Assembly: GCF_001547935.1 (NCBI RefSeq)
Contig: NZ_AP014635.1
Span: forward strand, 1,240,001-1,304,000
Direction of reading: 5' to 3'
Source of the DNA: Vibrio tritonius
GTDB lineage: Bacteria > Pseudomonadota > Gammaproteobacteria > Enterobacterales > Vibrionaceae
Length of the DNA: 64,000 nt
A program made the position numbers and the translations under genes. The notes beneath the pieces were generated by a model. That model did no database searches. It saw only the letters and a list, made by a program, of their open reading frames with translations, and had not been told where the DNA came from. Positions 1-64,000 of the stretch are shown one piece after another. Position 1 is the first letter of the stretch, and every line of letters starts with the position of its first letter.

Positions 1-707
1 TTAATGAAGGGCGCTGCAATGTTCTCACCGCCAGCCAAGATTGCCATTTTGCCCCACATGTTTTTACCAAAGGTGTAGCCATATTCGTCAGGCCCAGTGA
101 AACCATATTCCACATACACCTTAGGTTTAGGTAGGTTCGCTTTTGCAAGGCGATCTAACACCAATTGTGTGTCGCGAACGTAATTATCGGCAATCTCTTT
201 AGCACGTTTTTCTTGGCCAGTTAGTTGACCAATGATCAGCGTGCTTTGCACATGGCGTTCCACGGTTTGTGCGTTGTAATCCACCACAACCACTTTGATG
301 CCAGCTTGTTCCATGCGAGGAATTTCAGCGGTCAGTGCTTGGTATTGCCACTCAGCAAGCAGGAGCACGTCCGGCTTAAGGCTGATCACCTTCTCGACAG
401 AAAAGGTTTGTGTGTCTACTTTGCCCACTTCAGGCAGAGTTTCTAGCGAAGGACGGTGCTTAACGTACATCGCCCAGTTGTTTGGGCGCCACTGCTCCCA
501 AATGCCTTTGGACATGCCCACGACATGATCGTAAGACGCTTCACCACCAATTGCCATATAGTCTTCGCCATAAAAGCCGATGACCACACGTTGTGCAGGA
601 AGATCGAGTTGAATTTGACGGCCCAACACATCCGTAATAGTAGTGGATTTTGCGTTGGTAAAGGCAGAGAAAAAAAGCGTAGTAATAACCAGAAGTAACT
701 TTTTCAT
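1..707 (-). CDS. Iron-compound ABC transporter substrate-binding protein (3' part cut by window edge)
   Basis: The reading frame is open from an ATG at 707 to the window edge, giving 235 residues of a longer protein. Residues 1-19 form a signal peptide (Lys-Lys then a hydrophobic stretch ending in TNA). The mature part begins with ITDVLGR and continues with a 'LPAQRVV' segment, the usual opening of periplasmic binding proteins for Fe(III)-siderophore, haem or cobalamin (PF01497-type). It would deliver ligand to the permease and ATPase encoded divergently from 868. A Fur box in the shared promoter supports iron control. The ligand cannot be told from sequence, and the C-terminal lobe is missing. 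Confidence 0.85.
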   Translation of the reverse strand, partial: MKKLLLVITTLFFSAFTNAKSTTITDVLGRQIQLDLPAQRVVIGFYGEDYMAIGGEASYDHVVGMSKGIWEQWRPNNWAMYVKHRPSLETLPEVGKVDTQTFSVEKVISLKPDVLLLAEWQYQALTAEIPRMEQAGIKVVVVDYNAQTVERHVQSTLIIGQLTGQEKRAKEIADNYVRDTQLVLDRLAKANLPKPKVYVEYGFTGPDEYGYTFGKNMWGKMAILAGGENIAAPFI

Positions 708-724
708 TTCATATCTGTTATGCG

Positions 725-743
725 GATAATAGTAATGATTATC
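725..743. promoter_or_regulatory. Fur box between divergent iron-transport genes
   Basis: GATAATAGTAATGATTATC matches the 19-bp Fur consensus (GATAATGATAATCATTATC) at 16 of 19 positions. It sits in the 160-bp divergent gap between the binding-protein gene and the permease gene, so ferric uptake regulator binding could silence both when iron is plentiful. Confidence 0.8.
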
Positions 744-867
744 ATATTTATTAATGTATAATCGCGCAACTTATAATATTGATGTTATTACATTCATGAG
801 ATGTTTGAATTGTTGCGCCGAGTTGTGCAGTGAATCAACCATAAATGGAACCTGATTAGGAACGTGC

Positions 868-1920
868 ATGTCTTCATCTACCATCAGTAACGCGATTGCA
901 TTACAGCGAAAAAGCGAGCAACGGCGTTGGAAAACTTTGTTGTTGATTGGCGCTTTACTGCTGCTCACATTTGTTATGGATATTGCTACCGGACCCTCTA
1001 TGCTGGACGTGACCAGTGTGACGTACGCGCTACTCCATTTTGTCGGTTTCCCTTTGCAAGTTGACCCAACGACGGTCGTGATCGTAGAAAACCTACGTCT
1101 GCCTATCGCTGTGATGGCGGTAATTGTGGGCGGAAGTTTAGGCATGGGCGGCGCTGAGATGCAAACCTTGCTTAACAACCCGATGGCAAGTCCTTACACC
1201 TTAGGTATGGCCGCGGCGGCGGGCTTTGGTGCTGCGCTAATGTTGTACATCGGTTCGTTAGGTTTGAATTCGGATTACGCGGTGCCGCTTGGTGCATTTG
1301 TCTGCTGTATGCTTTCTGCCAGTTTTCTGTTTATGTTGGCAATGATGCGCCACATCACTTCAGGCCAATTGATTTTGGCCGGGATTGCTTTGCTGTTTTT
1401 GTTTCAATCGCTTTTGTCACTGGTGCAGTTCATCTCCTCTCCGGAGCTGAGTCAACAGATTTTGTTCTGGCTATTTGGCAGCTTATCGAAAGCAACGTGG
1501 ACCAATCTGGCGATTATCGGTACGGTGATTTTTGCTAGCTTTACGGTGCTAATGGGCGATGCGTGGAAACTGACCGCGCTGCGGATGGGTGAAGAGCGAG
1601 CCAAAAGCTTGGGGGTTGATGTTGCGAAGCTGCGCATGAAGATTTTGTTTATCGTGGCCTTGATGACGGCAACGGTCACCAGCTTCGTGGGCATCATCGG
1701 TTTTATCGGAATTGTGGCACCCAACATCGCGCGCATGATCGTGGGTGAAGACCAACGCTTCTTTTTACCACTCTCCTTTTTGGTTGGTGCATTTTTACTT
1801 TCCAGCGCTTCTGTGCTGTCAAAAGTGATTGTACCGGGAGCGCTGTTTCCAATCGGTATCGTTACGGCCATCATTGGCGTGCCGTTTTTCTTTTGGCTGA
1901 TTATCGCAAGGAGACGCTAA
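868..1920 (+). CDS. FecCD/BtuC-family ABC transporter permease
   Basis: This 350-residue, strongly hydrophobic protein has the length and motifs of FecCD/BtuC permeases, including the GIVAPNIARMIVGEDQR segment near residues 277-293, which corresponds to the cytoplasmic ATPase-coupling region of the family. About nine to ten membrane segments are expected. The ATG at 868 follows an AGGAAC ribosome site. The ATPase gene starts directly after the stop codon, so the two are an operon. Only one permease gene is present, implying a homodimer as in BtuC or HutC, unlike the two-permease Fec and Vct systems. Substrate is probably a ferric chelate or haem, inferred from the Fur box. Confidence 0.9.
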   Translation: MSSSTISNAIALQRKSEQRRWKTLLLIGALLLLTFVMDIATGPSMLDVTSVTYALLHFVGFPLQVDPTTVVIVENLRLPIAVMAVIVGGSLGMGGAEMQTLLNNPMASPYTLGMAAAAGFGAALMLYIGSLGLNSDYAVPLGAFVCCMLSASFLFMLAMMRHITSGQLILAGIALLFLFQSLLSLVQFISSPELSQQILFWLFGSLSKATWTNLAIIGTVIFASFTVLMGDAWKLTALRMGEERAKSLGVDVAKLRMKILFIVALMTATVTSFVGIIGFIGIVAPNIARMIVGEDQRFFLPLSFLVGAFLLSSASVLSKVIVPGALFPIGIVTAIIGVPFFFWLIIARRR

Positions 1921-2697
1921 ATGCTGACTGTTCAAGATCTTAATTTGAAAATTGACCAGCTCACCTTGGCCGATGAGATGAATTTCTCACTTCAGCCTGG
2001 GCAAATTAATGTGATTATCGGCCCAAATGGCACTGGGAAAAGTACGCTGCTCAAGACCTTGTTTGGCGATTTAAAACCCCAGCGTGGCACGATTCAATAT
2101 CAAGGCAACGCGCTAGATTACAAACGGTTAAGCCAGTGGCGAGCGCAGATTGGTTATATGCCGCAAGACATCCGTTTGGATGTCAACTTATCGGTGATTG
2201 AAGTGGTATTGCTGGGGCGTTTAGATGCGCTCAGTTGGCGAATTGATGAAGCGATGTTGCGCGAAGCCGTTAATGCGCTGGAAGAGATAGGTTTAGCCCA
2301 TCTTGCCGATCGCGATGTGCGCACGTTGAGTGGCGGGCAATGTCAGATGGTACTGTTTGCCCAGGCGATTTTGCGTCAGCCACCGTTTTTGATGTTGGAT
2401 GAACCGGTTAGTGCACTCGATCTACATTTTCAACATGTACTGCTCGATCACTTGGTGGATAAGACCAATCAACACGGTTGGACATCACTTTTAGTGCTGC
2501 ATGATCTTAATCTTGCAGCGCAGTATGCCGATAACCTTTTGGTACTGAAAGCGGGTAAAGTGGTGGCTTCTGGAAAGCCTTCAGAGGTGCTAACGCCTGC
2601 CTTGATTGATGAGGTCTATGGGGTTAATGCGCAAGTCTCGTACGACCAGCAAGGAATTCCTTTCGTCAGGACTTTACGCCGACCGCAAGTTGCTTAA
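1921..2697 (+). CDS. Iron-compound ABC transporter ATP-binding protein
   Basis: A 258-residue nucleotide-binding subunit of the FecE/FepC type. Walker A is GPNGTGKST at residues 34-42, the ABC signature LSGGQ at 136-140, Walker B FLMLDEP at 156-162, followed by the D-loop SALD and an H-loop histidine in VLHDLN. It begins immediately after the permease stop (TAA then ATG), showing translational coupling. It would hydrolyse ATP at the inner membrane to power import through the upstream permease. Confidence 0.92.
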   Translation: MLTVQDLNLKIDQLTLADEMNFSLQPGQINVIIGPNGTGKSTLLKTLFGDLKPQRGTIQYQGNALDYKRLSQWRAQIGYMPQDIRLDVNLSVIEVVLLGRLDALSWRIDEAMLREAVNALEEIGLAHLADRDVRTLSGGQCQMVLFAQAILRQPPFLMLDEPVSALDLHFQHVLLDHLVDKTNQHGWTSLLVLHDLNLAAQYADNLLVLKAGKVVASGKPSEVLTPALIDEVYGVNAQVSYDQQGIPFVRTLRRPQVA

Positions 2698-2761
2698 TAA
2701 TTCAACTATTATTTGCCTATCGCGCTGTTTCATCCAGCGCGTTTTATTCCGAGGTTACACC

Positions 2762-4000
2762 GTGTTCTCTTTGCGTCGCTTAAGCGCGTTTTCACTTTTA
2801 ACAGCGCCATCTAAGGTGCTGATACTCAATTCATTTTCGTTTAATCTCGGCTTCTATATGCTCCTGCCATATTTGGCGGACCATCTGTATCAGTTGGGAC
2901 TCACCAGTTGGCATGTGGGGATCATCATCGGTTTAAGGGTGTTGAGCCAGCAAGGACTGTTTTTGATTGGGGGAACGCTGGGGGATCGCTTCGGCTATAA
3001 GCCTTTGATTTTGTCTGGCTGCGCTGTGCGTATTGTGGGCTTTATTATGCTGGGCATGGGCGAAACTTTTTCTTTGCTGATTTTAGGAGCATTCTTAACC
3101 GGTTTTGCCGGAGCACTCTTTACGCCAAGCAGTGATGCGTATTTAGCATCAGAGTATCCCGATGCGCGGGTGCGTAACCAAGTTTTTTCCTTGAAAAAAA
3201 TGGCAGGGGAAACGGGCATGCTACTCGGTCCGCTAGTTGGTTTAACTCTACTGAGCTGGAGTTTTATGTCAGTTGGTTTGACCGCCGCTGCACTTTTTGC
3301 CGCACTGTTGGTGTTGCAATGGTGCTATTTGCCAGCACAGGCAATCAATACCGAGAGTGAAGGGGAGAGCGCAGATTTCGTTTTCTGGCGCCAATGGGGC
3401 AGCATGTTACGTAAGCCAGTGTTTGTGAAATTTATTTTGGCTGCGTCGGTTAACAGTATCTTATTCCATCAGCTCTATTTGAGTGTGCCACATCAAATTC
3501 ATGTGATGACGGGCAACGAATCGATTCTGACTTTGGTGTTTATGACCACCTCGATTTTGGGGGTGTTCTGTCAGTTACCGATTAGCCGTTGGGTTGTCGC
3601 TGCTTTTGGCGATGCTCGTTCAATGGGGTTAGGCATGAGCCTCATGGGTTGCGCTTATTTTCTATTGCAATGGCATTATGAACCTATGCCTGCATTACCG
3701 TTTGTTCTTTATGCTGCATTATTTAGTTTTGGCACCATGCTGTCATTTCCTGTGATGTATTCCTATATTCCGAACTTCGCCCCTCGCCGTGAGATGGCCA
3801 GTTACTATGGGCTGTACTCTTGTGTTGGTGGCTTTATGGCGTTTATGGGCAACTGGGTAACCGGCTGGTATTTGAGCCTCGATACGTTTTCGATCGGTAC
3901 GCTCACCTCCGGCCTTGCCCTGTTAGGTGCGGTTTCTGGGCTGAGTTTGTTTGCGATTGTTTCATCACATCAACGCAAAGAGAAAGCGATGGCTCATTGA
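2762..4000 (+). CDS. MFS transporter, MdtH-like drug/siderophore exporter family
   Basis: A 412-residue major facilitator with about twelve hydrophobic segments. The region GLRVLSQQGLFLIGGTLGDR resembles the loop 2-3 signature of MdtH-type DHA1 transporters. I chose the GTG at 2762, preceded by a GAGG ribosome site, because an in-frame ATG at 2606 lies inside the ATPase gene and adds 52 residues that look unlike a transporter N-terminus. The gene lies 64 bp after the iron ABC operon in the same direction and is followed by a strong terminator, so it may be the last gene of that Fur-controlled unit. A role in siderophore export is inference only; general drug efflux is the alternative. Confidence 0.8.
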   Translation: MFSLRRLSAFSLLTAPSKVLILNSFSFNLGFYMLLPYLADHLYQLGLTSWHVGIIIGLRVLSQQGLFLIGGTLGDRFGYKPLILSGCAVRIVGFIMLGMGETFSLLILGAFLTGFAGALFTPSSDAYLASEYPDARVRNQVFSLKKMAGETGMLLGPLVGLTLLSWSFMSVGLTAAALFAALLVLQWCYLPAQAINTESEGESADFVFWRQWGSMLRKPVFVKFILAASVNSILFHQLYLSVPHQIHVMTGNESILTLVFMTTSILGVFCQLPISRWVVAAFGDARSMGLGMSLMGCAYFLLQWHYEPMPALPFVLYAALFSFGTMLSFPVMYSYIPNFAPRREMASYYGLYSCVGGFMAFMGNWVTGWYLSLDTFSIGTLTSGLALLGAVSGLSLFAIVSSHQRKEKAMAH

Positions 4001-4004
4001 TTTT

Positions 4005-4222
4005 CTAAGCAGGACATGATCTTCTAAGCAGGACACACACCGTAAGTCTATGAACTAAGCCACTGCAATTGCAGTGGTTTTTTATTTCCCCGTTTTTCTA
4101 AAGAAACTGTTAACGGGACACACACCGTAATGTTAAGGGGACACACACTGTTGGGGTTGTGGTATGTGTCCCTTTAAGAACTTGGCATTATGTGTGGCGA
4201 TTAGGGTGTGTGTCCTGCTAAC
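4005..4222. repeat. Cluster of REP-like repeats with core GGACACACACC
   Basis: Four direct copies of a motif close to GTTAGCGGGACACACACC begin near 4005 (shortened), 4024, 4110 and 4132. Two inverted copies lie at 4161-4178 and 4203-4222. The mix of direct and inverted units resembles clusters of REP/BIME elements that are mobilised by REP-associated tyrosine transposases, although no such transposase is present here. The same core occurs three times inside thiM (10735-10869). The rest of the 410-bp gap between the MFS and glutathione peroxidase genes holds a terminator and no convincing ORF. Confidence 0.7.
4060..4083 (+). terminator. Rho-independent terminator after the iron/MFS operon
   Basis: The perfect 18-bp palindrome CCACTGCAATTGCAGTGG is followed directly by six T residues. 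It lies 60 bp after the MFS stop codon and is embedded between REP-like units. Confidence 0.85.
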
Positions 4223-4313
4223 AACACCGTTAACAATGAGGTGGGCGTTTGCAGTGAAATCTTCTGTCAAAGTGTGAGGACCTCCGATAATTACCCATAA
4301 GGGTTAGATAATT

Positions 4314-4341
4314 AGTTGCACGCAATATAGTTGTGCGCTAT
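4314..4341. promoter_or_regulatory. Possible operator: paired AGTTG-GCGC repeats upstream of glutathione peroxidase
   Basis: AGTTGCACGCAAT and AGTTGTGCGCTAT are imperfect direct repeats about 15 bp apart, some 70-95 bp before the peroxidase start. Position and repetition suggest a regulator site, perhaps for a MarR/OhrR-type redox regulator, but I cannot assign one. Confidence 0.3.
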
Positions 4342-4410
4342 CTTGTTGTCAGTTGAGTTGGCGACCACGGTTGCCTAGCCGAGATAAAAACGAAGCAAAA
4401 GGAAGATAAA

Positions 4411-4953
4411 ATGAGTTCTCTATACGATATCGAAGTGGTTTCAATTGAAGGCAAAACGCAAAAATTGTCTGAATTTGCTGGTAAAGCACTTCTGATTGTT
4501 AACACTGCATCTGAATGTGGCCTGACTCCACAATACGAAGCACTTGAAGCTCTTTACAACGCTCGTAAAGAAGAGGGTCTAGTGGTACTTGGTTTCCCAT
4601 GTAACCAATTTGGCGCACAAGAACCAGGTGAAGAAGCAGAGATCAAATCATTCTGTAATGCTCGTTTTGGCGTAACATTCCCAATGTTTAGCAAAATTGA
4701 AGTGAATGGCGCAGGTCGTCACCCACTGTATCAAGCCCTATTTGCAGCGCAACCAGCACGTACTACTGCTCCAGAAAGCGGTTTTGTTGAAAAGCTAAAA
4801 GGCTACGGTTTTGAAGCAAAAGAGGGTGATATTCTATGGAACTTTGAAAAATTCCTAGTGAACAAAGAAGGCCAAGTGGTAGGCCATTTTGCTCCAGATA
4901 TGACTCCTGACCACCCAATTCTAGTAGAAGCACTAGACAAAGTGCTTGCATAA
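4411..4953 (+). CDS. Glutathione peroxidase family protein (BtuE-like thiol peroxidase)
   Basis: The 180-residue protein has the three family blocks: NTASECG with the peroxidatic cysteine at residue 36 (Cys, not selenocysteine), the FPCNQFG block near residues 70-76, and a WNFEKFLV block near residues 146-153. There is no signal peptide, so it acts in the cytoplasm. Bacterial members reduce hydroperoxides using thioredoxin or glutathione. The ATG follows AAGGAAG at good spacing. It is monocistronic, with its own terminator downstream. Confidence 0.92.
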   Translation: MSSLYDIEVVSIEGKTQKLSEFAGKALLIVNTASECGLTPQYEALEALYNARKEEGLVVLGFPCNQFGAQEPGEEAEIKSFCNARFGVTFPMFSKIEVNGAGRHPLYQALFAAQPARTTAPESGFVEKLKGYGFEAKEGDILWNFEKFLVNKEGQVVGHFAPDMTPDHPILVEALDKVLA

Positions 4954-4991
4954 ACCTGATTTACATGACCATTAGTGGTCAATAAAGCAGC

Positions 4992-5026
4992 AAAAAACCG
5001 CGGTTGTAAGACCGCGGTTTTTTTTG
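4992..5026 (+). terminator. Terminator after glutathione peroxidase
   Basis: AAACCGCGGT and ACCGCGGTTT pair around a 6-nt loop, with T residues continuing to 5025. Confidence 0.9.
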
Positions 5027-5157
5027 TCGTGATTCTCACTATGCAAGAAAGTGAAATCTCATATTCCGAAAATTTTGTGATCCATCTATCTTTTTGTTAA
5101 AAAACGAGCGACAATCGCTCCGTTTCTGGAACCGTTTCTTTTTTCTACTGAGTCGTT

Positions 5158-6348
5158 ATGAACCAAACTTTAGCATCGGCGCCACCTGTGTCGCGTCATA
5201 GCCAATACATGCGAGTGTTTGCACTCGGATTTAGTGGCTTTATTTTTAATACCACAGAATTTGTTCCTGTTGGTTTGCTCTCTGATATTGCAAAAGATTT
5301 TGATATCACAGCGGCTCATGCTGGCTGGATGTTAACTATTTATGCGTGGATCGTGGCATCTATGTCGCTGCCGATGATGATGATGACCAGTAAAATTGAG
5401 CGTAAAAAGCTGCTGATTGGCATTTTCATGCTGTTTATTGCTAGCCATGTGGCGTCGGTGTTTGCTTGGAGTTTTGAATCTCTGATCGCGAGCCGTGTTG
5501 GTATTGCTTTTGCGCACGCTGTGTTTTGGTCTATTACCGCCTCTATTGCCATTCGTGTTGCGCCTCCAGGAAAGAAAACTTTTGCTTTGAGTGTGCTGGC
5601 CACAGGAACGTCAGTGGCAATGATCCTTGGTGTTCCAATGGGACGAATAATTGGGCAATGGTTCGGTTGGCGAGCAACATTTGGTTTGATTGCTGCTGTT
5701 GCCTTCATTGTTATGTTGATATTGATTCGTCTATTACCGCAGATGCCGAGTCTGTTTAAAGGTACAAGTAAGACCTTGCCGCGTTTACTAAAAAACCCAA
5801 TGTTGATGGGGTTGTACCTGTTCATTTTCTTGCTGTTTACTGCACATTACACGGCCTATAGTTACATCGAGCCATTTATGATGGAAGTAGGTAAAGTAAG
5901 TCCTAACTTTACCACTTTGCTGTTGCTCGCATTTGGTGGTGCAGGGATCATTGGTAGTATTATTTTCAGCTACTTAGGCGAGAAACATAATACCTCTTTA
6001 TTAATGTGGAATGGCGTCCTGATGGTAGTTTGTATGGCATTGCTACTTGTTACGGTATTTAGTCCATGGGCAGTGATGACCGATGTAATTATTTGGGGTA
6101 TTGCCCTAACGCTAGTGACACTAGCCATGCAGGTGAAGGTACTGAATATTGATGCAGATGCTTCGGATATGATTCAGTCCATGTACTCTGGCATCATTAA
6201 CCTAGGTATTGGCTCGGGAGCTCTGATTGGTGCAAAAGTCATTCAATGGTTCGAATTAAGCTGGGTTGGCTTTGCTGGGGTGATTTTTGCAGCAGTAGCA
6301 ATCATTTTCATGATGTTTTTGTTACGTCGTTATCCAGCGTTACGTTAA
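5158..6348 (+). CDS. sotB: MFS sugar efflux transporter SotB
   Basis: A 396-residue major facilitator that matches E. coli SotB/YdeA closely from memory: the N-terminal FIFNTTEFVPVGLLSDIA, the MLTIYAW block, AFAHAVFWSITAS and TAHYTAYSYIEPFM are nearly identical. Twelve membrane segments are expected in the inner membrane. SotB exports arabinose, IPTG and other sugars or sugar analogues in E. coli. The gene stands alone between two terminators and converges on the LacI-type regulator gene. Confidence 0.9.
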   Translation: MNQTLASAPPVSRHSQYMRVFALGFSGFIFNTTEFVPVGLLSDIAKDFDITAAHAGWMLTIYAWIVASMSLPMMMMTSKIERKKLLIGIFMLFIASHVASVFAWSFESLIASRVGIAFAHAVFWSITASIAIRVAPPGKKTFALSVLATGTSVAMILGVPMGRIIGQWFGWRATFGLIAAVAFIVMLILIRLLPQMPSLFKGTSKTLPRLLKNPMLMGLYLFIFLLFTAHYTAYSYIEPFMMEVGKVSPNFTTLLLLAFGGAGIIGSIIFSYLGEKHNTSLLMWNGVLMVVCMALLLVTVFSPWAVMTDVIIWGIALTLVTLAMQVKVLNIDADASDMIQSMYSGIINLGIGSGALIGAKVIQWFELSWVGFAGVIFAAVAIIFMMFLLRRYPALR

Positions 6349-6366
6349 TTCATTGAATAAAATAAC

Positions 6367-6398
6367 AAAAAAGCGCCACATCCTGTGGCGCTTTTTTG
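6367..6398. terminator. Bidirectional terminator between sotB and the LacI-type regulator
   Basis: AAGCGCCACA and TGTGGCGCTT pair around a 3-nt loop, flanked by A residues on the left and T residues on the right, so the hairpin could stop transcription from both convergent genes. Confidence 0.85.
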
Positions 6399-6612
6399 TT
6401 GAGCCAGTGAAAGGCGATCCCGAATCTTGGGGAGGCTGGAATCACTTTCCAATAGCGGCATTTAGATTACCTATATTTTCTATAGATAGCAACGATAATG
6501 ATTTATATTAACTTATGCTTATTTATCTATGACAAATGCATTAGTCGAGCATATAAAACACTGTTCCTATTGTGGGTTTTGCAACGCGAAATAAGTATAG
6601 CAGAAAACGATA

Positions 6613-7617
6613 TTACGAAACTTGAAGTGTCGATTCTCGACTGACTAAAACCCCAGGATACGTCTTATGAATAATAGCGGTTGGTTGTTTTGTGCTGTGA
6701 TGAATGGCCACTTGCATTGCATCGTGAGTTAGCACTGAGATAGGTAACGAGACGCTTGATAGGCTTGGCATTGCATAAGCTGCCGCGGGTTCATTATCAA
6801 TTCCAATCACTGAAATGTCCTGTGCAACGTTGTATCCCGCATCGTGTAATGCGCGAATTGCCCCTAGTGCCATGTCGTCGTTACATGCGAAAATAGCGCT
6901 AAATGGCCGCCCAGAACTGAGCAGTTTTTTTGCGGCCTGATAACCCGTTTCAAGGGTGTTTTCGCCTTCGGCAAACCATTCTTGATAAGCTGGTAAACTA
7001 GCTTGTTTTAACGCTTCCAAATAAGCGTGATAACGTAATTTCCCTGTTTCACTTGCCAGTGGTGAGGAGATGCAGGCAATTGACTGGTGGCCCAACTCCA
7101 ATAAATGTTGCATAGCGATAGCGGCTAATTGACCTTGTTCTAAACCAAAACTGTGCACGTTATTGAGCGTGAGTTGGCGGTTAAGAATAATCAAAGGCAC
7201 CCCTAGCTCGTTTTGACAATCGTGCAGTTGCGCTGGAGTGAGGTGGCGACTGTACAACAAAATCGCATCGCAGCGTTGCATTGCGAGTGTTGACAACGCT
7301 TCTTGTTCGCCAATAGCACTATTTTTGCTGCTCACCACAAGCAGTTTTTTGTTGGCTTGTTGTGCGCATTGCTCAGCCTCACACAGAATAGAACCAAAAT
7401 AATTACTTTGAAACTGCGGCAAAATGAGACCGATTGAATTAGACACATTAGTTGCGAGCGCTTGTGCAACAGAGCTTGGATGATAGTTGAGAGTCTTCAT
7501 GGCGCTAAGAACCTTTTCACGGGTACTCTCTTTGACTTGCCCACTTGCGTTGATTACTCGCGATACGGTCGCTTTGGATAATCCGGTGAACTTACAAACG
7601 TCAGTGATGGTTGCCAT
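6613..7617 (-). CDS. LacI-family repressor, AscG-like
   Basis: A 334-residue LacI/GalR protein. Residues 1-55 form the DNA-binding helix-turn-helix and hinge (ITDVCKFTGLSKATVSRVIN), and the remainder is a periplasmic-binding-like effector domain with the family's FACNDDMALGAIRAL and VIGIDNEP segments. It resembles E. coli AscG, the repressor of the asc aryl-beta-glucoside operon. It lies 163 bp downstream of the phospho-beta-glucosidase gene in the same orientation and has a TTAGGAGAGG ribosome site. Its likely operators are the paired palindromes at 9292-9318. Confidence 0.88.
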   Translation of the reverse strand: MATITDVCKFTGLSKATVSRVINASGQVKESTREKVLSAMKTLNYHPSSVAQALATNVSNSIGLILPQFQSNYFGSILCEAEQCAQQANKKLLVVSSKNSAIGEQEALSTLAMQRCDAILLYSRHLTPAQLHDCQNELGVPLIILNRQLTLNNVHSFGLEQGQLAAIAMQHLLELGHQSIACISSPLASETGKLRYHAYLEALKQASLPAYQEWFAEGENTLETGYQAAKKLLSSGRPFSAIFACNDDMALGAIRALHDAGYNVAQDISVIGIDNEPAAAYAMPSLSSVSLPISVLTHDAMQVAIHHSTKQPTAIIHKTYPGVLVSRESTLQVS

Positions 7618-7780
7618 GGCCTCTCCTAATTAATATCGCCACCCAAAGAAATAGGGTGGCGAGTGTAGCAGATTTTCTTCTTCCTTGAAGAAAGAGATCA
7701 ATACCTTGCCGATCAATCGGTTAATAAAACGAAACTGAACTCATATGTTTGATGGCGGTAACGTCTTTTAATAACGGCAA

Positions 7781-9226
<1,446 letters not shown>

Positions 9227-9291
9227 TTACGCGATAATCGATCGCTATCTAGATTGGATTTCTTATGATTGTAGATCATTTTTACGATTAT

Positions 9292-9318
9292 TGTAACCGG
9301 TTTCTGTAACCGGTTACA
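9292..9318. promoter_or_regulatory. Tandem LacI-type operators upstream of ascB
   Basis: TGTAACCGGTTACA at 9305-9318 is a perfect 14-bp palindrome with the CG centre typical of LacI/GalR operators. A second, imperfect copy beginning TGTAACCGGTT abuts it at 9292-9305. The AscG-like repressor encoded downstream is the natural candidate to bind here. Confidence 0.8.
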
Positions 9319-9390
9319 AAATGAATTAATACTATTGATTTGAGCAAACGGGATTCAAGAATTTTGGCTAATTGTGTTGTGATTAATGAT

Positions 9391-9419
9391 AAAAGTGCCC
9401 AAGGATATAGAGCACTTTT
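9391..9419 (-). terminator. Terminator-like hairpin after the pirin gene
   Basis: AAAAGTGC and GCACTTTT pair around a 13-nt loop; read on the minus strand the stem ends in TTTTATC. It lies about 50 bp beyond the pirin stop codon. Confidence 0.6.
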
Positions 9420-9471
9420 GATGAATGTAGTAGATTGGCGAGTGTAATGATGTCATCTTTGACAAGATGAA

Positions 9472-10167
9472 TTATGGCAAATCAAATAGTAGCGCAAGTA
9501 CTGGTTTCGTTCCCATATTGACCAGATCGAGTGCAAATTCATCGGTCACTTTCGCACCATCACCTGGGTTTAGATTGATGCCATTGATCTCAAGCATGCC
9601 TTCAATTAAATGAAGATAAACACGACGACCATTCTCTACGGCAAAGCGCTGCTGAGTTTCTTGTGCCAATGTCACTTGGTAAATCGTGGCATTTTGTTTA
9701 ATAACAAATGAGCCACTATGACCATCGGGCGAAGCAACAGGGACTAAACCTTGTCTGGCTTCAAATGGTTTTTGTTGATACCCCGGCGCTGTGTCGTGCT
9801 CGTGCGGTTCAACCCAGATTTGCAAAAAATGCAGAGTCTCTTTTTGTGATGGATTGAACTCACTGTGATAGATGCCACGACCAGCAGACATCAATTGAAA
9901 CTCTCCACTAGGTAAGGTCTCAACATTACCTGTACTGTCTTTGTGTGCGATGGTCCCATCTAACACAAAACTCAAAATTTCCATGTTGCGGTGCCCGTGA
10001 GTAGCAAAGCCAGCTCCGGGTTGAACCGTATCATCGTTAATGACTCGTAGCGCAGAAAATCCCATGTGGTGAGGGTCGTAATATTGACCAAATGAAAACG
10101 AATGGTGGCTATTAAGCCAACCCATGTCGACATTACCTCGGTCATGTGCGGCACGAATTTCAATCAT
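9472..10167 (-). CDS. Pirin-family protein, YhhW-like (quercetin 2,3-dioxygenase type)
   Basis: A 231-residue bicupin. The expected metal ligands of the N-terminal cupin are all present: H57 and H59 in ATHGHRN, H101 and E103 in GIYHSEF. Members bind Fe, Ni or another divalent metal; E. coli YhhW opens flavonols such as quercetin in vitro, though the physiological substrate is unknown. The length is the same as YhhW. The protein is cytoplasmic (no signal peptide). The gene follows thiM on the same strand with a 146-bp gap, and appears to be its own unit. Confidence 0.88.
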   Translation of the reverse strand: MIEIRAAHDRGNVDMGWLNSHHSFSFGQYYDPHHMGFSALRVINDDTVQPGAGFATHGHRNMEILSFVLDGTIAHKDSTGNVETLPSGEFQLMSAGRGIYHSEFNPSQKETLHFLQIWVEPHEHDTAPGYQQKPFEARQGLVPVASPDGHSGSFVIKQNATIYQVTLAQETQQRFAVENGRRVYLHLIEGMLEINGINLNPGDGAKVTDEFALDLVNMGTKPVLALLFDLP

Positions 10168-10254
10168 AAGATGTCCTTACAGTGTTCAAACGTTTTTGCT
10201 CAGCACTATTTATGGCTCAACAAAAGGATTAAGCACAGTTTAGTCAGTCCTTGT

Positions 10255-10277
10255 GGGGGATAACACTGTATTCCCCC
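10255..10277. other. Hairpin in the thiM-pirin gap
   Basis: GGGGGA and TCCCCC are separated by 11 nt. There is no T tract on the minus strand after the stem, so it is either a weak terminator or an mRNA 3'-end stabiliser for thiDM. Confidence 0.4.
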
Positions 10278-10313
10278 GTTGAGGTTCATCAAAAAATTTG
10301 AACATGTCACCGA

Positions 10314-11237
10314 TTAATATGGGTATCTTTCGATGTTCATTTTTAACCGTTTACTTAGTGTCGCCTCATCCAGATGATAGAGAATGTCTAACATCTCTCC
10401 GGCCAGAAAACCGGGTCCATCACATCGCTCGGCAGCAATTTCTCCAACGACGCCCCAAATTGCCGCAGCAGCTAAACCGCTGCACTCACCGACGGCAGCA
10501 AAAGCGCCAGTAAGTGAACTTAATGCGCAGCCTAAGCCAGTAACGTAAGGCATGATTGGCGAACCATTAGCTAAATAATAGTCGTGATTTTGGGTGACGA
10601 TAATATCCGTTGCTCCAGAAATAGATACATCCGTCTGATATTGCTCACGAATGTGATGAGCTGCGCTAAGGGCACTCAGCGTTGAATCCTGGCTGTCCAC
10701 CCCTTTATTACCGCGGGGTAACTCATCAATAGAAGGTGTGTGTCCCGCTAAGGGATTTACTTCTGTTGTGTTATCCAAAGGTGTGTGTCCTGCTAAGGGA
10801 TTTACTTCTGTGGTGTTATCTAAAGGTGTGTGTCCCGCTAACGCAATCACTTCTGATGCGTTGGCTCGAAGTGTGAGGTGGCGGGCGAGTGAGGCGAAGT
10901 GGCGGCTTACTTTGGTGCGATAAGTGCTGGCGCCACAGCCTACTGGGTCGAGTACGATGGGGATGTGGTGTTGGTTAGCACATTCAATGGCGTATTCCAT
11001 CTGCGCGACGCGTTTCTCATCGAGTGTGCCAATATTGACCACTAGCGCTCCAGCCAATGGTATTAGTTCGGCCATCTCTTGACGGGAGTGGGCCATGATC
11101 GGTGATGCGCCTAATGCCAAGAGGCTATTGGCACAAAGGTTCATTACGACATCGTTGGTCATGTTGATGACCAACGGACGTTCGCGGCGCACGGTTTCAA
11201 GAAAATTAGCGATCTGTTTGATGTTCATCGCGTTCAT
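10314..11237 (-). CDS. thiM: Hydroxyethylthiazole kinase with an internal repeat insertion
   Basis: ThiM phosphorylates 4-methyl-5-(2-hydroxyethyl)thiazole in thiamine salvage. The N-terminal INMTNDVVMNLCANSLLALGASP block, NIGTLDEKRV, LDPVGCGAS, RANASE and the GLGCALSSLTGAFAA block with the conserved cysteine are typical. The protein has 307 residues against about 262 in E. coli. The excess is explained by two extra 15-residue units, LDNTTEVNPLAGHTP, placed directly after the native RANASEVIALAGHTP, plus a short linker. The start ATG overlaps the thiD stop by 4 bp (ATGA), so the genes are translationally coupled under the TPP riboswitch. Whether the enlarged active-site loop is tolerated is not known; the frame is intact. 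Confidence 0.88.
   Translation of the reverse strand: MNAMNIKQIANFLETVRRERPLVINMTNDVVMNLCANSLLALGASPIMAHSRQEMAELIPLAGALVVNIGTLDEKRVAQMEYAIECANQHHIPIVLDPVGCGASTYRTKVSRHFASLARHLTLRANASEVIALAGHTPLDNTTEVNPLAGHTPLDNTTEVNPLAGHTPSIDELPRGNKGVDSQDSTLSALSAAHHIREQYQTDVSISGATDIIVTQNHDYYLANGSPIMPYVTGLGCALSSLTGAFAAVGECSGLAAAAIWGVVGEIAAERCDGPGFLAGEMLDILYHLDEATLSKRLKMNIERYPY
10735..10869. repeat. Three tandem 45-bp units inside thiM
   Basis: Units at 10735-10779 and 10780-10824 differ at only three positions. The unit at 10825-10869 is more diverged but alignable over the full 45 bp; it encodes the native NASE motif region (RANASEVIALAGHTP). The other two encode LDNTTEVNPLAGHTP. Each begins on the plus strand with GGTGTGTGTCC, the reverse complement of the REP-like core found at 4005-4222. 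Confidence 0.9.
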
Positions 11238-12106
11238 CGTGCCTCCGCATTATTGGTACTGGCCATTTGCGCGCTGTCTAGCGCATAAAAGTGATGAACT
11301 GGCCCATGACCTTGACCCACTTGGAGTCGATGGCTTTGGCGTAGTGCTTGGGTGAGATAAACCTTCGCTGTTGCGATCGCTTCTTCGAGCGTGCTACCCA
11401 GTGCTAACTGCGTTGCAATTGCAGACGAAAGCGTACACCCCGTGCCGTGAGTATTGTGGGTTGCGATACGTGGGCCGTTAAACGTGGTGATTCTGTTACG
11501 CTTAATCAGATAATCCTCAGCTTGATGAGGATCGTCGCTGTGGCCGCCTTTGAGCAAAACAGGATAATCAAAGCGCGCCAGTGCCGAGCGAAGGCGAGCG
11601 ACGTTGGTGTAATGGAATGGTTGGTTGACCATGATTGCCGCTTCGTAAAAATTAGGGGTTACCAACGAGGCGAAAGGAAACAGAGTTTGACACAAGGTAT
11701 CAATGGCATCAGGGGAGACTAAACGGTCACCACTGGTCGCGACCATCACTGGGTCAATCACCACATGTTGGATAGCATATTGGTTTAGTTTCGCCGCAAC
11801 GGCTTCGATAATGGCGACATTGGGCAGCATGCCGATTTTAATCGCATCGATATGAATATCGGAAAGTACCGCATCAAGCTGAGCCGCCACATTCGCTGGT
11901 GGGATGGGGTGAATATCCATGACGCCGCAACTGTTTTGTGCTGTTACTGCAGTAATCACGCTACAAGCAAACCCACCATTTGCGCTAATGGCTTTGATAT
12001 CGGCTTGAATCCCCGCGCCACCACCACTATCAGAACCTGCGATGGTTAGAATATTAGGTAGGGGAGATGAGGTAGATAAGGAAGAAATGTCTGTTTTAGA
12101 GTTCAT
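11234..12106 (-). CDS. thiD: Hydroxymethylpyrimidine/phosphomethylpyrimidine kinase
   Basis: A 290-residue PfkB/ribokinase-fold enzyme that phosphorylates HMP and HMP-P for thiamine synthesis. It shows ILTIAGSDSGGGAGIQADIK near the N-terminus, VIDPVMVATSGDRL in the middle, LLKGGHS and the anion-hole motif THGTGCTLSSAIA near residues 225-237. The frame is open to 12211, but I chose the ATG at 12106 because it has a TGAGGAG ribosome site and the extra 35 residues would run back to the riboswitch boundary. It is the first gene of thiD-thiM, the reverse of the E. coli thiM-thiD order. Confidence 0.93.
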   Translation of the reverse strand: MNSKTDISSLSTSSPLPNILTIAGSDSGGGAGIQADIKAISANGGFACSVITAVTAQNSCGVMDIHPIPPANVAAQLDAVLSDIHIDAIKIGMLPNVAIIEAVAAKLNQYAIQHVVIDPVMVATSGDRLVSPDAIDTLCQTLFPFASLVTPNFYEAAIMVNQPFHYTNVARLRSALARFDYPVLLKGGHSDDPHQAEDYLIKRNRITTFNGPRIATHNTHGTGCTLSSAIATQLALGSTLEEAIATAKVYLTQALRQSHRLQVGQGHGPVHHFYALDSAQMASTNNAEAR

Positions 12107-12114
12107 GGTTGTGC

Positions 12115-12134
12115 TCCTCAACATGACATGAGGA
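12115..12134 (-). promoter_or_regulatory. Hairpin that can sequester the thiD ribosome-binding site
   Basis: On the mRNA, UCCUCA pairs with UGAGGA, the thiD Shine-Dalgarno, around an 8-nt loop. Upstream, CTAAGG...CCTTAG (12140-12159) forms another hairpin. No T tract follows either stem, so the TPP riboswitch probably acts on translation initiation and not through termination. Confidence 0.6.
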
Positions 12135-12210
12135 ACCAACCTAAGGCACAAACACCTTAGTGATTGTCGTTGGTAAATGATCGGTAAATGGATCGCGCCG
12201 CAGACACTCA

Positions 12211-12289
12211 TAGTTCCCTACGTCAGTGTTAACTGAATCAGGTTCAACGGGTCTCGCAAAGCGATCTCAGCCAAATGGCACCCCGACTA
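12211..12289 (-). promoter_or_regulatory. TPP (THI-box) riboswitch
   Basis: Read on the minus strand, the element has the diagnostic order GGGGTGC, CTGAGA, ACCCGTTGAACCTGAT and GTAGGGAA, all conserved parts of the TPP-binding aptamer. It lies about 105 nt before the thiD start and would reduce thiDM expression when thiamine pyrophosphate is abundant. The rest of the 303-bp gap to the tetR gene holds only its presumed promoter. Confidence 0.97.
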
Positions 12290-12409
12290 TCGGCTTTTAT
12301 CCTAACAACTTAGATTAAATTAGCAATCAATTAATCACTCTAAGAGGTGAGTGTTACTCTTAAAGTCTCTACTGAGTTAGCGAATTAGTTCGCGAAGTAA
12401 CGCTTGCTT

Positions 12410-13009
12410 CTATTTTTTGTAGAGACACAAAAATGCTTCGACTGCTTTATCAACCGTTTCGCGTATCTGTTTATCTGTTGGCATTTCAATCGCACGCAGC
12501 GCATAAGGTTCAAAGTGTTCTGCGGTTAATAATCCTTTCAGTTGCATGGCTGCATACCAAGGATCTGCGTGGCGCAAAGTGCCACGTTCCATTTGATGCT
12601 GCAAATAACCACTCAAATGAACCCAGCCTTTTTTGGGGCCATTTTCATAAAAATGTCGACCGATTGATGAGCGTTCTGCTTCATTAACCGCCATGCGATA
12701 AATAGCCATGATATCTGGCTTTAAAACGGATTGAAGAAAGTTATACCCAAATTCAGGCAAAGCAACATGCATGTCGTCTTGATGATCCAAAGAGACAAAA
12801 GCGTTCTCAATTTGTTCGGTCGCAGAAGATTCCATCACCGCAGCGAAGATCTCTTCTTTCGAATTGAAATAATTGTAGAGCGTTGCCTTTGAGCCACCAA
12901 GCTGTTTGGCAATGTACGACATGGAGGTTTGCTCAAATCCTTGCTGGGTAAAAGAATCCTTCGCTATATCCAAAATAGCTTGCCTTTTTTCTTCGCTTTT
13001 TACTCGCAT
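12410..13009 (-). CDS. TetR-family repressor of the divergent efflux operon
   Basis: A 199-residue TetR protein. Residues about 8-55 hold the helix-turn-helix (AILDIAKDSFTQQGFEQTSMSYIAKQLGGSKATLYNYFNSKEE, given here only as its position), with the YNYF recognition-helix motif common in the family. The C-terminal part is the effector-binding and dimer domain and resembles the TetR_C group of multidrug regulators. The gene is divergent from the efflux operon at 13115 and a palindrome lies between them, a standard arrangement for local repression. Confidence 0.88.
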   Translation of the reverse strand: MRVKSEEKRQAILDIAKDSFTQQGFEQTSMSYIAKQLGGSKATLYNYFNSKEEIFAAVMESSATEQIENAFVSLDHQDDMHVALPEFGYNFLQSVLKPDIMAIYRMAVNEAERSSIGRHFYENGPKKGWVHLSGYLQHQMERGTLRHADPWYAAMQLKGLLTAEHFEPYALRAIEMPTDKQIRETVDKAVEAFLCLYKK

Positions 13010-13074
13010 CGGCTACTCGTGTCCTATCAAAAATTGTGAATAAGTTTCGCTTGACGAACGATCAAAGTCAAGAG

Positions 13075-13102
13075 TATAACTGTACGGTACGGTTTAGTTA
13101 TA
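13075..13102. promoter_or_regulatory. Candidate TetR operator palindrome
   Basis: TATAACT and AGTTATA flank a 14-bp centre that includes a GTACGGTAC inner palindrome. It lies within the 105-bp gap between the tetR gene and the efflux operon, 13 bp before the GTG of the first efflux gene. Confidence 0.65.
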
Positions 13103-13114
13103 AGGTAAATTAGC

Positions 13115-14566
13115 GTGAAAAGCAATGCGTTATGTACTCGATGGCGAGCCATCCGTCCCCGCCACTTGGCCTTAACATTGGTCAGTGTGGCGGTTCTAAA
13201 CGGATGTGTGGCGCCGGATGATCAAGCCACTCCACAATTGACAGAGATGAGTGAGCTTCATTTCCAACAAAGTTTTGCCAACAGCCAATTGGTCGATTGG
13301 CCAACAATGGAATGGTGGACTCGATACCAAGATCCACAACTCAACACCTTGATGCAAGAGGCATTTGCCACATCGCCTGATCTCAAAATTGCGCAGGCGC
13401 GGTTGCGAGATGCACGCGGTATCGCCGAACAAATTGGCGCAATCAAGCGTCCATCTGTGGGGTTAAATGCCAGCGCCTCTGAAAGCAAGGTAAGTTACAA
13501 GTATCAAGCATACAGTCCACCTTACGATTGGAACGACTATGGTTCTGTTACCCTCAACTTCCAGTATGACTTTGACTTTTGGGGTAAAAACAAGGCTGCA
13601 GTGGTGGCTGCCACAAGTGAATTGGCCGCAACGCAAGCTGAAACCGTTTCTGCCCAGTTGATGCTAGCGACTTCGATAGCCAATGCGTACGCCGAGCTAG
13701 CTCGTTTGTACAAAAACCAACATACGGTGGATGAAGCGGTACAACTGCGGTCAAAAACCGTTGAACTGCTACAAAAACGTTATGAGAACGGACTTGAGAC
13801 ATTGGGTTCGGTTAATCAAGCCAAATCAATTCGTGCCAGTGTCGAAGCTGAGTTACTGGGGATTAATGAATCGATCGCGTTGCAGAAAAACGCCATTGCA
13901 GCATTGATTGGTGTCGGGCCCGATCGCGGATTAACGATTACAGAGCCAAAGATTGCGCTGGATAAACGCTATGGGCTGCCAAGCCATGTCGGGGTGGGTT
14001 TGTTAGGGCATCGTGCGGATATTACCGCGGCTCGTTGGCGTGCAGAAGCAGCAGCTCAACGTGTAGGGATTGCTAAAGCGCAGTACTACCCTGATGTTAC
14101 CTTATCTGCGTTTATTGGTTATCAAGCTTTTGGTTTAGATAACTTAACACGTAGTGGTAATGATGCGGGCAGTATTGGTCCTGCGATTTACTTGCCTCTT
14201 TTTACGGGTGGTCGTTTAGATGGACAACTCACCTCTGCTCGTGCGCATTATCAAGAAGCGGTCAACAGCTATAACCGCACCTTAACGAATGCACTGCACG
14301 AAGTGGCGGATGTAGTAACCAGCAGTTCTGCACTTGATGCTCGAATTCAGAAGACACAAGAAGCCGTTGATGCAGCTCAGCAAGCATACGATATCGCTAA
14401 CAATCGCTACAACGGTGGCTTAGCGACCTATCTCGATGTATTGGTCGCAGAAGAAGCATTGTTGAATAACCAAAGGGCGCTGGTTAACTTGCAGTCGCGC
14501 GCCTTCAGTCTTGACCTCGCTCTAGTACATGCCTTGGGCGCAGGCTACCAACCACAAAAGTCATGA
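13115..14566 (+). CDS. Outer membrane efflux lipoprotein, NodT/OMF (TolC-like) family
   Basis: A 483-residue outer-membrane factor. The signal peptide ends in the lipobox LNGC with C31 as the acylated residue. Two outer-membrane efflux protein repeats follow (about residues 70-265 and 280-475), including the conserved GLGLLGHRADI-like segment (here GVGLLGHRADITAARW). It forms the trimeric exit duct. The start is GTG at 13115 after TAAGGT; an ATG is not available nearby in frame. It is first in an operon with the membrane fusion protein (21-bp gap) and the MFS pump. Confidence 0.92.
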   Translation: MKSNALCTRWRAIRPRHLALTLVSVAVLNGCVAPDDQATPQLTEMSELHFQQSFANSQLVDWPTMEWWTRYQDPQLNTLMQEAFATSPDLKIAQARLRDARGIAEQIGAIKRPSVGLNASASESKVSYKYQAYSPPYDWNDYGSVTLNFQYDFDFWGKNKAAVVAATSELAATQAETVSAQLMLATSIANAYAELARLYKNQHTVDEAVQLRSKTVELLQKRYENGLETLGSVNQAKSIRASVEAELLGINESIALQKNAIAALIGVGPDRGLTITEPKIALDKRYGLPSHVGVGLLGHRADITAARWRAEAAAQRVGIAKAQYYPDVTLSAFIGYQAFGLDNLTRSGNDAGSIGPAIYLPLFTGGRLDGQLTSARAHYQEAVNSYNRTLTNALHEVADVVTSSSALDARIQKTQEAVDAAQQAYDIANNRYNGGLATYLDVLVAEEALLNNQRALVNLQSRAFSLDLALVHALGAGYQPQKS

Positions 14567-14586
14567 TCGGTTAAAAGGTTTTCCAA

Positions 14587-15777
14587 ATGAGTACTGAACA
14601 ATCTCAACAAGAGACAAATAATGTCGAAAATGAACGTGTTACTCGTTCCCGTAAACGTGGTTTTACTGCTTTAGCAGCAGCGATTGTGATTGCTGCGGCG
14701 GGTTACGGTTCTTACTGGTACTTTTATGCATCACGCTATGTGAGTACTGATAACGCATATGCTGAAGCAGAAGTGGCGGCGGTGACGCCAGCGGTTGATG
14801 GTATCGTTGCAAAAGTGAATGTGGTGGATACCCAATTTGTGCACAAGGGGGATGTTTTAGTCAATATTGACAATACCGATGCTCAAATAGCGCTTGATCG
14901 CGCCGCTGCTGATTTGGCCTTGGCGAAGCGTCATGTACAAAGCTATCTGGCGAATAACGACGGTTTGACCGCGTTAGTCGATGCACAAGAAGAGAATGCC
15001 AAACGGGCAGATGCTCAACTGCAGGCATCAAAAGCAGACTTTGAACGTGCAACCATCGATTTAAAACGTCGTGAAGACTTAGTGCGGTCTGGTTCGGTGT
15101 CTGGTGAAGAGCTGACTAATGCGCAAACCGCATTTGAACAGGCGAAAGCAAATTTAGATGCTGCGAAAGCCGCCTCAGCACAAGCTCACGCAAGCAAACT
15201 TTCCACTCTCGGTCAAAAAGAAGCTAACGAGGCTTTAATTGCCAACACCACAGTTGAAAACAACCCAGAAGTGTTAGCAGCGAAAGCGCGTTTTGAACAA
15301 GCGCAAGTTGATTTTAATCGTACAGTGATTCGAGCTCCAATTGACGGGGTGGTTGCGGAACGTCGTGTTCAAATCGGTCGTCGGGTAAACATTGGTGAAT
15401 CGTTGATGACGGTAGTGCCAGTGCAGAATATTTATGTGGATGCCAATTTTAAAGAAGTACAACTCAACAAGGTCAATGTGGGACAACCGGTAGAACTGGT
15501 CGCTGATTTGTACGGTGATGATGTTGTGTATCACGGTGTGGTGACAGGGTTATCAGGTGGTACTGGATCTGCCTTCTCTATGATTCCAGCGCAAAATGCG
15601 ACAGGTAACTGGATCAAAGTAGTACAGCGTTTACCGGTGCGTATTCAGCTCAATCGTGCTGAATTAAAAGATCATCCGTTGCAAGTAGGGTTGTCCATGG
15701 AAGTCACTATCGATACCAGTCGCAAGGTCGATGATGAGACGTTGCAACAATACCGTACTGCGATGTTGGCTGAGTAA
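14587..15777 (+). CDS. EmrA/HlyD-family membrane fusion protein
   Basis: A 396-residue periplasmic adaptor. One transmembrane helix lies near residues 26-47, followed by the YVSTDNAYAEAEVAAVTP lipoyl half, a coiled-coil hairpin around residues 95-230, then the second lipoyl half (FNRTVIRAPIDGVVAERRVQ) and a beta-barrel domain. It bridges the DHA2 pump encoded next to the upstream outer-membrane factor. Short spacings (21 and 15 bp) show an operon. EmrA-like, but the drug profile is unknown. Confidence 0.92.
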   Translation: MSTEQSQQETNNVENERVTRSRKRGFTALAAAIVIAAAGYGSYWYFYASRYVSTDNAYAEAEVAAVTPAVDGIVAKVNVVDTQFVHKGDVLVNIDNTDAQIALDRAAADLALAKRHVQSYLANNDGLTALVDAQEENAKRADAQLQASKADFERATIDLKRREDLVRSGSVSGEELTNAQTAFEQAKANLDAAKAASAQAHASKLSTLGQKEANEALIANTTVENNPEVLAAKARFEQAQVDFNRTVIRAPIDGVVAERRVQIGRRVNIGESLMTVVPVQNIYVDANFKEVQLNKVNVGQPVELVADLYGDDVVYHGVVTGLSGGTGSAFSMIPAQNATGNWIKVVQRLPVRIQLNRAELKDHPLQVGLSMEVTIDTSRKVDDETLQQYRTAMLAE

Positions 15778-15792
15778 GCCTAGGGGAGTGTC

Positions 15793-17328
15793 ATGAGTCA
15801 TACGAATGACAATCAAATTCAGCCTTTAACGGGGGCCGCGCTGTTTTTTGGTGCCCTCTGTTTGGCGATGGCCAATTTCTTGGCTATTTTGGATACCACG
15901 ATCGCCAATGTTTCCGTTGCCAATATTGCTGGAGCGCTTGGTACATCAACCAGTCAAGGCACATACGTTATTACCTCTTACGCTGTTGCAGAAGCGATTT
16001 CTGTACCGTTAACAGGTTGGCTATCTTCACGTTTCGGCTCAATTCGTGTGTTTGTGGTTTGTTTCTTGATGTTTGGGGTGTTCTCACTGCTATGTGGGAT
16101 GGCAACCAGCATGAGTATGTTGGTGATGTTTAGGGTCTTTTTAGGATTTTCTGGCGGGCCACTTATGCCGCTATCGCAAACTCTTATGATCCGGATTTTT
16201 CCCAAAAACAAAGCGCATGCGGCCATTGGTATCTGGAGTATGACCACCTTGGTTGCACCGATTATGGGGCCAATCCTTGGTGGTATTTTGTGTGACCAAT
16301 ACAGCTGGCCATACGTATTTACCGTGAAAACACCGTTTGCCATTATCGCGGGTATTGCATGCTGGCAATTGTTGAAACGGTTTGAAACCAAAACCATTAA
16401 AGCCAAAATTGATAAAGTGGGCTTAGCTCTGCTGGTGGTCTGGGTCGCTTGTCTCCAAATTATGCTTGATGAAGGGAAAGATCACGACTGGTTTGCGTCT
16501 AACCGTATTTTGATTCTCGGTATCGTTGCTCTGATTGGCTTTATTGCGTTTATTATTTGGGAAATGACCGAGCGTAATCCGGTGGTGGACTTAAAAGTGT
16601 TCCGACATCGAGGTTACAGTGCCTGCATGATCACCTTGTCGTTAGCTTTTGGTGCCTTTTTTGCTATCCAAGTGGTGACACCATTATGGTTGCAAGTGTA
16701 TATGGGATATACCGCGACCATTGCTGGTTACTCTACGGCAACGATGGGGATATTAGCGGTGTTTCTCGCACCAGCGGTGGCAAATTTGGCATCCAAAATA
16801 GATCCAAGGCCACTGGTATTTCTTGGGGTGTTGTGGCTCGGCTCGTGGACCTTTATTCGTGGATTTGCCAATTTGGATATGACCTTTGCCCAGATAAGTT
16901 GGCCGATGTTCTTCCAAGGGATAGGAATGCCGCTGTTTTTCGTGCCATTAACGGCTCTGGCGTTGGGGAGCGTCAGTGATGCAGAGATGGACTCGGCGGC
17001 GGGTCTTATGAACTTTATCCGAAGTCTAGCTGGGGCGTTTGCGACTTCTATTGTTAATACTTCGTGGGAAAACGAAAGTCGATATGTGCACGCGGAGCTT
17101 TCTGGGTTAACGGATAAGGCAGGTGTTGCGACACAGATGATGCAGCAATCGGGAATGTCGATGGGAGAGATCCGCAGTTCAATCGACTGGCTGGTGCAAA
17201 AGCAGAGTGTTATGGTGGCCACGAATCAGTTATTTTTCATGATTGCCGCTATTTTTATCGGCGCTGCGTTTCTGATTTGGTTGGCTCCAAAGCCTAGAAT
17301 TGGCGTGGATACTAGCTCTGCTCATTAA
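15793..17328 (+). CDS. EmrB/QacA-family (DHA2) multidrug MFS transporter
   Basis: A 511-residue, 14-helix proton/drug antiporter. Family marks include LDTTIANVSVANIAG in helix 1 (motif D1), WLSSRFGSIRVF (motif A) and GFSGGPLMPLSQTLMIRIFP in the helix 4 region, and a motif C-like VAPIMGPILGG. It would expel hydrophobic compounds across both membranes together with the two upstream products. The GGGGAG ribosome site overlaps the end of the emrA-like gene. A terminator follows at 17371. Confidence 0.93.
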   Translation: MSHTNDNQIQPLTGAALFFGALCLAMANFLAILDTTIANVSVANIAGALGTSTSQGTYVITSYAVAEAISVPLTGWLSSRFGSIRVFVVCFLMFGVFSLLCGMATSMSMLVMFRVFLGFSGGPLMPLSQTLMIRIFPKNKAHAAIGIWSMTTLVAPIMGPILGGILCDQYSWPYVFTVKTPFAIIAGIACWQLLKRFETKTIKAKIDKVGLALLVVWVACLQIMLDEGKDHDWFASNRILILGIVALIGFIAFIIWEMTERNPVVDLKVFRHRGYSACMITLSLAFGAFFAIQVVTPLWLQVYMGYTATIAGYSTATMGILAVFLAPAVANLASKIDPRPLVFLGVLWLGSWTFIRGFANLDMTFAQISWPMFFQGIGMPLFFVPLTALALGSVSDAEMDSAAGLMNFIRSLAGAFATSIVNTSWENESRYVHAELSGLTDKAGVATQMMQQSGMSMGEIRSSIDWLVQKQSVMVATNQLFFMIAAIFIGAAFLIWLAPKPRIGVDTSSAH

Positions 17329-17370
17329 ATAACTGTTTCCAATGTTATCAACTCACTGAGTTTGATGTTT

Positions 17371-17411
17371 GGCTGATCAAGCGCAATAGGACACGCTCGT
17401 CAGCCTTTTTT
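17371..17411 (+). terminator. Terminator of the efflux operon
   Basis: GGCTGA pairs with TCAGCC, with an inner AGCG/CGCT extension, followed by TTTTTTATTT. Confidence 0.65.
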
Positions 17412-17429
17412 ATTTGCGCTGATTTCTAC

Positions 17430-17681
17430 TCAGCTAATAAGCCATTTATTTTTTACATGAGTGGATGTCGCTTTTAATGATGGAGGGGAAGTGATGGTAA
17501 TAGAGGTATGGACATCAAGGGAGTCTAGAATTTTCTTTAACGTAGAATATTTAGGATCGGTTCGGCCATTTTCTATCCGCTCTAACGTGGAAACCGCTAT
17601 TCCTACGTTATCCGCTAAAGCTTCTCGAGAAATGCCTTTGTATTCTCGGATCTGCCTTATCATTTGATGTAACTCAGTCAT
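17430..17681 (-). CDS. Small XRE-family helix-turn-helix regulator
   Basis: An 83-residue protein consisting almost entirely of a Cro/C1-type helix-turn-helix (residues about 6-60; ISREALADNVGIAVSTLERIENGRTDP covers the two DNA-binding helices, position only). A basic and Ser/Thr-rich tail ends the protein. No toxin or HipA partner lies next to it on the same strand, so it is an orphan regulator, or an antitoxin remnant. It converges on the efflux operon, separated by its terminator. Confidence 0.75.
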   Translation of the reverse strand: MTELHQMIRQIREYKGISREALADNVGIAVSTLERIENGRTDPKYSTLKKILDSLDVHTSITITSPPSLKATSTHVKNKWLIS

Positions 17682-17708
17682 AGCTGACCTTCCGTCCTGA
17701 TAATGTGT

Positions 17709-17807
17709 ATATACCCTAGTAACCTCAAGATACTGTTTCAGCGAGAATGTATTCGCTCATAGGCAAGGCACTGATTTGAATACCTAGTTATTCTACGTAG
17801 AAAATAT
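17709..17807. repeat. Truncated copy of the dispersed structured repeat (see 29482-29740)
   Basis: Starting at TATACCCTAGTAACC, about 95 bp match the left end of the longer element at 29482 almost base for base, including the GCGAGAATGTATTCGCTC segment and TTATTCTACGTAGAAAAT. The match stops at about 17807, so the right half and its inverted terminus are missing here. Confidence 0.85.
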
Positions 17808-18340
17808 ATTACCATTATATTGACTTGTAAGTAATTAGCTCAAAGACGTTGGCGAAATAGCCGGATACTGTCTGTTGTTTGGTCAATATTCGTCCGGGTA
17901 ATGTAGTCTATTTTTATTGCGAATTTTGGAATCACTAGCAAATGTTTAACTTTGAGGATGGTTGAATTTTATATTAAACGTAGATCAAATAATCTTTATT
18001 ATTCAGTTTCTTTAAAATATAACATACATATTAGCGTTGTTGATTTTAATTGGAATACTGTTTTATTACTGATTTCTATCTATATTTATTCCGCTGTTGT
18101 TTTTTGTGTTAATTGTGGCGTATCTCAAAGAACTGAGGCATTAGAGCGTGGGTGCTCTGGAGAGCGAACTACTTTAATAGAATGATTTATCTATCAACAT
18201 TACATGGAATAGCACACGGAATATCTCGATTTTTGTGCTGTTGAAAATGCTCAAATAACATGAAGACGACATCTATTGATATTGCAATGGCGTCTACAGG
18301 CTATTTGGGCGTGTCATTCTCAATAGGAGATAGATAAAAC
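17808..18340. other. AT-rich gene-free stretch before the pectate lyase gene
   Basis: About 530 bp, visibly richer in A and T than its neighbours, with no convincing gene. A 77-codon ORF at 17952 has poor start context and a composition unlike a protein. The stretch probably contains the pectate lyase promoter and regulator sites; such AT-rich leaders are often bound by H-NS. Confidence 0.5.
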
Positions 18341-20356
18341 ATGAAATTGACTCCCACTCCCCTTAGTCGCTGGATAAGACTTAGTTTAGTTGCATCTATG
18401 ATGGCGACGCCGCTGGCTGCTTTAGCTGCAGATGTCACTCTTGATGGTACTGCTGGTAACGGTAAAGTTGTGCTGACTTGGGATAGCTCTGATACCAATT
18501 CGAATTACCAAATCTATTACGACACTGACAGTGATCCATCCGGTCGTGTACGTTTAGGTACTGTGAATTCCTCAACCTTGCATTACACTGCTTCAGGGCT
18601 GACTAACGGAACACAATATTGGTTCTGGGTGAAATACGAAAATGCCAGTGGTGAGTATGAAGATTCATCCACGTTTACCACCACGCCTCAATCTGTGGTA
18701 TTAGCCGCGACTGCTGGTAATCAACAAGTCTCGTTAACATGGAATGACTCTGGTGCTGACTCTAACTATCAAATTTATTATGACACCGACAATGATCCTT
18801 CCGGTCGAGTTCGTTTAGGTACGGTTAACTCATCCACTACCAAATACACGGCGACAGGCTTAACCAATGGTACGCCTTACTGGTTTTGGGTGAAATACAC
18901 CGATAGTGATGGTAACCAAGCCGACTCGACGAGCGTAACCGCAACACCTGAGTCGGTAGTGCTTACCGGTAGTGCGGGTGATGGTCAAGTAGCGCTTAAC
19001 TGGACAGATTCAGGCACCGATTCGAATTACCAAATTTACTATGATACCGACAGTAACCCGTCAGGGCGTGTTCGGTTAACCACCGTTGGTTCTTCTACCT
19101 TGAGCTATACCGCAACTGGGCTAACGAACGGAACACCTTACTGGTTCTGGATCAAATATACCGATGCCAGTGGGGATAGTGCCGACTCCACCGCGTTTAC
19201 CGCCACACCGGATAGCTCTACATCGGTTGACCCTGATGCAACGGTGGTTAGCACGGCCAGCGCCATCATTTCAGCCATCAATAATGCGAGTGCAGGTGAT
19301 GTCATTTATGTTCGCGGTGGCACGTACTATTTCGACGAGCCATTGGAACTGGAAGCCAAAGGCAGCTCGAGTAAAAAAATCACGTTGCGTCAATATCCGA
19401 CCGATTCTGCTCGCCCAGTGTTTGATTTTTCAGCCCAATCTGAAAAGTCTTCTAATCGTGGTTTGGAGCTAAGTGGTAACTATTGGTACATCTATGGCAT
19501 TGATGTGCAATACGCCGGTGACAACGGCATGCACATTAGTGGTTCATATAACACAGTGGAATATTCCACCTTCTCTCATAACGCAGATACTGGCCTGCAA
19601 CTCGACAGCGGTGCGTCTTACAACTTGATTAAGAATGTTGACTCCTATTACAACGCGGACTCCTCTTTGGAAAATGCGGATGGATTTGCGTCGAAATTGG
19701 GGGTAGGGACCGGCAATACCTTCTATGGTTGTCGCGCATGGAATAACCTTGATGATGGTTATGATGGCTATTTACGTGGAGCCGATGGTGTAACAACTAC
19801 CTATCAAAACTGTTGGGCAATACGCAACGGCTATTTGGAAAGTGGAAAAGCCAGTGGCGGTGACGGCAACGGTTTTAAAACCGGGGGAAGTGACGACAAA
19901 GACCTCAAACACAATGCGGTATTCACTAACAGTATTGCGGCAGGCAATGCAGTCGATGGCTTCGACCATAATAGCAATCGCGGTACGGTGACCATCTATA
20001 ACAGTATTGGGTATGCTAATGGACGTAACTTCGGATTCAGTAGTTCGAATGCGCTGCAAAAATTGACCATCAAAAATAGCATCTCTTATCAAGGTGACTC
20101 TTCTGACAGTTTAAAAGCATCAAGCACCAGTATTTCTAACAACAGTTGGAACGGTAGTGTGTCAGTCAGCAGTGGTGACTTTGAAAGTGTGAGCATTGAT
20201 GCCTTAACAGGCGCTCGTCAATCTGACGGAAGCCTACCGGATGTGTCGTTCTTCCATTTGAAGAGCAGCAGTGATCTTATTGATGCCGGTACGGATGTTG
20301 GCTTGGATTATGAAGGTGATGCCCCCGATATCGGTGCATTTGAGTCGGATTATTAA
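18341..20356 (+). CDS. Secreted pectate lyase, polysaccharide lyase family 9, with three N-terminal Fn3-like repeats
   Basis: A 671-residue extracellular enzyme. Residues 1-30 are a signal peptide. Three near-identical repeats of about 87 residues cover 31-116, 117-203 and 204-290, each with SNYQIYYDTD, SGRVRL and YWFW(V/I)KY, and look like fibronectin type III modules. The catalytic part (about 300-671) is a right-handed beta-helix. Residues D447, D471, D472 and D475 and K513 fit the spacing of the calcium ligands and catalytic lysine of Dickeya Pel9A (D209, D233, D234, D237, K273, recalled). It would cleave polygalacturonate by beta-elimination. No other pectin genes are nearby. The first module may serve in binding or as a spacer. 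Confidence 0.88.
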   Translation: MKLTPTPLSRWIRLSLVASMMATPLAALAADVTLDGTAGNGKVVLTWDSSDTNSNYQIYYDTDSDPSGRVRLGTVNSSTLHYTASGLTNGTQYWFWVKYENASGEYEDSSTFTTTPQSVVLAATAGNQQVSLTWNDSGADSNYQIYYDTDNDPSGRVRLGTVNSSTTKYTATGLTNGTPYWFWVKYTDSDGNQADSTSVTATPESVVLTGSAGDGQVALNWTDSGTDSNYQIYYDTDSNPSGRVRLTTVGSSTLSYTATGLTNGTPYWFWIKYTDASGDSADSTAFTATPDSSTSVDPDATVVSTASAIISAINNASAGDVIYVRGGTYYFDEPLELEAKGSSSKKITLRQYPTDSARPVFDFSAQSEKSSNRGLELSGNYWYIYGIDVQYAGDNGMHISGSYNTVEYSTFSHNADTGLQLDSGASYNLIKNVDSYYNADSSLENADGFASKLGVGTGNTFYGCRAWNNLDDGYDGYLRGADGVTTTYQNCWAIRNGYLESGKASGGDGNGFKTGGSDDKDLKHNAVFTNSIAAGNAVDGFDHNSNRGTVTIYNSIGYANGRNFGFSSSNALQKLTIKNSISYQGDSSDSLKASSTSISNNSWNGSVSVSSGDFESVSIDALTGARQSDGSLPDVSFFHLKSSSDLIDAGTDVGLDYEGDAPDIGAFESDY

Positions 20357-20402
20357 TCCCACTTTGAGTGAGCTCGAATAATTCACTATGCCACGACATA
20401 CA

Positions 20403-20427
20403 GCGTCCTCATGGAGGGCGCTTTTTT
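20403..20427 (+). terminator. Terminator after the pectate lyase gene
   Basis: GCGTCCTC pairs with GAGGGCGC (one G-U pair) around a 3-nt loop, followed by six T residues. Confidence 0.8.
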
Positions 20428-20603
20428 GTAAGCAGGGAAGTGAGAAATTAGAAAAATAGGACACTCTAAGCCATGCTTTCCAAAACTGAGCGTAATGCAC
20501 TCTTTTGGCTTATCAATGAATACGCTTATTTTATTGATGAAGCAAACGATAACTTACAGTATGCTGGTCGCTGAAATCACCATTAACAATAAATGGAGTT
20601 ACC

Positions 20604-21062
20604 ATGACCCCAACGATTTTTTTGCGTTCTAAGTGGATGCAATTAGGTGCAATTACTTTGAGTGCACTTCTTAGCGGATGCAGTTTCCAACCAGCACAAA
20701 GTGCCTCAGCGGCGCCGACATCAGCATGTGCTGTCGGTAATTTGATGGCAGAAACCACACTGTACTTTGGTATGAGCCGTTCTCACGGTCCAGACATTAC
20801 CGATAAAGAGTGGCAAGCTTTTGTGGACAAAGAGGTGACTCCTCGTTTTCGTGATGGTTTGACGGTATTTAATGGTAAGGGACAGTGGTTAGGCGCTGAC
20901 GGTAAAGTGGCAAAAGAGTCGAGCCATGCGTTGATGTTGATCCACTCAATCAAGGATGCAGAAAGTGAAAAGAGCATTGAAGCTCTACGCACGATTTATA
21001 AAGCCAAGTTTGCCCAAGAATCTGTAATGCGCGTTGAAACCAATAAGTGTGTGTCATTTTAA
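20604..21062 (+). CDS. DUF3574 family lipoprotein
   Basis: A 152-residue protein with a signal peptide ending in the lipobox LLSGC (C26), then a low-complexity Ala/Ser linker. From about residue 45, ETTLYFGMSR, EWQAFVDKEVTPRF and DGLTVFNGKGQW match the DUF3574 family as I recall it. Its function is unknown. It is monocistronic, with a GGAG ribosome site and a terminator shared with the convergent nupC. Confidence 0.8.
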   Translation: MTPTIFLRSKWMQLGAITLSALLSGCSFQPAQSASAAPTSACAVGNLMAETTLYFGMSRSHGPDITDKEWQAFVDKEVTPRFRDGLTVFNGKGQWLGADGKVAKESSHALMLIHSIKDAESEKSIEALRTIYKAKFAQESVMRVETNKCVSF

Positions 21063-21138
21063 GACGTTGGTTTTAGGGTATTGTAGAGTGGGCAACACGC
21101 TTCAATAAACTAACTCAACGCTATTGATGTGAATAAAC

Positions 21139-21168
21139 AAAAGCCAGCACTCATCATGCTGGCTTTTT
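21139..21168. terminator. Bidirectional terminator between the DUF3574 gene and nupC
   Basis: AAAAGCCAGCA and TGCTGGCTTTTT pair around a 7-nt loop. Confidence 0.88.
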
Positions 21169-21211
21169 CGTTGTTCTGGTCTAGAACTCGCTCCTTATTG
21201 GGTGATGCGAG

Positions 21212-22396
21212 TTACATTACTAAGCCGGCGATAGCGGCGGATAATAAGCTTACCAGAGTAGAACCGTACACTAAGCGGAAACCAAAACGTGAAACGATGT
21301 TGCCTTGGTTTTCGTCTACACCTTTGATGGCGCCTGCAACGATACCAATGGATGCAAAGTTAGCAAATGAAACAAGGAATACCGACAAAATACCTAAGCT
21401 TCGTGGCGCAAACTCTGCAGCAATCTCTTTTAGTTGCAGCATGGCAACGAACTCATTCGATACCAATTTGGTTGCCATGATGCTGCCTGCTTGCAGTGCA
21501 TCTTGGCTAGGAATGCCGATGATCCAAGCTAGTGGGTAGAAGACATACCCCATTAACTCTTGGAAGCTAAGACCAATCACTGCTGAGAACAGAGCGTTTA
21601 GCGCAGCAATCAGTGCGATAAAACCGATCAACATCGCGGCAACAATCATCGCAACACGAAAACCAGCGAGAATGTAATCGCCAAGCATCTCAAAGAAACT
21701 TTGTTTTTCATGCAGGTCACTCAGTTCTGGTTCTGGCTCTTCGCTAGCATCGTATGGGTTGATGATCGATAGTAAAATAAAAGTGCTGAACATGTTCAAA
21801 ATCAGCGCGACTACAACGTAGCGGGCTTCGATCATGGACATATACGCGCCAACGATGGACATGGACACCGTAGACATCGCTGTTGCAGCCATGGTGTACA
21901 TGCGACGTGGTGATTGCTGACCCAATATGCCCTTATAGGCAATAAAGTTTTCTGATTGCCCCAGCAGCAAAGAGCTGACCGCGTTAAACGATTCCAGTTT
22001 ACCCATGCCGTTAATTTTTGAGAGCACGGTACCCACGATACGAATGATCCAAGGGAGGATACGGAAATGCTGCAAAATACCGATCAAAGCTGAAATGAAG
22101 ATAATTGGGCACAGTACGTTTAAGAACACAAAAGCTAGGCCTTGCTTGCTCATGTTACCAAAAACAAAATCTGACCCTTCTCCCGCGAATTTCATCAACT
22201 CATCGAATAGGCTTGCAAAAGAAGCAACAGCGACGACACCTGCTTTAGAATTCAACAGGAACCATGCTAACAGTACTTCAATAACAACTAACTGAATAAT
22301 ATAACGAATTTTAATCTGTTTACGGTCGTAACTAACCAATAATGCTAGGGCGAAAATCACCGCGATAGCCAAACAGAAATGAAAAACGGATTGCAT
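21212..22396 (-). CDS. nupC: Nucleoside:cation symporter NupC (CNT family)
   Basis: A 394-residue concentrative nucleoside transporter. The segments [55 protein letters not shown] and [19 protein letters not shown] are nearly identical to E. coli NupC. I chose the ATG at 22396 because it aligns with the NupC N-terminus; the frame continues upstream to 22456 without family similarity. It imports pyrimidine and adenine nucleosides in symport across the inner membrane. Monocistronic. Confidence 0.93.
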
Positions 22397-22550
22397 AAAA
22401 ATAATCCCTAAACAAAGTACAGCAAAACCAAGGAGCCGGAGTATACCATACGTCAAATGAATAACGACGAATGAGTGAGTTATTAATATTCGCGTGCTGT
22501 ATGGATAGTCACTTAAATGGCTGTTTGAAGGTTGTTCGACAAGGTGTTAG

Positions 22551-22590
22551 GACAGGAAAAGAGAGCCTTCATACGTGTACGTATGAAGGC
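22551..22590 (-). terminator. Terminator of pqiABC
   Basis: GCCTTCATACG and CGTATGAAGGC form a perfect 11-bp stem with a 4-nt loop; on the minus strand it is followed by TCTCTTTTCC. Confidence 0.75.
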
Positions 22591-22596
22591 CAGAGG

Positions 22597-23223
22597 TTAA
22601 CGACAATCTGTGGGTTCACTATCAGGCTTAATTAGGGATTGAGCAATGGGATCGATTACTTCATGAAGCCAGTTGTTGGCTAAGGCATTAGCCATGGCTT
22701 GGTAGCCTTGAGCCGCTAACGTATCACTGTGAGCAAAACGGCCACATTGGACGATATTCCCTGTGGAGCTTTGTAGCAACCATTGCCCATGAATGGTGAT
22801 TTTTCCATCGGGACTGGCATCAAAACGCGCAACATTGATCAGCAATTGATTGGCTTGGGCTGAATTGAGGTCAAATGGTGTTAACCAGTGAGCCCCGGGT
22901 AGGCGTTGTTCTAGTCGATTGAGTGCCAACCGTTGTAACTGGCTGTCTAACGGTTCGGCCCAGAGATTTTGACGAGCACGACTGACTTGGCCCTGTTCGC
23001 TCACTAACACAATGCCGTTACCGGCTAAATAGAGTGGTATTTCCACTGTCGGCACCACAACCTTAGCGTGATAATCTGTTTTTAGCGCAGGCGCCGCTTG
23101 GCTCATCAGGAGATATTCCTGTGCTGGTGGTGCAGAAGTTGAACAACCTACAAGTGCCACAAGTAGTGCTCCAGTGGTGATGAAGCGGCTTATTAAACTC
23201 AAGCGGGGAAGCAAACGGCGCAT
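22597..23223 (-). CDS. pqiC: PqiC, outer-membrane lipoprotein of the Pqi lipid transport bridge
   Basis: A 208-residue lipoprotein (DUF330/ABC-type transport auxiliary family). The signal peptide ends in the lipobox LVGC with C27. The body has YLLMSQ, the VEIPLYLAGNGIVLVS stretch and LWAEPLDSQLQRLALNRLEQRLP, characteristic of YmbA/PqiC. In E. coli, PqiC anchors the end of the PqiB needle at the outer membrane. The start codon overlaps the pqiB stop by one base (TAATG). Confidence 0.9.
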   Translation of the reverse strand: MRRLLPRLSLISRFITTGALLVALVGCSTSAPPAQEYLLMSQAAPALKTDYHAKVVVPTVEIPLYLAGNGIVLVSEQGQVSRARQNLWAEPLDSQLQRLALNRLEQRLPGAHWLTPFDLNSAQANQLLINVARFDASPDGKITIHGQWLLQSSTGNIVQCGRFAHSDTLAAQGYQAMANALANNWLHEVIDPIAQSLIKPDSEPTDCR

Positions 23224-24878
23224 TATTGTTCTCCTTTACTCGGAATGGTATCCGGTGCAGCATTGCTTTCAAAAATCAATGCATTCGGTTTTTGTTGTAA
23301 TTGACGCAGTACTGGCTGCAGATCGTTTAACGTTCGTTCTAAAGTCCCTAAACTTTTTTGCAATTGCGAACCTACGGCGCCTTCTTCTTGATAGGTTTTC
23401 AACGTACGTTGCAGATCTTGCAGTGATAGTGTTAATTGCTCTGGTAGCTGCTGAGTATGCGGCTCTGCTAGAAGCGTATCAATCTGTTTACTGACTCGAT
23501 TTAAGGTATTTAAGGTGTCGTTCGCACTTTGCAGCGTTTTATCCAACGAATTCATGGTGTCATTAAGTGGTAGCTCATTTAGCTTATCAAGTAGGGTAGA
23601 GAATTTTTGTCCTAGGTTATCAAAGCTATTAGGAACCGATGGGAAGACAGGAAAGCCCGCCACTTGCTGTTTGCTAACCGGTTTGGCATGCGTATCAAAG
23701 TCAACACTAATGATTTTGCTCCCGGTTAAAATATTGCTGGTAGTTAAGCTGGCGCGAAAACCGCGTTTAATCGCGTTATCTAGCAGTTGATGCCAATCGT
23801 TAATATTCATGTCATCACCTGTGCTGATGTTGCTTAAACGTTGTGGTTCAATACGACCGAGTACAGGTAACACAGGATTAAGCATGGTGGCGCTCCAATC
23901 ACGAATGCTTATGCCTTGGAATGGTACTTGCTGAACCGTCCCGATACGAACACCTCGAAACTCAATCGGCGCTCCAGCTTCAAGGCCACCAATGTTGCCA
24001 TCGAATAGAAAAATGAATGGGATGGCTTGGGTGTAGCGGTTATCAGTTGCTTGTTCTTTTGACCCGTAGAGTGTGAAACTGGTCATGTCTTTTACTGGTT
24101 TGCCGACAGCATTAGCTTCAGTTGTTCCAAACGAGATGCCGCCAGCTATGAGGGTTTCAAGTGAGTCCATTTTAACCGCGATACCTTTTGATGTGCTTTG
24201 AATGGCAAGCCCGGGAGTGACCCAAAACTGCACGGCATCATTTACCAGCGTATCAAACGGTGCCCGAATAAATAGGCGATAGGTGATGTTCTGTTTTTGT
24301 GGATCGAAATTCACATCTTCAATATGGCCAACGTCAAAACCGTGAAAATGCACCGGTGTTCCCACCGTCATTTTTGGAATGTCTTTGCTTACTAATTGTA
24401 ATCGAAGCCCTTTGTCGTCGGCGGTGGCGAGCGGAGGTTGTGCCAACATGGTGTATTGAGATTTTGCATCGCCGTCAGTGCCTGGTTCAGCTTCAATATA
24501 AGCCCCAGACAGTAGTGTACCTAAGCCGCTAATCCCGGCTGTACCGACCCGCGGTTTGATCACCCAGAACTTAGTATCCTGGCGCAGCAATTTGTCTGAG
24601 CCTTTATGCAAATCAATGGTGATGATTGCGTGTTCAAAGTCGTCACTGAGTCGCACTTGAGTCACTTCACCAATATCGACATTATGCACTTTCACTTTGG
24701 TTTTGCCCGCTTCAATACCATCCGCATTGTTGGCTACAATGGTGACTTGTGGGCCTTGGCTATCCCAGTCTTGATAAAGCATCCAAGCGGCCACAAAGAG
24801 TGCCAGTAGGGGAACCACCCACACCGGATTAAAACTAAAGCGAGTCGTTGGACGCGACTGCAATGTAGGCTCAGTCAA
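23223..24878 (-). CDS. pqiB: PqiB, MCE-domain needle protein
   Basis: A 551-residue protein with one N-terminal transmembrane helix (about residues 17-36), three MCE domains (about 42-130, 155-245 and 280-390) and a long C-terminal coiled coil, matching E. coli PqiB. It forms a hollow tube across the periplasm for lipid passage. No ATG is suitable: I chose TTG at 24878 because AAGGAGA lies seven bases before it and the TTG overlaps the pqiA stop (TTGACTGA). The frame is open to 24944 but the added residues lie within pqiA. Confidence 0.9.
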   Translation of the reverse strand: MTEPTLQSRPTTRFSFNPVWVVPLLALFVAAWMLYQDWDSQGPQVTIVANNADGIEAGKTKVKVHNVDIGEVTQVRLSDDFEHAIITIDLHKGSDKLLRQDTKFWVIKPRVGTAGISGLGTLLSGAYIEAEPGTDGDAKSQYTMLAQPPLATADDKGLRLQLVSKDIPKMTVGTPVHFHGFDVGHIEDVNFDPQKQNITYRLFIRAPFDTLVNDAVQFWVTPGLAIQSTSKGIAVKMDSLETLIAGGISFGTTEANAVGKPVKDMTSFTLYGSKEQATDNRYTQAIPFIFLFDGNIGGLEAGAPIEFRGVRIGTVQQVPFQGISIRDWSATMLNPVLPVLGRIEPQRLSNISTGDDMNINDWHQLLDNAIKRGFRASLTTSNILTGSKIISVDFDTHAKPVSKQQVAGFPVFPSVPNSFDNLGQKFSTLLDKLNELPLNDTMNSLDKTLQSANDTLNTLNRVSKQIDTLLAEPHTQQLPEQLTLSLQDLQRTLKTYQEEGAVGSQLQKSLGTLERTLNDLQPVLRQLQQKPNALIFESNAAPDTIPSKGEQ

Positions 24879-26187
24879 GAGAAGTCTCCTTAGTTGAGTG
24901 ATCCTCAGGCGAACGTGGGGTATCCCAAAATGAACGAGGATCAAACGATTGGGCTGCCAGCATGGTCAAAACGACAACGCTAGCAAAGGCGATGATAGCC
25001 GGGCCTGGAATGATGCGCATTAGGCTGCCCAGTTGGACTAATGCAGTCAAAATAGCGACCACAAAAATATCAATCATCGACCAACGGCCGATGAATTCAG
25101 TAAAGAAATAAAAGTGCTGTAACTGTTTTGCTGAACGCGGCTTTTGATGACGGCTTTGCCAGCAAAGCCAGCTCAACAGTAATATTTTAAAAATGGGTAC
25201 CACGACACTGGCGATAAAGACCACTAATGCGATCGGATAAGAGCCTGTCGCCCAGAGTAAGATCACGCCGCCGAGAATGGTCGAGCCATGACTGCTGCCC
25301 AAAAACGCCGTATCCATAATAGGAAACCAATTGGCAGGAATAAACATCACGCAAGAGGCGATAAGTAAGGCAATTGTTTTTTGCTGATGGCCTTTTGTTC
25401 GTGATTGGACATGTGTGGAGCAACGCGGGCAATAACCCTCCAAGCCATGACTTACAGCGCCACAGCAGTTGCATACTGTCATCCCTTGTGTACGGGCAAC
25501 GCCAGTTTGCAGTGACTCTGGATTGGCTTGTGGAAATAGGCTATTCCACAGCCAAACCCTATCGCACAGCAAAAGCGTTTTCACCAATAGCACAACAAAT
25601 AGACAGAATGGCCAAAATGAAAGTCCAAATTCCACTTGTGCCATTGAATGTAATTTTATTAACGCAACCAATATACCGACAAGAAAAACATCCATCATTA
25701 ACCATGGTTCGATTCCCCACAGCATTCTTAAGCTGAATTTAAGCCCTGGTAAGGTTCGCTTATGTTCGATTGATGCGCTGGCATAGATGGCAAACAGTAG
25801 GTAGATGACCGGCAATATCAGCAATAAACTGAGTAAAATACCCAAAGCGACGAAATGGTTATTCAGTAGTACCTCAATGGTGTCGGCAAAACGGATACGA
25901 TGCTCTACGCCTTTAGCGGAAAAGCCCAAAAAGGAATACAGCATCGACATCGCTAGCATTAATAGTGCAGAAAGTGCGTACCATTTTAGTGTTACCGCTT
26001 GATGAACTATTTGATGGGTAATACGGTGCCCACATCGTTTGCAGCGAACGTCAATAGGCTGCTCAGAATCAGAGATAGCAGATGTGACCCAGTCACAATG
26101 TGGGCAGACATATAATGACTTTGCATTGAAGCCGGTTGTCGCACATAAAGTGTTAGGGTGCGGCGCGTTATGCGTTGACGAACAAAT
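24871..26187 (-). CDS. pqiA: PqiA inner-membrane protein, apparently starting at ATT
   Basis: A paraquat-inducible protein A with two zinc-ribbon plus four-helix modules. The first ATG in frame (25959) would give 362 residues and lose the first ribbon and most of helix 1. The frame is open to a TGA at 26215-26217 and encodes C28PHC31 and C49KRC52, the missing ribbon. No ATG, GTG or TTG occurs there. An ATT at 26187 is preceded by AAAGGGAGG at ideal spacing and would give 438 residues beginning (M)CSSTHNA, similar in style to E. coli PqiA (MCEHHHA, 417 residues). A second ribbon CNCC...CPRC is in the middle. The alternatives are a start-codon mutation or a sequencing error. Confidence 0.8.
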   Translation of the reverse strand: MCSSTHNAPHPNTLCATTGFNAKSLYVCPHCDWVTSAISDSEQPIDVRCKRCGHRITHQIVHQAVTLKWYALSALLMLAMSMLYSFLGFSAKGVEHRIRFADTIEVLLNNHFVALGILLSLLLILPVIYLLFAIYASASIEHKRTLPGLKFSLRMLWGIEPWLMMDVFLVGILVALIKLHSMAQVEFGLSFWPFCLFVVLLVKTLLLCDRVWLWNSLFPQANPESLQTGVARTQGMTVCNCCGAVSHGLEGYCPRCSTHVQSRTKGHQQKTIALLIASCVMFIPANWFPIMDTAFLGSSHGSTILGGVILLWATGSYPIALVVFIASVVVPIFKILLLSWLCWQSRHQKPRSAKQLQHFYFFTEFIGRWSMIDIFVVAILTALVQLGSLMRIIPGPAIIAFASVVVLTMLAAQSFDPRSFWDTPRSPEDHSTKETSLD

Positions 26188-26407
26188 AGAACACCTCCCT
26201 TTGCCGACGTGCGGTCATAGTGCGATTGATAGCGTGGTCATGACTTACTGTTCTTAATACTAGCCTATTCCAAACCGGGTATTCCTATTGGTTTGAACGA
26301 TGAGTTAACTCGACGGAAAATCAGAATGTTAGATGCCAGTAGCATACCAATGTATATCACAAAATCATGTAACGTAATGTCAGACTTTAAGCGTAGGTGG
26401 CGTGCAG

Positions 26408-26423
26408 TTAACGAAGAGTTAAG
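26408..26423 (-). promoter_or_regulatory. Candidate PmrA/QseB-like box upstream of pqiA
   Basis: On the minus strand CTTAA-N6-GTTAA, one mismatch from the CTTAA-N6-CTTAA direct repeat bound by PmrA/QseB-type regulators. It lies about 220 bp before the pqiA start, within the 344-bp gap between pqiA and the monooxygenase gene. A weak 61-codon ORF with a TTG start (26265-26450) in this gap is not supported. Confidence 0.35.
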
Positions 26424-26531
26424 ACGCTCAATTTGAAGAGTGAAAAGCAAAAGGGTTTCTGCGTACAGTGAGGAGGAGTCGCTGGATATAGAAACCCTAT
26501 CGATTGATTCTCTTTATGTCGGTCAGCTTAA

Positions 26532-26816
26532 TCAGTAAGTACGAATATCTGCTTCTTCAGCAAGCTTGGGTAGTTCGCGTTGCAGAGCTTTGAGATAAGG
26601 TGTGTTGGAGTGATATTCAAAATCCGCTTTGCTTTTATACAGCTCGTTAACCAAAAAACGTTGGTTGTTTTCCGTGCTCGTAAAGACTTCATAAGACAAA
26701 CATCCCGGCTCTTTACGGGTATGAATAACAAGGTTGTCCAATATCTCTTTTAACTGCTGCGCTTTACCTTCACGAGCGGCGAAAACCGCAACACATGTTA
26801 AAGTTTTTTCACTCAT
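26532..26816 (-). CDS. Small antibiotic-biosynthesis-monooxygenase (ABM) family protein, YgiN-like
   Basis: A 94-residue ferredoxin-fold ABM protein with TCVAVFAAREGKAQQLKEIL, HTRKEPGCLSYEVF and FLVNELYKSKADFEYHSNTPYL, the usual family pattern. E. coli YgiN is a quinol monooxygenase; the substrate here is unknown. I chose the ATG at 26816, preceded by GGAGA; the frame extends to 26948 but the extra 44 residues are unlike the family. In E. coli, ygiN lies near qseBC; here too the gene is next to an OmpR-type two-component system. Confidence 0.85.
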   Translation of the reverse strand: MSEKTLTCVAVFAAREGKAQQLKEILDNLVIHTRKEPGCLSYEVFTSTENNQRFLVNELYKSKADFEYHSNTPYLKALQRELPKLAEEADIRTY

Positions 26817-26996
26817 TGATATTTCTCCAGAACAATGACGTGCTGTTAATGCATTTGGTACTTTATAAAGCGTTTGATGCGTTATAAACCAAAGCCCCGC
26901 CAGATGGCGTAAATAGATCATACTCCTAATCCATTGTTCTGTATTCAATTGCTTTAATAATGTTCACCTCAATTCGTGATGTAAAGACTCCTATTG

Positions 26997-27012
26997 CTTA
27001 ACCCGACCTTAA
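26997..27012. promoter_or_regulatory. PmrA/QseB-type direct repeat (CTTAA-N6-CTTAA)
   Basis: CTTAA occurs twice with an exact 11-bp period, the recognition pattern of PmrA/QseB-class response regulators. It lies in the 533-bp divergent gap between the ABM gene and the response regulator gene, 180 bp from the former and 340 bp from the latter. The remainder of the gap has a TATAAT at about 27095 and no convincing ORF. Confidence 0.5.
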
Positions 27013-27349
27013 CCAAACAAAGACTACACTCACTAAGCTTAAATTTATTTGCTTTCGAGTGGCGTGCTACGTAAGCATCATTGAGCAAACTGGGTATAAT
27101 AGCCCGATAATCGAAGCCATCTTGAGCACGCTTCTCGTCCGCCATGCAGTTTTTATAAAAGCCATTATTTTAATAAAAGAAGTTGCTGTTACTGGCACAC
27201 AAACATGGTCATAGGTTGATTTTTTCGTTGATACTTTGTTCTCAACCTTGGACTGGTTATGCCGTAAGCGCACATGAATACAATCTCTCGGAGTAGGGAA
27301 GGCTAAGATTGCCTAAATTTGGTTAATTTTTTTGGAGTGGTAGGTTGTT

Positions 27350-28015
27350 ATGTTTAAAGCCCTTTTAGTCGAGGATGATTTAGATTTAGCGACTGCGTTA
27401 ATTGACTATATGTCTTTAGAAGACATTGAATGCGATTATGCAGCCGATGGTCAAGTGGGTTATAACCTCATTGTGAGTAATACTTATGATGTGATTGTTC
27501 TAGACCTGAATTTGCCGAAGATTAAAGGGTTAGCTGTTTGCGAACGTATTCGTGCTCAAGGTGTTGAAACGCCAGTGTTGATGCTCACTGCATGTGACAC
27601 TCTGGATGATAAGCTGCAGGGTTTTAGTCATGGCGCGGATGATTACTTAGTTAAACCGTTCGCTACAGAAGAGCTGATTGTGCGTCTCAAAGCATTGTCG
27701 CGCCGTCGTAGCGGTCAAATCTCCAAGTTACGAGTGGGAGAGTTAGAGCTTGATCTTACCCACCGCCAAGTTACTCGCCAAGGCACTCCAATCAAACTTT
27801 CTCCAATCGCACTGAAAATTTTAGAAGTGTTAATGCGCGAATACCCTTCTGGTGTCTCTCGAGAAAAAATAGTTCAAACGGTGTGGGGTGATGAGCAGCC
27901 AGACAGTAACAGCCTCAAAGTTCATATCTTCAATTTACGCAAACAAATTGATAAACCAGGATTAGACCCCCTTATTCAAACCGTGCCCGGATACGGTTTT
28001 TGCCTCAAACCATAG
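27350..28015 (+). CDS. OmpR-family response regulator (QseB/PmrA-like)
   Basis: A 221-residue two-domain regulator. The receiver domain has the acidic pair E8-D9-D10, phospho-acceptor D52 (VIVLDLNLP), T80 and K102 (VKPF). The C-terminal winged helix-turn-helix covers about residues 126-221 (ELDLTHRQV, SPIALKILEVLM, VHIFNLRKQID). It is followed 9 bp later by its sensor kinase gene. Vibrio has a related pair (CarRS/VprAB) that controls lipid A modification; I cannot confirm that this is the same pair. Confidence 0.9.
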   Translation: MFKALLVEDDLDLATALIDYMSLEDIECDYAADGQVGYNLIVSNTYDVIVLDLNLPKIKGLAVCERIRAQGVETPVLMLTACDTLDDKLQGFSHGADDYLVKPFATEELIVRLKALSRRRSGQISKLRVGELELDLTHRQVTRQGTPIKLSPIALKILEVLMREYPSGVSREKIVQTVWGDEQPDSNSLKVHIFNLRKQIDKPGLDPLIQTVPGYGFCLKP

Positions 28016-28024
28016 TGATTTGCC

Positions 28025-29341
28025 ATGAAGATCAGTCGTAGTCTTAAGATCTATTTTGTGTTGTCGGTTATGGCAATAGCTACCGTAACTGTGGTCAGTT
28101 TTTCTACCATTGCAGCCAACTATTTTGTTTCCGGGTTAGATATCAGCTTGCGTTATACCATGTTGGAAATTGCCAAGCAGGTGGATACCAGTGATGATAA
28201 GCCAGTTGAGGTCATCGGCTATCAGCTGGCCACCAAATGGGAAGATGTGCAGCCGGAAATTAAACGAAATTTATCACCTCCAGTGGGACCTTTAGGGTTT
28301 CAAAAGAAAATGGATAAAAGTGGTTGGTTTCAATCTCCCACAAAAGCTTACTTTGTTATGCGCTTTGATCGAGCTAATGGACAAACAGTCTACATCTCTA
28401 AGGTGTTTGAAAAACTGCAAAATGACCATTCGAAAGACCAGTTTCATAAAGAAGGGAACAGCTATGACATGATGTTGATTCTTTATGCATTTTTGGCACT
28501 AGCGTTTTTCGCGGTTGGTCTATATTTTATGTTTCGTCATATTGCTCGCCCCCAAGAAAACCTGGTTGAATGGGCAAAATCTTTAACGCCGGAACAACTT
28601 GAACAACCCACTCCAGATTTTTATTTTAATGAACTTAATCGGTTAGCAGGTATCATTAAAAACAGTTTGTCGTCGGTACAAGTGGCACTTAAACGCGAAC
28701 AGAGCTTTTTGGCGAACGCGAGTCACGAACTGCGCACGCCCATTGCGGTTGTGCGCAGTAATGCAGAGTTAATGAATAAGCTTATCGATAAACCTCATTC
28801 CAGCGAGATTTTGGTTAAAAAGAAACAGGTCATGGAACGCATTTTACGGGCAGGGGTAACCATGACCGATTTGTGTGAAACCTTGTTATGGCTTAATCGG
28901 CGCGAACAGAGTGAATTACCGATGGGCAAAGTAAGTTTAGCGAACATGGTTGACCAAATCAGCCGCGATTTGAGCTATTTATTGCGAGATAAAGCGGTGG
29001 AAGTGGAGCTGCACATCAAAGAGGGTACTTATGAGTTACCATCCACCTTGTGTCGTATCGTGATCAGTAACCTTATTCGTAACGCTTATCAACATACACA
29101 TACGGGCAAAGTGTATATTGAACAAAGTGGTACGCGAGTGCTTATTGTTAACCGCGATGCTGGGGAAGTGGACAGCCAAGACCAGTTAGGCTTTGGTCTA
29201 GGATTGGAGTTAACCAACCGCATTATTCGTCAATATGATTGGTCTTACGATACCTTGGACAGTGCGAATGGCCGTGAAGTCACTATCGATTTTAGACCAT
29301 TGGCTACCCAACTCGAGGATCACGGAGATAGCTCCCTATAG
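28025..29341 (+). CDS. Sensor histidine kinase partner of the upstream regulator
   Basis: A 438-residue membrane kinase. Transmembrane helices lie near residues 10-35 and 148-172 and enclose a periplasmic sensor of about 110 residues. H234 in SHELRTP is the phospho-acceptor. The ATP-binding part is short: an N-box SNLIRNAYQHT and a glycine box GFGLGLELTNRI are seen, but no clear DxGxG G1 box (NRDAGEV may be its diverged form). The 9-bp gap to the regulator gene indicates one operon. An inverted repeat AGCGAGTG...CACTCGCT follows at 29352-29385 without a T tract. Confidence 0.88.
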   Translation: MKISRSLKIYFVLSVMAIATVTVVSFSTIAANYFVSGLDISLRYTMLEIAKQVDTSDDKPVEVIGYQLATKWEDVQPEIKRNLSPPVGPLGFQKKMDKSGWFQSPTKAYFVMRFDRANGQTVYISKVFEKLQNDHSKDQFHKEGNSYDMMLILYAFLALAFFAVGLYFMFRHIARPQENLVEWAKSLTPEQLEQPTPDFYFNELNRLAGIIKNSLSSVQVALKREQSFLANASHELRTPIAVVRSNAELMNKLIDKPHSSEILVKKKQVMERILRAGVTMTDLCETLLWLNRREQSELPMGKVSLANMVDQISRDLSYLLRDKAVEVELHIKEGTYELPSTLCRIVISNLIRNAYQHTHTGKVYIEQSGTRVLIVNRDAGEVDSQDQLGFGLGLELTNRIIRQYDWSYDTLDSANGREVTIDFRPLATQLEDHGDSSL

Positions 29342-29481
29342 GTCAACAACCAGCGAGTGTGTTAGGCCACAACATCGCACTCGCTATCGTTATCCTCTCA
29401 CCACATCTGCTAACAAATAATTCCCAAATGAGTGCCAATAAACACACGCAGTTACGCGCTTGCGACAGTGCACTGAGCCTA

Positions 29482-29740
29482 AAGTAACCTCAAGATGCGG
29501 TTTCAGCGAGAATGTATTCGCTCTTAGGCAAGGCACTGATTTGAATACATAGTTATTCTACGTAGAAAATCAGTAACGCAGCATAGGAGCGAATACAACT
29601 CGCCCCTTGGGAGCTCATCAACAAGCCCATTTCCGCGCCCAATTACGTTGAAAGGGAATAACCATTCCTTCCGTAATTGAGCTTGACCTGTGCTCGTTGA
29701 TGAAGCTCTGAAGTCTGCATCTTGAGGTCATTTGGGTATA
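29482..29740. repeat. Dispersed 259-bp palindromic element with nested hairpins
   Basis: The ends are inverted: TAACCTCAAGATGC at 29485-29498 and GCATCTTGAGGTCA at 29717-29730. Inside, GCGAGAATGTATTCGCTC faces GAGCGAATACAACTCGC, GAGCTCATCAAC faces GTTGATGAAGCTC, and CAATTACG faces CGTAATTG with a GGGAAT/ATTCC inner stem. A truncated copy lies at 17709. I recall similar intergenic repeats in Vibrio genomes; the structure suggests a non-autonomous MITE-like or structured-RNA element. It fills most of the gap between the kinase gene and scrA. Confidence 0.85.
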
Positions 29741-29769
29741 AAATAACCCGCTTGGAAACCAAGCGGGTT
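29741..29769 (-). terminator. Terminator of scrA
   Basis: AACCCGCTTGG and CCAAGCGGGTT form a perfect 11-bp stem with a 3-nt loop; on the minus strand ATTTTATA follows. Confidence 0.8.
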
Positions 29770-29797
29770 AAAGTGGGGGAGGAGCAGTTTAAAACGA

Positions 29798-31237
29798 TTA
29801 AGCTGTCGCTTTTGCGTTCGCTTTTTGTTTGTGACGAAGGCCTAATGCCACCGTCACAACAAATGAGATGACGATAGAGATAAGCATACCAATCACGTAG
29901 TAACTGAGTTTGTCAGGAACGATAGAGATAACACCTGGCAAACCTGCTGTACCCAGTGCCAATGCTTTTACGTGGTAAAGCGTGATAAATGCACTGGCAA
30001 CACCAGCACCGATGATGGCTGCAAAGAATGGGTAACGTAGTTTTAAGTTCACACCAAACATGGCAGGTTCTGTAATACCGAGCAGAGCAGTAACCCCTGA
30101 TGGTAATGCAATCCCTTTCATTTTTGCATCTTTAGTGGTAAATGCCACGGCAAGTGATGCTGCACCTTGTGCTACGTTAGACATCGCTGCGATTGGGAAA
30201 ATAAAGGTTCCGCCAGTGCGAGCAATATCTGCCAGTAGTTGCGTTTCGATTGCGATAAAGCTGTTGTGCATGCCAGTGATAACAAATGGTGCATACACAA
30301 AGCCCATGATACCGCCGCCGATAAAGCCAACGTTATCGTAAATCCAGCTCAAGCCATCACCAAGTAGGAAACCTGCATCACGAGTGATAGGGCCAACTAA
30401 GGTAAAAGTAAGAAAACCAGTAATAAGGATAGAGCACAGTGGAGTAACTAGGTTATCTAGCATTGATGGGGTGAACTTACGGAAAGTTTGTTCCACTTTT
30501 GCCAAGATAAAGCAGCTCACTAATACTGGAAGAACGGAACCTTGATAACCCACTTTTTGGATTTCAAAGCCCATAATGTTCCAGGTTGGAATGTCGCCCG
30601 TGACGGATGCGCTACCAAAACCCCAACCACTTAGTAGGTCTGGGTGAACCATTAACATCCCTAAAGCGGCACCGAGGAATGGGTTACCACCGAACTTTTT
30701 GGTTGCGGAGAAAGCAAGCAATACCGGCAAGAAAACAAACGGTGCGTTAGCAAAGGTGTTCAGCATGCTTGCCAAATCAGCAAGGCCAGGGTGAACATCG
30801 ATAATCGATAGGTTATCGATAAATAGACCTTTTGCGGTAAAAACGTTATAAAGCCCCATTAACAAACCGCCAGCAACGATGGCTGGAATAATTGGCATGA
30901 AAATGTCGGATAACCCTTTCACTGCGCGTTGCAGTAAGTTTTGTTTTTCTGCGCCAGCTGCAGCCACATCTTTGGTTGACATGTCTGTCATACCGGTCAA
31001 TTTAGCCAGCTCTGCATGAACTTTGTTTACTGTTCCTGAACCAAAAATGATTTGGTATTGACCAGCAACCTTAAATTGGCCTTTTACACCTTCGATATTT
31101 TCGATGGCCGCTTCATCAATGACCGAGTCGTCTTTCAGTGCAAGACGTAAACGAGTAGCACAGTGAGCAAGTGCTTGGAGGTTTTCTTTGCCGCCCAATT
31201 GCTCAAGTAGTTGTTTTGCTATGACAGGATAGTTCAT
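29798..31237 (-). CDS. scrA: Sucrose-specific PTS enzyme IIBC
   Basis: A 479-residue permease, the same length I recall for Vibrio alginolyticus ScrA. The EIIB domain (about residues 1-90) has the phosphorylation site C26 in AHCATRLRLAL. The EIIC domain (about 105-465) is strongly hydrophobic and shows the GITEPAMFGVNLKLRYPF block typical of the sucrose/trehalose/beta-glucoside branch. It transports and phosphorylates sucrose to sucrose-6-phosphate; the EIIA function must be supplied by the glucose EIIA. A ScrR-type operator lies 55 bp before the start. Confidence 0.92.
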   Translation of the reverse strand: MNYPVIAKQLLEQLGGKENLQALAHCATRLRLALKDDSVIDEAAIENIEGVKGQFKVAGQYQIIFGSGTVNKVHAELAKLTGMTDMSTKDVAAAGAEKQNLLQRAVKGLSDIFMPIIPAIVAGGLLMGLYNVFTAKGLFIDNLSIIDVHPGLADLASMLNTFANAPFVFLPVLLAFSATKKFGGNPFLGAALGMLMVHPDLLSGWGFGSASVTGDIPTWNIMGFEIQKVGYQGSVLPVLVSCFILAKVEQTFRKFTPSMLDNLVTPLCSILITGFLTFTLVGPITRDAGFLLGDGLSWIYDNVGFIGGGIMGFVYAPFVITGMHNSFIAIETQLLADIARTGGTFIFPIAAMSNVAQGAASLAVAFTTKDAKMKGIALPSGVTALLGITEPAMFGVNLKLRYPFFAAIIGAGVASAFITLYHVKALALGTAGLPGVISIVPDKLSYYVIGMLISIVISFVVTVALGLRHKQKANAKATA

Positions 31238-31291
31238 AACACACCCCAGATATTGTTATTCGTCAGTACAGTTGTCATTGTTGTTTTTAGA

Positions 31292-31311
31292 TTTTGGGAA
31301 CGTTTGCAAAA
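31292..31311. promoter_or_regulatory. ScrR-type operator between scrA and scrR
   Basis: TTTTGGGAACGTTTGCAAAA is a LacI-type imperfect palindrome centred on AACGTT. It lies in the divergent scrA/scrR gap, 55 bp before the scrA start and 175 bp before scrR. Confidence 0.85.
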
Positions 31312-31486
31312 TCTATTTTTCAGTAAGTTTTTGTTGCGGTCAAAACGAATGATTGAATTCTGTGAAAAAGATCGACTATTACACGGCTCATCAATAGCAA
31401 AACAAGGTTAAAATCACGTTCTGCACGAGATTCGTGTATGATTTGGTCAATCCATTCTTAAGCAATAATGACAATAAGGATCATGA

Positions 31487-32476
31487 ATGGCGAGTTTACA
31501 TGATGTAGCCCGTTTGTCTGGCGTTTCTAAGTCTACGGTGTCACGCGTTATCAACAATGAGTATGGCGTTAAAGAGTCCACTAAAATCAAAGTCTTAGAA
31601 GCTGTGGCTCAATGTGGCTATGTAGTTAACCAAGTAGCAAAGGATTTAAAATCACAACGTACTAACCTCATTGGGGTTATCGTGCCACGTGTTTCTTCCC
31701 ATGCGACAGCGCAGGGTGTGGATGGCTTAACGTCAATTTTCGAGCAGGCAGGAAAGCACGTTTTATTAGCGAATACCCACCAAGTTCACGCTAAAGAATT
31801 GGAATATATTCAGATCTTCAATCAAAAACGTGTTGAGGGCATTGTTTTTTACGCAACGCATTTAGATCAACCCTTGATTCAAGCCATTCAAGGTTCGAAT
31901 GTACCTGTTGTATTGGTGGGTCAAGATGGCTCGATGTATAACATTCCCAGTGTTGTCCATGACGATACTCGAGTAGGCTATGAAGCCGGGGTACGACTCA
32001 TTTCTGCAGGTTGTCGCCAAATTGGGTTTGTTGGCGTTCAAAGTGATGATACCGCAGTTGATTCCTTGCGTTCACAAGGACTAGAACAGGCGTTACAGAT
32101 GAATCAGCAAGAGTTGTTGTTTCATGTACACAGTGATTTTTCGATTGAATCTGGCTATCGATTAACAAAAAACATTCTAGCCGAATACCCAAGTTTGGAT
32201 GGTCTATTTTGTGCAACTGACCGTTTAGCGGTTGGGGCTGTGAAAGCGCTAACTGAATCTGGTCTTGTTGCTGGCGAGCAAATTAAAGTGTTAGGTGTGG
32301 GAAACGATGAATTGGCGTTTGTAAGCACCCCTAGCTTGTCTACATTTAACTATGCTTTTGATAAAGCAGGGGAAAATGCAGCTAAAATGCTGTTAGAACG
32401 TATTGATGGCCGTGGTAAAGAGATGAGTAAAGTTGTGCTTACCTTCCAAAATGTTGTTCGTCAAACCTGCTCTTAG
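31487..32476 (+). CDS. scrR: LacI-family sucrose operon repressor
   Basis: A 329-residue LacI/GalR regulator. The N-terminal helix-turn-helix ASLHDVARLSGVSKSTVSRV (residues 2-21) and the hinge are complete; the effector domain has FCATDRLAVGAVKAL and VLGVGNDELA segments. It lies between scrA (divergent) and the sucrose-6-phosphate hydrolase gene (same direction, 160-bp gap). Five matching operators in the region point to control of scrA, scrB, the porin and scrK. The inducer is probably fructose or its phosphate, as in enteric ScrR; inferred. Confidence 0.9.
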   Translation: MASLHDVARLSGVSKSTVSRVINNEYGVKESTKIKVLEAVAQCGYVVNQVAKDLKSQRTNLIGVIVPRVSSHATAQGVDGLTSIFEQAGKHVLLANTHQVHAKELEYIQIFNQKRVEGIVFYATHLDQPLIQAIQGSNVPVVLVGQDGSMYNIPSVVHDDTRVGYEAGVRLISAGCRQIGFVGVQSDDTAVDSLRSQGLEQALQMNQQELLFHVHSDFSIESGYRLTKNILAEYPSLDGLFCATDRLAVGAVKALTESGLVAGEQIKVLGVGNDELAFVSTPSLSTFNYAFDKAGENAAKMLLERIDGRGKEMSKVVLTFQNVVRQTCS

Positions 32477-32600
32477 CCGTCCTGATTAGTCGCTGACCGC
32501 GAGGAGTAACCACACTTTTATTGTGTAGCTCCTCACAACCACGTGAACCAAATGTGCAACATTGGCATTAAAACTTGCCTAAGGCTGCATTGTTTTATAT

Positions 32601-32618
32601 TTTGAGAACGTTCCCAAA
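32601..32618. promoter_or_regulatory. ScrR-type operator upstream of scrB
   Basis: TTTGAGAACGTTCCCAAA, an 18-bp palindrome with one mismatch, 19 bp before the scrB start, where a bound repressor would block the ribosome region and transcription start. Confidence 0.88.
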
Positions 32619-32636
32619 AAATTATTAGGTAAGACT

Positions 32637-34262
32637 ATGTCTCTTGAATTACTTGTTGAACTGGCTGGTGGGGTGAACAATATTCGCCGCATTCTTGCGC
32701 CAGCAGGGCGCATTACTGTTGCCGTTCATCAACCAGAGCCATCTCCTCTACCAGAGACCATCTCGGCAGAGTGGGTGCTAGGCGAGCGTCAATTGAGTGT
32801 GACGCGTGGCGACATCACCGATGCGCAATTGCGCGCGCTTGGTGAGCAAATATCAATTAAGCAACGTGAAGCAGCAACGCCTCATCTTGAACCCCAATCT
32901 TCCCATTATCGACCAACTTGGCATATTGCTCCGCCACAAGGGTTGGTGAACGATCCAAATGGTTTTGTTTACCATGATGGTGCTTACCATCTTTTCTATC
33001 AGTGGTATCCATATAGCTGTGAACATAAAGACAAGCACTGGGTACACCTTAAGAGTAACGATCTTATTAACTGGCACCACCAGTCGATTGCACTAACCCC
33101 TTCTGATTGGTTCGATAGCCATGGGGTCTTTTCTGGGCACGCAGTAAGCCAAGATGACGGCCTGTGGGTATTTTATACGGGCAATGTACGCCTTGGTGAA
33201 GAGCGTTATCGTCAAACGACCCAATGCATGGCGCACAGTGTCGATGGCAAAACATTTGTTAAACATGGTCCAGTAATTCGTGAGTTACCTGAAGGTGTGA
33301 CGGAACATTTCCGTGATCCTAAGATTTTTTACGCGAACGACAAATGGTTTATGATCCTCGGAGCGCAGACCACTGCGCTGGAAGGTCGCTTAGCCGTATA
33401 TCACTCGCCAGACTTAATCCATTGGACGTTTGATAAGTTATACGGCGATGAACTTGCGCCATTTGGTTACATGTGGGAGTGTCCTGACTGGTTTACCTTA
33501 GGTGACGAATCCTTTTTGGTCTTTGGTCCGCAAGGGATCAAAGATGACAATCCTCATCACACCATTGGTCACCAAAACCGCATCTTTCGCATGACCTTAG
33601 ATGAACATGACGCGTTTCATTTTATCGAAGGATGGCAATTGGATGCAGGCTTTGATTTCTATGCGCCACAAAGCATGCAAACGCCTGATGGTCGCCGCGT
33701 GATGGTGGGCTGGATGGGCTTACCAGATGAAGTGAATCAACCAAGCTGTGAAGATGGCTGGATTCATCAGTTGACCACTTTGCGCGAACTGCGCTGGCAA
33801 GATGGCCGTATTGTGCAAGCGCCAGCCCAAGAAATGAAGAATTTGCGTGGAGCAGAACAAGCGCTGACTCTAAGCAACACTCCAATCGATTTGGGCACTA
33901 AGAGCTTTGAGTTGCAATTGACACTACCTTGGGGGAGTGAGTTACAGCTGATGCAAAATTCAGATTACGCTGTGCGTTTGATTGCCGATGAAAAGCTGCG
34001 AGTGCTGCGTTTTGACCGCTCGCAAACCGAGCTTCGAGAAGGCGATGTGATTCGCGAACTGCCACTTGATTGTATCGACATTACTTTAACCATTTTGGCC
34101 GATAGCTCTTCTTTGGAAGTATTTATCAACCATGGTGAAAAAGTGATGACCAGCCGCGTATTTACACCAGCAGATGCGACAAAAATCACTGCCCTTGGTG
34201 GTGCAATCAACGCGACCTTCTATCCGCTTAACGGCGCATTTCAAACCTACCCATTAAGTTAA
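32637..34262 (+). CDS. scrB: Sucrose-6-phosphate hydrolase (GH32) with an N-terminal EIIB-like extension
   Basis: A 541-residue GH32 enzyme that splits sucrose-6-phosphate into glucose-6-phosphate and fructose. The nucleophile is D106 in GLVNDPNG, the transition-state residue D227 in FRDPK and the acid/base E281 in ECPD. The five-bladed propeller covers about residues 94-400 and the beta-sandwich the C-terminus. Typical members have about 470-485 residues; the first 75-90 residues here are extra. Their ELAGGVNNI and GRITVAV segments resemble a PTS EIIB domain (compare QLGGKENL and TRLRLAL in ScrA) but the phospho-cysteine is absent (ILAPAGR in place of AHCATR). Confidence 0.92.
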   Translation: MSLELLVELAGGVNNIRRILAPAGRITVAVHQPEPSPLPETISAEWVLGERQLSVTRGDITDAQLRALGEQISIKQREAATPHLEPQSSHYRPTWHIAPPQGLVNDPNGFVYHDGAYHLFYQWYPYSCEHKDKHWVHLKSNDLINWHHQSIALTPSDWFDSHGVFSGHAVSQDDGLWVFYTGNVRLGEERYRQTTQCMAHSVDGKTFVKHGPVIRELPEGVTEHFRDPKIFYANDKWFMILGAQTTALEGRLAVYHSPDLIHWTFDKLYGDELAPFGYMWECPDWFTLGDESFLVFGPQGIKDDNPHHTIGHQNRIFRMTLDEHDAFHFIEGWQLDAGFDFYAPQSMQTPDGRRVMVGWMGLPDEVNQPSCEDGWIHQLTTLRELRWQDGRIVQAPAQEMKNLRGAEQALTLSNTPIDLGTKSFELQLTLPWGSELQLMQNSDYAVRLIADEKLRVLRFDRSQTELREGDVIRELPLDCIDITLTILADSSSLEVFINHGEKVMTSRVFTPADATKITALGGAINATFYPLNGAFQTYPLS

Positions 34263-34283
34263 CTACGTTTGGTTTAACTCTCT

Positions 34284-34311
34284 AAAAACGCAGCATTAGC
34301 TGCGTTTTTTG
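34284..34311 (+). terminator. Terminator of scrRB
   Basis: AAAACGCAGC and GCTGCGTTTTTT pair around a 4-nt loop. Confidence 0.88.
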
Positions 34312-34452
34312 TTTGGTATTTAGTGGTAAGTTGGTCGTTCATATAGTTAAGTCGATTTTGTCCCAAATTCGACTTTATTTGTCCATTAGGCCAATTTTAC
34401 AGCATGTCGAACACCTTTATTCTACTTGGCATATTCAGAACCAAGGAAAATA

Positions 34453-35232
34453 ATGATGAAAATTACACAAGTGCGCAATGCTACCCAAGTGATTACATAT
34501 GCGGGTAAAAAATTCTTAGTCGACCCTATGCTAGCTAATAAGGAAAGTTCTCCAGGCTTTGCTGGTACGGTTAATTCACATATTCGTATCCCTACCGTAG
34601 CACTACCTTTTACCATTGAGGAATTAGTGGATGTGGATGCGGTATTGTTAACTCATACACATCCTGATCACTGGGATGATGTTGCTGCAGAGCGCTTGCC
34701 TAAAGATTTGCCTATCTTTGTACAACATGAATCGGATAAGAGCCTTGTGCAGCGACAAGGATTCACCCAAGTCTCAGTGATGACAGAAACGACCGACTTC
34801 GCTGGTATTAAGTTTACTACGACACCTTGTCAACATGGCTCCGATGCTTTGTATGAAAATAAGGAGATGGCAGAATTTCTTGGGGAAGTCATGGGGATCA
34901 TTTTGCAGCACCCGGCTGAACAGAAACTTTATATTATCGGCGATAGTATTTGGACTCTAGCGGTTGAGCAAACAATGAAACGTGAACAGCCAGATGTCGT
35001 CATTGTTAACGCTGGATGGGCTCATGTACTTGGATTTGGCCCTATAATCATGGGCAAAGAAGATGTATTAAAAACCCACATCACGTTACCAAATGCAAAA
35101 ATCGTGGCAACTCACATGGAAGCCGTGAATCATGCTCTATTAACCCGTGCAGAATTAATTGAATATGTCAGGATTAACCAAATCAGCGATGATGTTTATG
35201 TGCCCGCGGATGGTGAAACTGTAGAATTTTAG
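34453..35232 (+). CDS. Metallo-beta-lactamase-fold hydrolase (UlaG-like)
   Basis: A 259-residue MBL-fold protein. The metal-binding motif HTHPDHWD lies near residue 67 (H-x-H-x-D-H), and further ligand candidates are H129 (QHGSDA), D180 in IIGDSIW and H219 in ATHMEA. The substrate is unknown; members range from L-ascorbate-6-P lactonase to phosphodiesterases. I chose the ATG at 34453 (or the adjacent ATG at 34456), after AAGGAAAA; the frame begins at 34426. The AraC/GlxA-type regulator gene follows 59 bp later in the same direction, so the two are probably functionally linked. Confidence 0.82.
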   Translation: MMKITQVRNATQVITYAGKKFLVDPMLANKESSPGFAGTVNSHIRIPTVALPFTIEELVDVDAVLLTHTHPDHWDDVAAERLPKDLPIFVQHESDKSLVQRQGFTQVSVMTETTDFAGIKFTTTPCQHGSDALYENKEMAEFLGEVMGIILQHPAEQKLYIIGDSIWTLAVEQTMKREQPDVVIVNAGWAHVLGFGPIIMGKEDVLKTHITLPNAKIVATHMEAVNHALLTRAELIEYVRINQISDDVYVPADGETVEF

Positions 35233-35291
35233 GCGTTATAACAAGATAGATTCTACGTCTATCTTGTTTTACTGAGAGTCAATTCAACCTA

Positions 35292-36272
35292 ATGGATAAT
35301 TTAATCATGACGATGGGAAAAATCCCCACAGTGGCGATTGTGGCTTTTGACCAATTTAGCCCATTTCATTTATCCGTGCCTAGTATTGTCTTTAATCCCA
35401 GCACCTTGCATGAAACGCTGTTTGAATTAAAAGTTGTGGCTGGTGAGTTAGGGCCACTTCGTTCTGATATCGGGATGGAGATTACGACGGTAGAGCCCAT
35501 AGATATCCTTGCTAGTGCAGAAATCATCATTATTCCACATTGGCGTAGCCCTGAAGAGCTCCCTAATGCTGCACTGTTGAAGTATCTTAATACCGCTTAT
35601 CAACGAGGCGCCTTGATCATTGGCCTTTGTTTAGGCGCGTATGTATTGGCTTATGCAGGCTTATTAAATGGACGTAAAGCGGCCACTCATTGGGAGGTTG
35701 AGCCGGATTTTAAGCAACGTTTCCCCTATGTTCATCTCGATAGTAATGCTTTGTATGTTGAAGATGATGGGATAATTACCTCTGCGGGCACATCTGCGGG
35801 AATGGATTGCTGTTTACATGTAGTACGAAAATACTACGGGACGGTGGTAACTAATCGCTTAGCTCGTCGACTCGTGGTCGCGCCACACCGCGATGGTGGA
35901 CAAGCGCAATTTGTTGAACGTCCCTTACCGGAAACCGTAGCAGACACTAAGTTTTATGCGCTGCTGAATCAGATGCGAGAGAAATTAAATCACCCATTTA
36001 CGCTTGATGAATTGGCTGCCTCTGTTGCATTAACGCGACGAACGTTTACCCGTAAATTTCATAAAGCAACGGGGATGGCGGTTGGAGAGTGGCTTACGTT
36101 AGAGCGTCTCTATCTAGCGCAAAGCTTGCTGGAATCAACAGAGTTACCGATTGAAACAATATCCGACCAAGCGGGATTTTCTTCTGTCGGCAGTTTTCGA
36201 GCGAAATTCAAAGCGAAATATCAAGTGACGCCGACACAGTGGCGTAGAACATTTCATGATAGGGAAAACTAA
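35292..36272 (+). CDS. GlxA-type transcriptional regulator (DJ-1/PfpI domain plus AraC helix-turn-helix)
   Basis: A 326-residue regulator. The N-terminal DJ-1/PfpI-like domain (about residues 10-190) keeps the nucleophile-elbow region GLCLGAYVLAYAGLL, with a cysteine (C115 region). The C-terminal AraC domain (about 220-322) has two helix-turn-helix motifs: ALTRRTFTRKFHKATG and ISDQAGFSSVGSFRAKFK. Such regulators often control an adjacent catabolic or detoxification gene; here that would be the MBL-fold hydrolase. The start could also be the ATG at 35307. Confidence 0.88.
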   Translation: MDNLIMTMGKIPTVAIVAFDQFSPFHLSVPSIVFNPSTLHETLFELKVVAGELGPLRSDIGMEITTVEPIDILASAEIIIIPHWRSPEELPNAALLKYLNTAYQRGALIIGLCLGAYVLAYAGLLNGRKAATHWEVEPDFKQRFPYVHLDSNALYVEDDGIITSAGTSAGMDCCLHVVRKYYGTVVTNRLARRLVVAPHRDGGQAQFVERPLPETVADTKFYALLNQMREKLNHPFTLDELAASVALTRRTFTRKFHKATGMAVGEWLTLERLYLAQSLLESTELPIETISDQAGFSSVGSFRAKFKAKYQVTPTQWRRTFHDREN

Positions 36273-36281
36273 CACTTCCAT

Positions 36282-36306
36282 AAAAAAGCCCAACAGAGTT
36301 GGGCTT
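36282..36306 (-). terminator. Terminator for the porin gene
   Basis: AAGCCCAAC and GTTGGGCTT pair around AGA; on the minus strand TTTTTTA follows, so it serves the convergent porin gene best. Confidence 0.8.
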
Positions 36307-36328
36307 GTGTGGACAATTGAATTTAGGC

Positions 36329-36368
36329 GGTAAGTTCCCATTAGGGGAGGTAATAATGGGAACTTACC
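36329..36368. other. Perfect 15-bp inverted repeat downstream of the porin gene
   Basis: GGTAAGTTCCCATTA and TAATGGGAACTTACC flank a 10-nt loop. No T tract follows on either strand. It lies between the porin stop and its terminator and may protect the mRNA 3' end. Confidence 0.6.
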
Positions 36369-36429
36369 AGAGTGATAGAGCGTTTTCAGGCAGTATCGCC
36401 CAATCACTCTGTAGTGAAAAATGGGATCC

Positions 36430-37863
<1,434 letters not shown>

Positions 37864-37876
37864 TTAGTATTGGAAT

Positions 37877-37894
37877 CTTGCAAACGTTCCCAAT
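37877..37894. promoter_or_regulatory. ScrR-type operator just upstream of the porin gene
   Basis: CTTGCAAACGTTCCCAAT has the AACGTT centre and a full right half-site; it is 41 bp before the porin start. Confidence 0.8.
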
Positions 37895-38010
37895 AAATAT
37901 CACAGCAATGTCGGAATTTGAGTTATTAACCTAAAATGACAATCGAAATAGAACGATTAAGTGCCACTTAGGTCGTGTTTTCTCGTTGCAGTGGACTATA
38001 CACAAGAAAA

Positions 38011-38024
38011 AGGGAACGTTCCCT
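38011..38024. promoter_or_regulatory. Second ScrR-type operator upstream of the porin gene
   Basis: AGGGAACGTTCCCT is a perfect 14-bp palindrome, 134 bp upstream of the 37877 site. Two sites on one promoter allow looping by a tetrameric repressor. The remaining 347-bp gap between porin and scrK has only the scrK terminator. Confidence 0.85.
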
Positions 38025-38101
38025 AAAAATGGTAAAAAACACAATCTGAGTCACGATCTCTATTGGTGTTTGTGAGCCACTTCAACAATAACTTGGAAAG
38101 A

Positions 38102-38127
38102 TAAAAAAGCGGGATGTGATATCCCGC
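38102..38127 (-). terminator. Terminator of scrK
   Basis: GCGGGAT and ATCCCGC pair around a 5-nt loop; on the minus strand TTTTTTATC follows. Confidence 0.85.
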
Positions 38128-38183
38128 ATGAATAGAATAATTACTCTATTAAATTGATGTGTGCTGGATTGCTTATAATTCAA

Positions 38184-39107
38184 TTATTGAGCAATGTACT
38201 CCCTTAACGTTACGCTGTCTGGTAGGGCGGTCATGGCTCCTTTTTGGGTGGTGGCCAATGCGCCACAGCCGTTAGCGTTTACAATGGCACGAGTTAGGGA
38301 ATCAATATCGCGCCAATTATTTTCCTGTGCTAATTGAGCAAGGAGCCCTCCCACAAACGCGTCACCCGCACCAGTGGTATCAACCGGTTTAATGGCTTTA
38401 CCTTGGATTAATTGCTGTTGACCTTGAGTAATCAATAATGCCCCTTTTGCCCCTTGAGTGATGACCACAACAGGAATATCTAATGCTGTTAAAGCGTCAA
38501 TACCTGAATCAAGCGAGTCGGTTTGGGTGAGGAGCATTAATTCGTCATCGGAAAATTTGACGACATCAGCCAGTGCGACGGCCTGCATTACAGTAGGAAT
38601 AAGTTCGTCAGGATTTGCCCAGACTTCTTCTCGTAGGTTAGGGTCGAAACTGATAAAACCTTGGGCGGACTTGATGAGTTGCATCGCTCTGAGTGTGGCT
38701 GAGCGGCTTGGTTCATTGGCTAGAGCAATTGAACAAACGTGTAGCCATTGGTTAGCCTCAAAGGACGGAATATCTTGTTCGCAGAAGAATTGGTCGGCGC
38801 TTGGTTTTACCATGAAGGTAAAGCTACGTTCACCGTCATCGTCCAAATCGACGACAACCGTGGAGGTGCGGTGAATCGGGTCTAATACTAGATGTTCACA
38901 GCTTACGTTTTCATTTTCTAAGGTGTTACGTAGAAACTTTCCGAAAGGATCGTTACCGACACGACCGAAGAAAGCACTGTCACCTGCTAGACGTGCAATG
39001 GCAACTGCCACGTTCGCTGGAGCTCCCCCTGGGCATTTTAGGTAACGCATGTCGTCGTCAGGGATAAGATCAATTACCGCATCACCGGTAACCCAAACTC
39101 TGTTCAT
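38184..39107 (-). CDS. scrK: Fructokinase (PfkB family)
   Basis: A 307-residue ribokinase-fold enzyme. The N-terminal signature CPGGAPANVAVAIARLAG and the C-terminal anion hole DTTGAGDAFVGGLLAQ (catalytic Asp in GAGD) are intact. It phosphorylates the fructose released by the sucrose-6-phosphate hydrolase to fructose-6-phosphate. A ScrR-type operator at 39255 is about 150 bp upstream, which ties the gene to the sucrose regulon although scrR lies 6.6 kb away. Confidence 0.93.
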   Translation of the reverse strand: MNRVWVTGDAVIDLIPDDDMRYLKCPGGAPANVAVAIARLAGDSAFFGRVGNDPFGKFLRNTLENENVSCEHLVLDPIHRTSTVVVDLDDDGERSFTFMVKPSADQFFCEQDIPSFEANQWLHVCSIALANEPSRSATLRAMQLIKSAQGFISFDPNLREEVWANPDELIPTVMQAVALADVVKFSDDELMLLTQTDSLDSGIDALTALDIPVVVITQGAKGALLITQGQQQLIQGKAIKPVDTTGAGDAFVGGLLAQLAQENNWRDIDSLTRAIVNANGCGALATTQKGAMTALPDSVTLREYIAQ

Positions 39108-39254
39108 TATAAACTCCCATTAATGGATCAATTGGCGGGAGTGTAAACGAACGCCAATTTGGAAAAAAAGAGCGAAACCGCATATGGGGCATGGGATTGT
39201 TGAAAACGTGATCCTGTTAGTCGATTTGAACTTAAAAATAGAAAAAACATTGCT

Positions 39255-39276
39255 TTTTTGGGAACGTGCCCAAAAA
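39255..39276. promoter_or_regulatory. ScrR-type operator upstream of scrK
   Basis: GGGAACGTGCCC flanked by five T on the left and five A on the right, the same architecture as the other four operators. It lies in the 309-bp divergent gap between scrK and the DUF486 gene. Confidence 0.85.
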
Positions 39277-39416
39277 GTTTTTTCACCACTTAATAATTGA
39301 CAAAATTGAGTTAAAGAGCAGACTGCGCGACAAGGTCGTGCCGCTTACGTTACAAGGGCACTAAACCGAGGCTTGAGAATGAAAAGCTCGTTGGGCTAGG
39401 CCCCTTCAAGAAGAGA

Positions 39417-39803
39417 ATGAATATGTTTGGATTACCACCGGTAGTGGTCACCGTAGGGTTGCTATTTATTAGCAATATTTTTATGACGTTTGCTTGGTAT
39501 GCCCATCTTAGGGAGCTAGGGCATAAGCCTTGGATAGTGGCAGCACTCTTGAGTTGGGGGATCGCGTTATTCGAATACCTTTTTCAAGTGCCTGCGAACC
39601 GTATCGGGTATTCGGTGCTCAATTTAGGGCAGTTGAAGATTATTCAAGAAGTCATCACATTAACTGTATTTGTGCCTTTTGCATTGATTTATATGAAAGA
39701 GCCTTTCCGTTGGGATTTTGTTTGGGCGGGGTTGTGTTTATTAGGGGCTGTGTTCTTTATCTTTCGCCCTCAAATATTGACCTTTATGGAACAAGTTGTG
39801 TAA
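39417..39803 (+). CDS. DMT-superfamily membrane protein, DUF486
   Basis: A 128-residue protein with four hydrophobic helices, matching DUF486 from segments MTFAWYAHL, SWGIALFEYLFQVPANRIGY, LKIIQEVITLTVFVPFA and MKEPFRWDFVWAGLCLLGAVFFIF. The family belongs to the drug/metabolite transporter group; no substrate is known. A second ATG lies two codons later. No clear partner gene. Confidence 0.82.
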   Translation: MNMFGLPPVVVTVGLLFISNIFMTFAWYAHLRELGHKPWIVAALLSWGIALFEYLFQVPANRIGYSVLNLGQLKIIQEVITLTVFVPFALIYMKEPFRWDFVWAGLCLLGAVFFIFRPQILTFMEQVV

Positions 39804-40531
39804 TAAGCACTCTGATTTACTCGATTTAAAAATAATAAGAGCGGTACTTATTAACAAAAACGAATGAATTAATATTTAGATAGCTTTTCATTTCTGCTGT
39901 TTTAATAATCAATATTTTTATTAGTAATGAGAATAAATTCGATTTAAAGTTAAACTAATGGCCTATTAGTTTAACTAATATGATGAATTTGTGGGCATTT
40001 GTTTAATATGTGCACAGAGTGTTATGGGGCTTTACACATATATCTTTGTGCATATTTGATGCGTTTTTATGCAGTTCAATAACACCCCATATTGGTTAAT
40101 TTGGTCCAACACGGTGCAGGCGGTGACAAAATTCACAAAATTCTGACTCGTTTGTCGATTAATATCACAATTCATTAGACGTGCCGCACATCAAGTGATA
40201 GATTCGGTGCGAAAAATCCGACATGGTTTGTATAAAAAATACACCATGTTTGACTTTTTAGCACATTGCTTTCATCGATAATTTCATTGATTTACGCTAT
40301 TTATCAGTAATTTGTAGGCAGGTGTGGCTGTAATTATTCAAGATAAGAATAAGACACTACCCAATATGCCCCTGCTTTTTATGGCAAATTACACCAATGA
40401 TTGATAATGTGTGCCGAAATCTTCGCTTAGGAATTTGTTGAATTTCTGTAAACTCAACTTTTTCACTTACTAGCCGTTCTAGAAACTTTGCGAAGATGTC
40501 ATGGATGCAGAATTAAAACTTGGAGTTATGC
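39804..40531. other. Long AT-rich regulatory region upstream of oppA
   Basis: This 728-bp gap has no convincing ORF. It contains the inverted repeat ACATGGT...ACCATGT at 40221-40249 with an A-rich loop, several TGTGC/GTGAC-like half-sites around 40010-40200, and a long A+T-rich stretch at 39830-39990. It probably holds the opp promoter(s) and a long leader that could be a small-RNA target, as oppA is in enterics (GcvB). Confidence 0.5.
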
Positions 40532-42163
40532 ATGTATAAAAACAAAATCACTCAAGCCCTTCTTTTGGGTGCCGGCCTAGCAGTGGCTACCGCTTCTTTC
40601 TCTTCTCTAGCAGCTAACGTTCCAGCTGGTACCAAATTAGCTCCTGTTCAGGAACTGGTCCGTGGTAATGGTTCTGAAGTTGCTTCTATCGATCCAGCTA
40701 AAATTGAAGGTACACCAGGATCTGCAGTTGCTCGCGACCTTTACGAAGGCCTAGTGACTGAAGACGATAAAGGTAATATCGTTCCTGGCGTGGCTGAATC
40801 TTGGGAAACTAAAGATAACAAAACGTTTATCTTCCATTTACGCAAAGATGCACAATGGTCGAACGGCGATAAAGTAACAGCAAACGATTTCGTTTACTCT
40901 TGGAAGCGTGCTGTTGATCCAGCGACAGCTTCACCATATTCATGGTATCTAGAAATGACTACCATGAAAAACGCTGCGGCAATCATTGCAGGTAAAGCGA
41001 AAAAAGACACACTTGGTGTCAAAGCTCTTGATGATTACACACTTGAAGTATCATTAGACCAATCAGTGCCTTACTTCGTTAAAATGATGGCACACACCAC
41101 TATGCTACCAGTACACAAAGCAACGGTAGAAAAGTGGGGTGATGAATGGACTAAACCGGAACACTTCGTAGGTAACGGCGCATTTACGTTGAACAAGTGG
41201 GTAGTAAACGAACGTTTGGTACTTACTCGCAACGAGCACTACTGGGATAACAAACACACGGTTCTTAACAAGGTAACTTTCTTACCAATTGAGAACCAAG
41301 TTGCTGAAATGAACCGTTTCTTGTCTGGCGAACTTGATTTTACAGATGATGTTCCACTAGAACAGTACCGTCGTCTGAAAAAAGAGCACCCTAACGAGCT
41401 AAAAACAGTGGGTAACCTAGCGACTTATTACTACGGTTTTAACACTCAGAAAAAACCGTTTGATAATGCCGATGTTCGTAAAGCTCTTTCTTATGCGATC
41501 GATCGTAACATCATTGCCAACGCAATTCTTGGTCAAGGTCAAAAACCTGCCTACACGATGACTCCTGAAATTACAGCAGGATTCCATCCAACTATGCCTG
41601 ACTACGCTGGTTGGACTCAAAAGGAACGTGTTGAAAAAGCTAAAGAATTACTGAAAAAAGCAGGCTTCGATGCTTCTCATCCTCTGCATTTCACTTTGCT
41701 GTATAACACCAATGAAAACCACAAGAAGATTGCAACTGCAATCCAATCTATGTGGAAAAAATCTTTAGGTGTGCAAGTAGAGATTGAAAACCAAGAGTGG
41801 AAAACATTCCTAGATACACGTCGTGATGGTAACTACGATGTGACTCGAGCAGGTTGGAATGGCGACTACAATGAAGCGTCTACTTTCCTTTCTTTGATGC
41901 AATCAAACAATGCCTCTAATGACCAGCGCTATAACAGCAAAGAGTATGATGCAACAATGGCGAAAGCGCTTTCTTCAACTTCGGAAGAAGAACGCAGCAA
42001 ATTGTATACAAAAGCTGAAGAAATTTTAGCGAAAGATATGCCAATTGCACCAATCTATCAATATGTTAAAACGCGTTTGGTATCTACCCATGTTGGTGGC
42101 TACCCAATGCACAATGCTGGTGATAACTTATACTCAAAAGATATGTATATCATTGCAAAATAA
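40532..42163 (+). CDS. oppA: Oligopeptide-binding protein
   Basis: A 543-residue periplasmic solute-binding protein of the SBP_bac_5 family. A 28-residue signal peptide ends in SLAA. Typical OppA segments are DPAKIEGTPGSAVARDLYEGL, AESWETKDNKTFIFHLRKDAQWSNGD (positions about 50-118) and the family signature region around WSNGDKVTANDFVYSWKR. It binds short peptides for the OppBCDF importer. I chose ATG at 40532, six bases after GGAG; the TTG at 40520 overlaps that ribosome site. Confidence 0.95.
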   Translation: MYKNKITQALLLGAGLAVATASFSSLAANVPAGTKLAPVQELVRGNGSEVASIDPAKIEGTPGSAVARDLYEGLVTEDDKGNIVPGVAESWETKDNKTFIFHLRKDAQWSNGDKVTANDFVYSWKRAVDPATASPYSWYLEMTTMKNAAAIIAGKAKKDTLGVKALDDYTLEVSLDQSVPYFVKMMAHTTMLPVHKATVEKWGDEWTKPEHFVGNGAFTLNKWVVNERLVLTRNEHYWDNKHTVLNKVTFLPIENQVAEMNRFLSGELDFTDDVPLEQYRRLKKEHPNELKTVGNLATYYYGFNTQKKPFDNADVRKALSYAIDRNIIANAILGQGQKPAYTMTPEITAGFHPTMPDYAGWTQKERVEKAKELLKKAGFDASHPLHFTLLYNTNENHKKIATAIQSMWKKSLGVQVEIENQEWKTFLDTRRDGNYDVTRAGWNGDYNEASTFLSLMQSNNASNDQRYNSKEYDATMAKALSSTSEEERSKLYTKAEEILAKDMPIAPIYQYVKTRLVSTHVGGYPMHNAGDNLYSKDMYIIAK

Positions 42164-42190
42164 TAATAATGGCTAGTCATTAGTTAGATA

Positions 42191-42220
42191 CTGCATGCCT
42201 GAGTGCATGCAGTTCTTTTC
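42191..42220 (+). terminator. Intercistronic hairpin between oppA and oppB
   Basis: CTGCATGC and GCATGCAG form a perfect 8-bp stem with a 6-nt loop, followed by TTCTTTT. A partial terminator here would explain excess of OppA over the membrane subunits. Confidence 0.65.
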
Positions 42221-42253
42221 ATTTTAATTGTCACAGACTGAAAGAGTGAGTTT

Positions 42254-43177
42254 ATGCTTAAATTCATTTTCAAAAGGATCCTTGAATCAATCCCAACTAT
42301 GTTGGTTTTGATTACAATCTCCTTCTTCCTGATGCGTTTTGCGCCAGGTAACCCATTTTCTTCAGAGCGTCCTTTACCGCCTGAGGTTATGGCTAACATC
42401 AATGTTAAGTATGGTTTAGATAAGCCTGTATCTGAACAATACTTTACCTATCTTACGAATGTCGTTATCAAAGGTGACTTTGGTCCATCATTCAAATACA
42501 AAGACTATTCAGTAAATGAACTGATCAGCAGTGCTTTGCCTGTATCGGCTAAAGTCGGTTTTGTAGCGTTTATCTTTACCGTCATCCTTGGGGTGGGGAT
42601 AGGAACAATAGCAGCGCTCAAGCAGAACAGTTGGTTAGACTATTCGATAATGTCTTTAGCGATGATAGGGGTGGTTATGCCGTCCTTTGTTCTCGCTCCA
42701 GTATTGATTTATATCTTCTCTATATCGCTACATTGGGCTCCCGCTGGTGGTTGGCTTGATGGATCATTTAAATACATGGCTCTCCCTGTATTAGCGATGT
42801 CTTTAATGTACGTGGCTACATTTGCTCGTATTACTCGTGGCTCAATGATCGAAACACTTAACAGTAACTTTATCCGTACCGCTCGAGCGAAAGGCCTGAG
42901 CTATGGCTATATCGTTTTTAAGCATGCGTTAAAGCCCGCTCTGTTGCCTGTTGTATCTTATATGGGTCCTGCTTTCGTAGGTATTATTACTGGTTCGGTA
43001 GTAGTTGAGACTATCTTTGGTCTGCCTGGTATTGGTAAGTTGTTTGTAAACGCTGCCTTTAACCGTGACTACTCATTGGTAATGGGCGTGACGATTCTGA
43101 TTGGTCTACTGTTCATTCTGTTTAACGCCATCGTTGATATTCTGTTGGCTTACATCGATCCGAAGATTCGCTACTAA
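42254..43177 (+). CDS. oppB: Oligopeptide ABC transporter permease OppB
   Basis: A 307-residue permease with six membrane segments, the N-terminal MLVLITISFFLMRFAPGNPF that opens OppB/DppB proteins, and the EAA loop around residues 205-225 (ARAKGLSYGYIVFKHALKPALLP covers it). It pairs with OppC encoded 14 bp downstream. Confidence 0.95.
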   Translation: MLKFIFKRILESIPTMLVLITISFFLMRFAPGNPFSSERPLPPEVMANINVKYGLDKPVSEQYFTYLTNVVIKGDFGPSFKYKDYSVNELISSALPVSAKVGFVAFIFTVILGVGIGTIAALKQNSWLDYSIMSLAMIGVVMPSFVLAPVLIYIFSISLHWAPAGGWLDGSFKYMALPVLAMSLMYVATFARITRGSMIETLNSNFIRTARAKGLSYGYIVFKHALKPALLPVVSYMGPAFVGIITGSVVVETIFGLPGIGKLFVNAAFNRDYSLVMGVTILIGLLFILFNAIVDILLAYIDPKIRY

Positions 43178-43191
43178 GAGATACGAGAGCT

Positions 43192-44094
43192 ATGTTTACG
43201 AAAAAAGAAAATATCGAAGCGATCGAGAAATTCTCTGAAAACTTAGAAATTGAAGGTCGTAGTTTATGGCAGGATGCGCGCATTCGTTTTATGCGCAATA
43301 AAGCTGCGATGATTTCGCTGTTTATCCTAGTGTTGATTACGTTGGCTGTGATTTTCCTGCCAATGTTCTCGCAATATACATTTGATGATACTGACTGGTA
43401 TGCAATGCATGCGGCACCATCGTGGGAGCATTTGTTTGGTACGGACTCATTAGGGCGTGACTTATTTGTCCGTACGCTGATTGGTGGCCGAATCTCTTTG
43501 ATGGTGGGTATTCTAGGTGCCTCAGTTGCGGTTATCATCGGTACACTTTACGGGGCGGCTTCTGGTTTCATCGGTGGTCGTGCTGACCGCGTGATGATGC
43601 GTACGCTTGAGATTTTGAACTCAATCCCGTTTATGTTCCTAGTTATCGTTTTGGTGACTTTCTTTGGCCGCGAAATCTACCTGATTTTCGTTGCCATTGG
43701 TGCGATTGCTTGGCTGGATATGGCGCGTATTGTTCGTGGTCAGACTCTGAGCTTACGCAGTAAGGAATTTATCGAAGCTGCCCACGTGTGTGGTGTGAGT
43801 AACTGGAAAATTATCACTCGTCATATCGTGCCAAACGTATTAGGTATCGTAGCGGTTTATTCAACCCTATTGATTCCAAGCATGATCTTGACTGAATCAT
43901 TCCTTTCATTCCTTGGTCTGAGTGTTCAAGAGCCAATGACTAGTTGGGGTGCTCTGTTGCAGGAAGGCGCAAGCACAATGGAAGTGGCAATTTGGCAACT
44001 TCTTTACCCAGCAGCATTCATGGTGTTGACCCTGTTCTGCTTTAACTATGTTGGTGACGGTCTTCGTGACGCACTTGACCCTAAAGACAGATAA
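43192..44094 (+). CDS. oppC: Oligopeptide ABC transporter permease OppC
   Basis: A 300-residue permease with an N-terminal cytoplasmic segment followed by LWQDARIRFMRNKAAMISL, LFGTDSLGRDLFVRTLIGGRIS and the EAA loop AAHVCGVSNWKIITRHIVPN. It forms the membrane channel with OppB. The four motifs match E. coli OppC. Confidence 0.95.
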   Translation: MFTKKENIEAIEKFSENLEIEGRSLWQDARIRFMRNKAAMISLFILVLITLAVIFLPMFSQYTFDDTDWYAMHAAPSWEHLFGTDSLGRDLFVRTLIGGRISLMVGILGASVAVIIGTLYGAASGFIGGRADRVMMRTLEILNSIPFMFLVIVLVTFFGREIYLIFVAIGAIAWLDMARIVRGQTLSLRSKEFIEAAHVCGVSNWKIITRHIVPNVLGIVAVYSTLLIPSMILTESFLSFLGLSVQEPMTSWGALLQEGASTMEVAIWQLLYPAAFMVLTLFCFNYVGDGLRDALDPKDR

Positions 44095-44125
44095 TAATTA
44101 AAAGTCTAAAAAGATTAAGGAAGCA

Positions 44126-45100
44126 ATGATGAGCTTGTTAGACGTAAAAGACCTGCGAGTCGAATTTACCACGCAAGATGGTATCGTCACCGCAGTAAAC
44201 GATTTAAATTTCTCACTCAATCAAGGTGAGACACTGGGTATCGTGGGTGAATCTGGTTCAGGTAAATCACAAACGGTATTTGCTATTATGGGATTGCTGG
44301 CGAAAAACGGCATTATCTCAGGTAGCGCTAAATTTGAAGGTCGTGAAATCTTAAATTTGCCTGAGAAAGAATTGAACAAAGTTCGCTCTCAGCAAATTGC
44401 GATGATCTTCCAAGACCCGATGACTTCACTTAACCCTTACATGAAAGTGAGCGATCAGCTGATGGAAGTGTTGATGCTGCACAAAGGTATGGGTAAAGCA
44501 GAAGCATTTGAAGAGTCTGTACGCATGCTTGAAGCGGTGAAAATCCCAGAAGCTCGCAAGCGTATTACGATGTATCCCCACGAGTTTTCGGGCGGTATGC
44601 GTCAACGTGTTATGATCGCCATGGCACTACTATGTCGTCCTAAGCTGCTGATTGCTGATGAGCCAACCACGGCTTTGGACGTAACCGTTCAAGCGCAGAT
44701 CATGGATCTGCTTAATGAACTTAAAACGGAATTTAACACTGCTATCATCATGATTACCCACGATTTGGGTGTCGTAGCTGGCTCTTGTGACAAAGTGCTA
44801 GTGATGTATGCGGGTCGTACCATGGAATACGGTAAAGTCGACGAGATCTTTTACAATCCAAGTCACCCATACGCGGAAGGGTTGCTTAAAGCGATTCCAC
44901 GTTTGGATTCTGTTGGTGAGAAATTGCCAACAATTCCAGGCAATCCGCCAAACTTACTTCGTCTGCCAGTTGGCTGCCCTTATCAAGAGCGTTGTCACCG
45001 TGTAACAGACCGTTGTAAAAAAGAAGCACCTATTCTGACGCCGTTTGGTGATGGCCGTCAGCGTGCCTGTTTTTCTGATTGGGAGGCTTGGAACAAATGA
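44126..45100 (+). CDS. oppD: Oligopeptide ABC transporter ATPase OppD
   Basis: A 324-residue ATPase with Walker A GESGSGKS near residue 39, signature FSGGMRQR, Walker B LLIADEPTTALDVT and the C-terminal oligopeptide/dipeptide extension including IPGNPPNLLRLPVGCPYQERC with cysteines that in related proteins bind an iron-sulphur cluster. Two adjacent ATG codons (44126 and 44129) are both possible starts after AAGGAAG. Confidence 0.95.
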   Translation: MMSLLDVKDLRVEFTTQDGIVTAVNDLNFSLNQGETLGIVGESGSGKSQTVFAIMGLLAKNGIISGSAKFEGREILNLPEKELNKVRSQQIAMIFQDPMTSLNPYMKVSDQLMEVLMLHKGMGKAEAFEESVRMLEAVKIPEARKRITMYPHEFSGGMRQRVMIAMALLCRPKLLIADEPTTALDVTVQAQIMDLLNELKTEFNTAIIMITHDLGVVAGSCDKVLVMYAGRTMEYGKVDEIFYNPSHPYAEGLLKAIPRLDSVGEKLPTIPGNPPNLLRLPVGCPYQERCHRVTDRCKKEAPILTPFGDGRQRACFSDWEAWNK

Positions 45101-46086
45101 GCGACAAAAAAGTCATTCTAGACGTTAAAGATCTTAAGGTTCACTTTAGCATCGCGGCTAAGTCAGCTTGGCCATGGTCAAAACCTTCACAGCTGAAAGC
45201 AGTGGACGGTGTTAACGTTCGTTTGTTCGAAGGTGAAACACTGGGTGTGGTTGGTGAATCAGGTTGTGGTAAGTCCACCTTTGCTCGCGCCATCATTGGC
45301 TTAGTTCAAGCAACTGAAGGCGAAGTGGTATGGTTGGGGCAAGACCTTACTCGCATGAAAGACGTTCAGCGTCGAGATACTCGCAAAGAAATCCAAATGA
45401 TCTTCCAAGATCCTTTGGCATCTCTAAACCCTCGTATGACGGTGGGCGATATCATTGCTGAGCCGCTACAGACTTTCTATCCAGAGCTATCAAAGCAGGA
45501 AGTAAAAGATCGTGTGAAAGAGATGATGGCGAAAGTGGGCCTATTGCCTAACGTGATCAACCGTTATCCTCACGAATTCTCAGGTGGCCAGTGTCAGCGT
45601 ATCGGGATTGCTCGTGCGTTGATTTTGAACCCTAAGATGATCATTTGTGACGAACCTGTTTCTGCATTGGACGTTTCGATTCAAGCTCAAGTAGTTAACC
45701 TATTAAAAGAACTGCAAGCTGAACTGGGGTTAAGCCTAGTGTTCATCGCGCACGATCTTTCGGTAGTTAAACACATTTCTGACCGCGTGTTGGTGATGTA
45801 CTTGGGTAATGCAGTGGAATTGGGCACCTCGGAAGAGTTGTTTGCTAATCCATTGCATCCGTATACGAAAGCGTTGATGTCTGCGGTACCGATTCCTGAT
45901 CCACACCTAGAACGTAATAAAACCATTCAGATGTTGGAAGGTGATCTACCGTCGCCAATCAGTCCTCCATCGGGATGTGTGTTCCGTACACGTTGTCCGC
46001 AAGCAACAGAAGCTTGTGCACAAACTAAGCCTCAAATCAAAGGCACTGATGCACATAGCGTCTCTTGTCTTTTCGTTGATGCATAA
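45097..46086 (+). CDS. oppF: Oligopeptide ABC transporter ATPase OppF
   Basis: A 329-residue ATPase with Walker A GESGCGKST, signature FSGGQCQR, Walker B MIICDEPVSALDVS, and the C-terminal SPPSGCVFRTRCP extension. I chose the ATG at 45097, which overlaps the oppD stop (ATGA) and follows GGGAGG; the frame begins at 45079. It is the last gene of the operon, followed by a strong terminator. Confidence 0.95.
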   Translation: MSDKKVILDVKDLKVHFSIAAKSAWPWSKPSQLKAVDGVNVRLFEGETLGVVGESGCGKSTFARAIIGLVQATEGEVVWLGQDLTRMKDVQRRDTRKEIQMIFQDPLASLNPRMTVGDIIAEPLQTFYPELSKQEVKDRVKEMMAKVGLLPNVINRYPHEFSGGQCQRIGIARALILNPKMIICDEPVSALDVSIQAQVVNLLKELQAELGLSLVFIAHDLSVVKHISDRVLVMYLGNAVELGTSEELFANPLHPYTKALMSAVPIPDPHLERNKTIQMLEGDLPSPISPPSGCVFRTRCPQATEACAQTKPQIKGTDAHSVSCLFVDA

Positions 46087-46106
46087 TTTCAGCCTGTGAC
46101 GGGCAT

Positions 46107-46140
46107 AAGCGCGGCTCCCTTTTTGGGTCGCGCTTTTTTT
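46107..46140 (+). terminator. Terminator of oppABCDF
   Basis: AGCGCGGCTCCC pairs imperfectly with GGGTCGCGCT around a short T loop, followed by seven T residues. Confidence 0.85.
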
Positions 46141-46290
46141 GTATCTGCACTCTAGATACTTCAAGCCGTTAACTGAAAGAAACGTGTTCAAATTTTTTGA
46201 ATAACTAAGCCAACTCCTAAGGGTTTAGCAACAACGTCAGTTTTTTATAATGGTCTCATTAACAAAGATAACGAAGAAAGTGAGGTCAAT

Positions 46291-47241
46291 ATGGGAATGC
46301 TCGTTCAAGGTAAGTGGCACGATCAGTGGTACGACACCAAAAGCAACGGTGGTCAATTTGTTCGCGAAGACGCTGGTTTCCGTGATTGGATTGAAAATAG
46401 CCCAGAGGCTCGCTTTAAGCCTGAATCTGACCGATATCACCTCTACGTTTCTTTAGCCTGCCCATGGGCACATCGTGTACTGATTTTTCGCGAACTAAAA
46501 GAGCTAACGGAACACATTGATGTCACTATTGTGTGTCCAGATATGATGCACGACGGTTGGAAATTCGGTATTCCTGAGCCGATATTTGGCCACACCAAAC
46601 TTCATCAAATTTATACTCAAGCTAAGCCTGATTACACTGGACGTGTTACCGTGCCTGTATTGTGGGATAAGAAAACCAATACCATTGTGAGTAATGAATC
46701 ATCAGAGATCATCCGCATGTTTAACAGTGCGTTTAATGATATGACTGGTAACCAAGACGATTTTTATCCAAAAGAATTGCGACCAGTGATTGATGAGTGG
46801 AACGAATTTATCTATCCCAATATCAATAACGGTGTGTATCGCTGTGGTTTTGCGACCACGCAAGATGCCTATGATCAGGCTTATGATTCGCTATTTACGG
46901 CCCTTGACCGAGTTGAGGAGCACTTAGCTAATAATCGTTATCTCGCAGGTAATCGCATTACGGAAGCCGATTGGCGATTATTTACTACTTTAGTGCGTTT
47001 TGATGCGGTGTATGTGGGTCACTTTAAGTGCAATAAAAAGCGCATTGTCGATTACCCAAACTTACAAGGCTATTTAAAAGAACTCTATCAATATCCGGGC
47101 ATTAAAGGGACGACAGATTTCTATCATATTAAGCGTCATTACTACTATAGCCATACGATGATCAATCCAACTCAGGTTGTGCCTAATGGCCCAGAATTGG
47201 ACTTAGAATCGCCTCATGGCCGAGAGCAAATTGACGAATAA
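46291..47241 (+). CDS. Glutathionyl-hydroquinone reductase, YqjG-like (omega-type GST)
   Basis: A 316-residue member of the Xi-class GSTs. The N-terminal thioredoxin-like domain has the catalytic C57 in SLACPWAHR, and the C-terminal helical domain has NRYLAGNRITEADWRLFTTLVRFDAVYVGHFKCN (about residues 215-250). It reduces glutathionyl-hydroquinones to hydroquinones in the cytoplasm, a quinone detoxification step. An inner ATG at 46297 is possible but MGMLVQGKW fits the family N-terminus. Confidence 0.9.
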   Translation: MGMLVQGKWHDQWYDTKSNGGQFVREDAGFRDWIENSPEARFKPESDRYHLYVSLACPWAHRVLIFRELKELTEHIDVTIVCPDMMHDGWKFGIPEPIFGHTKLHQIYTQAKPDYTGRVTVPVLWDKKTNTIVSNESSEIIRMFNSAFNDMTGNQDDFYPKELRPVIDEWNEFIYPNINNGVYRCGFATTQDAYDQAYDSLFTALDRVEEHLANNRYLAGNRITEADWRLFTTLVRFDAVYVGHFKCNKKRIVDYPNLQGYLKELYQYPGIKGTTDFYHIKRHYYYSHTMINPTQVVPNGPELDLESPHGREQIDE

Positions 47242-47288
47242 GGCGGTTTATTTGAGGTCGGTTGATAAAGACAAATTGGCAGCATTAA

Positions 47289-47315
47289 AAAAGCCCTCGC
47301 AAGAGGGCTTTTGTA
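47289..47315. terminator. Bidirectional terminator between the reductase gene and pta
   Basis: AAAAGCCCTC and GAGGGCTTTT pair around a 4-nt loop, with A residues upstream and T residues downstream. Confidence 0.88.
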
Positions 47316-47338
47316 TTACTGAATCAACAACTAGAGAA

Positions 47339-49471
47339 TTAAGCTTCTTGAGTTGCTTGGATTGCAGTAAGAGCGATTGTGTAAACAATATCGTCAACCA
47401 ACGCGCCGCGAGACAGGTCGTTAACTGGTTTACGCATACCTTGAAGCATTGGACCGATAGACACTAGGTCTGCAGAACGTTGTACCGCTTTGTAAGTTGT
47501 GTTACCAGTGTTTAGGTCTGGGAATACAAATACAGTTGCTTTACCTGCTACAGGAGAGTTAGGTGCTTTAGAAGCAGCTACGTTTTCCATGATTGCAGCG
47601 TCGTACTGTAGAGGACCGTCGATAACAAGATCAGGACGTTTCTCTTGAGCTAGTTTGGTTGCTTCACGTACTTTATCAACGTCTGCACCTTTACCAGAAG
47701 TACCAGTAGAGTAAGAGATCATTGCAACACGTGGGTCAATACCGAATGCTTTCGCAGAATCTGCAGATTGGATTGCGATTTCAGCGAGTTGCTCAGCCGT
47801 TGGATCTGGGTTGATCGCACAGTCACCGTAAACCAATACTTGGTCAGGTAGTAGCATGAAGAACACAGAAGACACGATAGACGCGTTAGGTGCTGTTTTG
47901 ATGATTTGGAATGGAGGTACGATAGTGTTCGCAGTAGTGTGAACCGCACCAGAAACTAGGCCATCCACTTCGCCAGCTTCTAACATCATTGTGCCTAGGA
48001 AAACTGAATCTTGCAGTTTTTCACGAGCAACAACTTCGGTCATGCCTTTCTTAGCGCGTAGTTCAACTAGACGAGCAACGTAGTTTTCACGTACAGCGTC
48101 TGAATCGATGATTTCAACGCCAGCGCCAAGCTCAACACCTTGTTGTGCTGCAACACGCTTGATTTCTTCTGGGTTACCTAGAAGAACACAAGTCGCGATA
48201 CCACGTTCAGCACATAGCGCTGCTGCTTTAACAGTACGTGGCTCATCACCTTCAGGAAGGATGATGCGTTTACCAGCTTTACGAGCAAACTCAGTTAGTT
48301 GGTAACGGAATGCTGGTGGGCTTAGACGACGTACGCCTTCAGTGCCTTCTGCTAGAGAATCGATCCATGGGCCGTCGATGTGGCTTGCAACGTGATCACT
48401 TACGTGTTCAATGCGCTCTTTATCGTCAGCAGGAACTTCTAGGCTGAAGCTTTGAAGGTTTAGAGACGTTTGCCAAGTGTTACCTTGTGCTTTGAATACT
48501 GGAAGACCAGAGTCAAATGCAGGTTTACATAGGTCAACGATTTCAGCTGGGATGTCGTAACCGCCAGTTAGCAGTACAGCACCGATTTCCATGCCGTTCA
48601 TTGCAGCAAGAGAGGCAGCAACGATAACGTCAGGACGGTCAGCTGAAGTCACTAGTAGTGAACCTGGTTTGAAGTGTTCAATCATGTTAGGGATTGAACG
48701 AGCACAGAATGTAATGCTCTTAATGCGACGAGTGTTGATATCACCTTCGTTGATGATGTCAGCATTCAGGTGCTTAGCCATATCGACTGCACGAGTTGCG
48801 ATAAGATCAATATTCCAAGGCACGCAACCTAGCACGCGAATTGGGCTAGAGTTGAAGATTTCCATCACTTCAAGGTTAGCTTGTTGTGCTGCGTCAGAAC
48901 CATCGAAGATTTCAGATAGGTCTGGACGAGTACGACCAGCTTCATCAACAGGAGCGTTAAGTTTGTTGATGATAACGCCTTTGATGTTTTTGTTCTTAGT
49001 GCCGCCGAAGTTAGAACATGCTACTTCGATGCGATCTTTAAGTTGAGATGGGTTATCAAGACCTGGGCTTGCAACAAACACGATTTCTGCGCCAAGCGTT
49101 GCTGCGATATCAGCGTTTACTTGGTTAGCGAATGGGTGTTTACGAGTTGGTACTAGGCCTTCAATAAGAGTTACATCAGCATCATTTACTTGGTTGTAAC
49201 GCTCAACGATAGTTTCTAGAAGAACATCAGTTTGTTCTGTACCTAGCAAGTTTTCAGCAAATGACATTGCCATTGGTTCAGCTGTTTTGATGTCTTTACC
49301 AATAATGGTAGTTGTCAAATCAGGCTGGTCACCACCATGACGTGGTTGTGCGATAGGTTTGTAAAAAGAAACGCTTACGCCTTTACGCTCCATAGAACGT
49401 AGTACACCCATGCTCACGCTAGTTAGACCAACGCCAGAGCTGATAGGGATAAGCATAATAGTACGGGACAT
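47339..49471 (-). CDS. pta: Phosphate acetyltransferase (long, BioD-like N-terminal form)
   Basis: A 710-residue enzyme interconverting acetyl-CoA and acetyl phosphate. The N-terminal third is a P-loop BioD-like domain ([10 protein letters not shown]), the middle a DRTGG domain, and the C-terminal third (about 385-705) the PTA/PTB catalytic domain with [32 protein letters not shown] and [14 protein letters not shown] segments. I chose ATG at 49471 because [10 protein letters not shown] matches the family; the frame starts at 49510. It follows ackA on the same strand. Confidence 0.95.
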
Positions 49472-49588
49472 TCGTTCAATACCTCTAACTATTGATTGCA
49501 ATCTAATCACTTAGATTGGAGAGGAAACAAAGCTTAACTGCTTATTCCTCTTAGGGGAGTGGAATAGGAGTTAAGCCCCAATGAAATA

Positions 49589-49612
49589 CTGGCTAACCTA
49601 TTGGTTAGCCAG
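49589..49612 (-). other. Intercistronic hairpin between ackA and pta
   Basis: CTGGCTAACC and GGTTAGCCAG form a perfect 10-bp stem around TATT, 12 bp after the ackA stop. There is no T tract, so it may stabilise ackA mRNA and not end transcription. Confidence 0.7.
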
Positions 49613-49623
49613 TGGGGTAGAAA

Positions 49624-50820
49624 TTAGATACCTGCTAAACGTGCAGTATCTTCAGCAATCACTAGCTCTTCGTTAGTTGAGATAACCATTGCTGGGATGC
49701 GGCTAGATTCTTTAGTGATAGTACCTTCACCGCCGAAACGAGCTTTAAGGTTCGCTGCACCATCTACTTCGATACCGAAGATTGCAAGACGGTTTAGAAC
49801 CATTTCGCGGATTGGAGCAGAGTTTTCACCGATGCCGCCAGTGAATACGATTGCGTCTAGACGACCGTCAAGGCTTGCAGTGTAACCTGCAACGTATTTA
49901 GCTAGGCGATGGCAGAAAACGTCCATTGCACGAGTTGCTTCTTCTTTTTGACCGTAGTTGTCTTCAACGAAACGACAGTCAGAAGAGATCTCAGTTAGAC
50001 CTTGAAGACCAGATTCTTTAGTCAACATCTTGTTGATGTCAGCGACAGAGTAACCTAGTGTGTCGTGTAGGTGGAAGATGATCGCAGGATCGATATCACC
50101 ACAACGAGTACCCATTACCAAACCTTCAAGAGGAGTTAGACCCATTGAAGTGTCAACTGATTGACCGTTTTTGATTGCACAAACAGAAGCACCGTTGCCT
50201 AGGTGGCAGTTGATGATGTTCAGTTCGTTTGCTGGTTTACCTAGTTGTTCAGCCGCTTCACGAGCGATGAATAGGTGAGATGTACCGTGCATGCCGTAGC
50301 GACGAACACCGTGCTCTTTATACAACTTGTATGGTAGAGCATATAGGTACGCTTCTTCAGGCATAGTTTGGTGGAAAGCAGTGTCAAACACAGCAACGTT
50401 TTTCAGTGCTGGGAATGCTTTTTGTGCTGCTTTAATACCAATGATGTGTGCTGGGTTGTGAAGTGGTGCTAGAGTTGCACAGTCTTCAATACCTTGCAGT
50501 ACGTCGTTGTCAATCAATGCCGATTGAGTGAATTTTTCGCCGCCGTGTACAACACGGTGACCGATTGCTTTTAGCTGCTCTGCCAATTCTGGCTTAGAAG
50601 CAAGAATAGTTTCTACGATGAAAGTTAATGCTTCATCGTGAGCTGCGCCATCACCAAGTTGAGCTTCGTGCTTGCCATCAAGTTTCCACTTGATTCGAGC
50701 TTCAGGAAGGTGTAGACATTCTGCTAGACCTGTAAGATGCTCGTTGCCGTTATCAGCATCAACGATCGCGAACTTTAGCGAAGAACTACCGCAGTTTAAA
50801 ACTAAAACTAGCTTAGACAT
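49624..50820 (-). CDS. ackA: Acetate kinase
   Basis: A 398-residue ASKHA-fold kinase with both family signatures: [14 protein letters not shown] at residues 5-18 and the [12 protein letters not shown] and [14 protein letters not shown] blocks. It makes ATP and acetate from acetyl phosphate. With pta it forms the acetate overflow pathway and sets acetyl-phosphate levels. ackA is first in the operon. Confidence 0.96.
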
Positions 50821-51161
50821 GAGTAACTACCTGTAATATCAGTTAGGGTAAAAAATTTCCCAAGAGGCGTAGCAATCCTTGGGGATACGTACTAATCTTG
50901 GTCAATAAAAAAATAAATTCCATTGTTAAAGACGTGACGTGGTCAGTAAATCGTCTTAGCGTTCCGTGCTAATTTGCCCCTTAGTTGCCATACTTACGTA
51001 TGAATGGCGACGCGGAAGCGAAAAGAGTCCGCAAAGGATAGCGACAATGGACTAATATAACAAAAAAAATTTGAAACGATATTAGCTTTAGTCAAATTTT
51101 TGCGTCATTTGTTGAATCATTCAACTATTTTTTAAGAAATGGTCGCTTAGAGAGTGAGAAA
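50821..51161. promoter_or_regulatory. Divergent promoter region between ackA and yfbV
   Basis: This 341-bp gap has no gene. It includes the 15-bp palindrome GTTGAATCATTCAAC at 51111-51125 followed by T residues, and AT-rich stretches suited to an ackA promoter. No named regulator site could be assigned. Confidence 0.5.
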
Positions 51162-51620
51162 ATGCTTATGAGTAATCGAGTCGGCATCATTTATTGTTTA
51201 AAAGATGGCCAGAAGTACATGGACACTTGGCCGGTACGTAAGGAGCTCAACCTCATTTTTCCCGAGCAACGAATCATTAAAGCAACAAAGTTTGCTGTAA
51301 AGGTGATGCCAGCGGTTGCTGCGATTGGTGTTTTAACCCAAATGGTGTTCCACAATCTGGACGCTATGCCGCAAGCAATCGTGACAGCCTTGTTTGCGAT
51401 GAGCCTGCCGTTACAAGGGATCTGGTGGCTTGGCAATCGTGCCAACACTCAGCTCCCCCCAAGTTTAGCCACTTGGTATCGTGAGTTGCATCAAAAGATT
51501 GTTGAATCTGGATTTGCCCTTGAGCCGATGAAAGCAAGGCCGCGCTATAAAGAGCTTGCGGCGATATTGAATCGTGCTTTTCGTCATTTAGATGAAACCG
51601 CTTTGGAACGTTGGTTCTAG
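51162..51620 (+). CDS. yfbV: UPF0208 membrane protein YfbV
   Basis: A 152-residue inner-membrane protein with two helices (about residues 48-65 and 72-90). The segments [27 protein letters not shown] (about 19-45) and [19 protein letters not shown] match E. coli YfbV, which also lies beside ackA and helps constrain macrodomain Ter in that species (recalled). An ATG two codons later (51168) is also possible. Confidence 0.88.
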
Positions 51621-52024
51621 AGCCGCATTAGGTTGGCGGTGTATATGTTAACGGTGTATTTCAATAACAGCCGCTAAACCTAGGTTTTGTAACACACAAA
51701 TTTAAATTGTGATGGTGCTCAAGTCAGCTCAGATTTGGGTACCTTTCGCGCTTCATTCCCCGATTAAAAACCCCCTTATCATTTTTTTTATTTATCTTCT
51801 TATGTCGCTTCCCTTTAGCAAAATATACTGGTAATAATGAAGTGATACATAAAAACGCTATGTGATTGAAGCCTCTAATCCAGTGTGCGCATTCAGCCCA
51901 GACGTTAGATGTTCGAGTGTATGGAAATGGAAAACCACACTCACTAGATGGCAAAATGCATAGATATTATTACAACGAAACAAACACAACATAGAATAAG
52001 TATGCTTTAAATCAAGGAGTTAAG
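51621..52024. other. Gene-free gap before the ABC substrate-binding gene
   Basis: About 400 bp with no convincing ORF, terminator or operator. A pyrimidine-rich stretch at 51765-51830 is the only visible feature. It should contain the promoter of the ABC operon, which I could not place. Confidence 0.5.
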
Positions 52025-52990
52025 ATGAAAGCAGGCAAATTTATCGCCACAGCCGTTCTTGCTGGCGCGACATTACTCTCTTCCCCAACACTTCTCGCGA
52101 AAACCGTGACGGTTGCTGTCTCACAAATTGTTGAACATCCCGCTTTAGATGCTACTCGCCAAGGTTTATTAGATGGCCTTAAAGCCAAAGGCTATGTCGA
52201 TGGTCAAAACCTAAAGTTTGAATACAAAACTGCCCAAGGTAACCCTGCGATTGCGGTACAAATTGCCCGCGAATTTGTGGGTGAAAAGCCCGATGTATTA
52301 GTTGGGATTGCAACACCGACGGCACAGGCTCTTGTGGCCATGACGCGTTCTATCCCTGTGGTATTTACTGCCGTGACCGATCCCGTTGGTGCAAAATTGG
52401 TGAAAAGAATGCAGCATCCGGGCAAAAATGTCACTGGTCTATCGGATCTCTCTCCCGTCGAGCAGCATGTGGAACTGATTAAAGAACTGATGCCTAACGT
52501 GAAAACGATCGGTGCCGTGTATAACCCAGGCGAAGCGAATGCCGTTAGCTTGATGGAGCTTTTGAAAGTCGCTGCGGCGAAAAACGGATTGAAAGTGGTG
52601 GAAGCAACCGCGCTAAAAAGTGCTGATGTGCAATCGGCTACGCAAGCCATTGCTGAGAAATCTGACATCATTTATGCCTTAATTGATAACACCGTAGCAA
52701 GTGCGATTGAAGCGATGGTTGGGGCTGCTAACCAAGTGAAAACGCCAGTCTTTGGTGCGGCAACGTCTTATGTTGACCGTGGTGCTATTGCAAGCCTAGG
52801 CTTTGATTACTACCAAATTGGTCTGCAAACCGCAGATTACGTTGTCGATATTTTGAATGGTAAAAAGCCAGGTGATCTTGATGTACGAGTGGCAACGGGA
52901 TCGGATCTTGTTATCAACAAAACGGCAGCCGACAAACTGGGCTTTACTATTCCTCAAGCGATTTTAGATCGCGCTACCAGTGTTAAATAG
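52025..52990 (+). CDS. ABC transporter substrate-binding protein (PF04392, TrpX-like)
   Basis: A 321-residue periplasmic protein with a 25-residue signal peptide ending in LLAK. The body has VAVSQIVEHPALDATRQGLLDGL, GIATPTAQALV, VVFTAVTDPVGAKLV and NVTGLSDLSPVEQHVELIKELMP, the pattern of the ABC_sub_bind family. Related Gram-positive proteins bind tryptophan or tyrosine; the ligand here is unknown. A hairpin separates it from the permease gene of the same operon. Confidence 0.9.
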   Translation: MKAGKFIATAVLAGATLLSSPTLLAKTVTVAVSQIVEHPALDATRQGLLDGLKAKGYVDGQNLKFEYKTAQGNPAIAVQIAREFVGEKPDVLVGIATPTAQALVAMTRSIPVVFTAVTDPVGAKLVKRMQHPGKNVTGLSDLSPVEQHVELIKELMPNVKTIGAVYNPGEANAVSLMELLKVAAAKNGLKVVEATALKSADVQSATQAIAEKSDIIYALIDNTVASAIEAMVGAANQVKTPVFGAATSYVDRGAIASLGFDYYQIGLQTADYVVDILNGKKPGDLDVRVATGSDLVINKTAADKLGFTIPQAILDRATSVK

Positions 52991-53045
52991 TTTCTTTAGC
53001 AGAGTATTTCAATGAAAAAGAGAGCGGTGTTGACTTGCTCTTAAG

Positions 53046-53068
53046 GCCGGTGGGGGAGTTCCACCGGC
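53046..53068 (+). other. Intercistronic hairpin before the permease gene
   Basis: GCCGGTGG and CCACCGGC form a perfect 8-bp GC-rich stem with a 7-nt loop. There is no T tract, so it may protect the upstream binding-protein mRNA. Confidence 0.65.
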
Positions 53069-53090
53069 ATAAGCAGAAAAGGGAGTTGTT

Positions 53091-53990
53091 ATGTCTGCTT
53101 TTGCGTTTTTTGGTGCACTGGAACTTGGCCTAATTTATGGTCTTGTCGCGCTTGGTGTTTACCTTACTTTCCGTGTGCTAGATTTTCCAGATTTAAGTGT
53201 GGATGGCACATTTCCAATGGGGGCGGCTGTGGCGGCAACCGCCATCGTGGCTGGCATTAATCCATGGATTGCAACCTTACTTGCCATTATCGCAGCGGCT
53301 GCTTTAGGGGGGGGTACCGCCTTTCTAACGGTGCGTTGCGGTATCTTGAATTTGCTTGCGTCAATACTCACCAGTATTGCTGCGTTTTCTATCAACATTC
53401 GCATCATGGGACGTCCGAATGTCGCGCTGCTCGGACAAGATACGATCCTTACTCCATTTGAGGAGCTTGGCGATGCCATGTACGTCCGTCCTTTGGTGGT
53501 GGGAATCTTAGTGCTCCTTTCTGCTTGGTTTGTTGTGCGTCTGCTTAATAGTGATTTTGGCTTAGGTATGCGTGCCACGGGCGTAAATACGCGTATGGTG
53601 GCGGCACAAGGCGCCAGTGTGGGGTTTTACACATACTTCTGTTTAGCATTATCAAATGGATTTGTTGGCTTTGCTGGCGCGTTGTTCGCACAAACCAATA
53701 GTTTTGCTGATGTTACCTCTGGTGTGGGGACAATTGTTGTCGGCTTAGCGGCAGTGATCTTGGGGCAAACCTTAATTCCGGGTAAGAAAATTTGGGTGGC
53801 TATTTTTGCCGTGATTCTTGGCTCGGTTTTGTATCGTTTGGCCGTTGCTTTTGCCTTGAGTTCGGGTATGTTCGGCCTGCAAGCATCTGATTTAAACTTA
53901 GTGACAGCCGTGTTAGTCGCTCTGGCGTTGGTCATGCCAAAAATGAAAGGCAAAATGAAAGCCAAAAAAGCGTCTGGAGGTGCTGCATGA
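53091..53990 (+). CDS. ABC transporter permease (BPD_transp_2 family)
   Basis: A 299-residue membrane protein with about eight helices and the family segments GLIYGLVALGVYLTFRVLDFPDLSVDG (about residues 13-39) and GLGMRATGVNTRMVAAQG. Its C-terminus is lysine-rich (MKGKMKAKKA). The stop overlaps the ATPase start by 4 bp (ATGA). Confidence 0.9.
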   Translation: MSAFAFFGALELGLIYGLVALGVYLTFRVLDFPDLSVDGTFPMGAAVAATAIVAGINPWIATLLAIIAAAALGGGTAFLTVRCGILNLLASILTSIAAFSINIRIMGRPNVALLGQDTILTPFEELGDAMYVRPLVVGILVLLSAWFVVRLLNSDFGLGMRATGVNTRMVAAQGASVGFYTYFCLALSNGFVGFAGALFAQTNSFADVTSGVGTIVVGLAAVILGQTLIPGKKIWVAIFAVILGSVLYRLAVAFALSSGMFGLQASDLNLVTAVLVALALVMPKMKGKMKAKKASGGAA

Positions 53991-54781
53991 TTCGTTTAGA
54001 AGATATTCAAGTGACCTTCAATCCGGGCACCATTTTGGAAAATCGCGCCCTACGCGGTGTGAACTTAGAAGTACCACAAGGTCAGTTTTTGACGGTTATC
54101 GGTTCTAATGGTGCGGGTAAATCCACTTTGCTAGGAGCGGTGACCGGGGAAACCCCGATGGTAGGAGGAAAGGTACTCATTGGCGATCAAGATGTGACGC
54201 GCCGAAGTGTCGACCAACGAGCCAATTTGTGTGCGCGAGTGTTTCAAGACCCTCTGGCGGGAACCTGTGGCTCCCTAACCATTGAAGAAAATATGGCGCT
54301 AGCGTATATGCGGGGTAAACGTCGTGGTTGGAGTCTCTCTCTTGCGGGTAATCGCCGTAAGTTATTCCAAGAACGTATTAGTATTTTGGGGTTAGGCTTA
54401 GAAGATAGGTTAAGTGACAGCATCGGTTTGCTTTCTGGTGGGCAACGTCAAGCGGTGAGTCTAGTTATGGCGACGCTGGCAGACAGCCAATTGCTGCTCC
54501 TTGATGAACACACGGCTGCATTGGATCCTCGTATGGCTGCGTTTATCATTGATTTAACCAAACGTATCGTGGATGAGTTCAAACTGACGGTGATGATGGT
54601 CACCCACTCAATGAAAGATGCTTTGGCTTGTGGTGACCGGACGGTGATGCTCCATCAAGGTAACATTGTGTTGGATGTGGCTGGAGAACACCGAGCTAAA
54701 ATGAACGTCCCGGATCTATTGGAGATGTTCTCCAAAGTACGCGGTGAAGCGCTAACCGATGACGCGTTGTTACTTTCCTAG
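53987..54781 (+). CDS. ABC transporter ATP-binding protein
   Basis: A 264-residue ATPase with Walker A GSNGAGKST (about residues 39-47), signature LLSGGQRQ and Walker B LLLLDEHTAALDP, in which the usual DEP is DEH, as is common in this PhnC-like/TrpY-like branch. It powers the preceding permease and binding protein. The operon ends with a strong terminator. Confidence 0.92.
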   Translation: MIRLEDIQVTFNPGTILENRALRGVNLEVPQGQFLTVIGSNGAGKSTLLGAVTGETPMVGGKVLIGDQDVTRRSVDQRANLCARVFQDPLAGTCGSLTIEENMALAYMRGKRRGWSLSLAGNRRKLFQERISILGLGLEDRLSDSIGLLSGGQRQAVSLVMATLADSQLLLLDEHTAALDPRMAAFIIDLTKRIVDEFKLTVMMVTHSMKDALACGDRTVMLHQGNIVLDVAGEHRAKMNVPDLLEMFSKVRGEALTDDALLLS

Positions 54782-54813
54782 TTTGACGTAATATTGATCT
54801 CGGATTACATAGT

Positions 54814-54841
54814 AAAAAAGCTCCTTAAAGGAGCTTTTTTT
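54814..54841. terminator. Bidirectional terminator between the ABC operon and dusC
   Basis: AGCTCCTT and AGGAGCT pair around a tiny loop with A residues before and T residues after. Confidence 0.85.
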
Positions 54842-55793
54842 ACGCTTTTTGTAGTGTGTCACGGTAACGTTGAATATGCTCCACAATCGGCTCAACTGCC
54901 ATGTGGGTACGAATATCGCGAAATAAATCGGTGGCTTCAGGGTAAGCTTGACGTAAATAGGCAAACCATTGTTTTACTCGGTTAGGGTAATATTTGCTTT
55001 TATCACCACGTACTTCGTATTCGGAATAACGAAGCAGTAAATCAACTACATCAGACCAAGGCATTGGGGCGACGTTATGCTTAACCATATTCCCTAAGTT
55101 GGGAATATTGAACGCACCGCGACATACCATAAGCGAATCAACACCTGTTGTCGCAATGCAATCTTGGCCATCTTGGTAATTCCAAATTTCACCATTGGCA
55201 ACCAACGGAATGTCGGTTTTACGGCGAATGGCATCAATGTAATCCCATTTTATTTCACTGGCTTTGTAGCCGCCTTGCTTGGTTCGAGCATGGACCGTGA
55301 GTTCATCAGCACCCCCTTGCACGACTGCATCGACGATTTCAAAGCAGTCGTCGGGGTTTTCCCACCCTAGGCGAATTTTGGCTGAAACAGGAATGGCGCT
55401 GTCTACCGCCTCACGACATGCTTTTATCACTTGATAAATTTTTTCAGGGTCTTGCAGCATGGCAGCACCACCACAGCTGTTATTGACCATTTTAGCTGGA
55501 CAACCGAAGTTAAGATCGATTCCGTAAGCCCCTAAATTAGCAGCGCGAACCGCGTTTTCTGCCATCCATTCTGGGTCTTGACCAAGCAGCTGAACTTTTA
55601 CAGGTACTCCAGAACGAGTTCGAGAGTCGGTACGTAACTCAGGACATAAGCGGTAAAAAACGTGGTCGGGTAATGGGTGACGTACCACGCGCACAAACTC
55701 AGTAACACAGAAATCGTAGTCGTTGATTTCGGTGAGCATTTCGCGCATTAAGTGGTCTAAAACGCCCTCCATGGGGCCCAATATGACTCGCAT
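54840..55793 (-). CDS. dusC: tRNA-dihydrouridine(16) synthase DusC
   Basis: A 317-residue FMN-dependent flavoprotein that reduces uridine in the tRNA D-loop. The start MRVILGPMEGVLD and the segments NDYDFCVTEFVRVV, QLLGQDPEW, LNFGCPAKMVN (catalytic cysteine) and LVANGEIW match E. coli DusC. I chose ATG at 55793; the frame runs to 55853 without added similarity. It converges on the ABC operon. Confidence 0.93.
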   Translation of the reverse strand: MRVILGPMEGVLDHLMREMLTEINDYDFCVTEFVRVVRHPLPDHVFYRLCPELRTDSRTRSGVPVKVQLLGQDPEWMAENAVRAANLGAYGIDLNFGCPAKMVNNSCGGAAMLQDPEKIYQVIKACREAVDSAIPVSAKIRLGWENPDDCFEIVDAVVQGGADELTVHARTKQGGYKASEIKWDYIDAIRRKTDIPLVANGEIWNYQDGQDCIATTGVDSLMVCRGAFNIPNLGNMVKHNVAPMPWSDVVDLLLRYSEYEVRGDKSKYYPNRVKQWFAYLRQAYPEATDLFRDIRTHMAVEPIVEHIQRYRDTLQKA

Positions 55794-55971
55794 AGTAGTG
55801 ATTACCTTAATTTTCGGAGGCGAGATTGTAGAGTGCTCACGCGTAAATGTCACGAGTTGAACAAAGCCTAGCCAAGTGGAACACAGATCTAAAGATTAAC
55901 CTGCATTCTGAGAGGCATCTTGCTCGTACTTCAGGTTATAATGCCCCGATTCATTTAGATTAGAGAACCTT

Positions 55972-56592
55972 ATGACGTACGTACTGATTGATTTGCAAGC
56001 GTGTGAATCGCCTGTTTCTCCCTTGTTTATCGAAGGCTTGGTGTTAGCGGCTAACTTTACGACTCAGCCACTTGACCCTGATACTTGGTTGAGTTCGCTG
56101 TTTCCTGAAGTTCAAGCAGAATGGAACCAACGCGTACAAAATCACCTGCAATGGCAGTATCAGGCGCTAAAAGCCAATCAATACCCGCTGTTGGAGCTAT
56201 TGGTGGCAAATGCCGATAGCACTGAGCAGGGGTTAGCGGAACTCGCTTCCGGGTTTATGGCATTGTGGCCGATCATTGAAGAACATTGGGCGCAGGTGAA
56301 CTGTACCGATGGTGCGTTACGTATGTTACAAGCATTGCTTACCACGCTTATGCTTGCCCTTGATGAGCCTGCAACGCAAAACAGTATGCGTGAAGCAGGC
56401 ATCGAACATCCGCCACAATTAAGTGACTTTATTGATCAACTTGATCTCATGGTGCAAGAAGTAGCGATGGCAGCTGATGAAGCGCTGTTGGGAGCGAAAG
56501 CGCAGAGCGTTAACCCATTTAAAGAAGTGGGACGTAATGACTTATGCCCATGTGGTAGTGGTAAAAAATTCAAACAGTGTTGTGCTCGTTAA
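55972..56592 (+). CDS. UPF0149/YecA-like protein with C-terminal SEC-C zinc motif
   Basis: A 206-residue protein. Residues about 15-170 are a helical UPF0149-like domain ([13 protein letters not shown] at the start), and residues 185-205 carry the SEC-C motif [16 protein letters not shown], which binds zinc in SecA and YecA. The role is unknown; YecA-type proteins interact with ribosomes in E. coli. It precedes lolA. Confidence 0.82.
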
Positions 56593-56594
56593 GG

Positions 56595-56625
56595 CAATAT
56601 CACTAGCCAATGGCTAGTGATATTG
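56595..56625 (+). terminator. Hairpin after the SEC-C gene
   Basis: AATATCACTAGCC and GGCTAGTGATATT form a perfect 13-bp stem with a 3-nt loop, followed by a weak TAATTT tract. Confidence 0.6.
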
Positions 56626-56708
56626 TAATTTCGACATTACACTGACACGAATCATAAAAAAAATTCTTATAAGTTGGCTAATAAACCCAGTATTGGAGTA
56701 GAAATATA

Positions 56709-57308
56709 ATGAATAAATGGCTTGCCTCTTTGGCATTTTGTAGCTTTTCTGTCCTAGCAGCACCGAAAGATGTGCTTAGTGAACGTTTAGCGTTGACCGA
56801 TGGTTTCAGCGCTCAGTTTCAACAGAAAGTATTAAGCCCAGATGGGGAAGTTGTTGTGGATGGTAACGGTGAGGTAAACATTGCTCGACCAAACCTTTTT
56901 CGCTGGGAAACAAAATCTCCGGATGAAAACCTACTCGTTTCTGATGGCAAGACACTTTGGTACTACAGTCCATTTGTTGAGCAGGTGACGATTTACAATC
57001 CAGATCAGGCAACAGAGCAAACGCCATTTGTGCTGCTGACTCGCAATCGTAAAAGCGATTGGGATGCTTATAATGTGGCTGAAAATGGCGATGTGTTTAC
57101 GCTGACACCAACTGCGGTAGACAGTAACCAAGGTCAATTCCAGATTGATATCACCGCAAAAGGGGTGGTAAAAGGATTTAATGTGATTGAGCAAGACGGT
57201 CAGAAGAGTTTGTTCACCTTTACCCAAGTGAAATTGGGTAAACCAAGTACTGATCTCTTTACCTTTAAAGTCCCTGATGGGGTCGAGGTTGATGATCAAC
57301 GTCGCTAA
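56709..57308 (+). CDS. lolA: Outer-membrane lipoprotein carrier protein LolA
   Basis: A 199-residue periplasmic chaperone with a signal peptide ending in [59 protein letters not shown] (about residues 60-97) and the C-terminal [16 protein letters not shown] are typical. It carries lipoproteins from LolCDE to LolB. The lolA-rarA-serS order is conserved in gammaproteobacteria. Confidence 0.95.
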
Positions 57309-57344
57309 GCTCACCCACTTACCCAAATAAAGGGGACAGATTAG

Positions 57345-58694
57345 GTGAATAATTACAGTTTAGACTTTTCAGGGGACGAAGATTTTCGTCCCCTTGCTGC
57401 TCGTATGCGCCCACAAAACGTTGAACAATACATTGGGCAGCAACATATTTTAGGACCAGGAAAACCCTTGCGTCGCGCTCTTGAGGCGGGGCACATTCAC
57501 TCTATGATATTGTGGGGCCCACCAGGTACTGGCAAAACCACATTAGCGGAAGTCGCGGCTAACTATGCACAAGCAGAAGTGGAGCGCGTGTCGGCTGTGA
57601 CCTCAGGGGTCAAAGAGATTCGCGCTGCAATCGAGAAAGCTCGAGAAAATAAACTAAGCGGGCGGCGCACCATTCTTTTTGTTGACGAAGTGCATCGTTT
57701 CAATAAATCGCAGCAAGATGCCTTTTTACCTCATATTGAAGATGGCACGATTACCTTTATTGGTGCCACAACCGAGAATCCTTCGTTTGAACTCAATAAC
57801 GCATTGCTTTCTCGGGCTCGAGTCTACAAGCTGACATCATTAAGCAAAGAGGAAATTAGCCAAACCCTACAGCAAGCCATTACCGATGTGGAACGGGGGT
57901 TGGGCAAATACCAAGCCAAGTTTCACGATGAAGTGCTTGAACGTCTAGCTGAGCACGTGAGTGGTGATGCGCGCATGTCGTTGAACTATCTAGAGTTGCT
58001 TTATGATATGGCGGAGGAAAACTCAGATGGGGTCAAACAAATTACCATTTCTTTATTGGCGGAAGTCGCTGGGGAAAAGGTCGCGCGTTTTGATAATAAA
58101 GGTGATATTTGGTATGACCTGATTTCGGCGGTGCACAAATCGATTCGCGGGTCTAACCCCGACGGAGCGCTTTATTGGGCCGCTCGTATTATCAATGCTG
58201 GTGGCGATCCGCTTTACATCGCCCGTCGTTTATTAGCGATAGCGTCGGAAGATATTGGTAACGCCGACCCTCGCGCTATGCAAGTGGCACTATCCGCGTG
58301 GGACTGTTTCCATCGTGTCGGTGCTTATGAAGGCACGCGAGCAATTGCACAAGCCATTGTGTATCTTGCGTGCGCTCCCAAAAGTAATTCTGTGTATACC
58401 GCATGGAAGCAAGCGCTCAATGATGCGCAAAATTTACCAGAATATGAAGTGCCATTGCACTTACGTAATGCGCCAACCTCTTTGATGAAAGAGATGGGGT
58501 ATGGTGAAGAGTATCGTTATGCTCATGATGAACCTGGTGCATATGCGGCGGGTGAGCGCTACTTACCGCCAGAAATGACTGGAACGCGTTATTACCACCC
58601 GACAAATCGAGGCTTAGAAACCAAGATTGGTGAAAAGTTAGATTATCTGGCGGATTTAGACGCAAAAAGCCAACAAAAGCGCTATGAAAAATAG
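57345..58694 (+). CDS. rarA: Replication-associated recombination protein A (MgsA)
   Basis: A 449-residue clamp-loader-like AAA+ ATPase. Walker A is GPPGTGKTT (about residues 52-60), Walker [11 protein letters not shown], sensor 1 [11 protein letters not shown], followed by the DUF815-like/MgsA C-terminal domain with [23 protein letters not shown] text. It acts at stalled replication forks with SSB. It starts 36 bp after lolA. Confidence 0.95.
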
Positions 58695-58731
58695 CGGCTT
58701 TTCGTTATCTTTGACAAGGTAAATTTCAACA

Positions 58732-58770
58732 TGTACTTGAGTGGTTAAAATTCACTCAAGTACATCTTTT
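58732..58770 (+). terminator. Terminator after rarA
   Basis: TGTACTTGAGTG and CACTCAAGTACA form a perfect 12-bp stem with a 9-nt loop, followed by TCTTTT. Confidence 0.65.
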
Positions 58771-58784
58771 CGTTAATCAAATAA

Positions 58785-60107
<1,323 letters not shown>

Positions 60108-60128
60108 TCCGTTTTGAGTCACCGTTAT

Positions 60129-60156
60129 AAGCCGACCTTTGGGTCGGCTTTTCTTT
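60129..60156 (+). terminator. Terminator of serS
   Basis: AAGCCGACC and GGTCGGCTT pair around a 4-nt loop, followed by TTCTTTT. Confidence 0.85.
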
Positions 60157-60414
60157 TGGCTGCAATACTATGTTTAATCCTTTTTAATTATGTGATGCAG
60201 CTTTCACTATAAACTGAACCGATATCTTTAGTGATTTACCTCCATTGAGGTATTTCTCTCAGCTTGCTTCCCCATCATATTTAAACCGCTCTATTTGCAG
60301 GTAGTTCTGCCTTCTTAAACCTATACTCAATTTATAGAACTTCGTGCTCTGGAGCGTTTTTGACTATTCATTATTTAAGCCGACTGTGATTTGGGGAGCT
60401 TGACTGTTTCAGTA
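60157..60414. other. Leader region of the nitrate reductase gene
   Basis: About 260 bp with no ORF. The segment around 60344-60360 (GCTCTGGAGC then T residues) could form part of an attenuator, as in nitrate-responsive nas leaders of Klebsiella, but the stem is too small to assert. The GGGGAG at 60394 is the only ribosome-site-like sequence, 15 nt before the chosen start. Confidence 0.35.
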
Positions 60415-63075
60415 ATGCCGAAAAATACGACCAAAACGACGTGTCCTTACTGCGGGGTTGGGTGCGGAATTGAAAAAAACAGTTCAGGAATTGTGGGTGA
60501 TGCTAAGCATCCGGCAAATCAGGGATTGCTTTGTACCAAAGGCGCCGCGTTAGCTGAGAGCATGAAAATGCCTCATCGATTACTTACGCCGTCGATTCAG
60601 GGAATGGAAGTCACTTGGGATCAGGTGACAGAGGAGATTTCTGAGCGTATTTTTTCAGCTATTGCCCAATATGGTCCGGATTCTGTTGCTATGTATCTGT
60701 CGGGGCAGTTGCTGACGGAAGATTACTATGTGGCTAATAAATTGATGAAGGGGTTTGTGGGGACGGCTAATATCGAAACGAATACCCGTTTATGTATGAT
60801 GTCGGCTGTTTCTGCCCATATTCGCGCCTTTGGCGAAGACATTGTGCCAATGAGTTATGACGATATAGACCAAACTGAGCTTATTGTCCTTGTTGGTGCC
60901 AATAGCGCTTGGACTCATCCGGTTTTATTTCGTCGTATAGAAAAGGCGCGTGAAAACAACCCTAATTTAAAGGTGGTAGTGATTGATACCCGCTCCACGG
61001 TGACCTCTAAGTTAGCTGACTTGCATCTGTGTATCGAGAACGAAGGTGACACTTTACTTTTTCACGGTCTATTGCGGTATCTAATTGATAACCGTGCGGT
61101 CGATATGAAGTTCATTAAAGAATCTACTGAAGGGTTTGGTGATATTTGGGGGCAACTTCAAGAAGTGAAGTACCAACTGCACGCTATTGGAGAACGATTA
61201 AATATCGATTGGCATGAACTGCGGAAGTTTTATGATTGGTTTATGACCAGTGCTTCTGCCATTACGATGTTTGGACAAGGGGTTAATCAATCAGCCTTTG
61301 GTGTGGACAAAGGTAATGCGATCATCAATTGTCATTTGGCTTCTGGAAAAATTGGTAAGCCAGGCAGTGGTCCATTTTCTTTAACGGGGCAGCCCAATGC
61401 GATGGGTGGGCGTGAAGTGGGGGCACTTTCAACGCAGTTGGCTATTCATCGTGGCTTTGATCCCCAGTCGACTCGTATGGTGCAAGACTACTGGCAATCG
61501 CCAGTTATCACTAATCGTCCCGGCTTAAAAGCGGTCGATATTTTTCGCGCCATTGATGCTGGGCAAATCAAAGTGCTGTGGATCATCGGCACTAATCCTA
61601 TTATTTCCATGCCAGACAGTGATCGAATTCGCGAAACATTGGGCAGTTGTCCTTGTGTTATTGTTTCTGATATTAGTGCGCAAAGTGATGTGATTGAGTA
61701 TGCAGATATTGTTTTGCCTGCCGCTGGGTGGGGCGAAAAACGCGGTATGGTAACCAATGCAGAAAGGGTGATTTCACGTCAGAGGGCATTTGCTAATGCG
61801 CCAGGTAAAGCAAAGCCCGATTGGTGGGCTTTAAGCCAAGTGGGCGAAAAACTGTGCGAATTGCTAGCGATACCAAATGGATTTGAATATAGGAATGAAG
61901 CGGCTATTTTTCGTGAATATGCAGGTATGACAGCGCTTAACGACCCCAGTCCTTATCTATTCTCTTTATCGAAGCTGGCTGGGATAACTGATGCTCAATA
62001 TTCAAATTGGCAACCAAGGCAATGGCCTTTCGATGGGCGCAGGCCATTTGCCAATGGTTATTTTTCTACCCCAGATGGGCGCGCCAATTTTGTGTGGGGC
62101 GAGCCGATGGATGCGAATGCCGACCACTGGTGGATGAACTCTGGACGCATTCGTGATCAGTGGCACAGCATGACGCGTACCGGGCACATTCATCGATTAT
62201 CGGGTTATGAGTTGGAACCTACCGTTTATATGAATAGCGGAAGTGTTGCTAAGTTGTTTTTGGTGCCTGGTCAGCTTGCTTCGATTAAACGTGACAAATA
62301 TTCACCGCCTGTTTATGCCAAAGTAGCGGTTGACGATGGATTACCCGGAAAGCAGCTCTTTATGTCTATTCACTGGTCGAAATGGTTCGGAGGGCGGTCT
62401 AACGTTAACCGTATAATTGGTGCTCAAGTTGATGAACTTTCTGGTCAGCCAGCATTTAAATCGTGGCCGGTAGAAATTGAAGCGGTGGAAATGAATACCT
62501 ATGGGATCTACCTAGGAAGTTCAAGACCACTACCGGCAATGGATTATCAATCTTATCAACAAGAAAAGAAAATTGGCGTTTGGCGTTTTGCCTCATTGGA
62601 ATGCTTGACGCGAGATGATTTCCCTTTAGTTAGAGGGGAGAAGCTATTACGATGGGAGTTAGACGATGGTTGGATGATGGTAATCGTTGAGCGAGATTCG
62701 CCACAAAGTTTATTACATGTTGTTGGCTTTCTTGCGGTGAGTAATGCGCCTATCGAGATTGACTACTTACAAGTGTTAGCCTTGATGGATCAACCTCTAG
62801 AGCTTGAATCTTTGTTGGCTGTAGCCAGTTCAAAAGCGCGCAGTCAACTGATTTGTAGCTGTTATCAAATTACCGACCAACATATATACGAAGCCATCGA
62901 AAATGAAGAATCGGTATCGCTTAACGAGTTACAGGCCAAATTGAAGTTGGGCACCGGCTGTGGTTCATGTTTAATGGACGTAAAAATCCTCCTCAAACCA
63001 TCCAGTGAAGATGAATATTTGATTGATGTCATTCCAGCTACAAATCCAAACAAAGGGCAATCAGCGCACAAATAA
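60415..63075 (+). CDS. nasA: Assimilatory nitrate reductase catalytic subunit with C-terminal [2Fe-2S] BFD domain
   Basis: An 886-residue Mo-bisMGD enzyme that reduces nitrate to nitrite in the cytoplasm. The [4Fe-4S] ligands are C10, C13, C17 and C40, and the Mo-ligating cysteine is in NTRLCMMSA (about residue 126 region). The molybdopterin-oxidoreductase core covers about 60-560, the dinucleotide-binding domain about 640-760. The tail has CSCYQITDQHIYEAI and GTGCGSC, a bacterioferritin-associated-ferredoxin-type [2Fe-2S] site as in Klebsiella NasA. I chose ATG 60415; TTG 60391 is possible. No nirBD or nitrate transporter genes are in view. Confidence 0.9.
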   Translation: MPKNTTKTTCPYCGVGCGIEKNSSGIVGDAKHPANQGLLCTKGAALAESMKMPHRLLTPSIQGMEVTWDQVTEEISERIFSAIAQYGPDSVAMYLSGQLLTEDYYVANKLMKGFVGTANIETNTRLCMMSAVSAHIRAFGEDIVPMSYDDIDQTELIVLVGANSAWTHPVLFRRIEKARENNPNLKVVVIDTRSTVTSKLADLHLCIENEGDTLLFHGLLRYLIDNRAVDMKFIKESTEGFGDIWGQLQEVKYQLHAIGERLNIDWHELRKFYDWFMTSASAITMFGQGVNQSAFGVDKGNAIINCHLASGKIGKPGSGPFSLTGQPNAMGGREVGALSTQLAIHRGFDPQSTRMVQDYWQSPVITNRPGLKAVDIFRAIDAGQIKVLWIIGTNPIISMPDSDRIRETLGSCPCVIVSDISAQSDVIEYADIVLPAAGWGEKRGMVTNAERVISRQRAFANAPGKAKPDWWALSQVGEKLCELLAIPNGFEYRNEAAIFREYAGMTALNDPSPYLFSLSKLAGITDAQYSNWQPRQWPFDGRRPFANGYFSTPDGRANFVWGEPMDANADHWWMNSGRIRDQWHSMTRTGHIHRLSGYELEPTVYMNSGSVAKLFLVPGQLASIKRDKYSPPVYAKVAVDDGLPGKQLFMSIHWSKWFGGRSNVNRIIGAQVDELSGQPAFKSWPVEIEAVEMNTYGIYLGSSRPLPAMDYQSYQQEKKIGVWRFASLECLTRDDFPLVRGEKLLRWELDDGWMMVIVERDSPQSLLHVVGFLAVSNAPIEIDYLQVLALMDQPLELESLLAVASSKARSQLICSCYQITDQHIYEAIENEESVSLNELQAKLKLGTGCGSCLMDVKILLKPSSEDEYLIDVIPATNPNKGQSAHK

Positions 63076-63203
63076 GGGGCATTGATGACCGGTAATGATA
63101 GTGGCTGTTTGTGAATTTACTTTGAAATGCAGGGACTTATTATCGGTATCAAACTTGGTATGGTGTTTGCTTTATAGAATGTGATTAAAGATAACTTGTT
63201 GAA

Positions 63204-63243
63204 TAAAAGGCGTCTTGCCCCTTGGGGTATGGCGCCTTTTTTA
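63204..63243 (+). terminator. Terminator after nasA
   Basis: AAAAGGCGTC pairs with GGCGCCTTTT (an inner CCCC/GGGG stem extends it), followed by T residues. The rest of the 331-bp gap to the next gene has no ORF I can support. Confidence 0.75.
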
Positions 63244-63406
63244 TGGTCACTGGTAACTCGAGCCGCTAGCTTGGGATTATTTGGGGATAGAGTACAAGCA
63301 TAGCGTCGAAAAATCAGTCGATTAAGATAATATTGCACTCTTCTCGATTGATTATTAAGCCATTAGTGGTAAAAAGATAGGATGCAGATAATAAGTTGAG
63401 GATGTC

Positions 63407-64000
63407 ATGAGTATCATACAAGAGTGCATACGCACTGTTGGGAGAGGAGAGCGCGGTCGAGCACCGTTGAATTACGAGCAAGCATTTCAAGTCATGACCG
63501 AATATCTAAACGGTGACGTTGGAGATGATCAAATGGCCATGCTCTTGATGCTCATTCGGGTTCAAAATGAAACCCAACAAGAAATTGCTGGGTTTGTGCG
63601 TGCTTTTCAGGCTTTCATTCCCCAAGTCAGTTGTGATGTTGATTGGCCGCTCTATGCTGGAAAGCGTTTATCGGCGGGGAAACCTTGGCACTTACTTGCT
63701 GCTCGTTTATTAGCGGATAATGGCTTATCTGTGTTATTGCACGGCTACAAAGATCCTGAAGCTGAGCGTGAACACGCCGAGACTTATCTTGCCACTCTTA
63801 ATATTACACGGTGTGAAACATTGGCGAATGTCCGCGATGTTTTGGCACAAGAGAAGATTGCCTATTTGCCACTACACGCTTTTGCACCACAAGCTCAAAC
63901 CATGATTGGGTGGAAAAATCGTTATGGACTTCGCACGCCTATTAATACCGTCGTTCGGGCGTTGAATCCTGGTGGGGGGCGCTTTGGTATTCGAGGCAGT
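63407..64000 (+). CDS. TrpD2/YbiB-like glycosyl/phosphoribosyl-transferase family protein (3' end beyond window)
   Basis: The frame is open for 198 codons from the ATG at 63407, preceded by GAGG, to the window edge. The N-terminal domain has the helical pattern of anthranilate phosphoribosyltransferases (NYEQAFQVMTEYLNGDVGDDQMAMLLMLIRVQNET), but the text follows E. coli YbiB (TrpD2), which binds DNA and lacks the amino-acid synthesis role. PLHAFAPQAQ and RYGLRTPINTVVRALNP also fit. Position after nasA does not suggest a shared pathway. Confidence 0.75.
   Translation, partial: MSIIQECIRTVGRGERGRAPLNYEQAFQVMTEYLNGDVGDDQMAMLLMLIRVQNETQQEIAGFVRAFQAFIPQVSCDVDWPLYAGKRLSAGKPWHLLAARLLADNGLSVLLHGYKDPEAEREHAETYLATLNITRCETLANVRDVLAQEKIAYLPLHAFAPQAQTMIGWKNRYGLRTPINTVVRALNPGGGRFGIRGS

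What the first reader, a model, noticed from the sequence alone, without database searches (positions are those of the whole stretch)
10735..10869. ThiM has an in-frame triplication of its active-site NASE segment
The native RANASEVIALAGHTP is followed by two near-identical LDNTTEVNPLAGHTP units, adding about 45 residues in a conserved kinase. The unit is 45 bp, a multiple of 3, so copy number can change without breaking the frame. The NASE loop contacts nucleotide or Mg in this family, so the expansion could tune or kill thiazole salvage. The two outer copies differ at 3 of 45 positions, implying recent amplification.
Basis: partly seen in the sequence, partly recalled or inferred. Interest (0 to 1): 0.75.

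Follow-up and report, generated by a model that had tools for sequence, protein, structure and literature searches.

The report
Mobile DNA repeats inside thiamine kinase
A vitamin B1 salvage enzyme in a marine bacterium carries an extra stretch of protein built around a short DNA repeat that also marks the ends of many transposase genes in the same genome, which suggests that a spreading repeat has been absorbed into working enzymes without breaking them.

Summary
The 45-bp repeat (2.9 copies, window 10733-10867, minus strand, in thiM) is real; the interpretation changes. Each unit holds a dispersed repeat, TWARCRGGACACACACCKTWA, found at 47 places in this genome (reversed control 1). The motif flanks the genome's 18 full-length RAYT-like transposase genes as inverted ends: 45 correctly oriented copies against 2. 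These proteins carry the marks of TnpA_Y1 subclass 2.3, for which a published survey found no repeat. Of 227 genus genomes, all 17 with the motif have such a transposase, as do 52 of the 210 without it. The repeat is also translated in cobB (4 copies; 1 in the sister species) and xdhC (2). ThiM's 37-residue insert lies in a loop that is disordered in a solved homologue; the rest of thiM is under strong purifying selection (dN/dS 0.07). The sister has the same number of extra units, changed in concert. NASE itself occurs once, intact. This is a new variant of a known kind (in-frame REP/RPE insertions). How the repeat moves is inferred; within-species copy-number variation was not testable here.

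The parts
10314..11237 (-). thiM, hydroxyethylthiazole kinase, 307 aa
   Evidence: Pfam HK PF02110 E 1.5e-61; solved homologues
10716..10826 (-). 111-bp (37-aa) insert relative to 24 other ThiM of the genus (residues 138-174 in the alignment)
   Evidence: alignment A1; pLDDT below 50 for residues 138-183
10823..10867 (-). repeat unit 1: native NASE segment ending in the motif
   Evidence: 78% to the reference copy
10778..10822 (-). repeat unit 2 (TPLDNTTEVNPLAGH in the reading)
10733..10777 (-). repeat unit 3 (TPLDNTTEVNPLAGH in the reading)
10851..10862 (-). native NASE codons (residues 126-129), present once
10825..10841 (-). dispersed motif copy in unit 1
10780..10796 (-). dispersed motif copy in unit 2
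10735..10751 (-). dispersed motif copy in unit 3
4025..4221. intergenic cluster of the same motif, both orientations (four copies match the 17-nt pattern, one more matches the core with one mismatch)
   Evidence: also in G102
11234..12211 (-). thiD ORF next to thiM (true start probably further in)
12198..12295 (-). TPP riboswitch before thiD-thiM
   Evidence: Rfam RF00059, 78.4 bits

Best explanation
The insert in ThiM is a small array of a dispersed terminal repeat that belongs to a family of IS200-like HUH (RAYT-like, TnpA_Y1 subclass 2.3 type) transposases. SHOWN: the motif is dispersed, marks the ends of these transposase genes, occurs in frame in thiM, cobB and xdhC, and the thiM and cobB arrays differ between this species and its sister. 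INFERRED: (1) A copy of the repeat entered thiM where the native sequence already matched part of it (ALAG codons, GCGTTAGCGGG, as seen in some relatives), probably through transposase-made single-stranded DNA. (2) The new NASE-motif segment was then tandemly duplicated in 45-bp steps. (3) Repeated gain and loss or gene conversion homogenised the extra units separately in each species. The array is tolerated because the 11-nt core has no stop codon in any of its six frames and because it extends a loop that is already disordered, so the kinase should remain active.
For: 47 motif places in the own genome, reversed control 1. 18 full-length transposase genes, all 18 with NHYH, WE and YVDLNP. Within 400 nt of the gene, 45 correctly oriented copies against 2 in own loci, and 69 against 6 in 29 loci from 29 other genomes; reversed-motif controls 1 and 2 copies. 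All 17 motif-bearing genomes of 227 have the transposase, as do 52 of the other 210 (Fisher p 3.5e-10, which ignores relatedness). CobB: 4 copies here, 1 in G102 with no length change, none in the 10 other loci read. XdhC: two copies in G000 and G102, none in the 10 other loci read. Concerted change in thiM. Purifying selection. Disordered loop. Open core in six frames.
Against: No movement of the repeat was observed, and no transposase was shown to bind or cut it. 2 of 18 own and 3 of 29 other transposase loci lack a correctly oriented copy at up to one mismatch. 52 genomes have the transposase without this exact motif. The spacer of the thiM units resembles native thiM, so part of the growth is plain tandem duplication. 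No donor array with the cobB spacers was found in the genome. The one thiM copy tested folds poorly as DNA (-0.7 kcal/mol, z -0.8) compared with the best copy tested (-4.2).
Confidence: 0.7

Rival explanations
1. Ordinary replication slippage duplicated a 45-bp piece of thiM twice. The match of its core to the dispersed motif is incidental or only a seed, and no mobile element was involved.
For: 17 of 28 spacer bases match the native NASE segment; steps of 45 and 45 are multiples of 3; some relatives (L017, L037, L042) natively carry TTAGCGGG at this site.
Against: The full 17-nt motif matches a family of 47 places where the reversed control gives 1, and the same motif sits in frame in cobB and xdhC with unrelated spacers. 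The 7 residues beyond the two units are unexplained.
Confidence: 0.15
2. The motif is a host signal (binding site of a chromosomal or regulatory protein) that spread for its function. Transposase genes merely carry or exploit it.
For: An intergenic cluster is present in two species; nearly equal numbers on both strands (24 and 23).
Against: The motif occurs only in genomes that have the transposase (17 of 17), and it lies inverted around the gene with a peak near -156.
Confidence: 0.08
3. The array is now kept for a use in the protein, for example to adjust ThiM stability, trimer packing or the closing of the active-site loop.
For: All 4 differences between extra units within the two genomes are synonymous (p about 0.004). 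The insert is kept in both species across dS 0.31. The homologous loop is suggested to change on substrate soaking (PMC4785402, passages read).
Against: Only four differences; recent homogenisation alone leaves few differences. dN/dS of the insert stretch (0.27) is four times that of the rest. Predicted disordered.
Confidence: 0.15

Closest known systems
REP sequences inside genes (Di Nocera et al. 2013, PMC3733652; abstract and passages read)
   Same: Short dispersed repeats, the GTAG kind linked to RAYT-type transposases, lie inside ORFs of known function and are translated; clusters can add tens of residues.
   Different: Those are GTAG- or CGTC-tagged palindromes. Here the repeat has no such tag, is a TIR-like motif, and the arrays differ between sister species.
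TIRYT/TIRtron repeats (same paper, passages)
   Same: RAYT-like genes flanked by inverted repeats, some with GGGGWSAS, and moderate dispersed families in dimers or clusters. Some copies here read GGGGACAC.
   Different: In the passages read, in-gene copies are reported for GTAG and CGTC elements only. According to PMC6006769 (section 15, first part) the 26 published TIRYTs fall in subclasses 2.1, 2.2 and 2.5, not 2.3.
TnpA_Y1 subclass 2.3 (Quentin et al. 2018, PMC6006769; abstract, section 12 and the first part of section 15 read)
   Same: NHYH, WE, YVDLNP, about 320 aa, many diverged copies per genome.
   Different: That survey reports no REP-like sequence near subclass 2.3; here an oriented motif flanks 16 of 18 own and 26 of 29 other loci.
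Rickettsia palindromic elements (RPE); known here from passages of PMC3733652 and recall
   Same: Spread in frame into unrelated protein genes.
   Different: RPEs are longer palindromes (recalled), and the CGTC-tagged kind is said to lack a dedicated transposase; here the motif is about 21 nt with a candidate transposase.
REP insertions within subclass 2.4 tnpA genes (PMC6006769, section 12)
   Same: In-frame repeats in a variable, peripheral part of a protein.
   Different: There the target is the transposase itself; here host metabolic enzymes.

Membership tests
ThiM / hydroxyethylthiazole kinase (PF02110) | Family profile match over the cut-off | tested here: met
   208.3 bits against a cut-off of 27
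ThiM / hydroxyethylthiazole kinase (PF02110) | Conserved residues kept (N126, E129, C237 and other invariant columns) | tested here: met
   alignment A1 of 26 sequences; which of them are catalytic is recalled
ThiM / hydroxyethylthiazole kinase (PF02110) | Kinase activity | not testable with these tools
   only selection and gene context speak for it
TnpA_Y1 subclass 2.3 (the transposases) | NHYH, WE and YVDLNP motifs | tested here: met
   18 of 18 own proteins. In 29 other-genome loci: NHYH 27, YVDLNP 25, WE 16; one locus (L134) gave no protein in the script
TnpA_Y1 subclass 2.3 (the transposases) | Length near 325 aa, several diverged copies per genome | tested here: met
   median 320 aa; 18 full-length copies, the other 17 being 52-72% identical to the query copy
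TnpA_Y1 subclass 2.3 (the transposases) | Placement by the published subclass profiles or tree | not tested
   the profiles are not held here; NCBIfam REP_Tyr_transpos matches 4 of 4 scanned but below its cut-off; Pfam Y1_Tnp matches 2 of 4 and only 3 places of the own genome
GTAG-type REP | GT[AG]G tag next to a GC-rich hairpin | tested here: not met
   consensus of 47 copies has no such tag; a copy with TTAACGG/CCGTTA folds at -4.2 kcal/mol, two others at -0.7 and -0.8
TIR family of a TIRtron | Inverted repeats at a regular distance on both sides of a RAYT-like gene | tested here: met
   at up to one mismatch, both ends in 10 of 18 own and 15 of 29 other loci, at least one end in 16 and 26; the regular distance is clearest upstream
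TIR family of a TIRtron | GGGGWSAS motif | tested here: inconclusive
   some copies read GGGGACAC, the consensus is CRGGACAC

The most novel reading that the evidence does not exclude
Subclass 2.3 HUH transposases write their short terminal repeat into sites that already match part of it, genes included, and local arrays then grow and are homogenised. This gives the host translated, stop-free, disordered loops in core enzymes (ThiM, CobB, XdhC) whose number and sequence change between sister species. A transposase class reported to have no repeat would then be the source of a protein-lengthening mutation system.
Probability: 0.3. Interest if true: 0.78.

Novelty: new variant of a known kind. 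Interest (0 to 1): 0.58.

Why it matters
It supplies a candidate cognate repeat for a group of RAYT-like transposases that a published survey found to have none, in a genus where the association can be tested across dozens of genomes. It also gives a natural comparison (cobB: one copy in the sister species, four here) for how a short repeat enters and grows inside a conserved enzyme without breaking its frame. That bears on how REP-like repeats spread at all, which the papers seen call hypothesised (PMC3733652, abstract) or poorly understood (PMC8266576, abstract in a search listing).

Tried and rejected
Assembly artefact: rejected, because the genome has two contigs and the sister genome carries the same kind of array. 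Kinase killed by the insert: rejected on dN/dS. Stable mRNA structure in the array: weak, z -1.6, 14 of 200 shuffles fold at least as well. A donor array elsewhere for cobB: none found beyond short or 73-76% partial matches. LacZ as a further insertion: the motif is there, but the protein is only 2 residues longer at that place than a solved homologue, so it is not counted. The allantoate-amidohydrolase-like LTGHTP (L106) and the motif on the opposite strand of a nitrogenase-cofactor-like gene (L104, named by eye) may be chance. The M16-peptidase-like copies (L102, L109) were not compared with relatives beyond the sister. The search for related loci with ThiM in genome contigs gave no relatives. 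Literature: searches for the motif letters (45 papers hold one of them, 20 listed, none of those on this repeat), for RAYT with Vibrio (192 papers, 20 listed), RAYT/REPIN/IS200 (25 papers, 20 listed), Vibrio with REP and tyrosine transposase (1 paper), TIRYT/TIRtron (2 papers) and TnpAREP or RAYT with marine taxa (794 papers, 15 listed). In these listings and the passages read I saw no description of this repeat; only open-licence PubMed Central papers are held, and a lack of notice is not proof.

Full report
WHAT IS THERE. The tandem repeat is real: period 45, 2.9 copies, 10733-10862, three copies at 10733, 10778 and 10823, in frame in thiM at 10314-11237 on the minus strand. thiM follows thiD behind a TPP riboswitch at 12198-12295. 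I aligned 26 ThiM: the window's and 25 of the 29 other loci held; L011, L016, L024 and L030 were left out because no clean start was found. Only the window and its sister genome G102 (93% amino-acid identity) have the insert; the other 24 have none. Three of the four left out (L011, L024, L030) also read without insert; L016 gave no ORF. The insert is 37 residues: two 15-residue units and 7 more. Of the 196 genomes searched, 115 have a match. G000 and G102 are the only listed matches that run through residues 136-177 in one piece; the list is cut. NASE itself is present once.

THE UNIT CARRIES A GENOME-WIDE REPEAT. Searching the own genome with the array gave 49 matches at E up to 10, itself included, many of them to the part that reads TTAGCRGGACACACACC. 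The pattern TTARSRGGACACACACC with up to one mismatch has 47 places, 24 on one strand and 23 on the other, against 1 for the reversed control. The 47 copies give the consensus TWARCRGGACACACACCKTWA. By context, 33 of 47 lie in no ORF of 100 aa or more and 3 in one spurious-looking 102-aa ORF. Of the other 11, 10 are read on the same strand in recognisable genes: thiM 3, an M16-peptidase-like gene 2 (named by eye), cobB 2, xdhC 1, lacZ 1 and an allantoate-amidohydrolase-like gene 1 (families for the last four genes). One is antisense in a nitrogenase-cofactor-like gene (by eye). With a looser motif cobB has 4 and xdhC 2 copies. The 11-nt core has no stop in any of six frames.

THE REPEAT MARKS TRANSPOSASE ENDS. 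Two motif clusters enclose genes of about 320 aa. These and two further ones match NCBIfam REP_Tyr_transpos, all four below its cut-off; two of the four match Pfam Y1_Tnp. The Pfam family alone finds only 3 places in the own genome. A protein search with one of them finds 20, of which 18 are full length. Within 400 nt of these 18 genes there are 45 motif copies (up to one mismatch) in the inverted, end-like orientation and 2 in the other. 16 of 18 loci have at least one correct copy and 10 have both ends, with a peak at about -156 upstream. In 29 loci, each from a different other genome, the numbers are 69 against 6, 26 of 29, and 15 with both ends. Reversed-motif controls give 1 and 2 copies. 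The loci around three divergent transposases have a variant GGACAGACAC, which counts as one mismatch where it lies close enough. Across 227 genomes of the genus the motif (TWARSRGGACACACAC) occurs in 17, with 1 reversed-control match in all, and the transposase (E up to 1e-40) in 69; all 17 are among the 69. Fisher gives p 3.5e-10, which ignores relatedness of the genomes and so overstates certainty. 52 genomes have the transposase without this motif.

WHICH TRANSPOSASES. All 18 have NHYH, WE and YVDLNP and a median length of 320 aa; among the 29 other loci 27 have NHYH, 25 YVDLNP and 16 WE. These are the published marks of TnpA_Y1 subclass 2.3 (PMC6006769, section 12 and first part of section 15). 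That paper states that neither automatic nor manual searches found REP-like sequences for subclasses 2.1 and 2.3. Di Nocera et al. 2013 (PMC3733652, abstract and passages) describe RAYT-like genes flanked by terminal inverted repeats, some with GGGGWSAS, and REPs inside genes. I did not see their figures or supplements.

OTHER GENES SHOW THE PROCESS. cobB here has four in-frame copies at steps of 33, 32 and 34 bp. The sister G102 has exactly one, with no change of length against G142; the 10 other loci read, G142 among them, have none. The net length difference to the sister is 96 bp. Because single steps of 32 and 34 would shift the frame, the extra copies were probably gained together or were filtered by selection (inference). 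The spacers differ from each other and no donor array was found. xdhC has two copies 33 bp apart near its start in both species and none in the 10 other loci read; its N-terminus varies among relatives, so this is less clean.

EVOLUTION OF THE THIM ARRAY. Within the window the extra units differ at 3 of 45 bases, in the sister at 1; between species at 7 to 9; the native unit at 1. So the extra units changed together in each lineage, by conversion or by loss and regain. All four within-genome differences are synonymous (chance about 0.004; small numbers). Outside a 40-codon stretch around the insert, thiM has dN/dS 0.067 at dS 0.31; inside it 0.27. The spacer matches the native NASE stretch at 17 of 28 bases (p 2e-5), so duplication of the native segment is part of the story. 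Relatives L017 and L042 natively read GCGTTAGCGGG here, and L037 GCTTTAGCGGG, the first part of the motif: a possible landing or seeding site.

EFFECT ON THE PROTEIN. The predicted fold is confident over most of its length (mean pLDDT 82.6) except for residues 138-183, below 50. The sister's ThiM aligns to S. aureus ThiM up to its residue 128 before the insert and again from 131 after it; the window's first stretch ends at 129. In the S. aureus crystal structure loop 126-140 had no density, and a slightly changed fold there on substrate soaking is suggested (PMC4785402, passages). A tolerated, disordered loop is therefore the likely outcome.

REACH. A scan of genome contigs for two cores 14-44 bp apart gave 59 stretches: 17 in named Vibrio, one in Photobacterium, the rest nearly all metagenome bins, some probably unrelated. 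21 of 59 also hold a transposase match at E up to 1e-10, some partial. One bin (L162) has such an array in a reading frame with Pyr_redox_2 and AIRS domains; of the ten ORFs over arrays that I scanned, four had a Pfam match.

WHO. A transposase between AvrE-like and HrpE-like ORFs (read by eye) resembles what a paper on Vibrio porteresiae reports (PMC12625758, one passage), so that species or a near relative is likely; this is inference.

VERDICT. Movement, binding and any benefit are unproven.

Noticed in passing
window 4025-4221: Intergenic cluster of the same motif in both orientations; copies also found at similar spacing in G102 (C1:1292980-1293177).
   Followed up: partly
L107:2105-3640 (cobB, own genome): Four in-frame motif copies, 32 residues longer than the sister CobB, which has a single copy without length change.
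   Followed up: yes
L105:1409-2347 (xdhC, own genome): Two motif copies 33 bp apart encode part of the N-terminus, in this species and its sister only among 12 loci read.
   Followed up: partly
L102 and L109 (M16-peptidase-like genes): Two single in-frame motif copies (KxDTHL) shared by both species; not compared with other relatives.
   Followed up: no
L077, L078, L079: Loci of divergent transposases of the same kind have a variant motif GGACAGACAC, as if repeat and transposase change together.
   Followed up: no
L162:1600-3873: Gammaproteobacterial bin with a two-copy array in frame at the start of an AIRS domain fused to a pyridine-nucleotide oxidoreductase.
   Followed up: partly
window 11234-12211: The longest thiD ORF overlaps the TPP riboswitch (12198-12295), so the true start is probably the internal MNSKTDISS methionine.
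   Followed up: no
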